DNA of 64,000 nt from Clostridium sp. 12(A) (GTDB lineage Bacteria; Bacillota; Clostridia; Lachnospirales; Lachnospiraceae): positions 1,302,001-1,366,000 of the forward strand of contig JAGI01000002.1 of assembly GCA_000526575.1 (NCBI GenBank), read 5' to 3'. The notes beneath the pieces were generated by a model. It did not search any database and was not told where the DNA came from. It was given only the letters and a program-made list of their open reading frames with translations. Of the stretch, positions 1 to 64,000 are shown in pieces. A program made the translations under genes and the position numbers. The first letter of the stretch is position 1; the number at the start of each line of letters is the position of its first letter.

Positions 1-357
1 GATTTCCTTTAAATACATGCGGACAGGGTCCTCTGTGCCGATGCCTTCAAGCAAATCAATAGCGTCAAGGTCGATATCTTCTTCATCGATGTCCTTTATG
101 AAGCCATCATCAATATCATCGTCTAAAAGAAGATCTTCTGACATGAGCACATCATCAGCCAAAACGGAATCGTCAATGACCGGGACCACGTCAACGCCGC
201 GGTTCTCCAGGTACGTATAAATCTGATCCATCTGCTCTGCAGTCAACTCTTCTCCTATGAAGAAGTTATTAATCTCCGTTACGTCCAAAGCATTCTGCTT
301 TGTTTTTGCAAGATCGACAAGCTTACCCAGCTTCTCTAAAAAATTTTCCTTTTCCAC
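1..357 (-). CDS. rpoD: RNA polymerase primary sigma factor (sigma-70/SigA), N-terminal part
   Basis: Partial gene: the reading frame is open to the left edge, giving 119 N-terminal residues. It begins at a GTG preceded by AAAGGAC about 8 nt upstream. Residues 1-60 match sigma region 1.1 in character (an EKLGKLVDLAKTKQNAL helix, then an EELTAEQMDQIYTYLENRGVDV-type stretch). An acidic linker rich in Asp/Glu follows, and the frame ends in TEDPVRMYLKEI, the hallmark of region 1.2 of housekeeping sigma factors. It directs core RNA polymerase to TTGACA/TATAAT promoters, several of which are visible in this window. In Clostridia it normally follows dnaG, which would lie to the right here; instead a lipid kinase gene is there, so dnaG is not in the window. 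Confidence 0.93.
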   Translation of the reverse strand, partial: MEKENFLEKLGKLVDLAKTKQNALDVTEINNFFIGEELTAEQMDQIYTYLENRGVDVVPVIDDSVLADDVLMSEDLLLDDDIDDGFIKDIDEEDIDLDAIDLLEGIGTEDPVRMYLKEI

Positions 358-451
358 TTAATAACGTCCTTTCGCTAAGAAGTATACATAAAGCCCACAC
401 AACATTTCATTATATACTACCATGCTTCATATTTCAACATATTTCTTTTGT

Positions 452-475
452 AAAAGCAGAATTATTGCTTTTTTT
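452..475. terminator. Weak bidirectional hairpin terminator between the lipid kinase gene and rpoD
   Basis: A 7-bp stem AAAAGCA/TGCTTTT with a 7-nt loop has a T-run on the plus side and TTTT on the minus side. It overlaps the stop codon of the lipid kinase gene. The stem is AT-rich, so termination is likely partial. Confidence 0.35.
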
Positions 476-1364
476 GCGGATTTCTCAAAATCCGGATTTG
501 TTTCTTCAAATTAAAAATTTCAACTTCCCTTCTGGATCCTCCAAACTCACCATCAAGGACCCAGTCGATGGGCTCTTCAGGGAATATCTTGATACAACTA
601 GTCCGTAGCTTGTGGACGTATTCGTTAGGTTCTTCTTTGAGAAACATATAATTAATGATATTGGTAAAATCAAGAGGTGTTTTGGGAGTTCGGATCAAAA
701 GAACCTCAAACTCTCCGTCATTTAAAGCCACATCCTGTGTGACCAGCCCTTTAAAGCCTCCAACGCTTATGGTATTGGTAATCATGCCGAAGATAAAATC
801 CCCCTCTAAAACGGTAGAATCGCATTCGACACGAAGTACATAAGACTTGATGGAAGCAAGACTTTTCATTCCCTCCATGATATATGCCTGGTGTCCCAGA
901 ACATTTTTAAAATCCTGAGGTGTTAAATAGGCAACTTCAGTAAACGCCCCAAAAGCTGCAATGTACACAAAGTGCCTGTCCCTGCAGAAGCAGCCAATAT
1001 CAATGGGGTAAGGTACACCTGAAACAACCGTTCTGGCAGCCGTTATCATGTTTTTTGATATCTTAAGACTGGAAGCAAAATCATTGGTGGAACCAGCAGG
1101 AATATAACCAAGCCTTGGAATCTTGTCCAGCTTCATCAGTCCGTTGATGGTCTCATTTAAAGTGCCATCCCCACCGCTGCAAACCACCAGGTCCATTGAT
1201 TTTCCAAAGGCGGCTGCCGCCTCGGATGCATCTTTCGGCCCCTGGGTCACATGCACCTGAAGCTCATACCCTGCTTTCGTAAAGATATCAAGAATTTCCA
1301 TTAATTTGTTTTTGATCTGCGCCTTGCCGGATCGCGGATTAAATATAAAAAGCATCTTTTTCAT
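462..1364 (-). CDS. YegS/BmrU-type diacylglycerol (lipid) kinase
   Basis: Soluble lipid kinase of the DagK/YegS superfamily, expected to phosphorylate diacylglycerol or a related lipid at the membrane face and feed phosphatidate back into phospholipid synthesis. Visible motifs are FNPRSGK near the N-terminus (nucleotide site), SGGDGTLNE around residues 65-73 (the GGDGT catalytic loop) and PAGSTNDFA around 90-98. The length (about 300) is normal. I start it at the ATG at 1364, which has AGGTGA 5 nt upstream; a GTG three codons earlier overlaps the mutY stop. Last gene of the argF-birA-mutY run. The exact lipid substrate cannot be read from sequence. Confidence 0.88.
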   Translation of the reverse strand: MKKMLFIFNPRSGKAQIKNKLMEILDIFTKAGYELQVHVTQGPKDASEAAAAFGKSMDLVVCSGGDGTLNETINGLMKLDKIPRLGYIPAGSTNDFASSLKISKNMITAARTVVSGVPYPIDIGCFCRDRHFVYIAAFGAFTEVAYLTPQDFKNVLGHQAYIMEGMKSLASIKSYVLRVECDSTVLEGDFIFGMITNTISVGGFKGLVTQDVALNDGEFEVLLIRTPKTPLDFTNIINYMFLKEEPNEYVHKLRTSCIKIFPEEPIDWVLDGEFGGSRREVEIFNLKKQIRILRNPQKKQ

Positions 1365-1369
1365 TATAA

Positions 1370-2464
1370 TCACCTGACCAACTTTGTATACGCCTTAAAA
1401 GCACCTGGCAGAGAATAAGTTTTTTTGATTTCTTCCGGAGTGACCCATAAATAGTCACCGCCTGGCATTTCTTCTAACTCAATTCGGTATGCCGTCATAT
1501 TCCATTCCACGTGGCTGAATATATGTCTGGAAGGAGGAAGCTCTTTAATGTTTCCTTCCTTTACTTGTAAATAGGAAAGAAGCTGAGCTTCATCAAGGTG
1601 ACCCTCTGCATTAGGAAATTCATACAGAGAAGCCAAAAGCCCGGTTCCCTCTCGTTTCCTTATGGCAACCCGGCCTTTTAGCCACAGCAGCATAACAGTT
1701 TTATCCTCAGATTTCCTCGGCTTCTTCGGTGTCTTCACCGGTATCACTCCAGTTAAATCCTTCTCTCTTGCAACGCAAAGTGAGCTTAAAGGACACCGGT
1801 CACAAAGAGGAGCTCCATTGGGAATACAGACCACCGCACCAATCTCAATCAGTCCTTGATTATAAGAACTGGCTGCCTCCTTTGGCATTACTGCTTTTAA
1901 TTTTTCTTCTATGCCAGACTTAACTGACTGCTTTAGAATGTCTTCTTCGCTTCCTGTGACCCTTGAAATCACCCGAAGTACATTCCCATCCACAGCAGGA
2001 ACCGGAATTCCAAAGGCTATGGAAGCAATGGCTCCAGCTGTATAGGACCCGATTCCAGGAAGCTTTTTTAGCTCCTCATAGGACGCAGGGAGTTCTCCCC
2101 CATACTGTTCTACGAGAAGCTTGGCTGCTTTCTTTAAATTCTTCGCCCTGCTATAATAGCCAAGGCCTTCCCACAGCTTTAAAAGTTCGTCCTCCGAAAC
2201 CTCTGAAAGGTCACCGATACACGGCAGCGCTTCCATAAAACGGGTGAAGTAAGGCTTTACAGCCTCTACCCGGGTCTGCTGCAGCATAATTTCGGAAATC
2301 CATACCCGATAGGGCTTAGGATCTTCTCTCCAGGGAAGAATCCTTCGATGTTCTTCATACCAGGATAGAAGGGGACGTTCCATTGCCTTTAAACGGTTTT
2401 GATCGTCAAGCGCCTCGCCCCGTGGTTTTAGGGTCTGCAGCTTATCATATAGCGAATGCTTCAT
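1370..2464 (-). CDS. mutY: A/G-specific adenine DNA glycosylase MutY
   Basis: Removes adenine mispaired with 8-oxoguanine in base-excision repair. The 364 residues carry the catalytic Glu in ISEIMLQQT (about residue 58), the helix-hairpin-helix LPGIGSYTAGAIASIAFG (about 135-152) with catalytic Asp in PAVDGNVLRV (about 159), and four Cys for a [4Fe-4S] cluster (about 213, 221, 224, 230). A C-terminal NUDIX-like 8-oxoG-sensing domain follows, with FSHVEWNMTAYRIE. Two bases separate it from birA upstream, and its stop overlaps a possible start of the lipid kinase, so the genes are probably co-transcribed. Confidence 0.96.
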   Translation of the reverse strand: MKHSLYDKLQTLKPRGEALDDQNRLKAMERPLLSWYEEHRRILPWREDPKPYRVWISEIMLQQTRVEAVKPYFTRFMEALPCIGDLSEVSEDELLKLWEGLGYYSRAKNLKKAAKLLVEQYGGELPASYEELKKLPGIGSYTAGAIASIAFGIPVPAVDGNVLRVISRVTGSEEDILKQSVKSGIEEKLKAVMPKEAASSYNQGLIEIGAVVCIPNGAPLCDRCPLSSLCVAREKDLTGVIPVKTPKKPRKSEDKTVMLLWLKGRVAIRKREGTGLLASLYEFPNAEGHLDEAQLLSYLQVKEGNIKELPPSRHIFSHVEWNMTAYRIELEEMPGGDYLWVTPEEIKKTYSLPGAFKAYTKLVR

Positions 2465-2466
2465 TT

Positions 2467-3462
2467 CTATACATATCCATAGAGTCCCCGGACGGATACT
2501 TCACCAGAGATCACATGTTTTACCTCTCCTGACTGCATTTCAACAAGAAGCTCTCCCTTCTCGTTGATTCCCAAAGCTTTTCCAGTATAATCACCGGCAT
2601 GATCAAGAATCTTTACTTCTTTGCCTGCATTGATCATACAGCTATTATAGACACTTATTAGCCCGGATAAATCACCCTGGCTGATAAATTCTTCATAATA
2701 TCGTTCAAAAGCTTCTAAAACGGAGGCGATCAGAGAACTTCTTCTCACCTTTTTTCCGGTTTCCAGATATAGAGAAGTTGCCATAGAAGAAACCTCCTGG
2801 GGAAATTCCTCCATATTCACATTAATGCCAATGCCTGCTACCACGTAGTGAATTCCTTCCAGTTCTGCACTCATCTCAGTCAGAATTCCACACAGCTTTT
2901 TCCCGTTGGCAACAATATCATTGGGCCACTTGATAAAAGCTTCCAATCCGGTCTCTTGTCTGATTCCTTCATGAACCGCCAAAGCAGCCACCAAAGTAAG
3001 CATGGAAGCAGATCCCGGCAGAATGTCTGGTCTTAGGATCAAGCTCATAAATACATTGGTACCAGAAGGAGAAACCCATTCTTTTCCTCTTCTGCCTCTT
3101 CCTGCTATCTGACAATCCGAAACCACAAGCGTTCCAGACTGCGCGCCTTCCTCAGCCAGGCGCTTAGCTCTTATATTGGTGGAATCAATGGCATCGTGAT
3201 ATTCCACCACTCTGCCAAATTTCCCCCGGATACAACTTTCAATCTCCGTTTTCGTCATTATATCACAGGAATCGATGAAATGGTACCCTTTATTTCGAAC
3301 CGCTTCAATTTTATAGCCTTCTTCCTCCAATTGCCGGATTACTTTCCATATGGCTGTTCTGGAAACACCAAAGCGTTCGCAAAGTTCCTGTCCTGAAAGA
3401 TAGCCTTCGCTTTCCTTCAGAAGCTTTAATATTTCTGTTTTCAAACTCCTCACCCCCGCCAT
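2467..3462 (-). CDS. birA: Bifunctional biotin operon repressor / biotin-[acetyl-CoA carboxylase] ligase
   Basis: Forms biotinyl-AMP and transfers biotin to carboxylase carrier lysines; with its N-terminal winged helix it can also repress biotin genes. An N-terminal HTH is seen (RFGVSRTAIWKVIRQLEEEGY), then the ligase core with the adenylate loop GRGRRGKEW and KWPNDI, and a C-terminal SH3-like domain (GEVSVRGLYGYV at the end). The frame is open back to 3501, but that start lies well inside the upstream gene; the ATG at 3462 gives 331 residues, close to the family length. No convincing ribosome site precedes it, so a GTG or TTG a few codons later is possible. Overlaps the stop of the small membrane protein. 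Confidence 0.93.
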   Translation of the reverse strand: MAGVRSLKTEILKLLKESEGYLSGQELCERFGVSRTAIWKVIRQLEEEGYKIEAVRNKGYHFIDSCDIMTKTEIESCIRGKFGRVVEYHDAIDSTNIRAKRLAEEGAQSGTLVVSDCQIAGRGRRGKEWVSPSGTNVFMSLILRPDILPGSASMLTLVAALAVHEGIRQETGLEAFIKWPNDIVANGKKLCGILTEMSAELEGIHYVVAGIGINVNMEEFPQEVSSMATSLYLETGKKVRRSSLIASVLEAFERYYEEFISQGDLSGLISVYNSCMINAGKEVKILDHAGDYTGKALGINEKGELLVEMQSGEVKHVISGEVSVRGLYGYV

Positions 3463-3758
3463 ATACTTACTGCGCTGACAACGGATAGAGCAAAAAGGCA
3501 AACTCCGAAAAGAGTTGCTGCAATGGCCGCTGCTTTTTTCTTTTTCTCTCTGCCGCTTAACCGAATCTTGTAGATTCCATGAATGAGATTAAGCGCCCCG
3601 GCAAGAAAAAAGATGACCGGCAGCAATACCATGTGTTCTTCTGGGTTTAAAAATGAAATAACTGACAGCACTACAATCAGGATACCGACTACAATGTGGA
3701 CAAGATCCACGATCATAGAGGCATTTCTTAAGTTTCTTCCTCGTTCCTGTATATACAT
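3450..3758 (-). CDS. Small three-helix membrane protein of unknown function
   Basis: 102 residues with hydrophobic segments at about 17-38, 45-62 and 79-98, and a Lys-rich cytoplasmic stretch (GREKKKKAAA) between the second and third. No enzyme motif is visible. It sits one base after argF and overlaps birA, so it is translated as part of that operon; the conserved-looking topology and tight spacing argue that it is a real gene. Function not recognised. Confidence 0.75.
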   Translation of the reverse strand: MYIQERGRNLRNASMIVDLVHIVVGILIVVLSVISFLNPEEHMVLLPVIFFLAGALNLIHGIYKIRLSGREKKKKAAAIAATLFGVCLFALSVVSAVSIWRG

Positions 3759-3759
3759 C

Positions 3760-4695
3760 TTACTCTCCTAAGGTCGCAACCATAACCGCCTTAATGGTAT
3801 GCATTCTATTTTCTGCTTCGTCAAATACTACCGATGCGCCGGATTCAAATACATCCTCTGTCACTTCATATCCCTTGACAGCCGGCAGGCAGTGCATAAA
3901 GATGGTAGTATCCTTGCCTGTTTGTTTCATAAGTTCCTGGTTTACCTGATAAGGCTTCAAGATGGAAATTCTCTCAGCTGCCTTATCTTCTTCACCCATG
4001 GAGCACCACACATCCGTGTAAATAACGTCTCCATCCTTTGCAGCGGCGCAATCCTCTGTTATAGTGATCGTACTTCCGCTTTCCTTTGCATATCCCTGGC
4101 ACAGCTCCACCAGTTCTTCCCCTGGCCACAGACTTTTGGGCGCCAGAATGGTAAAATGAACTCCCATCTTACTCATTCCAATCATCAGACTGTTTGCCAT
4201 ATTATTACGTCCATCACCTGCATATACAAAATGAAGGCCTTTTAAATATCCAAAATGTTCTTTCATGGTCAGAAGGTCTGCAAGTATCTGGGTCGGATGA
4301 TCATCATCTGTCAGTCCGTTCCAAACAGGCACACCTGCATATTTAGCCAGATCTTCTACTGTTTTATGCTTAAATCCACGAAACTCAATTCCATCAAAAA
4401 CTCGTCCAAGGACTCTGGCTGTATCCTCCACGCTTTCCTTATGTCCAAGCTGGATATCATCCTTACCTAAATACTCCGGATGGGCACCTTCATCAACGGC
4501 AGCCACTACAAAGGAACATCTGGTACGGGTAGAGGGCTTTTCAAAGATCAATGCAATATTTTTCCCTTTTAAGGAGCTTCCTGTGATGCCCTGCTTCTTT
4601 TTTGCCTTTAAATCCGCTGACAGATCCAATAAATATGCAATCTCCTCTGGTGTATAATCTTTTAATGTGATAAAACTTCTTCCCTTTAAGTTCAT
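3760..4695 (-). CDS. argF: Ornithine carbamoyltransferase
   Basis: Condenses carbamoyl phosphate with ornithine to citrulline, either in arginine synthesis or, run backwards, in arginine fermentation. The carbamoyl-phosphate loop STRTRCSF (around residues 55-62), the DDHPTQ motif, the ornithine-binding D-x-W-x-SMG segment ([10 protein letters not shown]) and the Cys loop MHCLPA are all present. The ATG at 4695 is chosen because GGAGG lies 8 nt upstream; an in-frame ATG at 4734 falls within the promoter and operator. The promoter and ARG-box-like palindrome suggest arginine repression through ArgR. A carbamate kinase gene (27.2 kb) could pair with it in arginine catabolism, but it is not adjacent. 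Confidence 0.96.
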
Positions 4696-4714
4696 GGCGC
4701 TTCCTCCGTGATAT

Positions 4715-4761
4715 GTTGTATTTTTATACATCATTATAGTATATCATGCATAAACATGCAA
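4715..4761 (-). promoter_or_regulatory. argF promoter with ARG-box-like operator
   Basis: On the minus strand TTGCAT (4756-4761), a 17-bp spacer and a perfect TATAAT (4733-4738). Directly downstream lies an 18-bp near-palindrome (4715-4732, core TGTATAAAAATACA) that fits the ArgR/AhrC consensus TNTGNATWWWWATNCANA at all but the outer positions. Its place over the start of transcription fits repression. Confidence 0.72.
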
Positions 4762-4780
4762 CACATTTTTATAAAAGAGG

Positions 4781-5938
4781 CTATAAAACGGGATTTTGTT
4801 CTTCCTGCAATTTTATTTTTCTTTTTATTTCGTCAAAAAGGCTTTCCACGGTATAGATCTGGAAGCGTTTTACCTTTAGACGTCTGGCCATATCTTCCAA
4901 AAGCGCCAGGTACATGTCCTTATAATCCCAATCCGTTTTCAGCTTAAAATCAGCTGCCAGCTTGGGAAACAGTTTCTCTGTAAAAGTTCTGTATCCGGTT
5001 AAGGTTTCCATCCCCTCTTCGGTCACAATATCCTTAATATAGTATTTTAACAGCTCCAGTTCAGACATCATACGGTCAAAATAATAAGGCTCTGAATTAG
5101 GTGCGTCAATGTAATAGACCTTGCCGCAAAGCCCATACAAAAGTCTCTGGGCGTCATAATATCCTAAGGTCATATTCTTTCTTGCAAGGCGCTTGTCAAA
5201 CTCAAGGATTCCTCCTAAGTCCTGCCTGGGAGCGATGTGAGACACAGTGACATTTTCCGGTATTTTGACTACCCGCTCCTTATCAAAGCCCCAGCCATAG
5301 ATACGTATGACGATTATATCCTGATATCCGTGATCTAAAAGAACGTTGATGGGAACATTGTTGAATCCGCCGCCATCGATATATTTCTTTCCATTCAGCT
5401 TCTCATTTTTAAAAGCAAGAAAATTAGCACTTGCCAGAAGCATATCCTTTACCGTGCCAATCTCGCTGGTCCTCACATCTACGGCCAGCTCTTTTCTGTC
5501 TGATACCGAATATGTTACCGCAAAAAGCTCTCTGCAGGAGTTGCGGATCTCCCCTTCGTCTCCCACTACCTCTGAAATCAGATTCTTTAAAGGTGTAACA
5601 TCAAATCCTCCGTCCTTAAAAAACTGCAGTCCGCTGTTAATAAGTTCGGTGAGACCTAATGATTTGAAATTCTTGTTCTTTAGTGCTTTTATGGTATCAT
5701 CGCTGACTGCCATGACCTTGGAATAATCAATGTTCTTCCAGATTTCTTCCGCCCGCTCTAAGTTATCCATACAGATCAGTGCGCCATTTAAAGCGCCTAC
5801 GGATACCCCTGCGATACCTTTTATCTTTACTCCGGCTTCTTTTAGTGCCTTCCAGGCTCCAATCTGATAAGCACCCTTAGCGCCGCCGCCTTCCAGTACA
5901 AGTCCATACTCCTTATCCAAATCCAGTTTCAGTTCCAT
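4781..5938 (-). CDS. Patatin-like phospholipase family protein
   Basis: Predicted Ser/Asp-dyad acyl hydrolase acting on phospholipids or other acyl lipids. The oxyanion hole GGGAKGAY is at about 17-24, the nucleophile elbow GVSVG at 44-48 (Ser46), and the catalytic Asp in DGGGFNN at about 188. The C-terminal 150 residues are a helical region without a recognised domain, making the protein (385) longer than a bare patatin domain. There is no signal peptide, so it is probably cytoplasmic. A terminator separates it from the SPFH gene upstream, so it may have its own promoter; there is a good AGGAGGTC site before the ATG. Confidence 0.87.
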   Translation of the reverse strand: MELKLDLDKEYGLVLEGGGAKGAYQIGAWKALKEAGVKIKGIAGVSVGALNGALICMDNLERAEEIWKNIDYSKVMAVSDDTIKALKNKNFKSLGLTELINSGLQFFKDGGFDVTPLKNLISEVVGDEGEIRNSCRELFAVTYSVSDRKELAVDVRTSEIGTVKDMLLASANFLAFKNEKLNGKKYIDGGGFNNVPINVLLDHGYQDIIVIRIYGWGFDKERVVKIPENVTVSHIAPRQDLGGILEFDKRLARKNMTLGYYDAQRLLYGLCGKVYYIDAPNSEPYYFDRMMSELELLKYYIKDIVTEEGMETLTGYRTFTEKLFPKLAADFKLKTDWDYKDMYLALLEDMARRLKVKRFQIYTVESLFDEIKRKIKLQEEQNPVL

Positions 5939-5965
5939 AAGACCTCCTCAAACCTTCCTTTGACT

Positions 5966-6002
5966 GAAAAACGCAGCAAGAAGCATTGCGCCCCCTGCTG
6001 CG
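5966..6002 (-). terminator. Terminator after the SPFH/NfeD pair
   Basis: Read on the minus strand, CGCAGCA and TGCTGCG form a 7-bp stem with a GC-rich loop that can pair further, followed by TTTTTC. It lies just past the stop of the SPFH gene. Confidence 0.65.
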
Positions 6003-6019
6003 GTAATCTAAAAATCCAA

Positions 6020-6949
6020 TTATTCCATATCCTTAGGAATCTCTGTAATGGAAGAAACAAGTCCTGCCAATCCCTGAATCTCAGACGGGATAATGATTTT
6101 CGTTGCCTTTCCGTCAGCAGCTGCCTTAAATGCCTCAAGGCTCTTTATCACCAGTACAGAACGGTCAGCTCCTGCCTCTTTAATCATGCGGATACCATCA
6201 GCGGTAGCCTGCTGAACCTTTAAGATCGCTTCTGCCTCACCTTCTGCTTCACGGACTCTCTTTTCTCTTTCCGCTTCCGCTTTAAGAATTGCTGCCTGCT
6301 TTTCAGCCTCAGCATAGAGAATTGAAGATTCCTTATTACCCTCTGCAACTAAGACAGTGGATTTCTTTTCACCTTCTGCCCTTAAGATAGCTTCACGACG
6401 CTCACGCTCTGCCTTCATCTGCTTTTCCATGGCATCCTGAATGGCAGCCGGAGGCATAATGTTCTTAAGCTCTACTCGGTTTACTTTAATCCCCCATGGG
6501 TCAGTAGCAATATCAAGTGTTTCTCTCATCTTTGCATTGATGGTCTCTCTGGAAGTCAGAGTCTGGTCAAGCTCCAGATCACCAATGATATTACGAAGGG
6601 TGGTAGCTGTCAGATTTTCAATGGCCATAATAGGATTTTCCACTCCATAAGCATAAAGCTTAGGATCTGTAATCTGGAAAAATACTACCGTATCAATTCT
6701 CATGGTAACGTTATCCTTTGTGATTACAGGCTGTGGCGGGAAATCAGCTACCTGTTCCTTTAAATTCACACGCTTTGCCACACGGTCAATGATTGGCAGC
6801 TTAATGTGCACACCTACTGTCCATGTCTCTAAAAATGCTCCCAAACGTTCTACAACTAAAGACTGTGCCTGTGGCACGATACGCACACATGAGGCCAGTA
6901 ATACCAGAATAATAATCAGTACAATAATTACTAATGCAAAACCTAACAT
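6020..6949 (-). CDS. SPFH-domain (stomatin/QmcA-like) membrane protein
   Basis: Membrane-anchored scaffold of the stomatin/prohibitin superfamily, thought to organise membrane microdomains and protease complexes. One N-terminal transmembrane helix (about 3-22), then the SPFH domain with the usual VVERLGAFLETWTVG and PLYAYGVENP-like segments, then a long Ala/Glu-rich coiled coil (about 185-260) full of EAEKQAAILKAEAE-type repeats, and a short C-terminus. It is preceded two bases away by an NfeD-type gene, the standard partner. There is no sign of a flotillin-length tail, so it belongs to the stomatin/paraslipin type. Confidence 0.93.
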   Translation of the reverse strand: MLGFALVIIVLIIILVLLASCVRIVPQAQSLVVERLGAFLETWTVGVHIKLPIIDRVAKRVNLKEQVADFPPQPVITKDNVTMRIDTVVFFQITDPKLYAYGVENPIMAIENLTATTLRNIIGDLELDQTLTSRETINAKMRETLDIATDPWGIKVNRVELKNIMPPAAIQDAMEKQMKAERERREAILRAEGEKKSTVLVAEGNKESSILYAEAEKQAAILKAEAEREKRVREAEGEAEAILKVQQATADGIRMIKEAGADRSVLVIKSLEAFKAAADGKATKIIIPSEIQGLAGLVSSITEIPKDME

Positions 6950-6951
6950 AC

Positions 6952-7392
6952 TTATGTTTCCTCCTCTTCCTTACTTACAATCAACTTAACACCTCGGATA
7001 TCCTTTACTTCCACCATTGTTCCCACAGGATAAATACTATCATCCTTAAGCGCCCTTGCAGTCCATTCCTGACCGTTAAGTAAAACAGCCCCTTTTGCCT
7101 CGATGTTATTGATTTCGGCAGTGACTCTTGCATGCTTACCGATAAGGCTGTCAATATTCGTCTTTACGGTGTTTTTGTTTACATACCGCAGTGCAAATGG
7201 TCTGGTGAAAAACAAAAGAACAAAGGACACGATTACAAATGCTGCCAGCTGAACCTGTACATTCACACCGAATAAGGCCAGCAAAAATGCAATCAATGCT
7301 CCCCCTGCAAACCAGATGGTGGTAAGAGCCATGGTAACTGCTTCTATTCCTAAAAGCACCACGAAGGCAATCAACCAATAGATCGCTTCCAT
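6952..7392 (-). CDS. NfeD family membrane protein, partner of SPFH protein
   Basis: 146 residues: hydrophobic segments at about 3-20, 25-42 and 48-63, then a soluble OB-fold domain (IGKHARVTAEINNIEAKGAV and following beta strands) typical of the short NfeD class without the ClpP-like protease domain. Known NfeD proteins work with the stomatin encoded next to them; here the two are separated by two bases and surely co-transcribed. Confidence 0.9.
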   Translation of the reverse strand: MEAIYWLIAFVVLLGIEAVTMALTTIWFAGGALIAFLLALFGVNVQVQLAAFVIVSFVLLFFTRPFALRYVNKNTVKTNIDSLIGKHARVTAEINNIEAKGAVLLNGQEWTARALKDDSIYPVGTMVEVKDIRGVKLIVSKEEEET

Positions 7393-7507
7393 ATTATCAT
7401 TCCCCTTCCCTGCCGGTTACGGCAAATCTGTCTGTGTCACTATCATACTATATGTTTCAATATTTCTCAATATTTACGCCAATAAAAGCCTTACATTTTT
7501 CTGACGC

Positions 7508-8287
7508 TTATTGTCTTCGCTGTCTTGCGGCCTCGAACATAAGTACAGATGCAGCGACTGCTGCATTTAAGGATTCCACACGCCCCATCATAGGAATCCT
7601 TACCAGAGCATCTGCCATAGCGGTTATTTTCTCCGTAAGGCCGTTGCCTTCATTTCCAATTAAAAAGCCTGTATCAACAGTATAATCCTCTTTTTCATAA
7701 TTATTCCTGCCTTCCAGATGAGCTGCATAAAGTCTTACTCCCTGGGCTTTTAAATTCTTTAACGTACCGGGAAGGTCGCTGGTATAGAGAAATGGCACCC
7801 GGCAGACAGAACCCATAGTAGAACGGATCACCTTGGGATTATAGATATCCGCCGTGGTATCATCCATAATAATACCGGTAATTCCTGCGCCTTCTCCTGC
7901 CCTTATTATGGTGCCTAAGTTTCCTGGGTCCTGAATATTTTCAAGTATCATAAGGAATGCAGGAGAAGTGACGGTTTGAAGATCCCCAACTTCATAGGAA
8001 TACTGACGGACAAGAGCCAAAATGCCTTGAGGCGTCTGTGTATCAGACATAACAGAAAAAACATCGTCTGCTACCGTTTCAAAGGGAAGTCCTTCTACCA
8101 GCTTCCGATGGGACTCATCCTTTATAAAACTCTCAGATACATAAACACTGTCAATTCTGTCTCTTGGAATCTCCCGAAACATTCGTAAACCTTCCGCTAC
8201 AAAAAGACCTGAAAGCTTTCTTGCCTTCGCTTTTTTTGCCAGATTCATTACCTGTTTTACTTTTGCATTGGCACTGCTGGTAATCAT
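7508..8287 (-). CDS. TrmH/SpoU-type RNA 2'-O-methyltransferase
   Basis: SAM-dependent ribose methyltransferase of the SPOUT class acting on rRNA or tRNA. N-terminal substrate-binding domain, then the knotted domain with motif 1 NLGTIIRAGEGAG, motif 2 IGNEGNGL and motif 3 VESLNAAVAASVLMFEA. The length (259) is normal for the YsgA/RlmB-like group; the exact target nucleotide is not assignable. It follows nadE by 13 bases, as the last gene of the MATE-nadE run. Confidence 0.92.
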   Translation of the reverse strand: MITSSANAKVKQVMNLAKKAKARKLSGLFVAEGLRMFREIPRDRIDSVYVSESFIKDESHRKLVEGLPFETVADDVFSVMSDTQTPQGILALVRQYSYEVGDLQTVTSPAFLMILENIQDPGNLGTIIRAGEGAGITGIIMDDTTADIYNPKVIRSTMGSVCRVPFLYTSDLPGTLKNLKAQGVRLYAAHLEGRNNYEKEDYTVDTGFLIGNEGNGLTEKITAMADALVRIPMMGRVESLNAAVAASVLMFEAARQRRQ

Positions 8288-8300
8288 AACATACCTCTTT

Positions 8301-10211
8301 CTATAAATGATCCAATTCTTCCAGCCACAGACGACTTACCGCATCGCTTGGCATTCTTAAATCTCCTCTTGGTGATACCGCTACCGATCCAACCTTTGGA
8401 CCGTCCGGCATACAGGAGCGCTTAAACTGCTGGCTGAAGAATCTTTTGTAAAAGACCTTGAGCCATTTTAAAATAATCTCATCTTCATATTGACCCCGAA
8501 ATGCGTAAACAGCCATCCGGTAGATTTTTTCCGGATGGTAGCCAAATCTTAGAATCTGGTACAGGAAGAAATCGTGAAGCTCGTAAGGCCCTACAAGGTC
8601 CTCGGTTTTCTGAGCGATTTCTCCGTCCTTTGGCGGCAGAAGCTCTGGACTGACCGGGGTATCAAGGACATCCAGCAGTACCTCTTTTAAGGTCTCTTCC
8701 TCGCAGGTATCTGCATAATACCGCACCAGATGGCGCACCAATGTCTTTGGCACCGACGCATTGACTCCGTACATGGACATATGATCACCGTTATAGGTGG
8801 CCCAGCCCAGGGCCAGCTCAGACATATCTCCCGTTCCGACCACCAGACCATTGAACCGGTTAGCCAAGTCCATAAGGATCTGAGTTCTCTCCCTGGCCTG
8901 GGAGTTTTCGTACGTCACATCATGAACGTCAGGATCGTGTCCAATATCCCTGAAATGAATGGTAACCGCTTCTTTTATATTGACCTCTGTCAGCTCAGCC
9001 CCCAGTTCTTTGGTCAGCTGGCAGGCATTCTGATACGTCCTGTCCGTAGTTCCAAAGCAGGGCATGGTCACCGAATGAATCTGATTTCTTGGTATCTCCA
9101 GCATATCAAAGGCTCTTGCTGTGATAAGGAGCGCAAGGGTAGAATCCAGACCTCCGGAAATACCGATGACCGCACTTCGGCATCCAGTATGAGAAAGTCT
9201 CTTTTTTAACCCCATTGCCTGAATGGCAATGATTTCTTCACAGCGTCTGCTTCTCTCCGCTTCATTATCCGGGACAAAGGGCCTTGGGTCGATATGGCGT
9301 TTTAAGTGAAGCTCTTCTTTTTTCATGGGGAAGGGAATTACGGTGTAATCCTTTCTGTCCGCAGGAGGAAAGGTTGTCATCCGCCGTCTCTCATGATTGA
9401 TGCGCTCCAGATCCATGTCTCCATATACGGTCTCGTTGCCAAACCGCTTGGATTCAGCCAGGAGCGTTCCATTTTCCGCAATGAGATTCTGGCCGCCAAA
9501 CACGAGATCCTGGGTGGATTCTCCTTCTCCTGCATTGGAATAGATGTAACCGCACACCAGGCAGGCAGAATGGCCTGTGATCAGGCTTCTTCTATATATA
9601 TCCTTCCCCGTTGTTTCATCGCTGGCAGAACAGTTTACAATGACCGTAGCTCCTGCCAGTGCGTGACGAATGGAAGGGGGGTTTGGAACCCAGGCATCCT
9701 CACAGACCTCAGCCGCTATCATAAGACCTGGAATGTCCTCACAGGCAAAGATTAAGTTCGTTCCCATCGGGATATCCTGCCCTTCCCATTTGGTGAAAAC
9801 AGGAATTTCATTGCCTGATTCAAAATAGCGAAGCTCATAGAATTCAGAATAGTTAGGGAGATTCTTCTTTGGAACAATTCCAAGAATCCTACCGTCCTGC
9901 ACCGCTACTGCTGTGTTATAAAGCTTTCCAAGGTTCTCCCATGGCATGCCGAGAAAAACAAGGATATCATGGCCCTTGGTTGCCTTTAAAATCTCTTTCA
10001 GTTCCTTTTTTGCTTTGTGGAGCAGAGCATCCTGTCCGAAAAGATCTCCGCAGGTATAGGAAGTAAGACAAAGTTCAGGGAACACGATAATTTTTACATG
10101 GTTTCTTATTGCTTCTTTAATCAGCTCAGAGATTTTTTCCCGGTTAAATTCCGGATCTGCCACTTTTACGTCAGGGGTCGCTGCCGCAACCCGGATATAT
10201 CCATGTTTCAT
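8301..10211 (-). CDS. nadE: Glutamine-dependent NAD+ synthetase
   Basis: Amidates nicotinic acid adenine dinucleotide to NAD+ using glutamine. An N-terminal nitrilase-type glutaminase domain shows the Glu in FPELCLTSY (E46), Lys in VPKKNLPNY and the nucleophilic Cys in AAEVCEDAW (C170). The C-terminal ATP-pyrophosphatase domain has the P-loop SGGLDSTLAL and the GTGDMSELALGW segment. The 636-residue length matches the two-domain enzyme. It starts two bases after the MATE gene, implying co-transcription. Confidence 0.96.
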   Translation of the reverse strand: MKHGYIRVAAATPDVKVADPEFNREKISELIKEAIRNHVKIIVFPELCLTSYTCGDLFGQDALLHKAKKELKEILKATKGHDILVFLGMPWENLGKLYNTAVAVQDGRILGIVPKKNLPNYSEFYELRYFESGNEIPVFTKWEGQDIPMGTNLIFACEDIPGLMIAAEVCEDAWVPNPPSIRHALAGATVIVNCSASDETTGKDIYRRSLITGHSACLVCGYIYSNAGEGESTQDLVFGGQNLIAENGTLLAESKRFGNETVYGDMDLERINHERRRMTTFPPADRKDYTVIPFPMKKEELHLKRHIDPRPFVPDNEAERSRRCEEIIAIQAMGLKKRLSHTGCRSAVIGISGGLDSTLALLITARAFDMLEIPRNQIHSVTMPCFGTTDRTYQNACQLTKELGAELTEVNIKEAVTIHFRDIGHDPDVHDVTYENSQARERTQILMDLANRFNGLVVGTGDMSELALGWATYNGDHMSMYGVNASVPKTLVRHLVRYYADTCEEETLKEVLLDVLDTPVSPELLPPKDGEIAQKTEDLVGPYELHDFFLYQILRFGYHPEKIYRMAVYAFRGQYEDEIILKWLKVFYKRFFSQQFKRSCMPDGPKVGSVAVSPRGDLRMPSDAVSRLWLEELDHL

Positions 10212-10213
10212 CC

Positions 10214-11587
10214 TTATTTATCTCCTATCTTTTTATCAATGTCTGTAGGTATCCATTTTGCCTTTAAGGCGTAAATAATATCCATAATCGTCGTTGTTAT
10301 CCATGTGATAGGATAACACCACATCACTGCTTCAAAACTGGGGAAAAATGGAACCAATAGATTAATGTATATCATACGAAGAATACACATGTTTCCAACG
10401 CCGATCAGCATGGAGACTATGGTTCGCCCACTGCCTCTGATACTGCCCATTAATATCTGATGAATAGCAAGGGTCCAGTAAAACGGAAGAAGAATCAGCA
10501 TAGTGGCATTTCCATAAGCGATGACATCTTTATCCGGTGAAAATATCGAAAGAATGCGCTCGGCATCCAGAAACAATACAACGGAAATAAGTAGCGTGTA
10601 TATCATGCTTATGATGATTCCCTGTAATATTCCCTGTTTCACCCGTTTCCATTTACCCGCACCGATGTTCTGACCGGTAAAGGTCGTAGCGGCCAGACAG
10701 AAGCTTTGAAGGGGCAGCATGGCGAAACCATCGATTTTCGAATAAGCACCAAATCCAGCCATGGCAGCAGCTCCGTAGCTGTTTACATTGGCCTGGACCA
10801 CAACGTTTGACAGGGAAATAATTGACTGCTGAATACCGCTTGGGATTCCAAGCTTTAAGATTCTGTTCATCATCTTCTTATCGATTCGTATCTTCGATAG
10901 GATAAGCCGATGGCTTTCCTTTGTTCTCATCAGTGCCATCACAACCAGCACAGAAGAGACTGCCTGAGCAATTACCGTCGCAAATCCAGCGCCTGCTGTT
11001 CCCATCTGAAAGAGAACCACAAACACAAGATCCAGTACAATATTCACCACAGAGGAAACGCAAAGATAATAAAGAGGCCGTTTGGAATCGCCCACTGCCC
11101 TAAGGATTCCTGCCCCCATATTATACACCAGATTAAAAATGGAGCCCAGAAAGAAAATTCTCAAAAAGGAGATAGCGCCAGGCAATACCTCAGCTGGTGT
11201 CCCCATCCAGATCAAGAGAACCGGGGACAAAACGACGCCAAGTATTGTCAAAAGGACGCCTCCTAACAGGCTTAAAGCAATGGATGTATGGACGGCATCA
11301 TAAAGCTTTTCCTCATCCTTTGCTCCATAATACTGGGATATGATAACTCCCGCTCCGGTACCGATTCCCATTGACATACCAATGATTAAATTAATCAGGG
11401 AATTACTGGAACCTACGGCTGCCAGGGCTTCACTTCCCACGAAATTACCTACAACGATGGAATCCGCGGTGTTGTAAAGCTGCTGAAATAAGTTTCCGAT
11501 GAGAAGCGGCATGGAAAAAGCAAGCAGCTGTTTCCAAATAACACCTTCGGTCATAATTACATGATCTGCTCTTTGTTTTTTACTCAC
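10214..11587 (-). CDS. MATE family multidrug/cation efflux transporter
   Basis: 457 residues with about twelve transmembrane helices in two homologous halves and the MATE-type opening PLLIGNLFQQLYNTADSIVVG. Exchanges Na+ or H+ for organic cations or metabolites; the substrate is unknown. Starts at a GTG with GGAGGATC upstream (ATG is not available there). It is divergent from an Rrf2 regulator 167 bp away and precedes nadE in a probable operon, which hints at a metabolic rather than purely drug-related role; that is inference. Confidence 0.92.
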   Translation of the reverse strand: MSKKQRADHVIMTEGVIWKQLLAFSMPLLIGNLFQQLYNTADSIVVGNFVGSEALAAVGSSNSLINLIIGMSMGIGTGAGVIISQYYGAKDEEKLYDAVHTSIALSLLGGVLLTILGVVLSPVLLIWMGTPAEVLPGAISFLRIFFLGSIFNLVYNMGAGILRAVGDSKRPLYYLCVSSVVNIVLDLVFVVLFQMGTAGAGFATVIAQAVSSVLVVMALMRTKESHRLILSKIRIDKKMMNRILKLGIPSGIQQSIISLSNVVVQANVNSYGAAAMAGFGAYSKIDGFAMLPLQSFCLAATTFTGQNIGAGKWKRVKQGILQGIIISMIYTLLISVVLFLDAERILSIFSPDKDVIAYGNATMLILLPFYWTLAIHQILMGSIRGSGRTIVSMLIGVGNMCILRMIYINLLVPFFPSFEAVMWCYPITWITTTIMDIIYALKAKWIPTDIDKKIGDK

Positions 11588-11627
11588 ATGATCCTCCTGC
11601 TCTTCTCCAGTCCTCCCAATGTGTATT

Positions 11628-11656
11628 AGTATACATCCATTTTACCAAATTGGGAA
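11628..11656 (-). promoter_or_regulatory. MATE-nadE operon promoter
   Basis: Minus strand: TTCCCA, 17-bp spacer, TATACT. The -10 region overlaps the sequence TATACTAATACAC, which resembles ATACACTAATAT at the rrf2 promoter; both may be bound by the Rrf2 protein. Confidence 0.5.
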
Positions 11657-11672
11657 GCCGGAGAATTTAAGG

Positions 11673-11701
11673 TTTACTTTTTCTGGTATTTCGTGTAAAA
11701 T
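11673..11701 (+). promoter_or_regulatory. rrf2 promoter
   Basis: TTTACT (11673-11678), 17-bp spacer, TAAAAT (11696-11701). The repeat-like motif ATACACTAATAT follows the -10 and could be an autoregulatory operator. Confidence 0.55.
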
Positions 11702-11754
11702 ACACTAATATCCTACTAAACAGATAAGAATAATTAGGAAGGAGATTTTTAGCA

Positions 11755-12195
11755 ATGACATTTTCTACCAAGGGGCGTTATGCGCTTCGTATGATGCTTG
11801 AATTTGCACTTCATCCCAACGAATGTACAAAGATTAATCAGGTGGCTCAGCGTCAGGAAATTTCGGACAAGTACTTAGAACAGATTGTAACCATCCTAAG
11901 CCGGGCCGGTCTCGTGAAAAGCCGCAGAGGTGCCAAGGGAGGGTATTTTCTTACTAAGGATCCTTCGGAATATACCGTTGGCATGATTCTACGGCTTGCT
12001 GAGGGCAGTTTAGTCCCAGTCGCCTGTATGGAGGATGAGGTAAACCACTGCCATCGTGCAGATATCTGTGCAAGCCTTATGGTATGGAAGAAGCTGGACG
12101 ACGCAATCTCCGGTGTCATCGACAATATTACCCTTGCTGACCTGGTGGAAGAACAAAGAAGATTGGACCGTGAATATCATCATTATGAGATATAG
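11755..12195 (+). CDS. Rrf2 family transcriptional regulator
   Basis: 146 residues with an N-terminal winged helix (STKGRYALRMMLEFAL, then a recognition helix around QRQEISDKYLEQI) and the Rrf2 wing RRGAKGGYFL. Three cysteines at 91, 99 and 105 fall where IscR-type members bind an iron-sulfur cluster, so redox or Fe-S sensing is plausible. No isc/suf or cysteine genes adjoin it; the only neighbour with which it shares a control region is the MATE operon. AAGGAG lies 10 nt before the ATG. Confidence 0.9.
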   Translation: MTFSTKGRYALRMMLEFALHPNECTKINQVAQRQEISDKYLEQIVTILSRAGLVKSRRGAKGGYFLTKDPSEYTVGMILRLAEGSLVPVACMEDEVNHCHRADICASLMVWKKLDDAISGVIDNITLADLVEEQRRLDREYHHYEI

Positions 12196-12223
12196 TATCC
12201 GTAATACCCATACTTTAGCATGG

Positions 12224-12270
12224 AAATGCGCCTTGAGCGGCCTTTAAAGCCAGTCAAGACGCATTTTTTT
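12224..12270. terminator. Terminator between convergent rrf2 and nrdD
   Basis: A 12-bp stem with one mismatch (AATGCGCCTTGA against TCAAGACGCATT), extended by GGC/GCC, and a T-run of seven on the plus side. It ends rrf2 and probably also serves nrdD from the other side. Confidence 0.75.
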
Positions 12271-12293
12271 ATATACTCTTCTAAGGCCGTTCT

Positions 12294-14663
12294 TTATAAC
12301 TGCCCTGCTCGCTCTGCATACTTTCTAATATCAGAAGCATTGGTAATCTTATGAATCAGACCTTCCTTTACCACTACCAGCGTAGGCGCCTGCATGATCC
12401 CAAGGGCTTGCGCCAGTTCTGCATTTTCCTCTGCATCCACAGTTTCATATTCTACATGTTCCAGGAATTCCTTTGCCGTACGGCAGTTTGGACATGTCTT
12501 TGTGGTAAACAGATATGCTCCCGTTGGAATCTCTGTTTTCTTAGTAAGTACCTTCTGTGCTTTTTCCTCAGAGGATACCTTATTCTTTGAAAGACCCAGC
12601 GGATTGTAGGTGATCCGGTTTTTATATTCCTGGGTTTTTCCCTCATTCCAGTTCTGCACCGGACGGTAATAACCAGTAATCCGGCTGTATACTTCTGCCG
12701 GTTTTTCACAGTGGGGACAGATCTTATGCTCTCCTGATAAGTACCCGTGCTCCGCACAAATGGAATAGGTCGGGGACATGGTATAATAAGGCAGCTTATA
12801 ATGCTCCGCTATGGTTTTTACCAGCTTGGCAGCCGCCTGCCAGTCCGGGAGCTTCTCTCCTAAAAACGCATGGAATACCGTTCCGGAGGTATAAAGCGTC
12901 TGAAGCTCATCCTGGATATCCAGAGCATCGAAGATATCTGCCGTAAACTCCACAGGAAGGTGGGAGCTGTTGGTATAGTAAGGAGTATCTCCTTCCTTCC
13001 CGGCAGTCTTAATTCCCGGATAGCGCTCTTTATCATGCTTGGCAAGACGGTAAGCCGTGGATTCTGCCGGAGTTGCTTCCAGGTTATAAAGGTCGCCGTA
13101 TTGTTCCTGATAATCAGAGAGCCTTTCTCTCATATGGTTTAATACGTCTTTTGTAAACTTCTGAGTTCTTGCCTTTGATAAATCTTCTTTCAGCCACCTG
13201 GCATTTAACCCTACTTCGTTCATTCCGATTAAGCCTATGGTGGAGAAATGATTTTCAAAGGTGCCAAGATACCGTTTGGTATAGGGATAGAGGCCCTGGT
13301 TTAAAAGCTTCGTAATGACCTCACGCTTTACCTTTAAGGATCTGGCGGAAATATCCATCATGTGATCCAGACGACTCATAAAGTCGGCTTCATCCTTAGC
13401 CAGATAAGCGATTCTTGGCATATTAATGGTCACGACGCCTACAGAACCGGTACTTTCCCCAGAGCCGAAGAAGCCTCCAGTCTTTCTTCTGAGTTCCCGC
13501 AGATCAAGGCGTAAGCGGCAGCACATGCTTCTTACATCGCTTGGCTCCATGTCGCTGTTTATATAGTTAGAAAAATAAGGAGTTCCATACTTGGATGTCA
13601 TTTCAAAAAGAAGTCGGTTGTTTTCTGTATCGGACCAGTCAAAATCCTTTGTAATGGAATAGGTGGGAATGGGATACTGGAAGCCTCTTCCATTGGCATC
13701 CCCTTCGATCATGGTCTCGATAAACGCTTTATTGACCATATCCATTTCCTGTTTGCAGTCTTTGTACTTAAAATCCATCTCTTTTCCACCTACGATGGCA
13801 TTAAGTTCTGCCATATCAGATGGTACCGTCCAGTCCAGAGTGATATTGGAAAAGGGTGCCTGTGTTCCCCAGCGGCTTGGAGTGTTTACGCCGAAAATAA
13901 AGCTCTCAATGCATTTTTTCACTTCCCCATATGGTAAGTTATCTGCCTTTACAAAAGGTGCCAGATACGTATCAAAGGAGGAAAATGCCTGTGCGCCAGC
14001 CCATTCATTCTGCATGATTCCGAGGAAATTAACCATCTGATTGCATAGCACAGATAAATGCTTTGCCGGTGAAGAGGTAATCTTACCTGGAATACCGCCA
14101 AGGCCTTCCATCAAAAGCTGCTTTAAGGACCAGCCTGCACAATAACCGGTCAGCATGGATAAATCATGAATATGTACATCTGCATTTCTATGAGAATCTG
14201 CAATTTCCTGATCGTATATTTCTGACAGCCAGTAATTTGCCGTAACAGCACCGGAATTACTTAAGATCAGACCTCCTACGGAATATGTAACCGTAGAGTT
14301 TTCCTTGACTCTCCAGTCCTCCACCTTCACATAGCTGTTTACCACATCTTTGTAATCCAGAATCGTATTCTTCATATTCCGGACTTTTTCTCTCTGCTTT
14401 CTGTAAAGGATATAAGCCTTTGCTACGTCCGTATATCCGGCCTGCTCTAACACGTGCTCCACACTGTCCTGGATTTCCTCCACAGATACCTGGCTTTCTG
14501 ACATCTTGGTCTGGAAATCTGCTGTTACCCGGAGAGACAACAACTGTAAAATCTCATCGTTATACTCTTTTTGTGTCGCCTTAAACGCTTTCTTAATGGC
14601 TTCTGTGATCTTAACTAGGCTGAATTCAGCTATTTCCCCATCTCTTTTAACCACCTGGATCAT
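12294..14663 (-). CDS. nrdD: Anaerobic ribonucleoside-triphosphate reductase with fused thioredoxin-like domain
   Basis: Oxygen-sensitive class III reductase making dNTPs by a glycyl-radical mechanism. An N-terminal ATP-cone (about 1-95) gives allosteric control. The catalytic barrel follows, then a zinc motif (ICAEHGYLSGEHKICPHC, about 637-654) and the glycyl-radical segment RITGYYRPVQNW with Gly664. Beyond the usual end there is a linker and an extra domain of about 75 residues (714-789) with a CPNC redox pair (C724, C727) and a cis-Pro-like APTL. It looks like a glutaredoxin/NrdH-type electron donor fused to the reductase. No nrdG activase is next to it in this window. AGGAG precedes the ATG; the promoter overlaps NrdR-box-like sites. 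Confidence 0.95.
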   Translation of the reverse strand: MIQVVKRDGEIAEFSLVKITEAIKKAFKATQKEYNDEILQLLSLRVTADFQTKMSESQVSVEEIQDSVEHVLEQAGYTDVAKAYILYRKQREKVRNMKNTILDYKDVVNSYVKVEDWRVKENSTVTYSVGGLILSNSGAVTANYWLSEIYDQEIADSHRNADVHIHDLSMLTGYCAGWSLKQLLMEGLGGIPGKITSSPAKHLSVLCNQMVNFLGIMQNEWAGAQAFSSFDTYLAPFVKADNLPYGEVKKCIESFIFGVNTPSRWGTQAPFSNITLDWTVPSDMAELNAIVGGKEMDFKYKDCKQEMDMVNKAFIETMIEGDANGRGFQYPIPTYSITKDFDWSDTENNRLLFEMTSKYGTPYFSNYINSDMEPSDVRSMCCRLRLDLRELRRKTGGFFGSGESTGSVGVVTINMPRIAYLAKDEADFMSRLDHMMDISARSLKVKREVITKLLNQGLYPYTKRYLGTFENHFSTIGLIGMNEVGLNARWLKEDLSKARTQKFTKDVLNHMRERLSDYQEQYGDLYNLEATPAESTAYRLAKHDKERYPGIKTAGKEGDTPYYTNSSHLPVEFTADIFDALDIQDELQTLYTSGTVFHAFLGEKLPDWQAAAKLVKTIAEHYKLPYYTMSPTYSICAEHGYLSGEHKICPHCEKPAEVYSRITGYYRPVQNWNEGKTQEYKNRITYNPLGLSKNKVSSEEKAQKVLTKKTEIPTGAYLFTTKTCPNCRTAKEFLEHVEYETVDAEENAELAQALGIMQAPTLVVVKEGLIHKITNASDIRKYAERAGQL

Positions 14664-14724
14664 TAAAACCTAACTCCTTTCCTATAAGAACCCCTTTTTG
14701 ACTTCAAAATTAAAACACAAAAGT

Positions 14725-14753
14725 ATTATAACAGAGTGAAATAAAAAACACAA
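14725..14753 (-). promoter_or_regulatory. nrdD promoter
   Basis: Minus strand: TTGTGT (14748-14753), 17-bp spacer, perfect TATAAT (14725-14730). The -35 element lies inside the nearer NrdR-box-like site, which would allow repression. Confidence 0.65.
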
Positions 14754-14797
14754 TATGTAGATTGGTTTTTTAACACCACTTCTACATATTGTGTTTT
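14741..14797 (-). terminator. hflX terminator that overlaps the nrdD control region
   Basis: Perfect 17-bp inverted repeat (14745-14761 and 14781-14797), 19-nt loop and a T-run on the minus strand, 30 nt past the hflX stop. The arms are AT-rich, so strength is moderate. The same bases make up the two NrdR-like boxes of nrdD. Confidence 0.5.
14748..14794 (-). promoter_or_regulatory. Pair of NrdR-box-like sites upstream of nrdD
   Basis: ACACAATATGTAG occurs twice in inverted orientation (from 14748 rightward, and from 14794 leftward). Each resembles the NrdR consensus acaCwAtATaTwGtgt, and the 16-bp sites are centred 31 bp apart, three helical turns, as is usual for paired NrdR boxes. The nearer copy covers the -35 of nrdD. 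Confidence 0.6.
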
Positions 14798-14826
14798 CTT
14801 TCGTCGTTAATTACATCGGCTCTGCC

Positions 14827-16071
14827 TTATAAACTGGCAAACAACTCCGATGGTACATAAGCACTTACATAGATACCGTCGTCCCGGTATTCTTCTGCTA
14901 ACAGCTGTCCATACTTACGGATCAGCTGGATCTTACCTGCTTCGTTGTAGGAATAGACTTTTTCTAGATGTATTTTCTGATTTCGTAAAATCGTTTCCAC
15001 AAGGCTTAAAAGCTCATCAAGCCCCTCTCCTATCCTGGCCGAAATCTTCACCTGATGATCAGAGGTAACGTCCCGAAGAGTGGTTTGAGGGTCTGCTGCA
15101 TCCATTTTGTTAAAAACAGTTACCATCACCTTATCGCTGACCTTCAGCTCCCTGAGGGTCTCATACACTACATACATCTGCATATCCATGTTAGGATTTG
15201 AGGCATCTACCACGTGAAGGATGATATCACTGTATTTTGCCTCCTCCAGCGTACTTTTAAAGGCTTCAATCAGATGATGAGGCAGTTTTCTAATAAATCC
15301 TACGGTATCCGTAAGAAGTATCTGCTGTCCGCCAGGAAGGTTTAGGTTTCTGGTGGTAGGATCCAGTGTCGCAAACAGCTTGTCCTCAGCCAGAATTCCT
15401 GCATCAGTAAGCCGGTTAAGCAACGTGGATTTACCCGCATTGGTATAACCTACGATGGCAGCCACGGTTACGTGATTTTTGTCCCTCTGCTGCCTTGCGA
15501 CTTCCCGGTGGCGTTTTACATCCTCAAGCTCCGCTTTCAAGATACTGATTCGGTCGTGTATCAAACGGCGGTCCATCTCCAGCTTCTTCTCACCAGGTCC
15601 CCTGGTTCCGATTCCGCCTCCCAGACGGGATAAAGAGCTTCTGAGCCCCACCAGACGGGCAGCCCTGTATTTTAACTGGGCAAGCTCTACCTGAATCTTT
15701 CCCTCTCTGGTACTGGCCCTGGCAGCAAAGATATCGAGGATTACCATGGTTCGGTCCATCACCTTCATATCCAGTGCCTGTTCCAGATTTCGAAGCTGTG
15801 CAGGAGAGAGCTCATCATCACAAACCACACCTGTAGCATCAAGCTCCCACGCCCGTTCCTTCACCTCCTGGATCTTGCCCTTTCCAAGATAGGTTCCTGG
15901 ATGGATCCGTTCCCGGTTCTGTATCATCTTATCCACAGTCACTGCTCCCGCTGTTTTCACAAGCTCTTCCAGCTCATCAACGGAAGCAATGGTATCATCC
16001 CCATCCCCTGTACTGACAGCGATGAGTATGACCTTTTCTTCTATTTCTTTTAAATCAATTAGTTCTCCCAT
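14827..16071 (-). CDS. hflX: GTPase HflX (ribosome-splitting/rescue)
   Basis: Ribosome-associated GTPase that splits stalled ribosomes under stress. An N-terminal HflX domain with the Gly-rich linker GLRSSLSRLGGGIGTRGPGE, then the G domain: G1 GYTNAGKST, G3 DTVGFIRKLPHHLIEAF, G4 NKMD. Length about 414. I use the ATG at 16071; an in-frame TTG at 16083 has its purine-rich stretch too close. It is the last gene of the scpA-scpB-dut-TPR run. Confidence 0.95.
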   Translation of the reverse strand: MGELIDLKEIEEKVILIAVSTGDGDDTIASVDELEELVKTAGAVTVDKMIQNRERIHPGTYLGKGKIQEVKERAWELDATGVVCDDELSPAQLRNLEQALDMKVMDRTMVILDIFAARASTREGKIQVELAQLKYRAARLVGLRSSLSRLGGGIGTRGPGEKKLEMDRRLIHDRISILKAELEDVKRHREVARQQRDKNHVTVAAIVGYTNAGKSTLLNRLTDAGILAEDKLFATLDPTTRNLNLPGGQQILLTDTVGFIRKLPHHLIEAFKSTLEEAKYSDIILHVVDASNPNMDMQMYVVYETLRELKVSDKVMVTVFNKMDAADPQTTLRDVTSDHQVKISARIGEGLDELLSLVETILRNQKIHLEKVYSYNEAGKIQLIRKYGQLLAEEYRDDGIYVSAYVPSELFASL

Positions 16072-16084
16072 AGATTCAACCAAC

Positions 16085-16861
16085 CTATCTCGTCTTTAAA
16101 AACGTGATCTCCCGCTCCGCGGCCTCATCTGGACCGTGAACGGAGACATACTTCTGCATCAATGTCAGGGCCTCTTTAAAATCTCCCTTATACTCCCTGG
16201 CAACTGCCTGATTAAATAAGAGCTCAGGCACCTCACCGCTGTCTTCGGAGGAAAGACCCCGGTCAAAATAACTTAAGGCGGAATCATAGTCTTTCTTTGC
16301 CATACTTAAAAGCCCCAGCTGATTGTAGAGTCTGGCACCCTTTTGCCCTGCTGTTAAAGCCTCCTGATACAGAGCCATGGCATCCTCTATCGCTCCGTTC
16401 TTTTCCATAAGAGCTCCTACGGATAGAAGGGCATTTAGTTTTCCCGGGGATTTAAAATCCTTTTCCGTTTCCCCGCTCTTTTTGTAATCCTCCAAGGCTC
16501 CGGTTAAATCTCCTGCTTCCGCTCTTGATATGGAACGCAGATTTAAATATTCCGGTTTTTTACCGTCAGCTTTTATGAGCTTATCATACGTTTCTCCGGC
16601 TTCTTTATAATTACCTGCTAAAAACTCTGCTTCCGCCCGATATTTTAATATATCGATATCCACCTTCTGGACCAGACCTTTTGAGGAATGAATAGCCTTA
16701 TCAAAGGACGCGATTGCCTCCTCGTAATTACCTTCCTGTAAGGCAGTGATCCCTGCATCCCGGTACGTATATCTGCTGTCTTTGCCTCCACAGCCCTGGG
16801 ATAAGGTAATCACCAGACCAATAAGAACAGCAAAAGCTGCATATCCAGTCTTTTTTCTCAT
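16085..16861 (-). CDS. Tetratricopeptide-repeat lipoprotein
   Basis: About 258 residues. Starts MRKKTGYAAFA, has a hydrophobic signal segment and lipobox LSQGC, so it should be lipid-anchored outside the membrane. The rest is a run of roughly five to six TPR units (AGITALQEGNYEEAIASFDKA, YNQLGLLSMAKKDYDSALSYF and similar). The frame is open back to 16936, inside the dUTPase gene, but GGAG 8 nt before the ATG at 16861 decides the start. Role unknown; TPR lipoproteins usually bind partner proteins. Confidence 0.85.
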   Translation of the reverse strand: MRKKTGYAAFAVLIGLVITLSQGCGGKDSRYTYRDAGITALQEGNYEEAIASFDKAIHSSKGLVQKVDIDILKYRAEAEFLAGNYKEAGETYDKLIKADGKKPEYLNLRSISRAEAGDLTGALEDYKKSGETEKDFKSPGKLNALLSVGALMEKNGAIEDAMALYQEALTAGQKGARLYNQLGLLSMAKKDYDSALSYFDRGLSSEDSGEVPELLFNQAVAREYKGDFKEALTLMQKYVSVHGPDEAAEREITFLKTR

Positions 16862-16895
16862 GCTATTATCTCCAACTTTATAAAAGCTATGAATG

Positions 16896-17333
16896 TTATT
16901 GTTTTCCCGTACTTCCGTGACCGCCCCGATCCTCATTGGTCAGCATGTCCACCGCCATAAATTCAAAGGCAGGCTGATGCTCCATGATGCGGAACTGGCA
17001 GATTCTGTCATTGATATGAATGACAGTGTCTCTTAAGGCATAAGCCGGAAAGAACCACTGGTCATTATCTCCGCAATAGGTCTCGTCAATGATTCCCATG
17101 CTGTTTGTCTGAATAATGCCGTAATTTTTAAAGGTACTGCTTCTTGGAACTACGTGTGCCTCATAGCCAGCCGGAAGCTCCATGGCAATACCAAGAGGAA
17201 TCAGCTTAAACTCACCAGCCTTCATCTCCACTTCCTTAGCCGCTCTTAAGTCGATCCAGTCTGACTTCCCTCCGATGTAAGAAAGGCGCTCGATCTCCTC
17301 TGTAAAATACTTTATTTTAATGGTTCCTGTCAC
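16896..17333 (-). CDS. dut: dUTP diphosphatase-like protein
   Basis: Hydrolyses dUTP to dUMP, keeping uracil out of DNA. 145 residues showing the five trimeric-dUTPase motifs in order: SDWIDLRAA (1), VPRSS (2), [17 protein letters not shown] (3, with catalytic Asp), RICQFRI (4) and the Gly-rich tail [11 protein letters not shown] (5). Motif 5 differs slightly from the RGxGGFGSTG norm. A dCTP-deaminase relative is less likely given motif 3. It overlaps scpB by 4 bases. Confidence 0.88.
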
Positions 17334-17992
17334 CTTATTTCCTCCTGTAAATCCTCTTTTTTCTTATCGTCATCTGTCATTAGATCTCCGCTGCCAGAAA
17401 GCTCTTCTTCTACTTCCATACGGATCTCAGCCGCTACTACAGGATCTGCAACCGGCAGATTCTGAGTGGATCCAATCCCGAATCTTCTTAAAAATTCCTC
17501 TGTTGTGGCAAACAGTGCCGGCCGGCCTGGGGCATCAAGCCGCCCTACCTCGTAGACCAGATTATATTCTACCAGCTTATTGACCGCATGATCTGATTTT
17601 ACACCTCTGATTTTTTCAATTTCAAGCTTTGTAACCGGCTGTTTATAGGCAATTATGGAGAGAGTCTCCAAAACCACATCGGATAATACCTGTTTTTTAG
17701 GTGTAGCTGCCACACGGATGAGATGTTCGTAATATTCGGAACGGGTACACATCTGATAGCTGTTTTCAAGCTCTATGATCTGCATGCCCCGTTTCCCTGT
17801 ATCATAACGTTTTTTCAGGCGGAGAACTGCTTCTCTTGCCGCGTTTTCATCCTGTCCGATGGCTGCCGCAAGACGGCTTAATTCCACAGAATTGCCCATG
17901 GTAAAAAGAACTGCTTCAATCACTGCTTCCCATGCTTTTTCCTCTTTTGTGATTTTTTTTAGCCCTTCCTCAAAAAGAGTTTCTTTATCCAT
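17330..17992 (-). CDS. scpB: Segregation and condensation protein B
   Basis: Winged-helix subunit of the Smc-ScpAB chromosome condensation complex. Two winged helices are seen ([26 protein letters not shown], and [20 protein letters not shown] in the second), followed by an acidic tail. The frame opens at 18022, but GAGGAAG followed 3 nt later by the ATG at 17992 gives a start that overlaps the scpA stop by 8 bases, a normal translational coupling for this pair. Confidence 0.94.
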
Positions 17993-18809
17993 CTGCTTCC
18001 TCTCCCCTGATTCCTTGTTCATCTTCCATTAAATCCGTTAAATCAAGCTCTCCTTCTTCCCCTTCCTCTTCCAGGGTCTCAATGAGCATATCATCAAACA
18101 AATACTCCTGGGTCAAACGGATCTTTCCGATCTTCATCAGCTCCAGGAGCGCTAAAAACGTTACAACAACCTCCACTTTATCCGTCTGCCTCTCCAGCAT
18201 CTTGCGAAAGGAAAACTTACGGTGCTGTCTGGCATAGCTCATAACGGATAAGATCTTGTCCTCCAGACTGACGGATTCCTTTCTGATGTTGCCGAAGCTG
18301 CTTCTGATAGGATCGATCCGGTCAGACTTTCGTTTTGTTACCTGTCTGAAGATCTCCTGGAGCTTTGCCAGGGTAAGTCCGTCAAGGAGTTTATCCAAAT
18401 CCACCGGTGGCTCATACTTTGCCACCTCTGGCGGAAGGGTGCTGTCTTTATAAAACAGGCGGTCAGCCCCTACCTCCCGGTCCTTTAATTCCAAAGACAT
18501 GTATTTGTAATATTTGTATTCTAAAAGACGCGCCACCAGTTCTGCTCTGGGATCTTCCTCTTCCCCGTCTTCGTTCACTTCTTTTGGAAGAAGCATGCGT
18601 GCCTTAATATCAATCAGTGTTGCTGCCATAACAAGGAACTCGCTGACAATGTTTAAATCCTCTGTTTCCATGTTACTGACATACTCCAAGTACTGTTCCG
18701 TAATGGTCGCAATGGGAATATCATAAATATTCACTTTATTCTTTTCAATCAAATGAAGCAGCAGGTCTAGCGGCCCCTCAAAAATATCCAGTTTATAAGA
18801 GATTCCCAT
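17985..18809 (-). CDS. scpA: Segregation and condensation protein A (kleisin)
   Basis: Kleisin that bridges Smc heads and binds ScpB. N-terminal YKLDIFEGPLDLLLHLIEKN is the family signature; the middle is a variable helical region with an acidic patch, and a C-terminal winged helix (about 175-245) ends in a very acidic tail. The ATG at 18809 is preceded by GGAGGAATGT. First gene of a run through hflX. Confidence 0.95.
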   Translation of the reverse strand: MGISYKLDIFEGPLDLLLHLIEKNKVNIYDIPIATITEQYLEYVSNMETEDLNIVSEFLVMAATLIDIKARMLLPKEVNEDGEEEDPRAELVARLLEYKYYKYMSLELKDREVGADRLFYKDSTLPPEVAKYEPPVDLDKLLDGLTLAKLQEIFRQVTKRKSDRIDPIRSSFGNIRKESVSLEDKILSVMSYARQHRKFSFRKMLERQTDKVEVVVTFLALLELMKIGKIRLTQEYLFDDMLIETLEEEGEEGELDLTDLMEDEQGIRGEEADG

Positions 18810-18892
18810 ACATTCCTCCAACGCACATCTAATGCACCACGGACTAGTATAACAAATCCTGCTTCATCTGTAAATATATGCCAGACCCAAAA

Positions 18893-19747
18893 TCATGTTT
18901 TCCGTTTTAAATCCACTACTACCAGTTGGGGTTTGTTGTTGAACCTGATATTAATGGAGTGAGTCCCAAGGCCTCTGCTGACTATCATATACCTGCCGTC
19001 CTGTTCAAAGGTCCCGGCGCAATAGGGGTTGAAAAACTGAAATTGTGGAGTCATGACTCCTCCTAATACAGGAAGTCTTATGGTTCCTCCATGAAAATGT
19101 CCTGAAAGGGTCAAATCAGCTCCCCAGCTCCTGCATCCACGAAAATAAAGGGGGGAATGACACAGAAGAATCTGAAACGGTTCTCTCTCTGCCTTTCCCA
19201 CCTTTTTTTCGATGCGTTCCCTGGTCAATTCTTCCCGATGAAACTTTTTGTAATAAGGGTATTCCAAATCAATACCAGTCACAGCCAGGTCCTGGCCAAA
19301 AAGCTCTGTTGTGTTTTCAAGAACCTTTACACCCAGGTTCTTTAAGCCGTCTCTGTACTCCTCGTACTGCTTTCCATAGACCTCCGGCTGCCAGCACATC
19401 CTGTTTTCGTGATTGCCGTTTCCGCAGATCACCGGATAGCGGTCCGCCAGCTTCTCAAAAAGACTTAGAGGGACCATGGTGTCCGCACTTCCCTTGCTGA
19501 CGAGCATATCACCACCCACAAGAATCAGTTCCGGACTGATCCGGTCAATCGCTTCAAGCAGCTTCTGGTTATTCTCACCAAACTCATGATTGTGTAAATC
19601 AGAAAGAAATAAAATCCGATGATCCTTTCTGACTTTATGGCTTTTAAGAACAATATGTTCTTCGGAAAGCTGTTCCTTTTCATATTCTGAACGCAATAAA
19701 AAGCCTGCGATGGCAGCGAGACAAAAAACTCCGGCAGCAAATAACAT
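18893..19747 (-). CDS. Membrane-anchored metallophosphoesterase (YkuE/YaeI-like)
   Basis: Calcineurin-like phosphoesterase with one N-terminal transmembrane helix (LFAAGVFCLAAIAGFLL) and the five metal-binding blocks: FLSDLHNHE, LVGGDML, GNGNHE, LLCHSPLYF and SGHFHGG. Relatives act on lipids such as UDP-diacylglucosamine or undecaprenyl phosphates; the substrate here is unknown. The frame is open to 19819, but the ATG at 19747 with GAGG 8 nt upstream and an immediate membrane helix is the better start. Confidence 0.87.
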   Translation of the reverse strand: MLFAAGVFCLAAIAGFLLRSEYEKEQLSEEHIVLKSHKVRKDHRILFLSDLHNHEFGENNQKLLEAIDRISPELILVGGDMLVSKGSADTMVPLSLFEKLADRYPVICGNGNHENRMCWQPEVYGKQYEEYRDGLKNLGVKVLENTTELFGQDLAVTGIDLEYPYYKKFHREELTRERIEKKVGKAEREPFQILLCHSPLYFRGCRSWGADLTLSGHFHGGTIRLPVLGGVMTPQFQFFNPYCAGTFEQDGRYMIVSRGLGTHSINIRFNNKPQLVVVDLKRKT

Positions 19748-19822
19748 ATGGTTTTCCTCAACTTCCGTTTTATTTTCCTGCTGTCTTTTCATCATACAAT
19801 GAACTGCCTGCATCGTCAAGGC

Positions 19823-20041
19823 TTAAGAAAACCAGTCTCCTGCCAGATACTCAATGACCAGATTCGGCAGTATTACCATTAAGCCAATTCCTACGCTCAT
19901 AACAATCGTACTAAAAAAATACTCTTTATATCCCTGAGTTCCTGGCTGAGGGGGAACCGTAAACGCAAGGCGGTAGATGGAACAACAAATAACCAAAAAA
20001 CAAATCAGATAAAAAATTGCATTAAACACATTTCTTTTCAT
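19823..20041 (-). CDS. Small two-helix membrane protein, unknown function
   Basis: 72 residues with hydrophobic segments at about 7-26 and 44-66 and a short outside loop rich in Pro (VPPQPGTQGYKEYF). Good AAGGAGGAA site before the ATG. It precedes the phosphoesterase by about 75 bp and may be co-transcribed with it. I do not recognise the family. Confidence 0.65.
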   Translation of the reverse strand: MKRNVFNAIFYLICFLVICCSIYRLAFTVPPQPGTQGYKEYFFSTIVMSVGIGLMVILPNLVIEYLAGDWFS

Positions 20042-20134
20042 TGGTATATTCCTCCTTGCTTATAATATACGCCAATTATGGATAATATGCAATACCAGAT
20101 ACTCACGGTTTAATTATGGTTAGAGGTGACATAT

Positions 20135-20371
20135 ATGATTGTTTATGACAGGCTGTGGGAGACCATGAAAAAGAAAAACGTCAGCCAGTATCATCTGATT
20201 AAGTATTATAAGGTTAGTGCCGGACAAATCGGTAGGCTTAAGAAAAATAATTTTGTATCCACCCACACCATTGATATGCTCTGCAAAATATTAGATTGCA
20301 GCGTAGAGGAAATTATGGAATACCGGGCAGATATTATGGAAGTCTCCACCGAAACAGACCAGGAAACATAA
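20135..20371 (+). CDS. Small XRE-type helix-turn-helix regulator
   Basis: 78 residues forming a single Cro/C1-type HTH: LWETMKKKNVSQYHLIKYYKVSAGQIGRL, then HTIDMLCKILDCSVEEIMEYR, the usual ending of small clostridial XRE proteins. The ATG at 20135 has AGAGGTGA 5 nt upstream; a GTG at 20126 lies within that site. Stand-alone, target unknown, followed by a clear terminator. Confidence 0.85.
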   Translation: MIVYDRLWETMKKKNVSQYHLIKYYKVSAGQIGRLKKNNFVSTHTIDMLCKILDCSVEEIMEYRADIMEVSTETDQET

Positions 20372-20409
20372 AATCCAGGACTGACCGCTTTAACGTATGA
20401 CCCAAGACG

Positions 20410-20437
20410 AAAAAAGAGCCTGAATGGCTCTTTTTTT
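20410..20437. terminator. Bidirectional terminator between XRE gene and dacA
   Basis: Stem AAAAAAGAGCC / GGCTCTTTTTTT with a 5-nt loop; A-run and T-run on both sides make it work for both convergent genes. Confidence 0.85.
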
Positions 20438-20452
20438 ACATATAAAGAAGGA

Positions 20453-21787
20453 TTACTTTACCCATACACCTGACCCGTTCACCTTATAACCATCTGGTGT
20501 TGTAGTGTTCTTTAGCATAATCCCATCTCCGCCTAAATAATACCACAGGCCGCTGCTCTCTACCCAGTAATTGCGAGCCATGGCGCCGCTTGGTTTTAAG
20601 TAATACCAGGTGCCGCTTGATAATTCCCGCCAGCCGGTTGCCATGGTTCCATCTGGATTAAAATAATAATCTGCTCCATCGATATTCAGCCATTGACTGG
20701 CTGCTCTATTCCCATCCTGTTTTTTATAAAACCAATGGCTGCCACTTTTCTCCCAGCCCCCGGAAGAATTCTGTGTCAGAGTGTTCCCACTGCCTTTTAC
20801 AGCAAACCCGTAGTCTAACAGGGCCTTTGTATCTGCGTAGTGAGTGGACTTACTTTTCATTACAACGGCAATAAGACGGACTCCGTTCTTCTCTGCGCAA
20901 GTAACTAAGGTATTGCCTGCTGCTGAGGTATAGCCTGTCTTTCCTCCGATGACACCGGGGTAATACCTTGCGTCTCCGGAATTGATCATCTTATGTCCCA
21001 TGGTTATGGTTCTGGCTCCTGCTTTTTTCGTTGCAGGTATCTGGTAACTTACTGTGGAGGTCACCTTTCTCACTTTATCATTCTGAAAAGCAGCTCTTGC
21101 AATGAGAGCCATATCCCGGGGCGTCGTATAATGGCTGGAACTTGTCAGGCCATTGGGATTGACGAAATTGGTATTGGTACACCCAAGCTCTTTGGCCTTT
21201 GCATTCATAAGAGCAGCAAAGCCGCTGACGCTGCCTGAAACATGCTCTGCCAGTCCATTGGCCACTTCATTGGCGGATTTCAGCATAAGACCGTAAAGAC
21301 TCTGTTCCACAGTAAGGCGGTCGCCTTCCACCAGTCCTAAGGTAACGGCTCCTGATTCCAGATTCGTTGTGGCTGTCTTTGAATATACAACGGTATCCGA
21401 TAAATTTGTCCGCTCTGCTACGAGAAGGGCTGTCATTAACTTCGTTATGCTGGCAGGATAATATCTGGTTTCAGCATTCTTTCCAAATAGAATGGTACCA
21501 GTCTGGGCATCTAGCAGGACCGCACCCTCTGAGGCGATCTGAGGCTGAGCTATATTAGATGCATTTGTGGTATTTGCTGTGTTGCCTGTGCTTTGTGAAG
21601 CGGCTGGCTCTGTTGCTTGTGTGCTGCTCCCTGGTAGTCCTGCCCCTGGCCCGGTTGAGTTTTCCGTATTCTGGCCGGTAGAACCCGGAAAGGGCTGGAC
21701 CACAGGAACATCACCATAGGTAGGTATTGATGCGAGTATACTGAAAACGATTGCCAGACTGCATCGTCTGAGTGATTTTTTTGTCAT
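20453..21787 (-). CDS. D-alanyl-D-alanine carboxypeptidase with C-terminal cell-wall-binding repeats
   Basis: Penicillin-binding protein of the DacA/PBP5 type that trims the terminal D-Ala of peptidoglycan stem peptides. Signal peptide at 1-25, then a Thr/Ser/Gln-rich linker to about residue 80, then the transpeptidase fold with SITK (Ser113), SAN (171-173) and KTG (283-285). Instead of the usual PBP5 C-terminal domain and membrane anchor, residues 345-444 hold about four to five choline/cell-wall-binding-type repeats (GGWEKSGSHWFYK, GTWYYLKPSGAMA, GLWYYLGGDGIM). It is thus probably exported and held on the wall by these repeats. Confidence 0.93.
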   Translation of the reverse strand: MTKKSLRRCSLAIVFSILASIPTYGDVPVVQPFPGSTGQNTENSTGPGAGLPGSSTQATEPAASQSTGNTANTTNASNIAQPQIASEGAVLLDAQTGTILFGKNAETRYYPASITKLMTALLVAERTNLSDTVVYSKTATTNLESGAVTLGLVEGDRLTVEQSLYGLMLKSANEVANGLAEHVSGSVSGFAALMNAKAKELGCTNTNFVNPNGLTSSSHYTTPRDMALIARAAFQNDKVRKVTSTVSYQIPATKKAGARTITMGHKMINSGDARYYPGVIGGKTGYTSAAGNTLVTCAEKNGVRLIAVVMKSKSTHYADTKALLDYGFAVKGSGNTLTQNSSGGWEKSGSHWFYKKQDGNRAASQWLNIDGADYYFNPDGTMATGWRELSSGTWYYLKPSGAMARNYWVESSGLWYYLGGDGIMLKNTTTPDGYKVNGSGVWVK

Positions 21788-21890
21788 TTCCTCTTCTCCT
21801 GTAAATATGTACCTGCTCGTCTATTTTCTTCCAACAGTATATCACATAATCCAAATTTTTCCGCTTAAATTTTTCTTACAAACTTATGGC

Positions 21891-21928
21891 AAAAAGCGCA
21901 TCACCCGGATGGATAATGCGCTTTTTTT
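21891..21928 (-). terminator. Terminator of the NUDIX gene
   Basis: Inverted repeat AAAAAGCGCAT / ATGCGCTTTTTTT with a 14-nt loop, overlapping the NUDIX stop codon; the A-run on the plus strand gives a T-run on the minus transcript. Confidence 0.7.
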
Positions 21929-22619
21929 AAAAGTTCTGTTCCCTATATTCTTTTTCCAGCTCTTCCAGCCGGTCCATGGCAACATTTAAAATTTCCGCAT
22001 GATCGAACGCCAGTTTCTCCTGATCCAGCATATCAATCGCTGGTAAAAGCTCGATCTCCGTCTCCTTCTTCCACATCAGTCCCTGACGGTGATAGGTCTC
22101 GGTGATACGGTATGTCATATAAATATGATCTTCGTCGTTTTCAACTGTGAGTGAATAGGTTGATCCGTTCTCCAAATCAGAAAGCTTCTTTTTCCTTACC
22201 TTAAACCAGCCTGCTTTTTCTGCATCATCAGATGCCATAGGATTTAACTGATCTTTTGGTACGGCAGCCAGGTAAGATACGGATATCACTCTTGTCCTGG
22301 GGTCCCGTTTCACAGCGCCCCAGGTATAGAGCTGCTCTAAGCATATCCCTTCTACCCCTGTCTCTTCATAAAGCTCTCTGGCAGCCGCTTCTTCCAGCGA
22401 CTCATCAAGACCTGCAAAACCTCCTGGTATTGCCCAATGTCCGATGTAAGGATGATTTTTCCGCCGGATTAAAAGGATTTCCGCTTCCGCATCTTCCTCT
22501 TCTAAATCCACCGCAAAAATCAGCACATCAACCGTCACGGATGGACGTTCATAATCCCCCGGACGATACTGCAAAAGAAACTCCTTTTCCGTCAATCCCT
22601 CTTCATTCTTTCGTTCCAT
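21927..22619 (-). CDS. NUDIX hydrolase (NrtR/ADP-ribose-pyrophosphatase-like)
   Basis: 230 residues. The NUDIX box GFAGLDESLEEAAARELYEETGVE (about 82-105) has the GX5EX7REUXEEXGU pattern that binds the metal. The opening VTVDVLIFAVD and the PGGFAGLDES segment resemble the ADP-ribose/phosphoribose-type group. The C-terminal part lacks a clear winged helix, so an enzyme is more likely than an NrtR regulator. It has its own promoter and a leader of about 180 nt. Confidence 0.88.
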   Translation of the reverse strand: MERKNEEGLTEKEFLLQYRPGDYERPSVTVDVLIFAVDLEEEDAEAEILLIRRKNHPYIGHWAIPGGFAGLDESLEEAAARELYEETGVEGICLEQLYTWGAVKRDPRTRVISVSYLAAVPKDQLNPMASDDAEKAGWFKVRKKKLSDLENGSTYSLTVENDEDHIYMTYRITETYHRQGLMWKKETEIELLPAIDMLDQEKLAFDHAEILNVAMDRLEELEKEYREQNF

Positions 22620-22799
22620 TCTGTCCTTCTTCCTACCAGAATCTTAGAATACCGTTTACAAAGTACAATGATGATTGCACTCTGCCACAGCTAGAATACT
22701 GGATTTCCTATGGTTATCAAACAGGCAGCCTAGGGCACTGCCTGAAGTCTTTCACCGCTATGTTCTCCTGATTTCCATCCTCTGCTAATTAAAGTCTGC
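22620..22799 (-). other. Long 5' leader of the NUDIX gene, no known RNA family recognised
   Basis: About 180 nt of untranslated leader, less AT-rich than the flanking gap. It contains a 7-bp hairpin (CAGGCAG/CTGCCTG, 22722-22744) and no open reading frame with a ribosome site. I looked for ykkC, TPP, FMN, SAM, c-di-GMP and glycine riboswitch cores and found none. Confidence 0.35.
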
Positions 22800-22805
22800 T
22801 TATAT

Positions 22806-22834
22806 ACTATACACAAAGATTGACGCTGTATCAA
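22806..22834 (-). promoter_or_regulatory. Promoter of the NUDIX gene
   Basis: Minus strand: TTGATA, 17-bp spacer, TATAGT, about 190 nt upstream of the start codon. Confidence 0.55.
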
Positions 22835-22926
22835 CTATTTTATAAAAAGATTATTTTTACAACTGGTAAATTTTAACGGGAAAATAAAACTTCATGGAAT
22901 AAAATATTAACATTTTTGAAATACTA

Positions 22927-22955
22927 TTGTACTGTGAAAACGAGTATGATATAAT
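22927..22955 (+). promoter_or_regulatory. Promoter of the PAP2 gene
   Basis: TTGTAC, 17-bp spacer, TATAAT, about 57 nt upstream of the PAP2 start. Confidence 0.6.
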
Positions 22956-23011
22956 CCACCAAAGTTGATCAATAAAATCCTGACCACAAGAACGGAGAAT
23001 GGTGACTTATA

Positions 23012-23668
23012 ATGAAAAGTCTATTGAAGAAATACAGCCACGCCTGGTTGCTGGGCTACGCTTTTATTTATCTTCCATGGTTTATGTACCTGGAAAAAAC
23101 GGTAACAAGCAACTACCATATCATGTATATTGCACTTGATGATCTGATTCCATTTAACGAATATTTCATCATACCTTATCTTTTATGGTTTTTTTATGTG
23201 GCTGGTGCCATAGGATTCTTTTTCCTTACCGACGTAAAAAGCTATTACAAGCTTTGTACCATGCTTTTTACGGGAATGACAATCAGCCTTATGATCTGCA
23301 CTGTATTTCCTAATGGAACGGATTTCAGGCCTGTCATAGACCCTTCAAAAAATATTTTTGCTAAGACGGTTTCTTATCTTTATGCCGCAGATACTTGTAC
23401 CAACGTCTTCCCAAGCATTCATGTGTACAATTCCATTTGTGTGCATCTGGCTGTTATCAGAAGCGAACGATTGAGGAAACATCATTTGGTCAAGACTGCT
23501 TCCTTTGTACTGATGGTTTCCATCTGTCTTGCCACTGTATTTTTAAAACAGCATTCCGCATTTGATGGCTTTGGTGCCATGGCTATGGCTTATATCATGT
23601 ATTACTTCGTTTACGCAGGAAGCTATGAGCCCAGCAGAAAAAAGGTTTCCGAAAAAGCAATTGGGTAA
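23012..23668 (+). CDS. PAP2-superfamily membrane phosphatase / inositolphosphotransferase-like protein
   Basis: 218 residues with about six transmembrane helices. The PAP2 triad pieces are visible: an Arg-Pro in FPNGTDFRPVID (C1 remnant), FPSIHVYNS (C2, catalytic His) and LKQHSAFDGFGA (C3). This divergent form (SIHV, KQHS) resembles Aur1/Ipt1-like members that act on lipid phosphates such as undecaprenyl or phosphatidylglycerol phosphate; the substrate is unknown. It has its own promoter and terminator. Confidence 0.87.
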   Translation: MKSLLKKYSHAWLLGYAFIYLPWFMYLEKTVTSNYHIMYIALDDLIPFNEYFIIPYLLWFFYVAGAIGFFFLTDVKSYYKLCTMLFTGMTISLMICTVFPNGTDFRPVIDPSKNIFAKTVSYLYAADTCTNVFPSIHVYNSICVHLAVIRSERLRKHHLVKTASFVLMVSICLATVFLKQHSAFDGFGAMAMAYIMYYFVYAGSYEPSRKKVSEKAIG

Positions 23669-23674
23669 CATACA

Positions 23675-23724
23675 GGGTACCGCCAAATCACATTTTATTG
23701 CGTGATTTGGCAGTACCCTTTTTT
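23675..23724 (+). terminator. Strong terminator after the PAP2 gene
   Basis: Long near-perfect inverted repeat (GGTACCGCCAAATCAC against GTGATTTGGCAGTACC) and a T6 tail, seven bases after the PAP2 stop. Confidence 0.88.
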
Positions 23725-23776
23725 ATAGCCAACTAAATCATTTGTGCTTTGATTAAAAGTTGTCTTTCTCAGTAGA

Positions 23777-24601
23777 TTAGAATCTTTCCAGCCACTTCAG
23801 GATCACTTCAACGCCCTTATCGTATTTTTGTCCAACCAAAAGCCCTGTATGGGTGGCCGGTTTCATTCCAGCATAATCACCTTGAAAATAATCTGCTTCC
23901 ACTTTTAACCGTTTTTCTTCTTCCTCATTATTGGCCGTTCTTATAACCAGGGCCGGACAGGTAATACGGGTGTTATCGATTGGTATTCCCTCACTTGCTC
24001 CAAAGGTTATGGAACATGCCGAGAAAGCCTTGCCCGCTTCCATGGTCAGATATTTTCGCTGAAATTCTATATCCTCCAACGATTCATCCGCGCTGCAGGT
24101 TTCCTTTCGTTCCGGGGCTGGGACAATATCCACAGGGGCACTCCTCTTAAGATGTTCATAGGGGGCTTTTTCATATACCTGTCTGCATGTACTGGAGTCA
24201 ATTAAAATCATGCCTTTTAAATTCTCAGATTCAGCAATCTTCTGAGTCAGTATCCCACCCATACTAAACCCAATCATAACTGGTGGTTCTTCACATCTTA
24301 AAAGAGCTTCCTTTATATCTTCCAGATAATTTTCAAAAGTGACCTTAGATAAATCCACGCATCTGCTTTTATAATGACCTCTTAGGTTCATGGTATAACA
24401 ATCAAAACCAGCCTTAACAAAATGGGGAATATATTTGCTCCACATCCAGCTTCCCGTATACGCTCCATGAAGAAATAGCAAGGGAGGCTTCGTTTTACTA
24501 TAAGTCCCTTTTAAGACTCCTTGGTATATTTCCAGGAACAGGTCATTTTCGCCAATATACATTTCCATATGCTCCGGCAATAATTTCGTATAATCGTTCA
24601 T
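23777..24601 (-). CDS. Alpha/beta hydrolase
   Basis: 274 residues with the alpha/beta-hydrolase order: FLHGAYTGSWMW (oxyanion loop), nucleophile elbow IGFSMGG (Ser about 127), an acid candidate in VIRTANNEEEE, and catalytic His in PATHTGLLVG. Substrate unknown; no signal peptide. It is co-located with a MarR regulator upstream, and a perfect palindrome between them suggests that the regulator controls it. Confidence 0.88.
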   Translation of the reverse strand: MNDYTKLLPEHMEMYIGENDLFLEIYQGVLKGTYSKTKPPLLFLHGAYTGSWMWSKYIPHFVKAGFDCYTMNLRGHYKSRCVDLSKVTFENYLEDIKEALLRCEEPPVMIGFSMGGILTQKIAESENLKGMILIDSSTCRQVYEKAPYEHLKRSAPVDIVPAPERKETCSADESLEDIEFQRKYLTMEAGKAFSACSITFGASEGIPIDNTRITCPALVIRTANNEEEEKRLKVEADYFQGDYAGMKPATHTGLLVGQKYDKGVEVILKWLERF

Positions 24602-24637
24602 CGTATTTTCCTTTCCCTATGCGAACTGATATGATTT

Positions 24638-24655
24638 TAGTTTGACATCAAACTA
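24638..24655. promoter_or_regulatory. Palindromic operator candidate upstream of the hydrolase
   Basis: TAGTTTGACATCAAACTA is a perfect 8-bp inverted repeat with a 2-bp centre, 37 bp before the hydrolase start. A related palindrome (two mismatches) lies in the marR promoter, so both are probably bound by the MarR protein. Confidence 0.65.
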
Positions 24656-24668
24656 TATGAGTAAAAAA

Positions 24669-25091
24669 TTACAGATTTGTATATACCCTGTTTAAAAGAG
24701 AAAATAATAGTTCTTTTTCTTCCTCTGTAATTCCGACATAAAAAGCCTCTAAGAGCTCCCTGGATATCTGGTGAAAGATAGGCATAAGTTCTTGCCCTTC
24801 TCTGGTAAGGGTGACGTATATGACCCTGGTATCCTCTGTGTCCCTTTCCTTTGACACGTACCCAAGCTTAACCAGCTTATCTACCAGTGAAGTAACTGTG
24901 GACTTATCTTTCCTGATTACGGAAGCTATTTCTGCCATAGTCATTCGGTTCTTTTGATCCAGTGCATATAGAATATCTCCATGGGAAGTTACAATTGCTT
25001 CTATTCCATGGAACTCCATCTCAGCAATCAGACGCTTGTTTACCTTATCTCTTATTTTGGAAATTAATGAAATGATGTCATTTGGATTCAT
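24669..25091 (-). CDS. MarR family transcriptional regulator
   Basis: 140 residues with the MarR winged helix: ILYALDQKNRMTMAEIASVIRKDKSTVTSLVDKL and the wing YVSKERDTEDTRVIYVTLT. The frame is open to 25133, but the stretch upstream of 25091 carries a perfect TTGACA/17/TATAAT promoter whose expected start point falls at the ATG at 25091. Translation should therefore begin there, on a leaderless or nearly leaderless transcript; no ribosome site is visible. Likely autoregulated and controlling the next gene, the hydrolase. Confidence 0.9.
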   Translation of the reverse strand: MNPNDIISLISKIRDKVNKRLIAEMEFHGIEAIVTSHGDILYALDQKNRMTMAEIASVIRKDKSTVTSLVDKLVKLGYVSKERDTEDTRVIYVTLTREGQELMPIFHQISRELLEAFYVGITEEEKELLFSLLNRVYTNL

Positions 25092-25097
25092 GGTTTC

Positions 25098-25126
25098 ATT
25101 ATAGTTTGATACCAAACCAATGTCAA
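25098..25126 (-). promoter_or_regulatory. marR promoter with overlapping operator
   Basis: Minus strand: TTGACA (25121-25126), 17 bp, TATAAT (25098-25103). The spacer and part of the -10 contain TAGTTTGATACCAAACCA (25102-25119, plus strand), an imperfect copy of the palindrome before the hydrolase, which fits autorepression. Confidence 0.75.
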
Positions 25127-25165
25127 GTGCCATTCATTGAAAGAATAATACTGCAGATTGATAAA

Positions 25166-25243
25166 GCAAAAAAAGAGTAAACCACTCCCCGCTGGATAAA
25201 CACAGGATAAGGAATCCGTATTTATATAGGTTGTGATTTACTC
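25166..25243 (-). terminator. Terminator of the glycosyltransferase gene
   Basis: On the minus strand GAGTAAATCAC pairs with GTGGTTTACTC (one wobble) across a loop of about 50 nt, followed by a T7 tail. The long loop makes this less standard. Confidence 0.5.
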
Positions 25244-25249
25244 CTGTTA

Positions 25250-26269
25250 TTAATTAAACCCAAAGAACTTTTGGGTCATTTTATAAATTGCAATTGGGAA
25301 TTTCATACCGCTTTTTCCAGGGAGGTTGAGTCCCTGTCCCATGAATCCCCATCGAAGGCGGAGAAACAGTTTTAAATTCAGTTTTCTTAAATGCTGCCAC
25401 AGCTCTCTTTTCTTTTCTAAGTTTTCCTCTGTTCCTGATTTGATTGCCAGAATGGAGGAAACGGTCATCATGATTTCCAGATACCGAATCATATAGCGAC
25501 GAAGCTTTCGCTGCTTGATTTTCATGATATCATAGTAACCAAGCATCAGCTTTGTCACACGTATCTGCTGGTCAATCCGCCCGATCATCACCTGTTCGTT
25601 TACAGACTGATCTTCTCTTCCGATAAAATACCGGTAAAAATTAACGTCAAGGTAATACATGGTCTTAACGTGAGGTAAGGGCTGATATACAAAAATATTG
25701 TCTACATAGAAGGTATGCTTTGGAAGCTCCAGTCCGCATTGCTTTAAAAGGTCTGTCCGGTAAATCACCGAATGCATCAGAATGTACTGGCCAAGGATAA
25801 ATACTTTAACATCATCCCAGTCAAATAATTCATTCTTAGGAAGAGCTGATCTGTAGTTCATCACCTTTTTCCGTTTTGCCCCTTCTTTTTCATATACAAA
25901 ATTGCTGATCAGCATATCCAGGGTCTTTTCGCCGTATACAAAATCTCTTAAGGTATTTAATATTTCCATATAGGCAGAATAGTCTACCCAGTCATCGCTG
26001 TCTACTACTTTAAAATAAATACCGGTTGCATTTCTAAGTCCGGCATTGACGGCCTCTCCATGGCCTCCATTCTCCTGATGAATCGCTTTGCAGATAGTTG
26101 GATATCTGCTTTCATATTCATCAGCGATGGCTCCTGTATTATCTTTAGTTGAGCCATCATCTACGATAAGAATCTCAACTTCTTCTCCGCCGGGCAACAG
26201 TGATTCAATGCAGTGCCTCATGTAAGATTCAGAATTATAGCAAGGAATTGCTACAGATAAGAGTTTCAC
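25250..26269 (-). CDS. Family 2 glycosyltransferase
   Basis: GT-A fold transferase adding a sugar to a cell-surface glycan or lipid. N-terminal SVAIPCYNSESYMRHCIESLL, nucleotide-binding VDDGSTKDNTG, HQENGGHGEAVNAGL and the metal-binding DSDDW are clear. The C-terminal part is helical, without membrane spans. It starts at a GTG that overlaps the stop of the CPBP gene (GTGTGA), with AAGGAGG upstream. Confidence 0.9.
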   Translation of the reverse strand: MKLLSVAIPCYNSESYMRHCIESLLPGGEEVEILIVDDGSTKDNTGAIADEYESRYPTICKAIHQENGGHGEAVNAGLRNATGIYFKVVDSDDWVDYSAYMEILNTLRDFVYGEKTLDMLISNFVYEKEGAKRKKVMNYRSALPKNELFDWDDVKVFILGQYILMHSVIYRTDLLKQCGLELPKHTFYVDNIFVYQPLPHVKTMYYLDVNFYRYFIGREDQSVNEQVMIGRIDQQIRVTKLMLGYYDIMKIKQRKLRRYMIRYLEIMMTVSSILAIKSGTEENLEKKRELWQHLRKLNLKLFLRLRWGFMGQGLNLPGKSGMKFPIAIYKMTQKFFGFN

Positions 26270-27015
26270 ACCAAATCCTCCTTTAATTGATTTTTTCTAT
26301 AAATCCGCATTGCACTAAATATCGATACGAGGAAAGACAAAATGGCTGTAATTGCCATCGCTGTTCCATTCTCCCTTCCCACCAGCAAAGTCCCCATCGC
26401 TGTATTGGTTAGAAGCAGGGACAGTAAATTGGCTGATATATGAAGAAGGATAGGTGCCAGCAGGGTATGCGACACCTCATAAAGCCAGGCAAGTGCGATT
26501 CCAATAATAAAAGCGTACACTCCCTGAGGGAGATTTCCATGATAAATCCCAAATAATGCCGCAGATATCAGGGCAGATTTAAGAAAAGAGAGTCTGTCCC
26601 TCAAAGCGGCAAAGCAAAGCCCTCTGAAAATAAATTCTTCGGCAATGGGTATTAAAATTCCGGCAGCTCCAATCTGCATTAGAACCGGCGGTGTATAGAT
26701 TGCTTTCTTCGCCTCTTCATAGGCCGGGGATAAGTAATCCAGCCTTGTTATCGCCACGATTTCATTGCCAAACACGCATAAAGCTGCTCCAAACAGCAGA
26801 ATATACCATAGAGAGCCATATAGCTTTTTGCTTATGGTTGGTTTGATGCGCTCCCTTTGATCCCTTCGGTATAAGAGATAGAGAAAGGGCGTACAAAGGA
26901 TAGAGGACAAAGCAGCTGAAGTTAATGCGCTTAACTTAAAATTCAGAAACAATAAGCTGGAAACTCCGGTATAAAAAAACATTGGAACTATGAGATGGAG
27001 TATCAATGGTATCAT
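26266..27015 (-). CDS. CPBP family intramembrane metalloprotease
   Basis: 249 residues with about eight hydrophobic segments. It has the CAAX-protease/bacteriocin-processing motifs EEFIFRGL (EExxxR), FGIYHGNLPQG (FxxxH) and HISANLLS. Such proteins cleave or bind membrane partners; the substrate is unknown. Overlaps the glycosyltransferase by 4 bases, so they are co-translated. Confidence 0.88.
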   Translation of the reverse strand: MIPLILHLIVPMFFYTGVSSLLFLNFKLSALTSAALSSILCTPFLYLLYRRDQRERIKPTISKKLYGSLWYILLFGAALCVFGNEIVAITRLDYLSPAYEEAKKAIYTPPVLMQIGAAGILIPIAEEFIFRGLCFAALRDRLSFLKSALISAALFGIYHGNLPQGVYAFIIGIALAWLYEVSHTLLAPILLHISANLLSLLLTNTAMGTLLVGRENGTAMAITAILSFLVSIFSAMRIYRKNQLKEDLV

Positions 27016-27231
27016 GAATAGGAGTCCTTTCGCTTTTAAGTTTCTTTCTAAACATTATACCACCTGATCTTAAGATATCCATAATTATTTTTATAATTCT
27101 TTCGAAAAATTACCATACCTTTTTCTTCATACTCTTCCATTCCTTAAAACCTGTTGCTTTTTTTACCGCCGGATAATATAATATCCTTATCTTTTTTAAT
27201 AAAATTACGATGGAACTGAGAGGAAACTGAT

Positions 27232-28167
27232 ATGGCAAAAAAACGTATTGTTATGGCGTTGGGACATAATGCTTTGGGAACAAATCTGCCTGAGCAAAAA
27301 GAAGCGGTTGGCAAAACTGCCAAGGTGATCGCTGATTTTATTGAAGCCGGCTGGCAGGTAGCAGTCACTCACAGCAACGCTCCCCAGGTTGGCATGATCC
27401 ACACCGCCATGAATGAGTTTGGCAAGCTGCATGATGGTTATACTTCCGCCCCCATGTCCGTATGTTCTGCCATGAGTCAGGGCTACATTGGTTATGACCT
27501 TCAAAACGGAATACGCGCGGAGCTGTTAAAAAGAGGAATTTACAAGTCAGTGGCAACGATTTTGACCCAGATGATGGTAAATCCGTATGATGAAGCATTT
27601 TACACCCCTATGAAACCAATCGGTCGTTTTATGTCGGCAGAGGATGCAAAATTAGAGGAAGAAAAGGGAAATTATGTAGAGGAAGTTCCTGGTAAGGGCT
27701 TTCGAAGAGTTGTGGCTTCTCCAAAGCCTGTTTCCATTGTTGAGATTGATATCATTAAAGCCATCATGGATGCAGATCAGATCGTGATCGCATGCGGTGG
27801 CGGCGGTATCCCGGTCATGGAGCAGGGCTATGTATTAAAGGGAGCCAGCGCTGTCATTGAAAAGGACCGTGCAGCCGGTCTTCTTGCTAAGGAAATTGAT
27901 GCCGATGTGCTTATGATCCTTACAAGTGTGGATCATGTGGATTTAAATTTCGGAAAAGCAAATGAGACTCCAATCAGTCAGATGAATTTAAAAGAGGCTT
28001 CTGATTACGTTCAGGACGGTCAGTTTGAATCCTCTTCCATGCTTCCAAAGATTGAAGCTTCTGTTGATTTCATTGAACACGGAAGAAATAGAAAAGCGAT
28101 TATTACTTCTTTGGAGATGGCTAAGGCAAGCCTTGAAGATAAGGGCGGCACCATTATCGCAGAATAA
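27232..28167 (+). CDS. arcC: Carbamate kinase
   Basis: Makes ATP and carbamate from carbamoyl phosphate (arginine or purine fermentation). 311 residues: N-terminal ALGHNALG, SNAPQVG, AMSQGYIGYDLQN, CGGGGIPV and TSVDHVDLNFGK match the family throughout. It stands alone rather than in an arcABC cluster, with a TATAAT-type element about 60 nt upstream and a terminator just downstream. GAGGAAACTGAT precedes the ATG. Confidence 0.95.
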   Translation: MAKKRIVMALGHNALGTNLPEQKEAVGKTAKVIADFIEAGWQVAVTHSNAPQVGMIHTAMNEFGKLHDGYTSAPMSVCSAMSQGYIGYDLQNGIRAELLKRGIYKSVATILTQMMVNPYDEAFYTPMKPIGRFMSAEDAKLEEEKGNYVEEVPGKGFRRVVASPKPVSIVEIDIIKAIMDADQIVIACGGGGIPVMEQGYVLKGASAVIEKDRAAGLLAKEIDADVLMILTSVDHVDLNFGKANETPISQMNLKEASDYVQDGQFESSSMLPKIEASVDFIEHGRNRKAIITSLEMAKASLEDKGGTIIAE

Positions 28168-28195
28168 TCTTTATAATATTGAATTCATAATTTAT

Positions 28196-28231
28196 GGCAG
28201 GGGATATGATTTTACATCTCCTGCCTTTTTC
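28196..28231 (+). terminator. arcC terminator
   Basis: GGCAGGGGAT / ATCTCCTGCC stem with a 9-nt loop and T5 tail, 28 bases past the stop. Confidence 0.82.
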
Positions 28232-28429
28232 TTATCCTTTCATTTCTATATAAAGGGAACGTGATTCCCATTTCTACGGAAATAATCACATTTCACGTTT
28301 TTTCTTTCCCCTTATTTTCAAAAACAGTATCCCCTATATAGGTTCTTTGGTCTCTCCATGAAATTATGTCGAATAGGAACGCATCTCACTTCATATATTG
28401 AAACAAATATACTGACGGAGTTTATCGAT

Positions 28430-29293
28430 ATGAAGTTTCCAAAAAATCTAAAGATAACGGAAAAGATCCGGTCGATTCCTGTTTCTCCGGAAACGGGCAT
28501 ATGGTCTCTTAAGATTTTTCTCCTGTTTCTCTGTGCTTTTATGGCTGGTCGCATGGGCGCTATGTTTACCTCACATCAAAAGGCGGTTACAGCGGCCGCT
28601 GACGGGAACTGGGGTCTTAGCTTCCAACAGGAAGGCCAACCTCCCGTAGCCAATGCCACCATGGATTATTTAAAACAATTTGATTCCTATTACGCCCAGA
28701 AAACACCGGATAAAGTCTTATATCTTACCTTTGATGCCGGTTACGAAAACGGCAACACTCCTGCCATACTGGATGCGTTAAAGAAACACAATGCCCCAGC
28801 AACCTTTTTTGTGGTAGGAAACTACATAGAAACCGCACCTGACCTTGTAAAGCGTATGATTGCAGAAGGCCACACAGTAGGAAACCACACCTTCCATCAT
28901 CCGGATATGTCTAAGATGTCTTCTAAGGATTCCTTTGAAAAAGAGCTAAAGGATTTAGAGACCTTATACGAAAAAACCACAGGACAGCCCATGAAGAAAT
29001 ATTACCGTCCACCTCAGGGGAAATACAGCGAGGCTAACTTACAGATGGCAAAGGATATGGGGTATAAGACCTTTTTCTGGAGTCTTGCCTATGTTGACTG
29101 GTATCAGGATAAACAGCCCTCAAAGGAGGAAGCCTTTAAAAAGCTTCTTGGAAGAATTCATCCCGGTGCCATTATCCTGCTTCACAGCACCTCCAGTACC
29201 AACGCACAGGTTCTTGACGAGCTGCTGACCAAGTATGAAGAAATGGGTTATAAGTTTAAATCTCTGGATCAGCTGGTGGCTGAGCAGAAATAA
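28430..29293 (+). CDS. pdaA: Polysaccharide deacetylase, PdaA-like (delta-lactam-forming)
   Basis: Removes the acetyl group from N-acetylmuramic acid, a step towards muramic delta-lactam in spore cortex. About 287 residues: one N-terminal transmembrane or signal segment (LKIFLLFLCAFMAG), then the NodB domain with motif 1 LTFDAGYENG, motif 2 GHTVGNHTFHHPDMS (metal His pair), motif 3 YYRPPQGKYSE and later FFWSLAYVDW and PGAIILLHS. TFDAGYENG is typical of PdaA rather than general chitin deacetylases. I prefer the ATG at 28430 (GGAG 9 nt upstream) to an earlier in-frame ATG at 28358. It supports a spore-forming host. Confidence 0.88.
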   Translation: MKFPKNLKITEKIRSIPVSPETGIWSLKIFLLFLCAFMAGRMGAMFTSHQKAVTAAADGNWGLSFQQEGQPPVANATMDYLKQFDSYYAQKTPDKVLYLTFDAGYENGNTPAILDALKKHNAPATFFVVGNYIETAPDLVKRMIAEGHTVGNHTFHHPDMSKMSSKDSFEKELKDLETLYEKTTGQPMKKYYRPPQGKYSEANLQMAKDMGYKTFFWSLAYVDWYQDKQPSKEEAFKKLLGRIHPGAIILLHSTSSTNAQVLDELLTKYEEMGYKFKSLDQLVAEQK

Positions 29294-29350
29294 AAAGAAC
29301 AATATATAAAACTGGCCGTCCCAAAAAAGCGGAACGACCGATTGCATGCT

Positions 29351-29385
29351 AAAAGCCGCTGAACTCTTTCTTCAGCGGCTTTTAA
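29351..29385. terminator. Bidirectional terminator between pdaA and the SulP gene
   Basis: AAAAGCCGCTGAA / TTCAGCGGCTTTT, perfect 13-bp stem with a short loop, between two convergent genes. Confidence 0.9.
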
Positions 29386-29405
29386 AGGTTTATTTTACAA
29401 ATGGA

Positions 29406-31046
29406 CTACAGTCCTGATGCACGCAATAGCGCATCATCTATATTACCGGCAAAATTCTCTCTTCCTACCAAATCTGCAAAACCAGCCTTCTCCATAATGG
29501 ACATTGGCTGCTGGTTTACATGGGAAAGAACCAGAACTACATTTTTCTTTTTTAAATTCTCATAAAGCTTATGAAGGCTTTTTAATGCCGTAGAATCCAT
29601 GGCCGGAACGCTTCGCATTCTTAAAATCAGCACTCGCTTTCCGTCCTCCAGCACTACCTTTGATATCTTATCAGCTGCTCCAAAGAACATGGGGCCATTG
29701 ATTTCAAATACGGATACGTGTCTTGGTACAGGCTTTAAATCCATATGATCACCGTCAGCGATCTCCTTCTCATCCTCCAGATACCGCCAGCCGCTAACCT
29801 CTGCCACATCGGCCATACGTTTCATGAACAGCAGGGAGGCGATCACCAGTCCCACACCAATGGCAGTTACAAGATCAAATGCCACAGTCAGAATAAAGGT
29901 AACCAAGAGTACTGACCAGTCACTTTTAGGAGCTGTCTTAAGTATAGAAAGAAATTCTCTCCATTCACTCATATTATAAGCCACCATAAAAAGTATGGCT
30001 GCAATGGCTGGCATGGGAATAAGAGCTGCAAAAGGCATAAGGAAAACGAGAACCAGCAAAAGAAGTCCTGCATGTACCATACCTGACACCGGAGTCCGGC
30101 CTCCATTCTTAATGTTGGCGGCAGTCCGCGCAATGGCTCCGGTCGCCGGAATTCCTCCAAATAATGCGGAACAGGTATTACCGACTCCCTGAGCAACAAG
30201 TTCCATATTGGAATTATGTCTGCCTCCTGTCATTCCATCAGCCACCACACAGGAGAGGAGGGACTCTACGGCTGCTAACACCGCAATGGTCAGGGCATCA
30301 GGCAGAACCTTTCGCATCAATTCAAAGGAAAAAACAGGTGCATGAAATGCCGGAAGGCTTGGTGATATGGTATAAAGGTCTCCAATGGTATTGACCGGAA
30401 GCTCAAAGACCTTTACAAAAAAAGCGGTCACTACTACTGCAATGAGAGAAGCCGGAACCTTTTTCACAAATTTGGGCCAGACCACAAGAATTCCCAGGGC
30501 TAAGACTCCAACAAGAAATGTCATGGGATTAAAGGTGTCAAAGCACAAAACCACCTGTTTTAGCTTTCCCATGGTCTCCACCGGTGCCTCCATAAAGGTC
30601 AGTCCAAGAAAATCTTTGATCTGACCAATTAATATGGTGACTGCGATACCAGTGGTAAATCCAGTGGTTATGGTAAAAGGTATAAAGCGGATGAGGCTTC
30701 CTAAGCGGAGCACTCCCATAAGAACCAGAATGATACCTGCCATCACAGTAGCGAGAGCAAGGCCATCCATACCGTTTTTTATCACAATGCCTGCAACAAT
30801 CGAAGCAAATGCTGCTGTAGGACCTGCGATCTGTACCTTGCTGCCTCCTAAAAAGGAAATGACAAAACCAGCCACAATCGCCGTATAAAGTCCCTGTTCC
30901 GGAGTCACTCCAGAGGCAAGGGCAAGGGCTATGGAAAGAGGAAGTGCAATAATAGCAACTATAATTCCCGATATAAAGTCCTTAATAAACTGCTCTTTTG
31001 TGTAATGCTTCATTGATAAAAAAAACTGGGGTACCATATCTTTCAT
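29406..31046 (-). CDS. SulP family anion transporter with STAS domain
   Basis: 546 residues: about 10-12 transmembrane helices beginning ISGIIVAIIALPLSIALALASG, the SulP signature region IAGPTAAFASIVAG and PATGAIARTAANI, and a C-terminal cytoplasmic STAS domain (about 440-546; VSVFEINGPMFFGAADKI, MDSTALKSL). Sulfate, bicarbonate or another anion is the likely substrate; sequence alone does not decide. Single-gene unit. Confidence 0.93.
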   Translation of the reverse strand: MKDMVPQFFLSMKHYTKEQFIKDFISGIIVAIIALPLSIALALASGVTPEQGLYTAIVAGFVISFLGGSKVQIAGPTAAFASIVAGIVIKNGMDGLALATVMAGIILVLMGVLRLGSLIRFIPFTITTGFTTGIAVTILIGQIKDFLGLTFMEAPVETMGKLKQVVLCFDTFNPMTFLVGVLALGILVVWPKFVKKVPASLIAVVVTAFFVKVFELPVNTIGDLYTISPSLPAFHAPVFSFELMRKVLPDALTIAVLAAVESLLSCVVADGMTGGRHNSNMELVAQGVGNTCSALFGGIPATGAIARTAANIKNGGRTPVSGMVHAGLLLLVLVFLMPFAALIPMPAIAAILFMVAYNMSEWREFLSILKTAPKSDWSVLLVTFILTVAFDLVTAIGVGLVIASLLFMKRMADVAEVSGWRYLEDEKEIADGDHMDLKPVPRHVSVFEINGPMFFGAADKISKVVLEDGKRVLILRMRSVPAMDSTALKSLHKLYENLKKKNVVLVLSHVNQQPMSIMEKAGFADLVGRENFAGNIDDALLRASGL

Positions 31047-31169
31047 GCTTCCTTATCCTTTGTATATTTTATATTTTAACAAACATTTTAAAATATAGTT
31101 CTCTTAAAGGAAGAATGCAAGCAATTTTTGAATGTTTCTCAAATAGTACAAGAATATTGAAAAAAACGG

Positions 31170-32909
31170 CTATGTAAGGGATACTGGAAAGGAAATTTCA
31201 TCGTTGCAATCAAAATATTGGAACCATTCCTCATAGTCCAGCCTTCCTGATTTCAGTTCCTCTGCCATTAAGAGCAGGTTGACAGAATTGACTGCCGCTC
31301 CGCAGATTCCTGACCGCATGGAAATAAGTTCAATCCGGTCCTTAAAGCCTCCGGTGAAGGAACCTGAGATAAATGCAAACCGGAAATGAGTCACAGACTC
31401 GTCAAAGACCTTCCACCACTGGTTTGGATTTAAACGGGCATCCCGCTCCTTGTTTTCCTCAATATACCGATAGATCTCATCCGCCTGCTTGATCGGAAGA
31501 GAGTAACCTTTTCCATATGCTTTGTTATCAATGATCAGCCCATTGGCTCCGTGGTACACACACACATCAGGCTTTCTGGTATCCCCAAGTCTTGCGCCCA
31601 TGAAACCAAGTTCGGCTGTAAAAAGTTCCGCTGTCTTCATCTCATAATCTCGGTCTGAGCTTCCGTCAAAACCAAGATCCACCAAAATTAAGTATCTGTG
31701 GTCTACATGAGTCAAATGGGTCCTTAGATAATCTTTAAAGACAGAGACTTCTGATTTAACAGGTAACATAAATTCTCCGTCTTCCGGAAGCTCTAAGCCC
31801 ACAATCTCATCCATGATCCGGTAGGTATCTCCTGATTTTTTTACCTGAAGGCCGATGTTTTCAAAGCTTCTGATATCATCAAGAATGGTCTCAATTTCTT
31901 CTTTCAGCCCTTTGCTCTCTAAATATTCCTTAACCTGTACAGGGGAACGATAGCTGCCTTCCAAGTATTTTATAATATAGGTTCTTCTGTTTCTTAAGTA
32001 GTCCCGGTCAGCCACTTTCGTCGCCAGCATGTCCCACATGACCCGCTTGGGAATCCTGGCAAACCTGGATACGCCCGTGATGTGCTTTATTACCGTTCTT
32101 CCTTTTAGAGTAAGCTTATAAGACTGAGGTATCATCGCAGATGAGCTCTTACTGCCGGTACCTGTAATCACTTCCTTCGCTGCCTTGCTGATCCAGCCCA
32201 TCTGTATGAGCCAGCTGCAAATGGTGCGGACGTATTTATCACTGGTACCTTCTGTATCCTGTAAAAGCTTTGTCTTCTCCTCTTTTGTTTCTGCTTCCAA
32301 AAGTCCCTCTAATATCATGTACTGAGGGATGGAAGTGAAACCAGCTTCCCCGATAAAGCCGAGTCTTGCACCTATTTCAAATTTCGTCAGATGCTCTTCT
32401 TCCCCTAATAAGGACATAACCCTGCAAACAGGAGGATAGGATAAAAATGCTGTTTTAAGGACCTCTGCCTCTTCTTCACTTCCTTCCAAAGCCAATGCAT
32501 ACTGGTGACCCAGTTCTGTAATGGAACAAGCATCCTGCGTTCTGCTGTAGGAAAGGAATCCCACACTGACTGCCCATCTTAAAAAGGAATCTGCCGGCCA
32601 GTCACTTTGATATTCTTTACGCTGCCCTGGAAGCACGGCCTGTATGATACCGGAACAGGGTGCATTGCTTCTTGTAAACCCGCTGGGGGTTCCCTTTCCC
32701 TTCAGATGGGTATATGGGATACAGATTGTCTCCTCAGAAAGCTCACGGATAAAATCATCCCTCCCATCCTTTTCGGAGATAAGCCTTGGAATTTTATCCG
32801 TACAAAGAAGCCGGTTGATTCTGGATCCCGGCACAAATACGGATACCACATTCTTTAAATTCCCCAGGGTATAAGCCTCCTGTACCCAGCCAAATGTTCT
32901 GTCTGCCAC
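31170..32909 (-). CDS. FokI-like type IIS restriction endonuclease
   Basis: 579 residues that follow R.FokI along the whole length. The N-terminal recognition region (RTFGWVQ at the start, SNAPCSGIIQA, LRWAVSVGF, SYPPVCRVMSLL, HLTKFEIGARLGF, EGTSDKYVR, TRVPKRVYWEMLAT-like RIPKRVMWDMLAT) is followed by the cleavage domain from about 375. In the latter, KPD (Asp448), IIDNK (Asp461, Lys463), AYGKGYSLPIKQADE and NPNQWWKVF reproduce the PD-(D/E)XK active site. FokI binds GGATG and cuts at a distance as a dimer. Starts at GTG with AGAGGAAA upstream. The gene is intact, but neither neighbour is a methyltransferase, which is unusual for an active enzyme. Confidence 0.93.
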   Translation of the reverse strand: MADRTFGWVQEAYTLGNLKNVVSVFVPGSRINRLLCTDKIPRLISEKDGRDDFIRELSEETICIPYTHLKGKGTPSGFTRSNAPCSGIIQAVLPGQRKEYQSDWPADSFLRWAVSVGFLSYSRTQDACSITELGHQYALALEGSEEEAEVLKTAFLSYPPVCRVMSLLGEEEHLTKFEIGARLGFIGEAGFTSIPQYMILEGLLEAETKEEKTKLLQDTEGTSDKYVRTICSWLIQMGWISKAAKEVITGTGSKSSSAMIPQSYKLTLKGRTVIKHITGVSRFARIPKRVMWDMLATKVADRDYLRNRRTYIIKYLEGSYRSPVQVKEYLESKGLKEEIETILDDIRSFENIGLQVKKSGDTYRIMDEIVGLELPEDGEFMLPVKSEVSVFKDYLRTHLTHVDHRYLILVDLGFDGSSDRDYEMKTAELFTAELGFMGARLGDTRKPDVCVYHGANGLIIDNKAYGKGYSLPIKQADEIYRYIEENKERDARLNPNQWWKVFDESVTHFRFAFISGSFTGGFKDRIELISMRSGICGAAVNSVNLLLMAEELKSGRLDYEEWFQYFDCNDEISFPVSLT

Positions 32910-33048
32910 TGTTATTTCCTCTTCGTTTTTTCTTAAAGTATAGCATAGCCCAATGTGATGCGCAAAGCGTTTTGGTTTGTTTCAGGGAGTGATTCTGTGA
33001 TATAATGCAGATTGCCCAAAGAAAACAGCAGGAAAGGAACAAAAGAAC

Positions 33049-34167
33049 ATGGGAAAGTTACAGCTTATGATATTTTTTTTTCTTATTGCATCCCTTTTTC
33101 TCCACGTAAAAAATTATAAAAAGGATAAAAGCTATATAAAAAGTTTGTTTGCCGGAAAAGAAGGAAGTGAAAAAAGAATCCGATATCTTGATTACATACG
33201 GTTACTTGCTACGCTCCTTGTGATACTGGTTCATTGTGTGGATGCTTTAACCGCAGAGATGGAAAGGGAGGGAATCGGCTATCTGGCTATACAGGCGGTT
33301 ATTTCACTTCTCCTTGTATGCAATACCCTGTTTATTATGAACAGCGGGGCTTTGATTTTAAACAGAACAGAGGGGTCCTTATTGCAATTTTATTACAAGC
33401 GTTTTACCCAGGTGGCTATTCCTTTTGTCTGCTACTACTTCATCTACATTCTGTTATCTACCCGGTATACTAACTCCGGATTATTAAGAGGCCTTATGAT
33501 AGCTGGGAAGGATATGGCTGCTGGCCCCATAGACTGGGCGCCTCACCTTTGGGTCATATATGTGATCTTATCCCTGTATCTGCTGGCACCGTTTTTTTCT
33601 ATTCTGTTAAAGAACCTGCCAGATGCCATGCTTCATGGGCTTGCTGCAATCATTCTTCTCATGGGCTGTGTGTCCCTTTATCTGCCAATCTTTGGCCTGC
33701 CCATTGACTTATCTCTAATGATAAGCCCCTGGCTGGGGGTGTTTTTACTGGGATATTATTTTGCACACCCGGCCTCCTGGCAAAAAAGACAGCGATTCTA
33801 TGTGCTTGGAGCGGTCTCACTGGCAGGCACTGTTCTGGTGACTTTCATTCGCTCGGACTACACCGCCATCTTACAGGCAGATGGGGCACCCATGATGACA
33901 CTATTAGGCGGCTCCATCTTTCTGCTGCTCCGTTCCCTGGAAAACAAACTTCCATCTCCAGGGCGGATTATGAAATTCTTGATTCGATACAGCTATTCCA
34001 TATTGATGGTACACTGGGCAGTGCTTTATGTTGTTCGGGATCTCATTGGCATTACGGATAATATTCCACTTGCCTTTTTCCTGGTCCTCTCCCTGTCTGC
34101 TGTATCTGCCTTTGTTTATGACCAGACCGTTGTCTTTCTCGTTCAAAGACTTTTTAAAAGGAATTAA
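33049..34167 (+). CDS. Membrane acyltransferase (family 3)
   Basis: 372 residues with about ten transmembrane helices. The family-3 acyltransferase opening RYLDYIRLLATLLVILVHC contains the conserved catalytic-type His. Members O-acetylate or succinylate surface polysaccharides or lipids at the membrane. AGGAAAGGAAC precedes the ATG. Its stop overlaps the convergent DUF4317 gene by 4 bases, with no terminator between. Confidence 0.88.
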   Translation: MGKLQLMIFFFLIASLFLHVKNYKKDKSYIKSLFAGKEGSEKRIRYLDYIRLLATLLVILVHCVDALTAEMEREGIGYLAIQAVISLLLVCNTLFIMNSGALILNRTEGSLLQFYYKRFTQVAIPFVCYYFIYILLSTRYTNSGLLRGLMIAGKDMAAGPIDWAPHLWVIYVILSLYLLAPFFSILLKNLPDAMLHGLAAIILLMGCVSLYLPIFGLPIDLSLMISPWLGVFLLGYYFAHPASWQKRQRFYVLGAVSLAGTVLVTFIRSDYTAILQADGAPMMTLLGGSIFLLLRSLENKLPSPGRIMKFLIRYSYSILMVHWAVLYVVRDLIGITDNIPLAFFLVLSLSAVSAFVYDQTVVFLVQRLFKRN

Positions 34168-35327
34168 TCTACATCTTCCTCTAAGGCTTGTGTCTGGGCT
34201 GCAATGGGTCTCACTGTGATTCCATTGATTTCCACATGCTCGCTGATCCCGATTACGATACAGGGACGGCCATCGATCATGCGGTTTTCCACCAGATGAG
34301 TCTTATCTGGTGCCACCTTAATGCTCACATCCGTTGTCTTAATCTCAAAGCTTTTGGTGTTTACCACGTTGGAAGCAATAAAACCAGGATTCTTTTTTTC
34401 TTCGTCGGCTTCAAACCTCTGGTCGAATTCCAAAAGCTTTTCCTCGCTGGCTCCATTATTCTCCAAAAGCCGCTTCATCTGATACTTGTCCAGAGTAAAG
34501 GGAACTGGTTCGTCCTTTGTTTCCTCTAACATCTCATTCAGACTTTCATGAATGTTCTTTACTGTCTCAAAATCACAGTTCTCCCCCAGAGTTTCCTCTA
34601 CGATTGCCTGAAATGTCTCCTTCTGGCTCTTGGCTGACATCGGAATGAAGCAGCCTAAAAGCTCATCAATGAGCCGTTCCGGCATCTGCTCCGGGTTTTT
34701 GGAATAATAGAGCAGTCCATGAATGTCCGTATTCCGGTCTGTAAATGCCGGGAAGATAAAGCCTGTATCCGGTGCCTCCACAATCCAGTCCCTGCTTCTG
34801 TTCTCAATCACATTGGTTTCTGAATTATAGCAAAGACCTGCTTTTGAAAGCTTTACCGGACATACGGCGCACTGTATGAACTCATAGACAAAGTCAGAGG
34901 CATCATACATCTCCAGTCCATCAGAGGATTTTGCCGGAATATCATAAGCACAGTGAATTAAGATTATGTAGTAATTTTCGCCGTAATCATAGCTGGCGAT
35001 GAGCTTATCGTAAAATTCCTCAATCAGCGCGTCATCCTTTAACTGGCTGTCCCTTAGCTTTAACAGGAAGTTCTGGGTTCCTCCCTCCTCTTCTGCTGAC
35101 AGAGGAAACTCCATGTTTACCAGATTCTTTCCTATGGAACCGGATAGACCGCTTCTAAAAATAGTAAAATACTTAAAAGCCTCCTCCTCTGGAAGGGATA
35201 GGAACGCTTCTTTAAGCTCGGTCCTTTTATTTTTTTCTGCATCCACATAGCAGCCGCAGATTCTGCTGATGGCACAATTGGCTGGGGTATAAAGCTTTTT
35301 TATTTCATTGGTCTCTTTTTTATTCAT
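34164..35327 (-). CDS. DUF4317 family protein
   Basis: 387 residues, soluble, no signal peptide. The N-terminal MNKKETNEIKKLYTPANC, then RICGCYVDAEKNK, and the central YYIILIHCAYDIPAKSSDG and VYEFIQCAVCPVKLSKAGL are characteristic of DUF4317, a family I know mainly from Lachnospiraceae and relatives. Function unknown. Likely a single-gene unit. Confidence 0.85.
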   Translation of the reverse strand: MNKKETNEIKKLYTPANCAISRICGCYVDAEKNKRTELKEAFLSLPEEEAFKYFTIFRSGLSGSIGKNLVNMEFPLSAEEEGGTQNFLLKLRDSQLKDDALIEEFYDKLIASYDYGENYYIILIHCAYDIPAKSSDGLEMYDASDFVYEFIQCAVCPVKLSKAGLCYNSETNVIENRSRDWIVEAPDTGFIFPAFTDRNTDIHGLLYYSKNPEQMPERLIDELLGCFIPMSAKSQKETFQAIVEETLGENCDFETVKNIHESLNEMLEETKDEPVPFTLDKYQMKRLLENNGASEEKLLEFDQRFEADEEKKNPGFIASNVVNTKSFEIKTTDVSIKVAPDKTHLVENRMIDGRPCIVIGISEHVEINGITVRPIAAQTQALEEDVD

Positions 35328-35390
35328 GTCCTTGTTTCTCCTATCTGTGGCCTTAAGCCATTTGCCTTAACCCCATGGGCCAGGCCCCTT

Positions 35391-35427
35391 AAAAAAAGCT
35401 CACGGACCATATGGCCTGTGAGCTTTT
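35391..35427 (-). terminator. Terminator after desulfoferrodoxin
   Basis: Minus strand AAAAGCTCACAGG / CCGTGAGCTTTTTTT hairpin with a T7 tail, a few bases past the stop. Confidence 0.85.
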
Positions 35428-35439
35428 CACTCTTTTTGT

Positions 35440-35814
35440 TTATACTTCTGCCTTCCATAAGCCATGGAGATTACAGTATTCGTAGGCCGCAATTACTTCA
35501 TCGCCTTCTGTAAGCATGAACTTAGCAACTGGTTTTTCTCCTGGACTTAACAGTTTTCTCTGATTTCCCTGTTTTGTCTCCAGGACAATCCAGCCGATAA
35601 AGTGTTCCGGAAGCATGGGGTGTTCTACAGATCCTACCGTAACGGTTACGTGTTCCCCGTTGACCTCAATGACAGGGACATGTTTCTCAGTAGCTGCATC
35701 TGTGGTGTTGGCAACCAGCTCCTTCATCTCATCGTTACAGCAGGTAATGGTACCGCCCTTTTCTTCAATGACTGCAACAATATTTCCGCAATGATTACAC
35801 TTTAAAAACTTCAT
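35440..35814 (-). CDS. dfx: Desulfoferrodoxin (superoxide reductase)
   Basis: Reduces superoxide to peroxide in anaerobes. 124 residues: an N-terminal desulforedoxin-type iron site CNHCG with the CC pair in TITCCND (centre I), then the superoxide-reducing centre II with His ligands in EKHVP, HPM and EHFIGW, and the CNLHG Cys/His near the C-terminus. Complete two-iron form. AAGGGAGGT lies before the ATG; single-gene unit with a clear terminator. Confidence 0.95.
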   Translation of the reverse strand: MKFLKCNHCGNIVAVIEEKGGTITCCNDEMKELVANTTDAATEKHVPVIEVNGEHVTVTVGSVEHPMLPEHFIGWIVLETKQGNQRKLLSPGEKPVAKFMLTEGDEVIAAYEYCNLHGLWKAEV

Positions 35815-35940
35815 GTGAATAACCTCCCTTATGTATGTTTTCTAAAAGAAATTACAAAGAAAAGTATACCACATTTATGTTTATTTTACAAGATATTCCA
35901 CCGGGAAAAACATTGCACTTAAAGCTTTTTTCATTTCTGT

Positions 35941-38370
35941 TTATACATACTGAGTCTTATTTTCACAGGCTTCAAACTTAAGAATTTCATTGCCGCATCG
36001 AAGCGTTCCAGTGCCTTTATCATAGGACGGATTCTTTGTGATACAGTCACTTAGAAACGCTTCCAGACTGCCATATTTCTCTTGACTTTCGCAAATACAA
36101 ATATAGGCCGTATCCCTGCTGTCTGCTCTGTATTCACAGTCCGTAAGCTCATCCTGGTATGGCTTTAATTCATGGCTGCACCAGATGCCAACATACCCGG
36201 TTCCGGCTTCTCCTGCCAGCCAGCCTTCCTTCATCATCTGCCTAATGAACCGGCTCTTAGGCCAGTATAGATGAGTAAAAGGAATAGGGTGACTTTCTGG
36301 TATGCGGTAAATAGAACACAGAACATTCTTCACCTGACGGATGGCAGGCATGATTCCATTGCCAAACCAATATCCCGGCCTTACAGAGCTTGCCTCGCAG
36401 CTTCCACCAGGATGATTTACGAATATGACAGCGGCGGGATTGAGGGCAGCATACCACATATGCTGCTGGTAGCCAAAGACTCCAGGCTGAAACTCCGTGG
36501 TTCCATGGAAGCATTCATTTAAGGATTTTACATATGCAAAGCTTCCTGCATCTACGCCATCCCTTCCATAAATATTTTCCCATTTTCTTTTCATTCCTTC
36601 CCTTGGGGACTGGACGGAAGTCATCATGTAATGGTCATTTTTCTCGATGCATATGCTGGCATTGCTTTCATCATAGGTAAGAGAAAGAGGTTCCTTCATG
36701 AGAGCCTTAAGCTCTTCTTTGATCTTGTATTTGCTTGTGGCAAGAAATATAATCCATTCGCTGAACCAGTCAGGCGCCTCGGGGTCAATTAAATTCACCA
36801 GGCTTTGGATATCCTGGGCATAGGGGTAAAGTGCTTCTCTGTATACACGTCCCATGGGTGCAATGGAAACCCCTTGAAAGGTCTGGAGAGACAGGTCATG
36901 AAGGAGACGGTCTGTTGTTTTTACTGCCAGCCCTGAGAGCTCTTCATCCCCAAAATCCACTACATTTAAAAGTGCAGCAAAGGTAATGGGCGTATATCCG
37001 CCGCTGTGGAATTCATCAAACCCTTCAGAAAGAGTTTCCTTTAGCCAGTCATGGATTCTGGTTCTTGCCTTTTCCTTCATTTCCCTTCCTGTCTTACCGG
37101 AGCGGGAAAACACATCCTCCGGATAACATTCTCCTGCAATATAAGCGCTGACAAAGAACATGAGGGAATGATTTTCACTCCAGAAGCACATCCCGTCATT
37201 GCCTGTTTCATCCATCCAATAGCGGTAATTTAACATCACCTCTTTGCAGCGGGCAGACAGAGCCTCATCCATTGGGTAAAGCTTCATGAAACGAACCATG
37301 GCACAGGAGAGAAAATCTGAACAGTCTCTTCTGCTTTCCATCTGATCTAAGGATTTATAAATCTCCTTTTCATCAATTTCATGAATTGCCCCTGTATAGC
37401 GGCGGGCAAGGACCGGATACATGGAAAAGTTATCCCCATCTCCTCTTGGAATCTGTAAAACGGAAGCGATTCTCTCATAAACTCTCTCTTTATTTCTCTC
37501 CGGGTCCGTTTCATTGCTCCACACTGGTCCCAAAAGCTCCTGGCGCTCAAAGCGCCTTGACAGAGTCTGTCCGCAGATACTTACTTTCACAGTGAAATAG
37601 AGGTTATGGGCGTCCAGAATCTCTTCCTCCTGCCCCGAGATATTCTTTTTCACATATCTGCTGCCATAGAGGGAAAAGTCCACCGGCCTTTTATCATAAA
37701 CAATGATGGTGTTCTCTGGTGCCTTTTTAGGAAACTTTAAGACTCCTTTGGTTACACGGATTCCTGACAGCCATTGGCCGGCAGCGACCGCTTCCTCTGC
37801 TGTGTCCATGCCAGGAAGCTTTACTTTAATTTGTCTGCGCTCTTCTCCCGGAATCTGAATGGCAAACAAGGTTCTGGTATCCCTGACCCCAAGATTTTGG
37901 AGCCTTACAAACACCAGGTTATCCCCCTTCTTTAAATGAAACTTTAAAACCGCTCTGTTGATCGGCTTATAAACCGGGGTCTCAATTCCTCCGCTGTGCT
38001 CTCCATTTACCCATACGTCAACTGCTCCATAGCTCCACAGCCATGCCTCTGACTCAAGCTCCTCTTCCACATGGAGTATGACGGCTCCGTGAAGCTCGAT
38101 CTTTTTAAGCAGGGGGTAAAATAATGATTTATCTACAAACCAGTTTCCGTAGGTGTAATAATATTCCCAGGGCATGGAAAGGGAGCTTTGTACTCCTAAT
38201 CGGATTTCTCCTTCCGGCATGATGGGACTGTGATCCACAGCCTCTTTGCGCATAATCTTTTCACAGGCTAGCTGATCCTTTCCGGTAACCGGGCTGGAAT
38301 AAGGAGTTTCCTTTCTTCCACTTACAAGATAATTGGTGATATAGCCGTATTCATTTAATGTTAATTCCAT
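35941..38370 (-). CDS. 809-residue protein of unknown family in a sugar-uptake locus
   Basis: No signal peptide. The N-terminal half looks like beta-sandwich modules, with a galactose-binding-like piece (SEAWLWSYGAVDVWVNGEHSGG around 108-130, RLQNLGVRDTRTL). The middle (about 320-560) is helical and reads like an alpha/alpha-barrel sugar enzyme: WMDETGNDGMCFWSENHSLMF, DEFHSGGYTPITFAALLNVVD. The C-terminal 250 residues are again beta-rich. This order resembles cytoplasmic polysaccharide lyases or hydrolases, but I cannot assign a family. It is the last gene after binding protein and two permeases, so it probably processes the imported sugar. Confidence 0.8.
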   Translation of the reverse strand: MELTLNEYGYITNYLVSGRKETPYSSPVTGKDQLACEKIMRKEAVDHSPIMPEGEIRLGVQSSLSMPWEYYYTYGNWFVDKSLFYPLLKKIELHGAVILHVEEELESEAWLWSYGAVDVWVNGEHSGGIETPVYKPINRAVLKFHLKKGDNLVFVRLQNLGVRDTRTLFAIQIPGEERRQIKVKLPGMDTAEEAVAAGQWLSGIRVTKGVLKFPKKAPENTIIVYDKRPVDFSLYGSRYVKKNISGQEEEILDAHNLYFTVKVSICGQTLSRRFERQELLGPVWSNETDPERNKERVYERIASVLQIPRGDGDNFSMYPVLARRYTGAIHEIDEKEIYKSLDQMESRRDCSDFLSCAMVRFMKLYPMDEALSARCKEVMLNYRYWMDETGNDGMCFWSENHSLMFFVSAYIAGECYPEDVFSRSGKTGREMKEKARTRIHDWLKETLSEGFDEFHSGGYTPITFAALLNVVDFGDEELSGLAVKTTDRLLHDLSLQTFQGVSIAPMGRVYREALYPYAQDIQSLVNLIDPEAPDWFSEWIIFLATSKYKIKEELKALMKEPLSLTYDESNASICIEKNDHYMMTSVQSPREGMKRKWENIYGRDGVDAGSFAYVKSLNECFHGTTEFQPGVFGYQQHMWYAALNPAAVIFVNHPGGSCEASSVRPGYWFGNGIMPAIRQVKNVLCSIYRIPESHPIPFTHLYWPKSRFIRQMMKEGWLAGEAGTGYVGIWCSHELKPYQDELTDCEYRADSRDTAYICICESQEKYGSLEAFLSDCITKNPSYDKGTGTLRCGNEILKFEACENKTQYV

Positions 38371-38399
38371 CTATAAAGTCCCTCTCTTCCTTCCATTTA

Positions 38400-39276
38400 T
38401 TATCCTTTGACAGCTCCCGCCGTGATTCCTCCCATAAACTGTCTGCTTGCAAAGATATAAACCAGCACGATTGGTACAATGGCTATGGAGGAGCCTGCAA
38501 ACAGGATGTTCCACGCTGCCGCACCGTCTCCTGCATTTTGAAGAGCCACGACACCCACAGTCAGAGGACGAAGCTTTTCGTTGGTCATGGTGAAAATAAG
38601 AGGCAGGATATACTCATTCCAGCCGCCGCGGAAGGACAAAAGTGCCACACTTGCAAGAGCCGGTTTTAAAACAGGCAGTATGACTCTGGTGTATATCCCA
38701 AAGAAACTGCAGCCATCCATTTTAGCTGCCTCATCAAGCTCTTTTGGCACGCTGTTCATAAAGCCGTGAACGAGAAATACATAGGTGGCCTGACCGCTTC
38801 CTGCTGAAATCAGAATTATGGAAATCAGAGATTTGTTCATATGAAGCTTCACCGCCAGCTCAAACAGGGGACGGAGAGCCGCACTGCCTACATTGATAAA
38901 CATAAACATGACCATGGCATTGTAAATCAGGCTTTTTAACCGGAATTGTTTTCTGGAAAATACATACCCGGCCATGCTGCTGACAATTAGAGAAACTGCC
39001 ATAACTCCAAAGCTGATGAAAAGGCTGTTGACCGTGTATCTGGAGAAATTGGCCATCTCCCAGGCCTGAGTGTAGTTATCCAGGATGAATTTTTCAGGAA
39101 GAAGCCTAAGACCTCCGCTTACCAGCTCACTGTTTAATTTAAAGGAGCCAAAGCCTATGTAGACCACCGGATAAACAGTCAGCGCTGCTAACAGGAGAAG
39201 GAGAAGAAAAATGACTCCATTGACTGCCTTTGTTTTTTTTCGATTCTACGGAATGACCCGTTCGTTCTTTTGCCAT
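38400..39276 (-). CDS. Carbohydrate ABC transporter permease (MalG type), frameshifted near the N-terminus
   Basis: Second inner-membrane subunit of a CUT1 importer; the EAA loop DEAAKMDGCSFFGIYTRVILPVLKPA is clear. The intact frame covers only 38400-39167 (255 residues, GTG). Further upstream the first transmembrane helix (VIFLLLLLLAALTVYPVVY) is in this frame, but the natural start, ATG at 39276 with AGGGAGAG before it, is in another frame. The switch occurs at an A8 run (39233-39240); seven A would give a normal 291-residue protein. Either a real lesion, slippage-based expression, or an assembly error. Confidence 0.85.
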
Positions 39277-39290
39277 TGTTTCTCTCCCTT

Positions 39291-40220
39291 CTAGGATATA
39301 TCATCCATTTTTTTACTGAACCTTAGATATAGTATCGTCACAATACCCACGATCAGAGCGGATATAATGCTGAGTACAGAGCCATATCCAATCTGAAGCT
39401 GGGCTGCCGCGCGGGAGGTACCAAATACCATTTGAAAAATATAGGAAAACATAACGTGGGTACGGTTATTTGGCCCTCCGGCAGTCAGTACCAGGATGGA
39501 TTCATAATCCTTAAAGGCGGTTGTTATGGCAAGCATAATGACCACCTTAAGTACGGGACCAAGCATGGGAAGGGTGATTTTAAAGAAGGTCTGAACTCCG
39601 GTAGCTCCATCGATTTGGGCGCTTTCATACACATCAGAAGGAATGCCTGTAAGCCCGGAAATAAGAAGTATCATATAATTTCCAAAGGCTCCCCAAACGG
39701 CAACAATGACGACTGCTATCATGGCAGTTTTGCTGCTTCCCAGCCAGTCGATGGGCGCCTGTATGAGTCCTGCTCCCTGAAGAAAGCTGTTAAGCACTCC
39801 ATTGTAGGTTGCAAAGATAAAATACCAGATCAGGCTGTATACCGCTGAGCTTATAACGGTGGGAAGAAAATAGATTCCCTGAAAAAGCTGGCTGCCAAAC
39901 CGCTTTCTCTGTAAGAGTACTGCTGTCACCAGGGAAAGGGGGAGGACAAACAGCAGCTTTAAAAATGCATATTCAAAGGTGTGAAGAACACTTTTCCAGT
40001 AAATAGCATCTGTGGTCATTCGTTTAAAATTTGCAAGTCCCACGAAGTAAGCCTTGAATCCGTTGTAATCATAAAAAACATAGCGGATCAGCCATGCAAA
40101 CGGATAGATTGACATTACCACAATAAAAAATATGGTTGGAAAAAGCATGAGCCACATGGGGATGTCTCCATTGTTCCATTTCCTTCTGATCTGCTGTCCC
40201 ATGGATTTTTTTTCATTCAT
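39291..40220 (-). CDS. Carbohydrate ABC transporter permease (MalF/UgpA type)
   Basis: About 309 residues with six transmembrane helices and the EAA loop YESAQIDGATGVQTFFKITLPMLGP that docks the ATPase. The ATG at 40220 has AAGGAG 8 nt upstream; a GTG at 40229 is less likely. Between the binding-protein gene and the second permease in one operon. As in many CUT1 systems, no ATPase gene is present; a shared MsmK-type ATPase elsewhere is presumably used. Confidence 0.93.
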   Translation of the reverse strand: MNEKKSMGQQIRRKWNNGDIPMWLMLFPTIFFIVVMSIYPFAWLIRYVFYDYNGFKAYFVGLANFKRMTTDAIYWKSVLHTFEYAFLKLLFVLPLSLVTAVLLQRKRFGSQLFQGIYFLPTVISSAVYSLIWYFIFATYNGVLNSFLQGAGLIQAPIDWLGSSKTAMIAVVIVAVWGAFGNYMILLISGLTGIPSDVYESAQIDGATGVQTFFKITLPMLGPVLKVVIMLAITTAFKDYESILVLTAGGPNNRTHVMFSYIFQMVFGTSRAAAQLQIGYGSVLSIISALIVGIVTILYLRFSKKMDDIS

Positions 40221-40308
40221 TCTTATCACTCCTTACTTTTTGCCCTGACCGGAATAGAAAGGCTGCTGCAGGACAGCAAATCTGTTTGCAGCAGCCAATA
40301 TGCCAGTC

Positions 40309-41742
40309 TTATTGTTCCAGATACTCTACGGTACCTGCATTTGGATGAAGGGGATCATAATCTTTAATGACGAGACGTTTTGTTTTTCCCATCTTAACCT
40401 CTTTATCCAGCGCGTCATTGTATGTTTTATTCAGCATTTCAATGGTCTCATCAATGGAGCCGCCTTCTGGAAGACATGCGTTCCATAATGCATCACGGTA
40501 ATTCTCTCCCTCTGGGGTTACAGAAGGAGGTACCGGAAGCACGGCTTCATAATCTGCACCTGCAAAGTCTGCCATTCTGCCAATCTTTGTCTTGTCAATC
40601 TTACTTTCCATGTATCTGGAGATAGGAAGTGCATAGCCGCCTTCAAAATATCCCTTTAACACTTTTTCAGAACCAAAGTACTCAATGACTTCCCATGCTT
40701 CTTTTGTATGAGTGGTAGAGCCGCTCATCATGTAGCCTGTGTTAGGACTGCATGCTTCGCTTCCTTTGATTTCACCGTCAAGCGTTGGCAGCGGAGCTAC
40801 TCCCCATTCAATCTTAGCCGGGAACTGCTCGGTTAGGACCGTGGCCTCCTGGGATGCGTTGGCATGGATGCCTGCGTGGCCCTCTGAAAACTGCACCCGG
40901 ACCGGATCGATCTTCATGGAAGCAGAACCAGGAAATACGCTGTTGTCTGCAAACAGCTGACGGACCATTTCCAGATATGGTTTATAGCCTGTAAAATCAA
41001 ACTTTCCCTCTTTGTAGTTATAGGGGGTAATACCGCTCATCTCAGCTGAATGCTCCAGCCAGCGCTCAAAAGGACCACTTGCGCCCGGGAAAATGATTCC
41101 GTAATAATCTCCTTTTCCAGCTTCTGTGATTGCCTTGGCTACCGCTGGAATGTCACTGATTTTCTTCGGTACTTCAAGGCCCAGTTTATCAAAGATCTCT
41201 TTGTTGTATACGATTCTGGAACCACTTCTCTTTCCGCATGGCGCCCAATATATCTTATCTCCCTGTACGTTATAGCCTTCATACTTGTGTTCATCCACTT
41301 CATTGACTTTTTTAAATTCATCTGTCATGTAATCATTTAAAGGCTGTATGATTCCGCTTTCTGCAAAATCCTTAAAGCTCTCTGCCTCTACCTGAGAGAA
41401 AATATCCGGCGACTGTCCGGAATTGGCTGCCATGGTAAGAAGATTTACATAGTTCTCGGTCTGAACCACGTAATCAATCTGGATGTGGTCGTTGGTCTTG
41501 TTAAATTCATCAACCACCTTATTCATATACTCCAGGTCATGACGGTTGTTGGTCCATACTGTGACCGTTACCTTTTCTCCAGATGCAGCTTCCTTTTTCG
41601 TCTCACTGCCGGACTCACTTTTTTGTGATTCCGGGTTTGATGCTTTGCTCTCAGTAGCACCACCAGAGGAACAGCCGGTAAGCGCTGAAACTGCCATCAT
41701 TCCAGCAAGGCCCAGGGCCGCCAGTTTTTTTCTTTTTCTCAT
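40309..41742 (-). CDS. Sugar-binding lipoprotein of a CUT1 ABC transporter
   Basis: 477 residues: signal peptide and lipobox (SALTGC), a Ser/Lys/Glu-rich linker, then a family-1 solute-binding fold (VTVTVWTNNRHDLEYMNKVVDEFNK, IVYNKEIFDKLGLEVPK, MMSGSTTHTKEAWEVIEYF). The sugar is unknown. AAGGAGG precedes the ATG at 41742. First gene of the uptake operon, divergent from the YesN/YesM pair. Confidence 0.93.
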   Translation of the reverse strand: MRKRKKLAALGLAGMMAVSALTGCSSGGATESKASNPESQKSESGSETKKEAASGEKVTVTVWTNNRHDLEYMNKVVDEFNKTNDHIQIDYVVQTENYVNLLTMAANSGQSPDIFSQVEAESFKDFAESGIIQPLNDYMTDEFKKVNEVDEHKYEGYNVQGDKIYWAPCGKRSGSRIVYNKEIFDKLGLEVPKKISDIPAVAKAITEAGKGDYYGIIFPGASGPFERWLEHSAEMSGITPYNYKEGKFDFTGYKPYLEMVRQLFADNSVFPGSASMKIDPVRVQFSEGHAGIHANASQEATVLTEQFPAKIEWGVAPLPTLDGEIKGSEACSPNTGYMMSGSTTHTKEAWEVIEYFGSEKVLKGYFEGGYALPISRYMESKIDKTKIGRMADFAGADYEAVLPVPPSVTPEGENYRDALWNACLPEGGSIDETIEMLNKTYNDALDKEVKMGKTKRLVIKDYDPLHPNAGTVEYLEQ

Positions 41743-41829
41743 AATTCTCCTCCTTTTCATTCGCCAATTCTTATGCCATCTAAACGATTTGATATCATCA
41801 TCATAATGTATTTTGCTTTATAAGAACAC

Positions 41830-41862
41830 CACATTTTTTACTATTTATATCACATTTTTTAC
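41830..41862. promoter_or_regulatory. Direct repeats, candidate YesN-type response-regulator site
   Basis: CACATTTTTTAC occurs twice with a period of 21 bp (two helical turns), 88-120 bp upstream of the binding-protein start and about 95 bp from the regulator start. AraC-type regulators bind such tandem repeats, so this is the likely activation site for the sugar operon. Confidence 0.6.
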
Positions 41863-41955
41863 GATATCAGCAGAAACCATAGGGCTGTATTGCTTTTGAT
41901 TGTGCACAATGCTATAATCATGTTTACCTTCAACTAAATGCTAAAAGGAGAAGAT

Positions 41956-43581
41956 ATGAACCCATTTTCAACCATCACGCTTCTTATTGTTGACGATGAA
42001 GCCGAGATACGTTCCGGCCTGCGTTCCATCCTTTCATGGGAAGACTACAGTGTTTCAGTGATCGGCACTGCCGCAAGCGGAGCGGAGGCTCTCGACAAAA
42101 TCCGCTATTACGAGCCTGATATTGTCATCACTGACATCCAGATGCCTGGAATGAGCGGTCTTGAACTGGTTCGCAGGGCAAAAAAGGAGCAATTTGATTG
42201 TTCTTTTGTGATTTTAAGCGGGTATGATGAATTTGAATATGCTAAATCTGCCATTAAATACGGGGTCCGGGAGTACTTATTAAAACCAATCTCCATAAAG
42301 GAACTGACAGAAATTATCCTCACTCTGAAAGAGGATATATTAAGTAAGAGAGATATCCACAGTGACAGGCTTTCTACCCTCCATAAGTTAAGAACTGCTC
42401 AGATTTCCATCCAAAGAAACAATCTTATCCCTCAGCTTTTAAGAGGGGATTTAACAGCTCCTGAACTTCTGGAAGTCATACAGGATTATTCCCTTCCCAT
42501 ACGGGATAAGGAGTGCTGCATCGTCTACATACAGGCATTTTCTTTCCATTTAAGCAGGGAAGAATCTCAAGAGGCCAGCCTTTGTATTGGAAAGCTGAAA
42601 CACTCCCTGGAAGAGAGCCTCACTGACACTTCCATACTGATTAATGAGTATCCGCCCAACGGTCTTTTGCTGCTTATAAATCTACCTTTTACCGCACCAG
42701 ATGGCGGTAGCTTAAAAGAAACCTTAAAAGCCCATATAAGCATGAGAGCAGAAACGAAAGAACACATACAGATTGCCGCTGCAATCGGAACGCCAGTCCC
42801 GTCCCTGTTAAGCATCCCCGTCTCTTTTAAGGACGCAAGACAGGCCATCACCTGGCATATCTATCCCCAGGCAGGCTCTGTGCTGGAATCTCAGGAGCTT
42901 TCCATGGACCAGCCTCCTATTATCATGCCTGGAAATGAGATTTTAGAAGCCATTTTAAAAGATAATCCAGAAGAAATTAAAGTTCGTTTTAATGAATATT
43001 TAAATCAGCTTTTAACAACAAAAGCGCCGCCCCCTACCTACCTTTACAGCATGTGCAATTATCTGATCATTACCTTACAGAGTCAGCTTACTAAATACTT
43101 AGACGGCGCTCCAAAAAGCTACACTGGCAATTCCTTTGCAACTCTGCAGAGCTTAAATTCCCTGGAGGAAATCCGGGTTTTTATGTGCCGGATCCTTTGT
43201 GGGTTTGCAGAGGAATTATCCGTAAGCCGGGCGGTAAAAAGTGACCCTCTCATTGAAAAGGCCATGGATTATATTAATAAGAATCTTTTAAAAAGCCCGA
43301 GAACAGAAGATGTCTGTTCCTACCTTGGATTAAGTAAAAGCTATTTCAGTACTTATTTTAAAAATAAGACCCAGTTAAATTTCAGGGATTATACCCTGGA
43401 TTTAAAGATCAACTATGCCCAGGAGCAGCTTAAATTCTCTGAGCACACGCCCAGTCAGGTTTCCATGCTTTTAGGCTATGAAGATTACCGGTCCTTCAGC
43501 CGGGCGTTTAAGGCCAGAACCGGCCTAAGCCCTACGGATTACCAAAAGCAGTACACCGCCGAAGAAAGGAGCCGCCAATGA
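41956..43581 (+). CDS. YesN-like response regulator (REC + AraC-type DNA binding)
   Basis: About 541 residues. N-terminal receiver domain with the acidic pair in LLIVDDEAE, phospho-acceptor Asp in PDIVITDIQMPGMSG and Lys in YLLKPI; a middle region of about 250 residues; and a C-terminal AraC domain with two HTHs (TEDVCSYLGLSKSYFSTYFK, PSQVSMLLGYEDYRSFSRAFK). The ATG at 41956 follows AAAGGAG. It overlaps the sensor kinase gene by 4 bases; the pair probably senses a sugar and activates the divergent uptake operon. Confidence 0.94.
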   Translation: MNPFSTITLLIVDDEAEIRSGLRSILSWEDYSVSVIGTAASGAEALDKIRYYEPDIVITDIQMPGMSGLELVRRAKKEQFDCSFVILSGYDEFEYAKSAIKYGVREYLLKPISIKELTEIILTLKEDILSKRDIHSDRLSTLHKLRTAQISIQRNNLIPQLLRGDLTAPELLEVIQDYSLPIRDKECCIVYIQAFSFHLSREESQEASLCIGKLKHSLEESLTDTSILINEYPPNGLLLLINLPFTAPDGGSLKETLKAHISMRAETKEHIQIAAAIGTPVPSLLSIPVSFKDARQAITWHIYPQAGSVLESQELSMDQPPIIMPGNEILEAILKDNPEEIKVRFNEYLNQLLTTKAPPPTYLYSMCNYLIITLQSQLTKYLDGAPKSYTGNSFATLQSLNSLEEIRVFMCRILCGFAEELSVSRAVKSDPLIEKAMDYINKNLLKSPRTEDVCSYLGLSKSYFSTYFKNKTQLNFRDYTLDLKINYAQEQLKFSEHTPSQVSMLLGYEDYRSFSRAFKARTGLSPTDYQKQYTAEERSRQ

Positions 43582-45368
43582 TCAAACGGTTTGCCAATCT
43601 AAAGGTCCGTTACCAGCTGCTGATGGTAATGCTTCTTATTACCTCTGCGGCTCTTTTTCTCATTGGACAGCTTTCCTATTCCTATTTTTACAGGAGAAAT
43701 ACCAATGAGCTGATGCAAAAGGCTGAAAGCTCGGTCCACATGGCAGGAGCTTCCCTCTCCTCTCAGCTTACTTCTCTTTCCACCGCTACCAACCATCTTT
43801 TAGTGAGCCCTCCCTTTCCCAGAATGATATGGGATATCAATAACCGGAATTTCACCGGATATGCAAAGTATTTTTCCGGTGCCGTGGCACTTACTGAGCC
43901 ATTTTTACAAAATCACGACTTGATCAGCAATGTGATAATCTGCGGAGAGGATAACATCGTATTCAGCCCCTCGTCTCTTGGTATCGCCGACTCCTTCTCC
44001 CGGCTTTTTCCAGAGGATATCTGGGCGTCAAAAAAGATAACTGTGCTGCCGACCCGTCAGAACTTTACATTCCGTCAGGGTGGAATCATCCCGGTTTGCT
44101 ATCCGGTTTCCTCCAATATGAACTCCAACAGCCTCATCTATCAGGACAAGCCTGGAAACCGGAAAGCCCGCTTTATCCTGATGATTGATACCGCACAGAT
44201 ACGCTCCTACTTTGAACGGATGTCAAACCGTTATACCTACTGCATGTATCTTGCAGATGAAAACGGCAATCCTCTCGATATCCGTAGCAGTCAATTTCCG
44301 GATGCATTTTTACCGGAAGTAAAGGACTGGGTGAAAGCGGAAACATCTGCCTCAAACGGGAGTATTGGTCTTTCAAAAGACCAGCTTCTGATCACAAAGG
44401 AAGCCGTTTCCTTTTGTGGCTTGAATGTGGTACATCTGACAAAAAAATCTTCTTTAGTGGGGGATACCAGAGAGCTTCGATCCTTTTTTATACTTGTATG
44501 GCTTGCCTGCTTTCTGGCGGCTGCTCTTCTCTCCTTTGCCCTTTCCAATCTTCTCACCAGAAATATCAAGGTCCTAGGAAAAATCATAGGTCGGATCAAC
44601 GATGGGACGTACCACAATAAAACGGAATTCACCCATACCGATGAAATCAGTCTTTTGGGGGTACAGCTTAACAAAATGTATGATACCATACAGCTTCAGC
44701 TGGGACAGATTAAGGAGGAGGAACAAAAAAAGGCCCAGGCAGAGATACAGATGCTATCAGAACAAATCAATCCCCATTTTCTTTACAACACGTTAGAATG
44801 CATTCATTTTCAGGTATTAAACGGGCACCAGCAGACAGCCGGGGAAATGTTAGAAAGTCTTGGACGGTATCTGCGCACCACCTTAAACGTTGGAAAGACC
44901 TTTGTGACCGTGGAAAAGGAAGTGGAGCACGTAACCCTGTATATGGAAATCATGAACCGCCATTCCTCTTCCGGCATACAATTTCATACGGAAATCCATC
45001 CTTCCCTGAAAAACGGAATGATTATGAAGGTCTTGCTGCAGCCTCTTGCAGAAAATTGCATCAAGCATGGCTTTGAAGGTTTTGTACGCGGCCTTGAACC
45101 GGTTCCTCCTCAGATTACCATTACCATAACTCCTGCCGGAGATAACCGGATGAGGATCGAGGTATCCGATAACGGAAAAGGCATAGACATAAAAAGGGCT
45201 TCCACCCTGATGAGAGCGGAAGCCCCTGAATCAAAAGACCATTTCGGCCTTCACAATATTTACAAAAGACTCCATACCTGTTATGGAGATGATGCCGTAC
45301 TATCATTTACCAGCATTCCATATCTAAAAAACAGCATTATCATTGAAATACCCGATCATCCGGTCTGA
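43578..45368 (+). CDS. YesM-like sensor histidine kinase
   Basis: 596 residues: transmembrane helix at about 12-32, an extracytoplasmic sensor region (33-300), second helix at about 300-322, HAMP (to about 375), the LytS/YesM-type phosphorylation site EQINPHFLYNTLECI (His about 400) and an HATPase domain with LAENCIKHGF and SDNGKGI. Partner of the overlapping YesN gene. Such kinases often contact a sugar-binding protein, here probably the divergently encoded lipoprotein. Confidence 0.94.
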   Translation: MIKRFANLKVRYQLLMVMLLITSAALFLIGQLSYSYFYRRNTNELMQKAESSVHMAGASLSSQLTSLSTATNHLLVSPPFPRMIWDINNRNFTGYAKYFSGAVALTEPFLQNHDLISNVIICGEDNIVFSPSSLGIADSFSRLFPEDIWASKKITVLPTRQNFTFRQGGIIPVCYPVSSNMNSNSLIYQDKPGNRKARFILMIDTAQIRSYFERMSNRYTYCMYLADENGNPLDIRSSQFPDAFLPEVKDWVKAETSASNGSIGLSKDQLLITKEAVSFCGLNVVHLTKKSSLVGDTRELRSFFILVWLACFLAAALLSFALSNLLTRNIKVLGKIIGRINDGTYHNKTEFTHTDEISLLGVQLNKMYDTIQLQLGQIKEEEQKKAQAEIQMLSEQINPHFLYNTLECIHFQVLNGHQQTAGEMLESLGRYLRTTLNVGKTFVTVEKEVEHVTLYMEIMNRHSSSGIQFHTEIHPSLKNGMIMKVLLQPLAENCIKHGFEGFVRGLEPVPPQITITITPAGDNRMRIEVSDNGKGIDIKRASTLMRAEAPESKDHFGLHNIYKRLHTCYGDDAVLSFTSIPYLKNSIIIEIPDHPV

Positions 45369-45390
45369 ATCTTAAGAGAGGAATTTTCCC

Positions 45391-47136
45391 TTAGGAAAGC
45401 GTCCATTTCTGGCTTTGGGTCTGAAGGTCTACCATATGCCGGTATATTCCGTTGCTTTCATAAAGCTCCCTGGGACTTCCCTGCTCTGCTACCAGTCCAT
45501 CCTTTAACACGACGATCCGGTCGGCCTTTGCAACGGTTCTCATACGATGGGCAATGATGAGAACCGTCTTATTACGGACAAGGTTGGATATGGCCCCCTG
45601 TACCATGGACTCATTCTCCACGTCAAGAGAGGCAGTGGCCTCATCAAGGAGAATAATCGGGGCATCCTTTAGAAGAGCTCTTGCAATGGACAGCCGCTGC
45701 CTCTCTCCACCAGAGAGTACGGAACCGTTTTCCCCGATTTTTGTATGGTAACCATTGGGAAGGCGGTTTATAAAGTCACTGCACCTGGCGGCTTCGGCCG
45801 CTGCCATGACCTCCTGATCGGTGGCATCTTTTCTTCCGATGCGGATATTTTCCATAATGCTGCTATTAAAGAGCACCACATCCTGAAATACCACAGAAAA
45901 ATTCTTTAAAAGGCTTTCCGGGTCCACGGTGCTGACATCAGCGCCTCCAATGGTAATTCTTCCCTGATCCAGATCCCAGAATCTGGCTGCCAGTCTGGCT
46001 GCCGTACTCTTCCCTCCGCCTGAGGGTCCCACCAAGGCAGTTACCTGGCCCTGAGCCGCCCGAAAGGATACATCTCTAAGAACTGGTTCTCCCTTGTGAT
46101 AGGAAAATCCCACATGGTCAAAGGTAATATCATAGCCTTCATAATGGGTATCTTCTACCCCAGTCTGTACCTTCTGTTCTTCAATTTCCCTCATTCGTTC
46201 CACCCGAAGCATGGTGGAAAATACTGCTGATAAATTATTAAGACAGCCGATAAGTGGTCCGTAAATCCGGGTAGCTGCAATCATAAAGATTAAGAAAGGC
46301 ATAAAACCAATCTGCTTTTGAGCCAATAAAATGCTGCCGCATAGAACTGTGGTTGCCATTCCAATTTTTAATACCATCTGGGAGGAGGTGACCAGGATTC
46401 CATTGATCACTTCCATTTTAATTGTCTGTGATTCTGCTTCTGCAAGCTTTTGACCTAACCGTCCCAGATAATCCTCTCTCTGGTTATTGGCTTTGATATC
46501 CTGAATGGTTTCAATGCATTCCTGAATTCCATCGGAAGCCGCAAGAAGCTTCTCTCTTTGCTTTCGTTCCAGCCGGTCAATCAATGGCCTGATTCCTGCG
46601 GAGAGCAGGAAGGCTGCCGGTACCACCCATAGCATGGAAAGCCCCATTCTCCAGTCCAGAATCAAAAGACTGACCCCAATCAGAATTGTGGAGGCAAACG
46701 CTCCAAGAAGCTCTGGAATAAAATGAGAAAATGCGGTCTCCATCCAGGCACAATCCCCCATAATGGTTGTAGTCAAATCCGACAAATCACGTTTTCCAAA
46801 GAAGGAAAGAGGAATCTTTCTAAGCTTTTCTGCAAGCCCGATCCTCATGTTGGCGCTTTCCTCGTAGGAGGCAAGAAAGGTGGCATTGTACTGATTGTAT
46901 TCAAACAGAAATATGAGGATGAGAAATAAAATGCTAAGCCCTGCATATCCCCAAAGCCCCAGCCCATGACCAGCCGTTCCAAGTACAGGGCTAAGAAGCT
47001 GATCCATTAACAGGACAAAGAGTGACATAGGAAGAATAAAACCTATATTGGTAAGAGTACAGGCAATGGCTGCCTTTGTCAGATCTTTTCCTCCCTGTTC
47101 GCTAAGAGCAAAGAGTTTCTGTAAATATTTACTCAT
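45391..47136 (-). CDS. ABC exporter, fused membrane and ATPase domains (second of a pair)
   Basis: About 581 residues. Six transmembrane helices (to about 310), then the ATPase with Walker A GPSGGGKST, signature LSGGERQRLSIAR, Walker B ILLDEATASLD and the His switch IIAHRM. It follows the other half by an 8-base overlap (ATG 47136, AGGTGA upstream), so the two form a heterodimer. Substrate unknown. Confidence 0.93.
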   Translation of the reverse strand: MSKYLQKLFALSEQGGKDLTKAAIACTLTNIGFILPMSLFVLLMDQLLSPVLGTAGHGLGLWGYAGLSILFLILIFLFEYNQYNATFLASYEESANMRIGLAEKLRKIPLSFFGKRDLSDLTTTIMGDCAWMETAFSHFIPELLGAFASTILIGVSLLILDWRMGLSMLWVVPAAFLLSAGIRPLIDRLERKQREKLLAASDGIQECIETIQDIKANNQREDYLGRLGQKLAEAESQTIKMEVINGILVTSSQMVLKIGMATTVLCGSILLAQKQIGFMPFLIFMIAATRIYGPLIGCLNNLSAVFSTMLRVERMREIEEQKVQTGVEDTHYEGYDITFDHVGFSYHKGEPVLRDVSFRAAQGQVTALVGPSGGGKSTAARLAARFWDLDQGRITIGGADVSTVDPESLLKNFSVVFQDVVLFNSSIMENIRIGRKDATDQEVMAAAEAARCSDFINRLPNGYHTKIGENGSVLSGGERQRLSIARALLKDAPIILLDEATASLDVENESMVQGAISNLVRNKTVLIIAHRMRTVAKADRIVVLKDGLVAEQGSPRELYESNGIYRHMVDLQTQSQKWTLS

Positions 47137-48943
47137 GGTGTTCACCTACCTTCCAGGAAACCGATGTCTGATAATCTTCCCACATCGTTGCATACAGTCC
47201 CCCTTTATGGAGCAATTCCTCATGGGTTCCTGCTTCCTCAATTTCCCCATGATTCATTACCAGAATCTGATCTGCCTTGCAGACCGTTGATAAGCGGTGG
47301 GCAATCATAAGAACTGTCTTTCCCTTTACCAGAGTCTCAAATGCCTTTTGAATCTCATATTCATTATCCGGGTCCGCAAAGGCCGTAGCCTCGTCAAGAA
47401 CTATAATAGGAGCATCCTTTAAAACTGCTCTGGCAAGAGCAATTCTCTGACATTCTCCCCCGGACAGATAAGTACCTTTGCTTCCCACCAGGGTGTTAAG
47501 TGCCTGGGGAAACTTCTTTATGATATCCTCGCACCGGGCCGCTTTGACTGCCCGTTCCACCTCCTCGATGGAAGCATCTGGTCTGGCAGCCTGTATGTTT
47601 CTTAAGAGAGTATCTTTAAACAAATGGCTGTCCTGGAACACAAAGCTTATATTCTTCATCAGCTCCTCTGTCCCCATTTCTCGTACATCTGCTCCACCCA
47701 CCAGAATCTTTCCGCTATCCACATCATAAAATCGGGATAAAATCCTTGCTACGGTTGATTTTCCACCTCCTGACGGCCCAACAAGAGCAACCGTGTGCCC
47801 TTCTGGTATCTGAAAGGAAACACCTTTGACTGCCGGCATGTTTTCTTTTCCATAGGAAAAGGTGACATCCTTAAATTCTACCGATGCACTGCCAGGAACC
47901 TTTGGATTCTCAGGCTCAGTTAAGGGCTCCTCATTAACAATGCTCATAACTCTTCGAAGGGCTTCTTTCGCCTGCATGGTATTTTCACTGGTCCACATGA
48001 TCTTATCCATCATGGTGACGCAAACCGGGGTGAATAAAATATAGAAAATCAAATCAAGTAGTACGTTCAAATCCGAAGCACCAGCTGCTTTTCCTGAAAC
48101 AAGCAGAAGCCCTGCCGGAATTAAGAAGGCAAATATCCCATTGATACTCATGGTATAGGCGCACATGGGCAGCCGCATGGATAAGGTGTATTTTACTGCC
48201 CAGTCCCGGTATCGCAATATGGATTCATGGAAATTCTTAAAGGAAAATATGCTTTGCTGAAAGGTCTTTACCACTGGTATTCCCCGTACATACTCCACGG
48301 CTTCATTGTTCATGTCTTCCAGGGCATTTTGATACTGCTTCATGGATTCTGCAGAAGCTGGCCCCATCATGCGTGTTAAAAAGCAGAGTCCGATTGCAAC
48401 AGGCAAAAGGCTGACGAGTCCAAATCTCCAATCAAAATAAAAGAGAAGAAAAAGGACTGCTGCCGGAGTGACGATTGCCCCGGCCAGGTCCGGAAGCTGG
48501 TGCGCCAGATAGGTTTCTGTCTGTCCCGCTCCATCATCAATGATTCTTCTTATCTTACCGCTTCCCAGGCTTTTAATATAGCCAACCGGAAGCCCGGATA
48601 GATGATTCATGGCAACTGTTTTCATATTTCTTGCTGTTCGGAATGCAGATAAATGAGTACACAATAATGCCATAAAATAAAGCAGCATACTAAACAGGGA
48701 AGCCCCTACTGCCAGCCACCCATACCGAACCAGATCTCCGGTCTGGTTCACATTGGGCCACTCTGTGACAGCCCCTTTTACTGCCAGCCACATGTATATA
48801 TAAGGAAAAAGCCCCACTATGGTACTAATACCTGACAGGATGCAGCCTAGCCAGGTGAGATACTTGTAGTTTCCTGCAAAGGTCATAAGAGTAACCTTTT
48901 TCGTGTCAGGAAGCTTTGTCATGATTATACTTTTATCTTTCAT
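47129..48943 (-). CDS. ABC exporter, fused membrane and ATPase domains (first of a pair)
   Basis: About 604 residues. Transmembrane region with six helices, then Walker A GPSGGGKST, signature LSGGECQRIALAR, Walker B IVLDEATAFAD and the switch MIAHRL. The signature and Walker B (FAD instead of SLD) differ a little from the partner, as in heterodimeric exporters. The frame is open to 49117, inside the TetR gene, but the ATG at 48943 with AAGGGG upstream begins the normal protein. Downstream of a TetR regulator. Confidence 0.93.
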   Translation of the reverse strand: MKDKSIIMTKLPDTKKVTLMTFAGNYKYLTWLGCILSGISTIVGLFPYIYMWLAVKGAVTEWPNVNQTGDLVRYGWLAVGASLFSMLLYFMALLCTHLSAFRTARNMKTVAMNHLSGLPVGYIKSLGSGKIRRIIDDGAGQTETYLAHQLPDLAGAIVTPAAVLFLLFYFDWRFGLVSLLPVAIGLCFLTRMMGPASAESMKQYQNALEDMNNEAVEYVRGIPVVKTFQQSIFSFKNFHESILRYRDWAVKYTLSMRLPMCAYTMSINGIFAFLIPAGLLLVSGKAAGASDLNVLLDLIFYILFTPVCVTMMDKIMWTSENTMQAKEALRRVMSIVNEEPLTEPENPKVPGSASVEFKDVTFSYGKENMPAVKGVSFQIPEGHTVALVGPSGGGKSTVARILSRFYDVDSGKILVGGADVREMGTEELMKNISFVFQDSHLFKDTLLRNIQAARPDASIEEVERAVKAARCEDIIKKFPQALNTLVGSKGTYLSGGECQRIALARAVLKDAPIIVLDEATAFADPDNEYEIQKAFETLVKGKTVLMIAHRLSTVCKADQILVMNHGEIEEAGTHEELLHKGGLYATMWEDYQTSVSWKVGEHHE

Positions 48944-49019
48944 TTTTCCCCTTTCGGACGATCTATCAGTTCTTCCATAGTTAGTGTTAACTAATCGTCC
49001 ATAATAATAATATGGGGCA

Positions 49020-49637
49020 TCAAAGCCCCATAATTTTCTTCCAGCCAGCGTGCTGGAACCGTACCAGTGCGCAGGCATAAGAAAGCGCCTTTTCTCTGGG
49101 AACATCATGTGATACAAACTCCAGCAGCTGGAGAAAAAAGGAACGTGATATGATGTGGATTAAGGTACTGTCAATATCCATCACCTCATGCCCCAGTGAT
49201 TTCATCACTTTGATAAACTCCCAGCTTGAGGCTTCCTCTATTTCCGCCAGCTGGTCCAGATAGCTGTCACACCACCCGGTACTGCTTTTTAAGAAAAGCA
49301 GCTTAAATATGTCAAATCGATCATAAACGTAATTGACAATAGCAGGCGCTGATTGGTCTGAAATATCATCTAACGCATTTGCCTGTAATTCGGGCGGCAG
49401 CTTGGCAAACTCTTTATGTGCCTGCAGGTACATCTCCAAAAGCCCATCAGCTGCTTCCCCTGTTAATTCATCAAACAACGCTTCCTTACTGGGAAAATAG
49501 CCGTATATGGCTCCTGTCGTCACAGAAGCCTCTTTCGCGATTCTTCGAAGGGAAGCTCCCTCATACCCGTATTTCATAAACTCCTGCATTCCCGCCTCCA
49601 ACAGGTCCTGGCGGGTATTGTTTTTCTGAGCGCTCAT
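49020..49637 (-). CDS. TetR family transcriptional regulator
   Basis: 205 residues: N-terminal HTH (RQDLLEAGMQEFMKYGYEGASLRRIAKEASVTTGAIYGYFPSKEALF) and a variable ligand-binding region. It precedes two exporter genes about 75 bp downstream and has a doubled palindrome just upstream, so it should repress itself and the exporter in the absence of ligand. AAAGGAGAGG lies before the ATG. Confidence 0.92.
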   Translation of the reverse strand: MSAQKNNTRQDLLEAGMQEFMKYGYEGASLRRIAKEASVTTGAIYGYFPSKEALFDELTGEAADGLLEMYLQAHKEFAKLPPELQANALDDISDQSAPAIVNYVYDRFDIFKLLFLKSSTGWCDSYLDQLAEIEEASSWEFIKVMKSLGHEVMDIDSTLIHIISRSFFLQLLEFVSHDVPREKALSYACALVRFQHAGWKKIMGL

Positions 49638-49655
49638 AACCTCTCCTTTTTCTAT

Positions 49656-49685
49656 TTATAACACCGTTATATAACAGTGTTATAA
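49656..49685. promoter_or_regulatory. Doubled palindromic operator before tetR
   Basis: A 30-bp palindrome with a single mismatched pair. It can be read as two overlapping 15-bp sites, TATAACACCGTTATA and TATAACAGTGTTATA, which share the central TATA. It ends 19 bp before the tetR start. The size and symmetry fit two TetR dimers. Confidence 0.7.
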
Positions 49686-49691
49686 TAAAAC

Positions 49692-49720
49692 AAAAAAAGC
49701 AGGACGTCAATACGTCCTGC
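49692..49720 (-). terminator. Terminator of the cyst(e)ine ABC operon
   Basis: GCAGGACGT / ACGTCCTGC perfect 9-bp stem, 4-nt loop, T7 tail on the minus strand, downstream of the binding-protein gene. Confidence 0.88.
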
Positions 49721-49757
49721 CAATAAAATTTCTCAGTAGTTGAGTTTTTACCCTATA

Positions 49758-50630
49758 TTATACCTGACCGCCTTCTACTACCAGATTTTCCGGATCAATC
49801 TCATCTCCGTAAACCGGCTTTAAGGTCTCTTCAAAGTCTTTATGGAAGAACTGCTCGTCTCCAAGAGTCTTGATTTCTTCATTGATCCACTCTAACAGTT
49901 CTGTGTTGCCTTTCTGAACAGCTGCTGCAATGGTATCTGTATTACCAATAGATTCAATTCCTACGGTGAAGCCTTTGTTTTGAAGTGCCCATGCAAGAAC
50001 CTCAGTGTTGTCAGTTGAGAAAGCATCTCCTCTTCCATCTAACAGAGCATCGTATGCTTCCTGGTACTCGTCAAACTTTAACAGCTTGATTTCAGGATGA
50101 TTCTGAGAGAAATAAGTTTCTGCAGTGGTTCCCTTTACAACGATCAGAGTCTTATCCTTTAAATCTGCTGCATCCTTAATGAGTTTGTCATCAGGAGATA
50201 CGACTCCAAGAGCTACCTTCATATATGGAAGAGCAAAATCAACCTGCTCTTTTCTTTCGTCTGTTACGGTGAAGTTAGCAAGAATTACATCTACTTTAGC
50301 AGATTTTAAATATTCCACACGGCTTGCAGCCTCAACGTATACAAATTCTACTTTATCCTCGCTGCCAAGAAGGTCCTTTGCAAGACGCTTTGCAAAATAG
50401 ACATCATAGCCCTGAATCTTACCATTGGCATCTACATAGCCAAATGGATTCTTATCGCTGAATACACCAATTTTAATGGTCCCTGATTCCTTGATCTCAG
50501 AAAGTGTTCTAGCCTTTGCTGATGGGCTCTGAGCACCACCTGTACTGTCCTTAGCTGGAGCACTGCAGCCAGCTAAAAGCCCTGCTGCCATAGTAATACC
50601 TAATAATGCACCTAATAATTTCTTTTTCAT
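49758..50630 (-). CDS. Amino-acid (probable cyst(e)ine) ABC transporter binding lipoprotein
   Basis: 290 residues: signal peptide with lipobox LLAGC, Ser/Ala linker, then a family-3 solute-binding domain. The stretches GYVDANGKIQGYDVYFAKRL, EAASRVEYLKSAKVDVILAN, QVDFALPYMKVALGV and the ending EEQFFHKDF-like DEQFFHKDFEETLKPVYGDE follow the Campylobacter cysteine receptor CjaA closely, as I remember it. Together with the Cys-rich leader peptide, this points to cysteine or cystine as ligand. Last gene of the operon permease-permease-ATPase-binding protein. Confidence 0.92.
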   Translation of the reverse strand: MKKKLLGALLGITMAAGLLAGCSAPAKDSTGGAQSPSAKARTLSEIKESGTIKIGVFSDKNPFGYVDANGKIQGYDVYFAKRLAKDLLGSEDKVEFVYVEAASRVEYLKSAKVDVILANFTVTDERKEQVDFALPYMKVALGVVSPDDKLIKDAADLKDKTLIVVKGTTAETYFSQNHPEIKLLKFDEYQEAYDALLDGRGDAFSTDNTEVLAWALQNKGFTVGIESIGNTDTIAAAVQKGNTELLEWINEEIKTLGDEQFFHKDFEETLKPVYGDEIDPENLVVEGGQV

Positions 50631-50651
50631 AATGATATCCTCCTTTTTTAT

Positions 50652-51404
50652 TTATACCGCTTCATAATGAAACGTATTTAAAAACTGTTTGGCTCGCTCT
50701 GTCTGGGGGGAAGCAAAGAATTCCTCGGGTTTTCCCTCTTCCACCACCAGCCCCTGGTCCATAAACAGAACCCGGTCTGACACTGCTTTGGCAAATTCCA
50801 TCTCATGGGTAACGATGACCATGGTCATTCCGTCCTTTGCCAGCTCTAATACTACCTGCAACACCTCTCTTACCATCTCAGGGTCGAGAGCCGCTGTAAT
50901 TTCATCAAGGAGCAGAATCTCCGGATGCATAATCAGCGCTCTTACAATGGCTACTCTCTGCTTCTGACCGCCGGATAGCTGCCTTGGGTATGCATCTTTT
51001 TTATCCAGAAGCCCGACTCTCGCTAAAAGCTGTTCGGCCTCCTTAATCAGTTCCTGCTTCTCTCTTTTTTGAACCTTTGAGGGTGCTAAGAGAATGTTGC
51101 CTAAAATAGTGAGATGAGGAAACAAATCATAGCTTTGAAATACCATTCCTATTTTCTGACGAATGGAATAGGCATCCTTTCTGTCACTTTCAATTACCTC
51201 ATCCTTAAACCGGATGGTACCGGAATCAATGGGCTCCAGCATGTTAAGACATCGTAAAAAGGTACTTTTTCCGCATCCGGAAGGGCCTACAACGACGACG
51301 ACTTCTCCTTTTTCCAAAGAAAAGGAGATATCTTTTAAAACAGGCTGCCCGTTCTCATATGATTTCTTCAGATGTTCCGTTGTTAATATTACTTCCTGCT
51401 TCAT
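50652..51404 (-). CDS. Amino-acid ABC transporter ATPase (GlnQ/TcyC type)
   Basis: About 250 residues: Walker [11 protein letters not shown]-loop, signature [15 protein letters not shown], Walker [13 protein letters not shown] and His switch VTHEM. Energises the two permeases encoded upstream. ATG at 51404 (weak AAAGG upstream); a TTG at 51413 is too close to that site. Note ITAALD where most polar amino-acid ATPases have PTSALD. Confidence 0.94.
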
Positions 51405-51409
51405 ATTTA

Positions 51410-52087
51410 TCAATCCTTTATTTTTTTATCTAGCATTGCTGCTGCTCTGGAAAATGGGAAACAGATTGCAAAATACATAATAAAAATGACTCCGTAGACC
51501 CAAAGAGCTGCATCAGGAACCGTATACCTGGATGCGTCGATGATCTGTTTTCCAACCTTTACTACCTCAATGACTCCTATGAGCACCACCAAAGACGTGG
51601 TTTTTATCATTCTCGTTAAGAGGTTCATCACCGATGGAAGAAGTCTCCGCACAGTCTGTGGGATAATGATATACCGGTAAACCTGCAGCTTAGTCATACC
51701 TAGGCCAAAGCCGCTTTGGTACTGATGAACTGGAATGGACTGGAGAGCACTTCTTACCAGATCGCCCATCTCTGCCGCACCCCAGAAGGTAAACACAATG
51801 ACAGCGGCAAAGGAGCCAGAAAGATTAATATTCCAATGCTTTGCAGCGCCGAAGTAGACCAGGAACAAAAGAACCAGCTGAGGCATGATTCTCACAACCT
51901 CAAGATAGAGCCTGCAAACAAACCGTATTGGTTTTTTCGGGCTGGTCATTACAATTCCAAGAAGCATTCCAAGAACAATGGAAAGTGCCATGGAGATTAC
52001 GGCAATCCGTAAAGATTCCCAAAGCCCTCCGCAAAGTCTTAAAAAGTTATTTCCCTGGAACAGCACTTGAATTCCCAAATTCTGCAT
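51410..52087 (-). CDS. Amino-acid ABC transporter permease, subunit 2
   Basis: 225 residues, about five transmembrane helices and the His/Glu-family permease loop ([24 protein letters not shown]). AAAGGAGGG precedes the ATG, which lies 41 bases inside the upstream permease gene, so the two are translationally coupled and likely form the heterodimeric channel. Confidence 0.93.
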
Positions 52088-52727
52088 AACGGACCCTCCT
52101 TTCTACCCAGGAACAGAGTAAGGATATTGGCAGAAGAATGATCAGATAAGCCGTTACCAGCATAAACAATGCTTCATCTGTTTTGTAATAGATCCCAATT
52201 AAGTCCTTTGCCACAAACATCAGATCCGCAAGGGCTACGGCACTGAATACTGAGGTTTCCTTAATCAGGAAAATAATGTTGGCACAAAATACAGGTACTG
52301 AGGTGGCTATGGCCTGCGGCAGAATGATATGTTTAAATACCTGACCCTTGGTAAGCCCCAGGCTTAAGCCTGATTCTGATTGAATCTTAGGCACCTGCTC
52401 GATTCCTGTACGAAACGCCTCTGCCATATAGCTGCCTCCCAAAAAGGCCAGACCAGTTATGGCACACCCCTCTGAGCTTAACACGATACCCAGCTTTGGC
52501 AGCCCGAAGTATAAAAAGAATAACTGGATGAGGAGCGGTGTATTTCTGGATATTTCTATGTAAGCATTTACCAAAAGGCCCAGCACCGGTATCTTAAATA
52601 CTTTTACAAGGCTGCACAAAAGCCCGATCACAGTTGAAAGCAGAATCCCAAGAAAGGAGATTCGGAGTGTAATTCCTGCCGCTTCCACGTATAACGGTGC
52701 ATTGGCACGAATGAATTCAAAATCCAT
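52047..52727 (-). CDS. Amino-acid ABC transporter permease, subunit 1
   Basis: 226 residues, about five transmembrane helices, EIASRNTPLL-like EISRNTPLLIQLFF and the loop SLGLTKGQVFKHIILPQAIATSVP. First structural gene after the Cys-rich leader; a short ORF with a strong ribosome site overlaps its start and may couple translation. AAAGGAAA lies 8 nt before the ATG. Confidence 0.93.
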   Translation of the reverse strand: MDFEFIRANAPLYVEAAGITLRISFLGILLSTVIGLLCSLVKVFKIPVLGLLVNAYIEISRNTPLLIQLFFLYFGLPKLGIVLSSEGCAITGLAFLGGSYMAEAFRTGIEQVPKIQSESGLSLGLTKGQVFKHIILPQAIATSVPVFCANIIFLIKETSVFSAVALADLMFVAKDLIGIYYKTDEALFMLVTAYLIILLPISLLCSWVERRVRYAEFGNSSAVPGK

Positions 52728-52761
52728 GATATTCGTTTCCTTTCTTTAATCTCTGACTCAT
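52717..52761 (-). CDS. 14-codon ORF overlapping the permease start
   Basis: A very short reading frame (MSQRLKKGNEYHGF) begins with an excellent GGAGGAAGG site and stops 8 bases inside the first permease gene. It follows the attenuator hairpin directly. It may couple ribosomes from the leader into the operon; whether the peptide itself matters is unknown. Confidence 0.4.
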   Translation of the reverse strand: MSQRLKKGNEYHGF

Positions 52762-52790
52762 AAAATCCTTCCTCCCTGATTGTTATTCAT

Positions 52791-52826
52791 AAAAAGGAAG
52801 CAGGTACACGACATACCTGCTTCCTT
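52791..52826 (-). terminator. Attenuator terminator upstream of the cyst(e)ine transporter operon
   Basis: Perfect 13-bp stem AAGGAAGCAGGTA / TACCTGCTTCCTT, 7-nt loop, T-run at the minus-strand end. It sits between the Cys-rich leader peptide and the structural genes. The 5' arm can pair instead with TGCTTCTT (minus strand, 52913-52906) right after the Cys codons, a candidate antiterminator of eight pairs. Confidence 0.75.
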
Positions 52827-52841
52827 CCATCTATTTTCTCT

Positions 52842-52973
52842 TTAACAAGATAAATTTGAGGATTTCAGATATCGATGCGCACACAAATAAGCTGTATCTC
52901 TTCTTAAGAAGCATCTACAGCAACAGCAACACTTCATCAGTTGATTCTTGTTCTGTTTGCAGCTCATCTTCAT
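52842..52973 (-). CDS. Cys-rich leader peptide of the transporter operon
   Basis: 43 codons starting with ATG, AAGGAG 8 nt upstream. Cys at positions 5, 15-19, 21, 31 and 43: nine of 43, with five consecutive codons TGT TGC TGT TGC TGT, then AGA and TGC. Basic otherwise, no domain. Too short and skewed for an ordinary protein; it looks like a ribosome-stalling leader that senses charged tRNA-Cys. Downstream of it are the terminator hairpin and the cyst(e)ine-type ABC genes, and upstream a perfectly spaced promoter. Confidence 0.72.
   Translation of the reverse strand: MKMSCKQNKNQLMKCCCCCRCFLRRDTAYLCAHRYLKSSNLSC
52891..52921 (-). promoter_or_regulatory. Leader hairpin 1:2 of the Cys attenuator
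   Basis: On the minus strand GCTGTA, the last bases of the Cys run, pairs with TACAGC, with the palindrome CTTCTTAAGAAG inside. A ribosome stalled at the Cys codons would cover GCTGTA and free TGCTTCTT to pair with the terminator arm. Confidence 0.5.
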
Positions 52974-53010
52974 ATCCTAATCTCCTTATTCATACTATAT
53001 ATATATGTTT

Positions 53011-53039
53011 ACTATACTGTGACCTCTTGTATTTGTCAA
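53011..53039 (-). promoter_or_regulatory. Promoter of the Cys leader and transporter operon
   Basis: Minus strand: TTGACA (53034-53039), 17-bp spacer, TATAGT (53011-53016), about 38 bp upstream of the leader peptide start. Confidence 0.75.
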
Positions 53040-53148
53040 TATTTTTTTATGAATTAAATTTTACCAGGAAATGAGCAACAAAAATTCACTTTATTAAATC
53101 CTTACTTTAAATAGAAAATTTTAGAACTATATTCCCGTTCTCTTCTTA

Positions 53149-53189
53149 TTAAAATCTCTCTGTAAACAATGGCTGCTTACAGAGAGATT
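53149..53189 (-). terminator. Terminator of the first chemoreceptor gene
   Basis: AATCTCTCTGTAA / TTACAGAGAGATT, perfect 13-bp stem, followed on the minus strand by TTTTAA; about 20 bp past the stop. Confidence 0.8.
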
Positions 53190-53210
53190 ATGCTATCTAT
53201 ATCGGTCTTA

Positions 53211-55154
53211 TTATGAGTTTTTAATGCGGAACTCTTCAATTAATTCCTTAAGCTGCTGCATCTGGTTTAACAAATCCCCGCTGGTTGCAGCACTCTCTTC
53301 TGCTGTTGCTGAGTTTGCCTGGGTAACCATGGAAATCCTTTGCATTCCCTCCTCAAGCTCTGTGACGCGGTTGGACTGATTTTCTAAGGATTCGGAGATT
53401 TTGGCAACCAAAGTATTGATACTGCCGGTCTGCTCCACTATGGTCTTAAATACACCTGCTGTCTGTTCCGTATTCTGTTTCCCCTGTGCCACAGATTCTA
53501 TAGTGCTGTGGATCAAGTCTGTCGTCTGCTTTGCTGCATCCGCACTCTTTGATGCAAGCTGACGGACCTCATCTGCCACTACAGAGAAGCCTTTTCCGGC
53601 ATCTCCTGCACGGGCTGCCTCTACCGCAGCATTTAAAGCCAATATGTTGGTCTGAAATGCAATATCATCGATAATCTTAACTATACTTTGAATTCGTTTG
53701 GAAAACTCATCAATGTTAGCCATGGACTGTAACAGCCGTTCCATCTCCTCATTGCCTCTTTGAGTCTCCAAAAGTGCGGATTCCGTAGCATCTTTCATGG
53801 ACAGAGAGTGCTGTGCATTTTCCTTAATATAACTGGATACCATCTCTAAGGAATTGGTAAGTGCTTCTGTAGTCGCTGCCTGCTCTGCTGAATTTTCTGC
53901 AAGATTTCTACCAGTTAAAGCCACCTGTTCCGAGCTGCATCTTACCTGATCTGTGGATTCCGCTATGTGGAAAAGGGTAGTGTTAAGAGAATTAAGTATC
54001 TGCTCCAATGCGTCTTGAATGGGAACAAAATCACCCTTATACTGGACTTCACTACTGATTGTTAAATCCTTGGTAGCCACTCCATGTAACACTGCTGAAA
54101 TATCTGATATATAAGTGCGCAGTCCGCAGATGGTATTTTGAAGTGCCAGTAGAAGCCGGGCGATCTCATCCTTTCCGCCTGTCTCAGGTACCTCTAAAAG
54201 TAAGTCTCCCTCTGCCAGCTTCTCAATTCGGCGTGTCGCCAATACAATAGGCTCTGTAATCTTATTGGCAAAGATACGGGTGATTAAAATAGCCAGCAAA
54301 ATAAGGGCGATTCCAGTTAAGGCACACATTACTATGGTAAAACGTACTGCTCCTTCAATCTGAGTCACTGGCATGGTAACTGCAACATTCCAGCCTTCCG
54401 GACCGCTTAATGGGGTGAAGCCTACTAAACGGCGGGCCCCTTTATAAAAGCTAAATCCCGTCCCTGTGTTTCCTTCCATCATCTGTTTAAATATCTTTGA
54501 TGTAGGGATATAAGAGGAATCTTTCTTTGCAAGTTCGATATAATCCTTGGGATTAGTTACATCATCGGGGTTTGGATGAACGACGGTGACTCCATTGCGG
54601 TCAACGACAAAGGCGTATCCACTTTCACCCACTTTAATCTTTGTCAAGCCATCCATAATGGTCTGGTATGGCAATGCTCCGTATAAAACCTTCCCCGTAT
54701 TACCAATAGGCGCTCCGATATAAAGAACAAGCTTATTCTCTGAATTTACAAATGGATTAGAGATATAGGTTACCCCGTTCGCTGCCTGCTTAAAGAATTC
54801 CTGGTCTGCGATCTGGTCTCCCTTATCATTGGTTCCCTTGGAATCTGCAATGGTTATGTAGTCAAAGCCCGCTGCCGCTGCCTCTTCACTCAGAAGGAGC
54901 TTCTGATCGGCGGTAGATGTCTTCCCATCGGTCAGAAACCCTTTGGAAGCAGTGATACTAAGTTCACTGCGGTAAATATTCAGCACAGAATCAATCCCCT
55001 GCTGATACGCTGCCGCAAGATATGAGGAATTCTTTTTTGCTTCTTTCATGGAACTATTATAATAAAGAAAAGAAGAAATGGTAGTCAGAAATATGACGGT
55101 AAAACCTAATAATAATGAAATAAAAAGTAATAGCTTGTTTTTTAAATACTTCAC
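53211..55154 (-). CDS. Methyl-accepting chemotaxis protein with Cache sensor
   Basis: About 647 residues: transmembrane helix near the N-terminus, extracellular dCache-type domain ([35 protein letters not shown]), second helix (about 275-300), HAMP and a signalling domain with the CheA/CheW hairpin [22 protein letters not shown]. It senses a small ligand and sets CheA activity. The start is a GTG at 55154 with AAGGAGG; the frame continues upstream without a ribosome site. Transcribed from its own promoter about 200 bp away. Confidence 0.93.
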
Positions 55155-55329
55155 GATTCTATGCCTCCTTAGTATAACCGAAAAGCCTCCCTCATTTTTA
55201 ACACCCTCATTTTCTGGCGGAAGCATCTGTGACAGGCTGGTTTCCTGCTGTCATAGTTCATCCGGATCAAGAAGTATTTTTACGGTATCAAAAACTATCG
55301 TACTATGTTTTTCGACTTGTATTTTGCAT

Positions 55330-55358
55330 AGTATACCATAAATGGCAAATTTCGGCAA
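55330..55358 (-). promoter_or_regulatory. Promoter of the first chemoreceptor gene
   Basis: Minus strand: TTGCCG, 17-bp spacer, TATACT. The leader of about 170 nt contains a hairpin GACAG...CTGTC but no riboswitch core that I recognise. No sigma-D (TAAA/GCCGATAA) element is apparent. Confidence 0.5.
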
Positions 55359-55433
55359 CTGAACTCTTTTGTATTCGACATGCAATTTACACACATTTAA
55401 AGCAACATTAATAAAAAACTCTTATAAACACAG

Positions 55434-55471
55434 GAAAACGCCTGGTCCAAATCCATCTGACCGGCGTTTTC
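55434..55471. terminator. Terminator between the first and second chemoreceptor genes
   Basis: GAAAACGCC(T)GGTC / GACCGGCGTTTTC stem with one bulge and T-runs on both strands. Confidence 0.8.
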
Positions 55472-55518
55472 TTGATATTTTTACTCAATTGCTCTATTTA
55501 CTTTTTGTCTCCCTATAC

Positions 55519-57597
55519 TTAATAGAGAACAAATTTGCTCACTTCATTATTAAGAACCTGGGCCTGGGCTGCAAGCTCCTCACTGGATGCAGAGCTTTCT
55601 TCTGCAGTAGCTGCATTGGTCTGAACTACAGCAGACACCTGGGAAAGTCCCTGATTAATCTGACTGATAGAGGCGGCCTGATCCGAGGAGGCTTTGTCAA
55701 TCTCTTGAATCACTTCTACTACCAGCTGTGATTTTAATGCTACATCCTGAAGAGTTTCTGAGGTCTCAGCAGCCATTTTCTCGCCTTCTGTTACTGTAAC
55801 GGTAGAAAGTCCGATCAGTTCCGAGGTCTGTTTGGCTGCCTCTGCTGATTTTGCAGCAAGATTTCTGACTTCATCGGCAACCACTGCAAATCCCTTACCT
55901 GCTTCGCCTGCTCTGGCTGCCTCCACCGCAGCATTTAGTGCAAGTATATTTGTCTGGAAAGCAATGTCCTCAATCACCTTAGTGATGCTTGATATTTTCT
56001 CAGAAGCCTGACTGATTTCATCCATAGCTGCGTTAAGCCTTTTCATATGATGATTGCTTTCTGTCAGACCGTCTCCAGCCTGGCGAACATAATCGGAAGC
56101 CTTTCTTACATTCTCTGCATTCTGTTCTGCCTGCATGGAAATGCTGATAATAGAAGCGCTCAGCTCCTCTACAGTAGCCGCTTGTTCCGTAGATCCAGAA
56201 GCAAGGGCCTGGGCTGCAGAGGAAACCTGCTCTGCTCCAGTATTCACCTGATCGGCCGTAATTTTTATGGCTGTGAGAGTTTGATTTAAGGAATGAGATA
56301 TCTGTAACAACGCTTCTTTAATCGGCTGAAACTCTCCTGCATAATCCTGTTCCAGATCTATTTTGATATCTCCTCTTGCCATGGTTTCAAGAACAGAGGT
56401 GATTTCCTTTATATATCCAATGTAGCGGTTTAGCTGGACCACCGTACGGTTTAAGGCATTGGCAAGCTGTCCCGTCTCATCCTGAGATTTGACATCTGCT
56501 GATATATCAAGCCTTCCATCTGCAATCTGATTCGCGGTATTGGTCAGTGCCTTTAATGGTGCAACAATTCCCTTTGATACAAGGAAGATCATTCCCACTA
56601 CCAGGGATACTGCAATCAGGAATATAACGGCCATTGCAGCAGTAATCTTATTATACTCACTATAAAACTCTTTTAAGGGAAGTCCTGTTGCTACCATCCA
56701 GCCGGTATCACCAATCTTACTTACATATCCGTGTACCTCTACTCCATGGGAAGCATACTGAATTTTACCTTCTAAAGAAGTTAAAAGTGCCTGTTTAATG
56801 CCATCAGACATATCCTGTTCGCTGACCTTCTTATTGATCATCTCCTCCTTGGGATGATAGATGATCTGTCCGTCTGCGGAAGTAACTATGTAAAATCCGG
56901 TATTTCCAAGCTGATAAGAACCGATGGTCTTTTTAAGTCCATCCAAGGAAAAATCAATGCCTACTGCTCCTACGATCTGACCGCCATTTCCTGAATACAC
57001 AGGGGATATGATGCTTACGATCTGGGCCTTTGTGGTAAAATCTTCATAGGGCTCCGTCATTACTGTTTTCTGTTCTTTTAACAATGTCTGGTACCAGGGC
57101 CGATCTGATATCTGATAGTCTGCATCGGATACAAACCCATTGGATTGTGCAAGCTGGCTGCTGTCAAAATCAGAAATCCAGATGCTAAGAATATTTTCCT
57201 GATCCGTATCACTATTGTTTTTCAATGACTGGATTACATCTGCAAAATCCTGACTATCCTGGATTTTAGTACCTGGCTTTAAGTCTGTAAATAATTTTTG
57301 TATCTGCACACTTTTGGAGAGCTGATCGGCACTGTTTCTATACCGGTCGAAAAATTTCTCCATCTCAATGGAAGCTGTCTCTGATTTTGCCTCCAGCTTC
57401 TCCTCTGTCAGCTGATCCACATTCACCCGCACCAGATTCAGTAAAATAAGCCCCACGATACAATAGGATAAGACGACTGGAACTCCTATAAAAATAAGAA
57501 TTTTAGCCAGTAGACTTTTTAGGCCAGTTGCTTTGGCCTTGGCACCAGAAGAACTGCTTTCTTCATTACTTTTCCTTTTTTTCTTACGTTCAGACAT
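55519..57597 (-). CDS. Methyl-accepting chemotaxis protein with Cache sensor
   Basis: 692 residues. Basic cytoplasmic N-terminus ([17 protein letters not shown]), helix at about 27-50, dCache sensor ([49 protein letters not shown]), second helix (about 315-335), HAMP, signalling hairpin [21 protein letters not shown] and a C-terminal Ala/Ser-rich helix. Closely related in its signalling half to the third receptor gene at 61-63 kb, which suggests a duplication; an AT-rich insert now lies between them. Confidence 0.93.
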
Positions 57598-57723
57598 GAC
57601 TTTTTCTCCTCTTAGTTATTTACCTACTCAGGAAACGTAGTATTGTATTTCCTCTTCCTCCTGTTGAAATGCTTCTTGATTCCTGCTAACAGAAATGTTA
57701 ATATTGTTTACCTGTTTGATGTG

Positions 57724-57746
57724 ACGCAGTATACTTGATACTGCGT
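57724..57746 (+). repeat. Core-site-like inverted repeat, left end of the recombinase segment
   Basis: Arms ACGCAGTAT and ATACTGCGT around a 5-bp centre ACTTG. A 20-bp part (57724-57743) recurs as its exact reverse complement at 59144-59163 on the other side of the recombinase gene. Two 9-bp arms around a short asymmetric spacer is the design of tyrosine-recombinase crossover sites. Confidence 0.65.
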
Positions 57747-57763
57747 TTTACTAGAATATCCTT

Positions 57764-58931
57764 TTATAAACACATACTTTCCAAATTTAAGACGGAGTAA
57801 TCGACGGCGAATGGTGCTTCTTGTGTATTCATTATATACAAATTGTTAAATTTACTTATGGCTGCCTTTTTATGCTCCATTAACGAATGGGCATATACAT
57901 TAAGAGTAATTGAAACTCCGGAATGTCCCAATAATTCACTGACGGTTTTTTATATCTACCCCTAACTCCAAGGCTCGGGTGGCGAAGGTGTGTCTGATCG
58001 TATGGAACTTGCGGTCAGCGATTTTATTATCCTTTAATATTCTTTTAAACAGATTCTGAAACCTCCTAGGATCATAAGGAGTATCATTTCCAGTAAATAG
58101 AAAATAGTTATTCGTACCGTTATATAAACTGCTATTAATTAACAGCTTCAGAAGAAATTCAGGAAGAGGGATTTTTCTGATCGATTTACGGCTCTTTGGA
58201 ACGCCTATATGCAAGGCTGTTTTGCTATCATTGTTCTCAAATACTCTTATCCTGGATACAGTTCTCATAATAGACATAGTTCCTGATTCTATATCAATAT
58301 CGTCCCACTTAAGTGCGCAAAGTTCTCCCAATCGTATCCCGGTATAAAAGCATAAAATTATACCAATGGCACTTGAATCATCACATTTAAGCGCTCCTTG
58401 TTCAATCTTCTGCTGTTCTTTTGTCGTAAATACCTGCACTTCTCCACATTCTGTATTTGGCAGCTTTATAAGATCCAAAAGTTCATGTAGTTGAGGGGAG
58501 GCTTTTAATATCTCTTTTAAAGCAATTTTAAAGATAGAAAATATTTTCTTTTTCGACGTATCTGCCAAAGTATCTTTTTCTCTTATGTATTTTACAAAGC
58601 TGGAAACGGATTCTTTTGTTATATTATTATGTTCTTTCTTTGTGAAAAAGGGTATTATGTGTTTGTAGACACATCGGTAATAACTCTCATATGTAGACGG
58701 CTTTACACGCATCGAAACTTCTCCCGTAAGCCAGCAAAGGAAAAGTTCCGTGGCATTATTACTTTTTACAGATGTTTTGCTTATATTATCTTCTTTAAAA
58801 TCCTTCATTTTCTCTTTAACTTCCCTGTATGTTCTGGCATAAAAATAATGATATTTTCCATTTTTATTTAGACTCCTCCCCTCCCAACGTCCATCTTTCC
58901 GTTTATAAATGTTTTCTCCTCTTCGTGCCAT
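57764..58931 (-). pseudogene. Tyrosine recombinase/integrase, frameshifted before the catalytic Tyr
   Basis: N-terminal AP2-like arm-binding region (MARRGENIYKRKDGRWEGRS, YFYARTYREVKEKMKDF), SAM-like core-binding domain, and catalytic domain with the first Arg in TGIRLGELCALKWDD, Lys loop and HTIRHTFATRALELG. The frame then hits a stop at 57936 because of six A at 57946-57951; with five A it would continue as TVSELLGHSGVSITLNVYAHS, supplying the second His and the nucleophile Tyr, to a stop at 57764. The protein as given lacks its active-site Tyr, so it is inactive unless the extra A is a sequencing error. Confidence 0.85.
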
Positions 58932-59143
58932 TGCTAATCTCCTTTCACTGATGTAGTATTTTTTATGACGTTTCCTTTGACGGCGAATAAGTCAATAAAC
59001 ACTATAATTTCATAGTATGAACCGTTATAATATCGCATAATTTGTGTATATAGACGCATTTCTTCATGTAATCCGCTGGTTTGACAATTTATGACAGATA
59101 TTGTATAATAAAATTGGATGAAATATGCAATTATTTAGGAGCA

Positions 59144-59163
59144 CAGTATCAAGTATACTGCGT
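59144..59163 (-). repeat. Core-site-like inverted repeat, right end of the recombinase segment
   Basis: CAGTATCAAGTATACTGCGT, exact reverse complement of 57724-57743. The arms have the same orientation in both sites, but the 5-bp centre is reversed (CAAGT against ACTTG), so recombination would invert the segment. It is followed by a T-run that could also make it act as a weak terminator. Confidence 0.65.
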
Positions 59164-59344
59164 TCCTTTTTTTATATTTTAGTGCCTATCAATATTATTT
59201 GACCAACCTATAAAATATAGGAAAAATAAGGTTTTTTCAATATTAACTTTCATCATGTCTCCTGCACAAACTAAATAATCAGCCGTAATCGCTATATTCT
59301 ACAGGCGTATTACCTCCATGCAAGAAGACAAGACAATTTCTTTC

Positions 59345-59373
59345 TTGACATAACATTGGAACTATAATATAAT
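59345..59373 (+). promoter_or_regulatory. Promoter of the GNAT / small membrane protein pair
   Basis: Perfect TTGACA, 17-bp spacer and perfect TATAAT, giving a leader of about 130 nt. The strongest consensus promoter in the AT-rich insert. Confidence 0.78.
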
Positions 59374-59400
59374 CTGATTTACAAATTAAATAAACGCTTT

Positions 59401-59497
59401 CACTCATCACCGGGTGAGTGATTATAAGGCATCCAAGACTTAATCGTAGGTACGGTGTTTCGACACTATAAGATTTAGTCTTGGATGCCTATTTTGT
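59401..59497 (+). promoter_or_regulatory. Two-hairpin leader with terminator-like second stem
   Basis: First hairpin CACTCATC/GGTGAGTG with loop ACCG (59401-59420). The second is a long stem with a perfect 14-bp base AGGCATCCAAGACT/AGTCTTGGATGCCT (59427-59490) and inner GTGT-TTCG-ACAC, then ATTTTGTT. It lies between the promoter and the ribosome site of the GNAT gene, as attenuators or riboswitches do; no known family matches. Confidence 0.5.
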
Positions 59498-59512
59498 TGG
59501 AAAGGAAGAAGT

Positions 59513-59932
59513 ATGGATATTAAAGTATACGAACAATTACCAGAGGATGCAAAATACATCCGCAGAAACGTGTTTATTGAGGAGCAAGGATTTGAAAACG
59601 AATTTGATGATATTGATGATATGTCTACACATATTCTGATATATGAATCATCTGTTCCCGTTGCTACTTGCAGGCTTTATTATAATGATGAAAGGCAAAG
59701 CCATGTCATAGGACGTATTGCAGTTTTAAAGAAATTTAGAGGGAAAAATTATGGAGCTGAATTGATTAAAATGGCAGAACAAGAAATTGTAAAAATGCAA
59801 GGGAAAACGGCCCATTTATCTGCACAAGTCAGAGTATCTGCGTTTTATAAGAAAAATGGATATATTGCAATGGACGAAGTTCATGTTGATGAAGGATGCC
59901 CACATGTTTGGATGAAGAAGGAGTTGAGATAA
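59513..59932 (+). CDS. GNAT family acetyltransferase (ElaA-like)
   Basis: 139 residues with the GNAT acetyl-CoA site VLKKFRGKNYGAELIKMAE and the ElaA-like opening (YIRRNVFIEEQGFENEFDDIDD) and ending (VDEGCPHVWMKKEL). Acetylates an unknown small molecule or protein amine. GGAAAGGAAG precedes the ATG. AT-rich like its neighbours, suggesting transfer. It lies two bases before the small membrane protein. Confidence 0.9.
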   Translation: MDIKVYEQLPEDAKYIRRNVFIEEQGFENEFDDIDDMSTHILIYESSVPVATCRLYYNDERQSHVIGRIAVLKKFRGKNYGAELIKMAEQEIVKMQGKTAHLSAQVRVSAFYKKNGYIAMDEVHVDEGCPHVWMKKELR

Positions 59933-59933
59933 T

Positions 59934-60356
59934 TTGAGTATGGGATATATTGCTCCACTATTACTTGTGATTTTTTGTAATCTCTGTTATCACTTGCTAA
60001 GCAAAAATTTACCAGGAAATACCAATCCGTTTATAGGACTGGTGGCAACCTATGGAGTGGCGTTTATTGGTAGCATGATTCTCTTCTTGATTACTAAAAA
60101 CACCATATTTGCTAATGAAAAGAACAGCATTAATATTTTTAATCTTGTCATTGGATTGATTATTATAGGCGTGGAAGGAGGATATATGCTGATGTATCGA
60201 ACAGGGTGGGAAGTGAGTAAAGCTTCGGTATTTGCAAATATTGTTCTGGCAGGTCTACTTTTGATTTTAGGGGCTGTTTTGTTTAAAGAATCAATAGATG
60301 CTAAAAAGATTATTGGTGTGGTATTGTGTGGTTTAGGAATTGCACTATTGAAATGA
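59934..60356 (+). CDS. Four-helix EamA/DMT-type membrane protein
   Basis: 140 residues with four hydrophobic segments (about 4-22, 32-54, 67-88, 97-139) and the DMT-like ending AVLFKESIDAKKIIGVVLCGLGIALL. Half-size DMT transporters work as dimers and export small metabolites. It starts at TTG (AAGGAG 10 nt upstream) or the ATG six bases later. Co-transcribed with the GNAT gene, as in modify-and-export pairs; that is inference. Confidence 0.82.
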   Translation: MSMGYIAPLLLVIFCNLCYHLLSKNLPGNTNPFIGLVATYGVAFIGSMILFLITKNTIFANEKNSINIFNLVIGLIIIGVEGGYMLMYRTGWEVSKASVFANIVLAGLLLILGAVLFKESIDAKKIIGVVLCGLGIALLK

Positions 60357-60471
60357 CAAATTCCAGTTTGTAGGGATATAAAATATACAAATACAGGAGC
60401 TAAGAATCAATAAAAACAGGCATAATATTTTTATCCAATTTACTCAAGCAACTGTTTACCATATAAGAGTA

Positions 60472-60990
60472 TTACGTTAATGTAAGATCAATCCAAAATC
60501 TTTGCTCAACAATTCCATCCACCAGAATTTCGTTTTCCAGAATACCACCATTGTTCTGTATACTTTTAGAAGAGCCAATGTTGTTTTTGTCACATACCAT
60601 CAATACTCGATCTAACCCGATTTTCTTACATTCCTGCAGTGCCAGACCAATCATTTTGGTTGCCACACCTTTTCTTCGTTCCGTGGGTCTGACTCCATCA
60701 CCAATGTGTCCGCCATTTAACAGAAGTGCATCGTTTAAATAATGACGAATATTCACCGCTCCAACAAATATATCTCTTTCTTCATCTAAGCAAAAAAGTG
60801 TAGTATCCGGCACTGTAGCAGGCGTAGGATTTTTGTTCTCTAAATTATCTCTATAACTGTCAAAATCATGATAATCACATCGTCTTATCGCATAGGGTAC
60901 AATTTGCTCACCTGTCCCACTCCATTCTTCCATCATATCAAATAATTGTTTTTTATACTTTTCATCCAATGGAACCAATCGTAAATTCAT
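60472..60990 (-). CDS. GNAT family acetyltransferase
   Basis: 172 residues with the acetyl-CoA motif GDGVRPTERRKGVATKMIGLAL and CDKNNIGSSKSIQNNGG, typical of predicted acetyltransferases of this length. Substrate unknown. AAAAGGAGAG lies before the ATG. Part of the AT-rich insert; convergent with the small membrane protein gene. Confidence 0.88.
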   Translation of the reverse strand: MNLRLVPLDEKYKKQLFDMMEEWSGTGEQIVPYAIRRCDYHDFDSYRDNLENKNPTPATVPDTTLFCLDEERDIFVGAVNIRHYLNDALLLNGGHIGDGVRPTERRKGVATKMIGLALQECKKIGLDRVLMVCDKNNIGSSKSIQNNGGILENEILVDGIVEQRFWIDLTLT

Positions 60991-61020
60991 GCCACCACTC
61001 TCCTTTTTACTTATAGCATT

Positions 61021-61044
61021 AGGCGGATTAGAAACAATCCGCCT
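61021..61044. terminator. GC-rich hairpin after the third chemoreceptor gene
   Basis: AGGCGGATT / AATCCGCCT 9-bp stem, 6-nt loop. The T-run (ATCTTTT) is on the plus side only, so it fits the minus-strand receptor gene poorly; polarity uncertain. Confidence 0.4.
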
Positions 61045-61072
61045 ATCTTTTAAGGGTTTCTATATAAAAATC

Positions 61073-63190
61073 TTAATACTTACCGGTACCAAATGCTTCT
61101 TCTGGTGTATCAACAAAATAATCATCTGTCTGCTGCATCGTTTGGTAAGATACTGCCGGAGTATCTTTTAAAGTAAACTTCTCCACTTCCTGCTGAAGGA
61201 TAAGCGCCTGAGCTGCAAGCTCTTCACTGGAGGCAGAGCTCTCTTCTGCTGTTGCTGCATTGGTCTGAACCACTGCAGACACCTGGAAAAGTCCCTGATT
61301 GATCTGTTCAATGGACTGGGCCTGGTCATAGGAAGCTTTTTCAATCCGCTGTATGGATTCGTTGGCGAGTCTGGCTTTCTCTGCTACATCCACTAGAATC
61401 TGGGTGGTCTCTTCTGCAAGCCTCTCTCCCTTGGAAACGGTTGCCGCGGAATGGTCGATAAGCTCTGCTGTCTTTTTCGCAGCCTCGGCTGATTTGGCCG
61501 CCAGATTCCGAACCTCATCTGCGACCACGGCAAAGCCTTTTCCTACGCTTCCAGCCCTGGCTGCCTCAATTGCAGCGTTAAGTGCCAGAATATTAGTCTG
61601 GAATGCAATGTCTTCAATGACCTTTGTAATGGTTGAAATCTCAGCAGAAGACTGGCTGATTTCACCCATAGCAGAGTTTAATTCCTTCATGCGGCCGTTG
61701 CTCTCTTTGATTCCTTCATCAGCTTGAACCACGTATTCTGTCGCCTTCTGTACGTGAACCACATTCTCCTCCGCCTGATTCGCAACACCAGTGATCGAGG
61801 CATTCAGCTCCTCTACAGAGGAGGCCTGCTCTGTGGCGCCAGAGGCCAGTGCCTGAGAAGCGCTGGAAACCTGATCCGCGCCGCTGGCTACCTGATCGGA
61901 TGCACCTTTGATATTGGTAAAGGTTGAATTTAAATTGTTGATAATCTTATTTAAAGCGTCTCTGATTGCTGTAAAGTCACCGGTATAATCCTGAACAGTC
62001 TCTACCGTACAATTTCCCTGCTCCAGACTGTTTAAAACATAGGAGATTTCCTGAATATAATCATTTAACTTATTGACTGTGGTTGTAAAGGATTTGGATA
62101 GCTTTCCGATTTCATCTTCAGAATCCACCTGGGGCACTTCTGAATGTAGGTCGCCCAAAGCTAAATCTTCAATTCTCCGAACCAAGGAGATGATCGGATT
62201 TACAATGGGGCCGGCAATCCGAAATGCCATAACAACTGAAAGAATTACAAATAAGGCTGAGAGTAATACGGTGATTCCAATGGATGTATAAAAGCTTGAT
62301 AGCATCTCGGAAGTCTTTGCAGTAACTGCGATAGACCAGCCATCTGTTCCTGGAATGCTCATATAGCCAACAACCTGCTTAGCACCTTTATGCATAACTG
62401 TGTCAAGTCCTGTCTTACCAGAGGTCATTTTCTTAATAAGACTTGCTAATTGGGCAAAGGAAGAGTCCTCTTTTGCCTTCTCTATGTAATTTACCTGGTC
62501 GGTGACTATGCTGGTATCAGGATGAGCCAGATACTTTCCTTCCTTGTCCACGATAAAACCGTATCCGGATTTGCCTATAGACACATCATCAATCATCCCA
62601 CTAAAGGTATTGCTGTCCAGTTTTGCATAGACAATCCCCTTTTGACCGCCCTTGGTAATTGGTGCCGCTATAATCATAATTACTTTTCCATCCACTGTGC
62701 TTACCAAGGTGGAGGACAAATATGTATTTCCTGCCATTGCCTGCTTAAAATACTCACGATCACTGACATCGGCACCATTGGTTGCTTTTCCGTTTGCATC
62801 TGTAACTGCAATCTCTAAAAAGCCATTCTTTTTTGCCAGCTCATCCATGACCTGTTTTCTTGCTATTTGTGGTCTTGATGCGTCAGTAATCAGTTCGTTC
62901 TGTGCAAAGGACTCAACCTGGAACCGGTATACATTGATGGCATTTTGTACCGCCACGCAGTATGCATTACGATTTTCAATCAAACGGGTCTCCATGTTGT
63001 TTTTCGAATCATTATATAAAACAATGGCATTTGCAATTCCGAAGAAAACGGAAATGACAACTGCCAATCCTATAATGCCCCTTAAAAGATTCTTTTTTAT
63101 TGATTGTTGCTTATTGACTGTTTTACCTGCGCCGTTCAGGTTCTGGGGTATTTCATTCTTTGACTCTTTTTCCACTTTTGTATCCTCCAT
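61073..63190 (-). CDS. Methyl-accepting chemotaxis protein with Cache sensor
   Basis: 705 residues: cytoplasmic N-terminus (about 1-35), helix (36-57), dCache sensor ([39 protein letters not shown]), second helix (about 295-318), HAMP, signalling hairpin [22 protein letters not shown] and long helical ends. Its C-terminus ends in EEAFGTGKY rather than a CheR/CheB tether of NWETF type. It shares the signalling half with the receptor at 55.5 kb. The ribosome site is weak. Confidence 0.94.
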
Positions 63191-63285
63191 GTTTTTCTAA
63201 ATGAAGCATAATCAGGAAGGAACCGGCTTTTGAATTTTTAAGTCAGAGGCTTTCAGTTATACTCCATTTATGGGTAACCGATTTA

Positions 63286-63314
63286 AGCATAGCACTTAAA
63301 AAATAACAAGTCAA
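63286..63314 (-). promoter_or_regulatory. Promoter of the third chemoreceptor gene
   Basis: Minus strand: TTGACT, 17-bp spacer, TATGCT, about 95 bp before the start codon. Confidence 0.65.
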
Positions 63315-63387
63315 CACAGTAACCTGCATTTTATTATCAATATTTTAATGAAAAACAAGGACTATTAATAAGATAAGAAGAAATGCA

Positions 63388-63428
63388 TAAAAACAGATCC
63401 ACAGTTCATAAAAAAACTGTGGATCTGC
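63388..63428 (-). terminator. Terminator of the pirin gene
   Basis: CAGATCCACAGTT / AACTGTGGATCTG stem of 12-13 bp with a T5 tail on the minus strand, about 10 bp past the pirin stop. Confidence 0.85.
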
Positions 63429-63438
63429 CAAAGATTCA

Positions 63439-64000
63439 TTATTTGTGTTTGATAAATGTTCCTCTGCGAAGCTCATCAAATGCCAGGTCCAGTTCTTCCT
63501 GGGTATTCATGGCAATTGGCCCTCCCCAGGCAATGGGTTCATGAAGCGGCCTGCCGGAAAAGAGAATGAACCGAAGGTCTCTGCTTATTGAGGCTTTCAC
63601 CGTGATTTCATCTCCTTCCCCAAATAAAATGGCTGTTTTTTCAGGAATGTTCTGATCCTCAACTACGCCATCTCCCTGAATCAGGAAAATATAAACGGTT
63701 TCTTCGGAATTGGTTGGTAAGGTGATTTCCTCTCCTTTTGGAAGTTCTACATCATAGATGGTAGCAGGAATATGCTTTGGAGTTACCCCCTTTGCACCCT
63801 GAAAGCTTCCAGATAGTACTCCCACTGTGGCATTTCCACTTGGTACTCTTGGAATCATATCCTTTGTAATAGGAAGATACGCCGGATCCGCCATCTTTTC
63901 TTCCCGGGGTAGGTTAAGCCAAAGCTGCAGGCCCAGCATCTTCTCTGATGGCTGAGGCATCTCCTCATGGAGAATTCCGCTGCCTGCTGTCATCCACTGG
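63439..64000 (-). CDS. Pirin family protein, N-terminal part beyond the window
   Basis: The frame is open through the right edge; the visible part begins QWMTAGSGILHEEM, the middle of the pirin cupin with metal-binding His and Glu, and runs to the C-terminal cupin (HIPATIYDVELPKGEEI, FSGRPLHEPIAWGGP, MNTQEELDLAFDELRRG). Pirins are iron-binding cupins, some with quercetinase activity or regulatory roles; the role here is unknown. About 60 N-terminal residues are missing. Confidence 0.92.
   Translation of the reverse strand, partial: QWMTAGSGILHEEMPQPSEKMLGLQLWLNLPREEKMADPAYLPITKDMIPRVPSGNATVGVLSGSFQGAKGVTPKHIPATIYDVELPKGEEITLPTNSEETVYIFLIQGDGVVEDQNIPEKTAILFGEGDEITVKASISRDLRFILFSGRPLHEPIAWGGPIAMNTQEELDLAFDELRRGTFIKHK

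Follow-up and report, generated by a model that had tools for sequence, protein, structure and literature searches.

A cysteine-codon leader before a probable cysteine importer operon and a related family of Cys/Met leaders in Lachnospirales

The leader locus and the importer operon

The window, by which we mean the whole 64,000-nucleotide stretch of Clostridium sp. 12(A) DNA that was analysed, carries four importer genes on its minus strand, preceded by a short open reading frame (ORF) rich in Cys codons. The features are as follows, in the direction of transcription.

53011..53039, minus strand: sigma-70-type promoter, TTGACA-17-TATAGT, with 11/12 consensus matches
52982..52985, minus strand: Shine-Dalgarno sequence GGAG of the leader ORF, read from the sequence
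52960..52985, minus strand: segment 0, ribosome-binding and start-codon region, the alternative partner of segment 3
52842..52973, minus strand: leader ORF with ATG start and 43 codons, peptide MKMSCKQNKNQLMKCCCCCRCFLRRDTAYLCAHRYLKSSNLSC, nine Cys
52917..52931, minus strand: regulatory Cys codons 15-19, TGT TGC TGT TGC TGT (CCCCC), followed by Arg-Cys
52891..52921, minus strand: hairpin P1 (1:2), GCTGTA...TACAGC with CTTC/GAAG inside, covering the end of the Cys run
52860..52872, minus strand: segment 3, ATATCTGAAATCC (UAUCUG...), proposed antiterminator strand for the first arm of the terminator
52794..52826, minus strand: intrinsic terminator hairpin, segments 4 and 5
52791..52795, minus strand: U-tract of the terminator, read from the sequence
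52047..52727, minus strand: permease 1 of the importer (PF00528)
51410..52087, minus strand: permease 2 of the importer (PF00528)
50652..51413, minus strand: importer ATPase (PF00005), whose best NCBIfam match, TcyN, is under its cut-off
49758..50630, minus strand: binding lipoprotein, family 3 (PF00497)

Every element named in a sequence-only reading of this DNA, that is, the promoter, the ribosome site, the 43-codon ORF with nine Cys, the 13-bp terminator and the four genes, was found on this strand. The terminator has 13 pairs, 6/13 of them G-C, with a 7-nt loop and a T run after it. The leader region (52775-53005) folded more stably than 200 of 200 shuffles (z -4.0). Four TGY codons in a row occur at 29 places in the genome, two of which are the window leader. 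This poly-Cys search of the genome found no leader besides that of the window, the sole one of the 29 places where an in-frame, Shine-Dalgarno-led start precedes the run.

Compared with proteins of solved structure, the binding lipoprotein was nearest to 1XT8 (3.3e-95) and 2YJP (4.4e-93), and distant from 2YLN (1.3e-12); we take these to be CjaA, the gonococcal (Neisseria) cysteine receptor and the gonococcal cystine receptor, respectively. The part of PMC4178425 concerned with CjaA states that it binds cysteine and that its role in cysteine import is unproven. The proximity to 1XT8 and 2YJP agrees with the earlier description of the importer as CjaA-like. The operon probably encodes a CjaA-type cysteine importer, cysteine being the presumed ligand as judged from these relatives of the binding protein. 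Upstream of the importer and on the same strand lie two adjoining chemoreceptor genes (53211-55226 and 55519-57597; Pfam dCache and MCPsignal). A phage-type integrase gene (PF00589) is located at 57936-58931 and may be split, as a short ORF at 57764-57931, which has no Pfam match, appears by eye to continue it.

Conservation of the leader was examined in Lacrimispora, a genus of Lachnospiraceae, Lachnospirales, in the NCBI taxonomy. A permease of the operon was detected at E<=1e-60 in 22 of 25 genomes of the genus, with the own genome and those of the same species counted. Conservation in relatives had been proposed as a check on the leader, and of the 21 Lacrimispora loci examined, 20 indeed have a Cys-run ORF ahead of the orthologous permease gene. 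In G013 (L045), the operon and a promoter-like sequence are present, and the leader ORF and the attenuator are absent. The run follows the motif C-C-x-C-R-C-F with variations, in three leader types, CCCCCRC, CCCCRC and CCFCCRC. Its Cys codons vary in the third position (TGT/TGC) and are also replaced by TAT and AGC in clades A and B, while TTT (Phe) stands inside the run in all eight leaders of clade C. The residues around the run, CRCF.RRDT, are kept in the genus.

Of the 20 leaders aligned from the genus, 18 have the promoter element TTGACA, and the sequences taken from G014 and G006 end before that position. P1, the TATCTG segment and the terminator were kept throughout the alignment, with single exceptions for TATCTG in G009 and G002. 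A DNA pattern made from the conserved P1 region matched 15 stretches, 12 of them window-type leaders and three of them chance matches. The ORF extends past segment 3 in G000, G021, G007 and G023; in the window it does so after a two-base difference from its relatives. At the position corresponding to 52989-53011, just past the -10 element, some relatives of clade B carry a palindrome, TAAACATATATGTTTA, possibly a site where a repressor binds across the start of transcription.

A Cys/Met leader family before sulfur amino acid genes

A covariance model built from 20 leaders of the genus (R1) was searched on 397 genomes of the family. At E<=0.1 it gave 15 matches, of which seven were leaders and seven non-leaders by inspection, the last one being a same-species copy of a non-leader. 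One of the leaders, from another genus (G175), has the Cys run CCCCCMC and precedes the orthologous operon there; in four genomes, the leader is rich in Met and its downstream gene is metN or metQ. A second model that included these finds (R2) gave 35 matches at E<=0.1 in 33 of the 397 genomes. All 15 matches at E<=1e-3 precede sulfur amino acid genes; eight of these were new, and the other seven were training loci or their same-species copy. Among 14 inspected of the 20 weaker matches (E 1e-3 to 0.1), seven had leaders rich in Met/Cys (M/C) and seven had none.

In 383 genomes of the order, a third model (R3) gave 47 matches at E<=0.05 in 40 genomes. At E<=1e-3, an M/C leader was seen by inspection in 20 of 24 matches, and in 11 of 15 when the training loci and the genus copies of the window leader were excluded. 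No M/C leader was seen in three exceptions at this threshold (G517, G046 and G684). In G592 (L292), the right arm of P1, segment 3 and the terminator are kept before the same importer, and the Cys run is lost. The weak matches of R3 (E 1e-3 to 0.05) had M/C leaders in 4 of 23 cases. When R3 was applied to 391 genomes of the class, 16 matches fell outside the order, and no M/C leader was found in the 15 inspected (all but L348). Within the order, another family (G565) has a Cys-run leader before an orthologous cysteine-importer operon, and such leaders stand before cysK, metN and metA in further families.

Since the training sets of R2 and R3 consisted of Cys/Met leaders, their recovery of such codons is partly by construction; the independent checks are a survey of metN genes and the identity of the downstream genes. 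The latter comprise the cysteine importer, cysK, metN/metQ, metA and genes for cystathionine-type enzymes. TIGR01139 supported cysK above its cut-off in L307, L110 and L298, and NF047918 supported metA above its own; one downstream protein matched a sulfur carrier family below cut-off. Several gene names (metN, metQ, leuS and others) rest on the MetN search or on similarity judged by eye. On these comparisons, the window leader is a member of a family of Cys/Met leader RNAs, found in several taxonomic families of the order upstream of sulfur amino acid genes. The earlier claim of a cysteine attenuator stands in that a Cys leader attenuator is supported here, and was too narrow in that the family includes Met and precedes sulfur amino acid genes at large.

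The metN survey made no use of the RNA model. It covered 133 metN places in 118 of 260 family genomes, with up to 750 nt upstream of each, and looked for a Shine-Dalgarno-led ORF in which at least 5 of 7 consecutive residues, the start excluded, are M or C. Such a leader was present in 32 of the 133 regions, and none was seen at this threshold in the other 101. No region passed the same criterion on the reverse strand (0/133), none did in five shuffled sets, and none of 406 background stretches did; at 4 of 7, there were 38 on the forward strand and 0 on the reverse. When pairs of residues were compared in the survey, M+C was the commonest of all, followed by M+N (22) and L+R (20). Met outnumbered Cys in 27 of the 32 metN leaders. 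The share of Cys was 0.5-1.0 in seven leaders of cysteine genes versus a median of 0.37 in the 32 metN leaders (p 3.5e-5). The codon identity of the run, Cys or Met, follows the downstream gene.

The own genome holds further leaders of the family, located as follows.

contig C2, near 1163876-1164686 and 2992519-2993329: Met/Cys leaders before two metN genes (L202, L233)
contig C2, near 1799246-1799404: leader before cysK (L307), with KCCCQAVC

One of the two metN leaders passes at 5 of 7 and the other at 4 of 7.

Terminators were scanned after 61 leaders, a set that is our own selection from the hits and in which leader length ranges from 23 to 59 codons. A hairpin with a T tail was detected by script after 52 of the 61. 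When at least 10 pairs were required, 45 of 61 leaders and none of the 305 shuffled stretches had such a hairpin; with the minimum lowered to 6 pairs, the loosest setting, 80/305 shuffles had one. The script found no terminator for the cysK leader and the second metN leader of the own genome; for these, a hairpin ahead of a T run can be made out on inspection.

Two tandem Met-run leaders with terminator-like hairpins (L290 and L311; G600 contig C121, 6723-6850 and 6925-7051) precede a single metN gene. Two Cys/Met leaders (L296, L310) are followed, at about 250-390 nt, by a NifB-like gene of the radical SAM class, assigned by TIGR01290 below cut-off for L296 and by resemblance for L310; the link of this target to cysteine is not obvious. 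In G021, a leader with CCCKTVYMKM (L309) lies about 255 nt upstream of a gene for a binding lipoprotein that matched no NCBIfam model at 1e-20 and is possibly part of an importer of a sulfur compound.

RNA pairings in the leaders

The hairpin 1:2 proposed in the sequence-only reading holds within the genus, where 98.5% of the cells of P1 were paired in 20 sequences, with slid controls at <=54.5%; across the wider family, it showed no partner-specific fit (z -0.79 over 44 loci). Partner specificity was measured by comparing own with permuted partners (44 loci, 4000 permutations) in a free duplex search within regions that we defined. Eight of the nine Lacrimispora cysteine leaders were omitted from these tests, avoiding near-copies, and the nine of 61 leaders without a script-found terminator were outside the pairing tests.

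For the pairing of segment 3 with segment 4 (3:4), mean duplex energy was -12.3 with own versus -9.7 with permuted partners (z -7.4, p 0.0002); like the other permutation tests, this one counts every locus as independent although the genomes are related. Permutation within subfamilies gave z -6.1 (p 0.0002, the least possible with 4000 permutations). The own partner was better than the mean of the others in 36 of 44 loci, and 19 of the 51 loci taken singly had a 3:4 better than shuffled sequence (p<=0.05). Examples are TGTTATGATACCTG with CAGGTACATAAC in G072, TATTAGTCCACCTG with CAGGTACTAATA in G007, and ATGCGCGT...ACCTG with CAGGTACGCGC in G218. Segment 3 also fitted its own segment 0 (0:3), with z -5.5 over 44 loci and -6.9 in 32 core loci; this fit was absent in one metN subfamily (z +1.3). 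The control pairing 0:4 had no partner-specific fit (z -0.5, 44 loci).

No covariation above shuffles was found in the aligned seven-column core of 3:4. Changes on both sides of this core occurred in 0 pairs in alignment A3 and in one in A6, where shuffled columns did equally well; A6 (24 rows) replaces A5 (25 rows, one likely spurious). What supports 3:4 is the flexible part by which it extends into the terminator loop, and not the column core. An antiterminator that excludes the terminator is supported by the permutation fit of 3:4, with column counts giving no support and the own leader being weak. In a free duplex search, the terminator arm of the window leader preferred another partner (E -10.9, z -0.3), and the case for 3:4 is among the weaker ones here. 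A pairing of the right arm of P1 with segment 3 had been considered from the own sequence and was dropped because Met-type leaders lack the complement, as judged by eye.

Folding of 17 sequences from Cys and Met leaders showed P1 and, in the full untranslated leader, 0:3 with a mean probability of up to 0.57; with a ribosome on the run, the six best pairs of 3:4 reached 0.53-0.84. Segment 3 starts a median of 37 nt past the stretch that holds the codon run and spans or borders the stop codon in 43 of 52 leaders (starting at most 12 nt after the stop and ending at most 15 nt before it). By this geometry, the ribosome would cover segment 3 on finishing the ORF and would leave it free when stalled in the run. 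In the window leader, the stop codon is about 16 nt beyond the 3' end of segment 3, which the ribosome must traverse. In folds of the window RNA, 3:4 belongs to the minimum-energy structure until the second arm of the terminator is made, after which the terminator is most stable; the switch must therefore be kinetic and act during transcription.

The sequence-only reading had assigned the role of antiterminator to TGCTTCTT, which lies directly past the Cys run, by pairing with the first arm of the terminator. Within the genus this pairing has some merit: its six core pairs form in most sequences, with G-U in clade C, and 84.9% of its cells are paired, slid controls reaching <=62.3%. At early stalls it wins in G012 (0.98-0.99), one of the nine Lacrimispora leaders, and reaches 0.59-0.61 in G002. 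However, two outer pairs are unformed in 14 and 9 of the 20 genus sequences, and pairings of this type had no partner-specific fit over 44 loci (z +1.26). In stalled states of the window leader, it reached <=0.13 versus 0.53-0.61 for segment 3, and a ribosome on the later Cys codons would, given the size of its footprint, cover TGCTTCTT. We gave this antiterminator up beyond the genus, and regard attenuation through it as very unlikely.

Proposed mechanism, alternatives and meaning

We consider it highly probable, on comparative and computed grounds, that the window leader is a ribosome-mediated transcription attenuator sensing charged tRNA-Cys through segment 3. The locus holds a Shine-Dalgarno-led short ORF, a codon run for the presumed amino acid of the operon and a terminator before the first gene. 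The parts of the leader, their conservation, the spread of the family, the match of codon to gene and the partner-specific fits of 3:4 and 0:3 are all computed observations. The central proposal of a Cys-codon leader attenuator before a CjaA-like importer is supported.

Stalling and readthrough, which we infer, would proceed as follows. RNA polymerase would make the leader, and a ribosome would translate the Cys-rich peptide. With ample cysteine, the ribosome would clear the Cys run, reach the end of the ORF and cover segment 3, so that the terminator would form and the importer genes would be left untranscribed. When Cys-tRNA is scarce, the ribosome would stall in the Cys run, about 30-40 nt before segment 3; free segment 3 would pair with the first arm and the loop of the terminator, and the polymerase would read on. 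If the leader is not translated, segment 3 could pair with the start-codon region, and the terminator would form. Met runs in related leaders would play the same role for methionine genes.

Stalling might instead be caused by the nascent peptide or another signal, as in an arrest peptide responding to redox state, a metabolite or an antibiotic, and not by a lack of charged tRNA-Cys. That CRCF.RRDT is kept around the run in the genus would suit such a peptide. Outside the genus, however, the flanks diverge while the Cys/Met runs stay, their identity following the downstream gene, and we hold this explanation to be quite improbable. The ORF could also have a function as a small protein rich in Cys and Met, perhaps one that binds metals or thiols and is expressed together with the importer; it looks translated, with a Shine-Dalgarno sequence, and Cys runs could bind metal. 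Yet its length (23-59 codons in the 61 scanned) and most of its residues vary, terminators of at least 10 pairs follow 45 of the 61 leaders, and the 3' part of the ORF co-varies with the terminator, which makes such a protein exceedingly unlikely.

We give hardly more than a slight chance to a metabolite- or tRNA-binding RNA, such as a riboswitch or a T-box-like element, in which the ORF would be incidental. The strong fold and the conserved stretches beyond the Cys run would fit it, but the codon run matches the gene, and Rfam 15 at gathering thresholds detected no family except two tRNAs in the window and four sets of related loci, in scans that covered 41 of the 133 metN regions (20 + 20 + L233). 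Such elements are detectable elsewhere in the same genome: there were 14 T-box matches, 12 of them over cut-off and none in the window, and one SAM riboswitch (RF00162) outside the window, before a gene that by eye is metK-like. The genes below the 12 T-boxes over cut-off are tRNA-synthetase-like in 9 cases, by eye, with one confirmed metG. T-boxes and the SAM riboswitch share control of amino acid genes by premature termination with the mechanism proposed here and differ from the window leader in that no covariance model of theirs matched the window.

The leader attenuator proposed here resembles known systems in part. Classical ribosome-mediated attenuators control the trp, his and leu operons of proteobacteria. 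Common to them and the window leader are a short ORF with the regulated codons and a terminator, together with, in the model proposed here, an exclusive antiterminator and the position of the ribosome as the switch. Unlike them, the window leader concerns sulfur amino acids and Lachnospirales, its proposed antiterminator strand lies around the stop codon of the leader, and the alternative partner is the start region of the leader itself and not the regulatory codons. In Firmicutes, control of amino acid genes is usually described in terms of T-boxes, riboswitches and proteins.

The poly-Cys leaders of actinobacteria are likewise short ORFs with Cys runs, placed upstream of cysteine genes; the title of Canestrari et al. 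2020 reportedly calls them leaderless. That study is cited in passages of PMC9094748 and PMC13236596, the latter describing the mycobacterial case, in the passage concerned, as translation attenuation. The relevant section of PMC1262725 predicts the actinobacterial leaders and reports no conserved terminator-like hairpins in the Cys-leader regions of Mycobacterium. The window leader, in contrast to this mycobacterial type, has GGAG and a 13-bp terminator with a T run, and is neither leaderless nor free of a terminator. In section 9, PMC1262725 also states that none of the aminoacyl-tRNA synthetase genes of Firmicutes is under classical attenuation. The uORFC-8-2 motif, which a passage of PMC8632094 describes upstream of cysS in Rhodobacterales, resembles the window leader in its uORF with consecutive Cys codons, in a stem that includes these codons and in a second stem resembling a terminator. 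It differs in having two tandem Cys codons, in belonging to alphaproteobacteria and in preceding a tRNA synthetase gene; Met variants are not mentioned in that passage. In literature on leaders and attenuation, searched by title and abstract and with most subscription papers outside its scope, no description of the family was found. This and the Rfam searches agree with the earlier remark that the arrangement is little described in clostridia. The principle is known; what appear to be new are the family, its range over sulfur amino acid genes of Lachnospirales and the scheme in which the start site pairs with the stop site.

Taken broadly, we think it reasonably likely that a sulfur amino acid regulon of Lachnospirales (the cysteine importer, cysK, metNIQ, metA and cystathionine enzymes) is controlled by one related family of leader-peptide attenuators. 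The run, whether Cys, Met or mixed, would set what is sensed, and in the course of evolution one run would have replaced another while the RNA scaffold was kept. A mixed run would respond to starvation for either of the sulfur amino acids, and the start site of the leader would serve as an anti-antiterminator. In the own genome, the importers and cysK would use this control, and the tRNA synthetases T-boxes. A widespread family of attenuators that names the nutrient by its codon run would mean that sulfur amino acid uptake in these bacteria has one more level of regulation. The leader peptide alone would then help to assign the substrates of unnamed importers, and the family would offer a natural series on how attenuators change their specificity.
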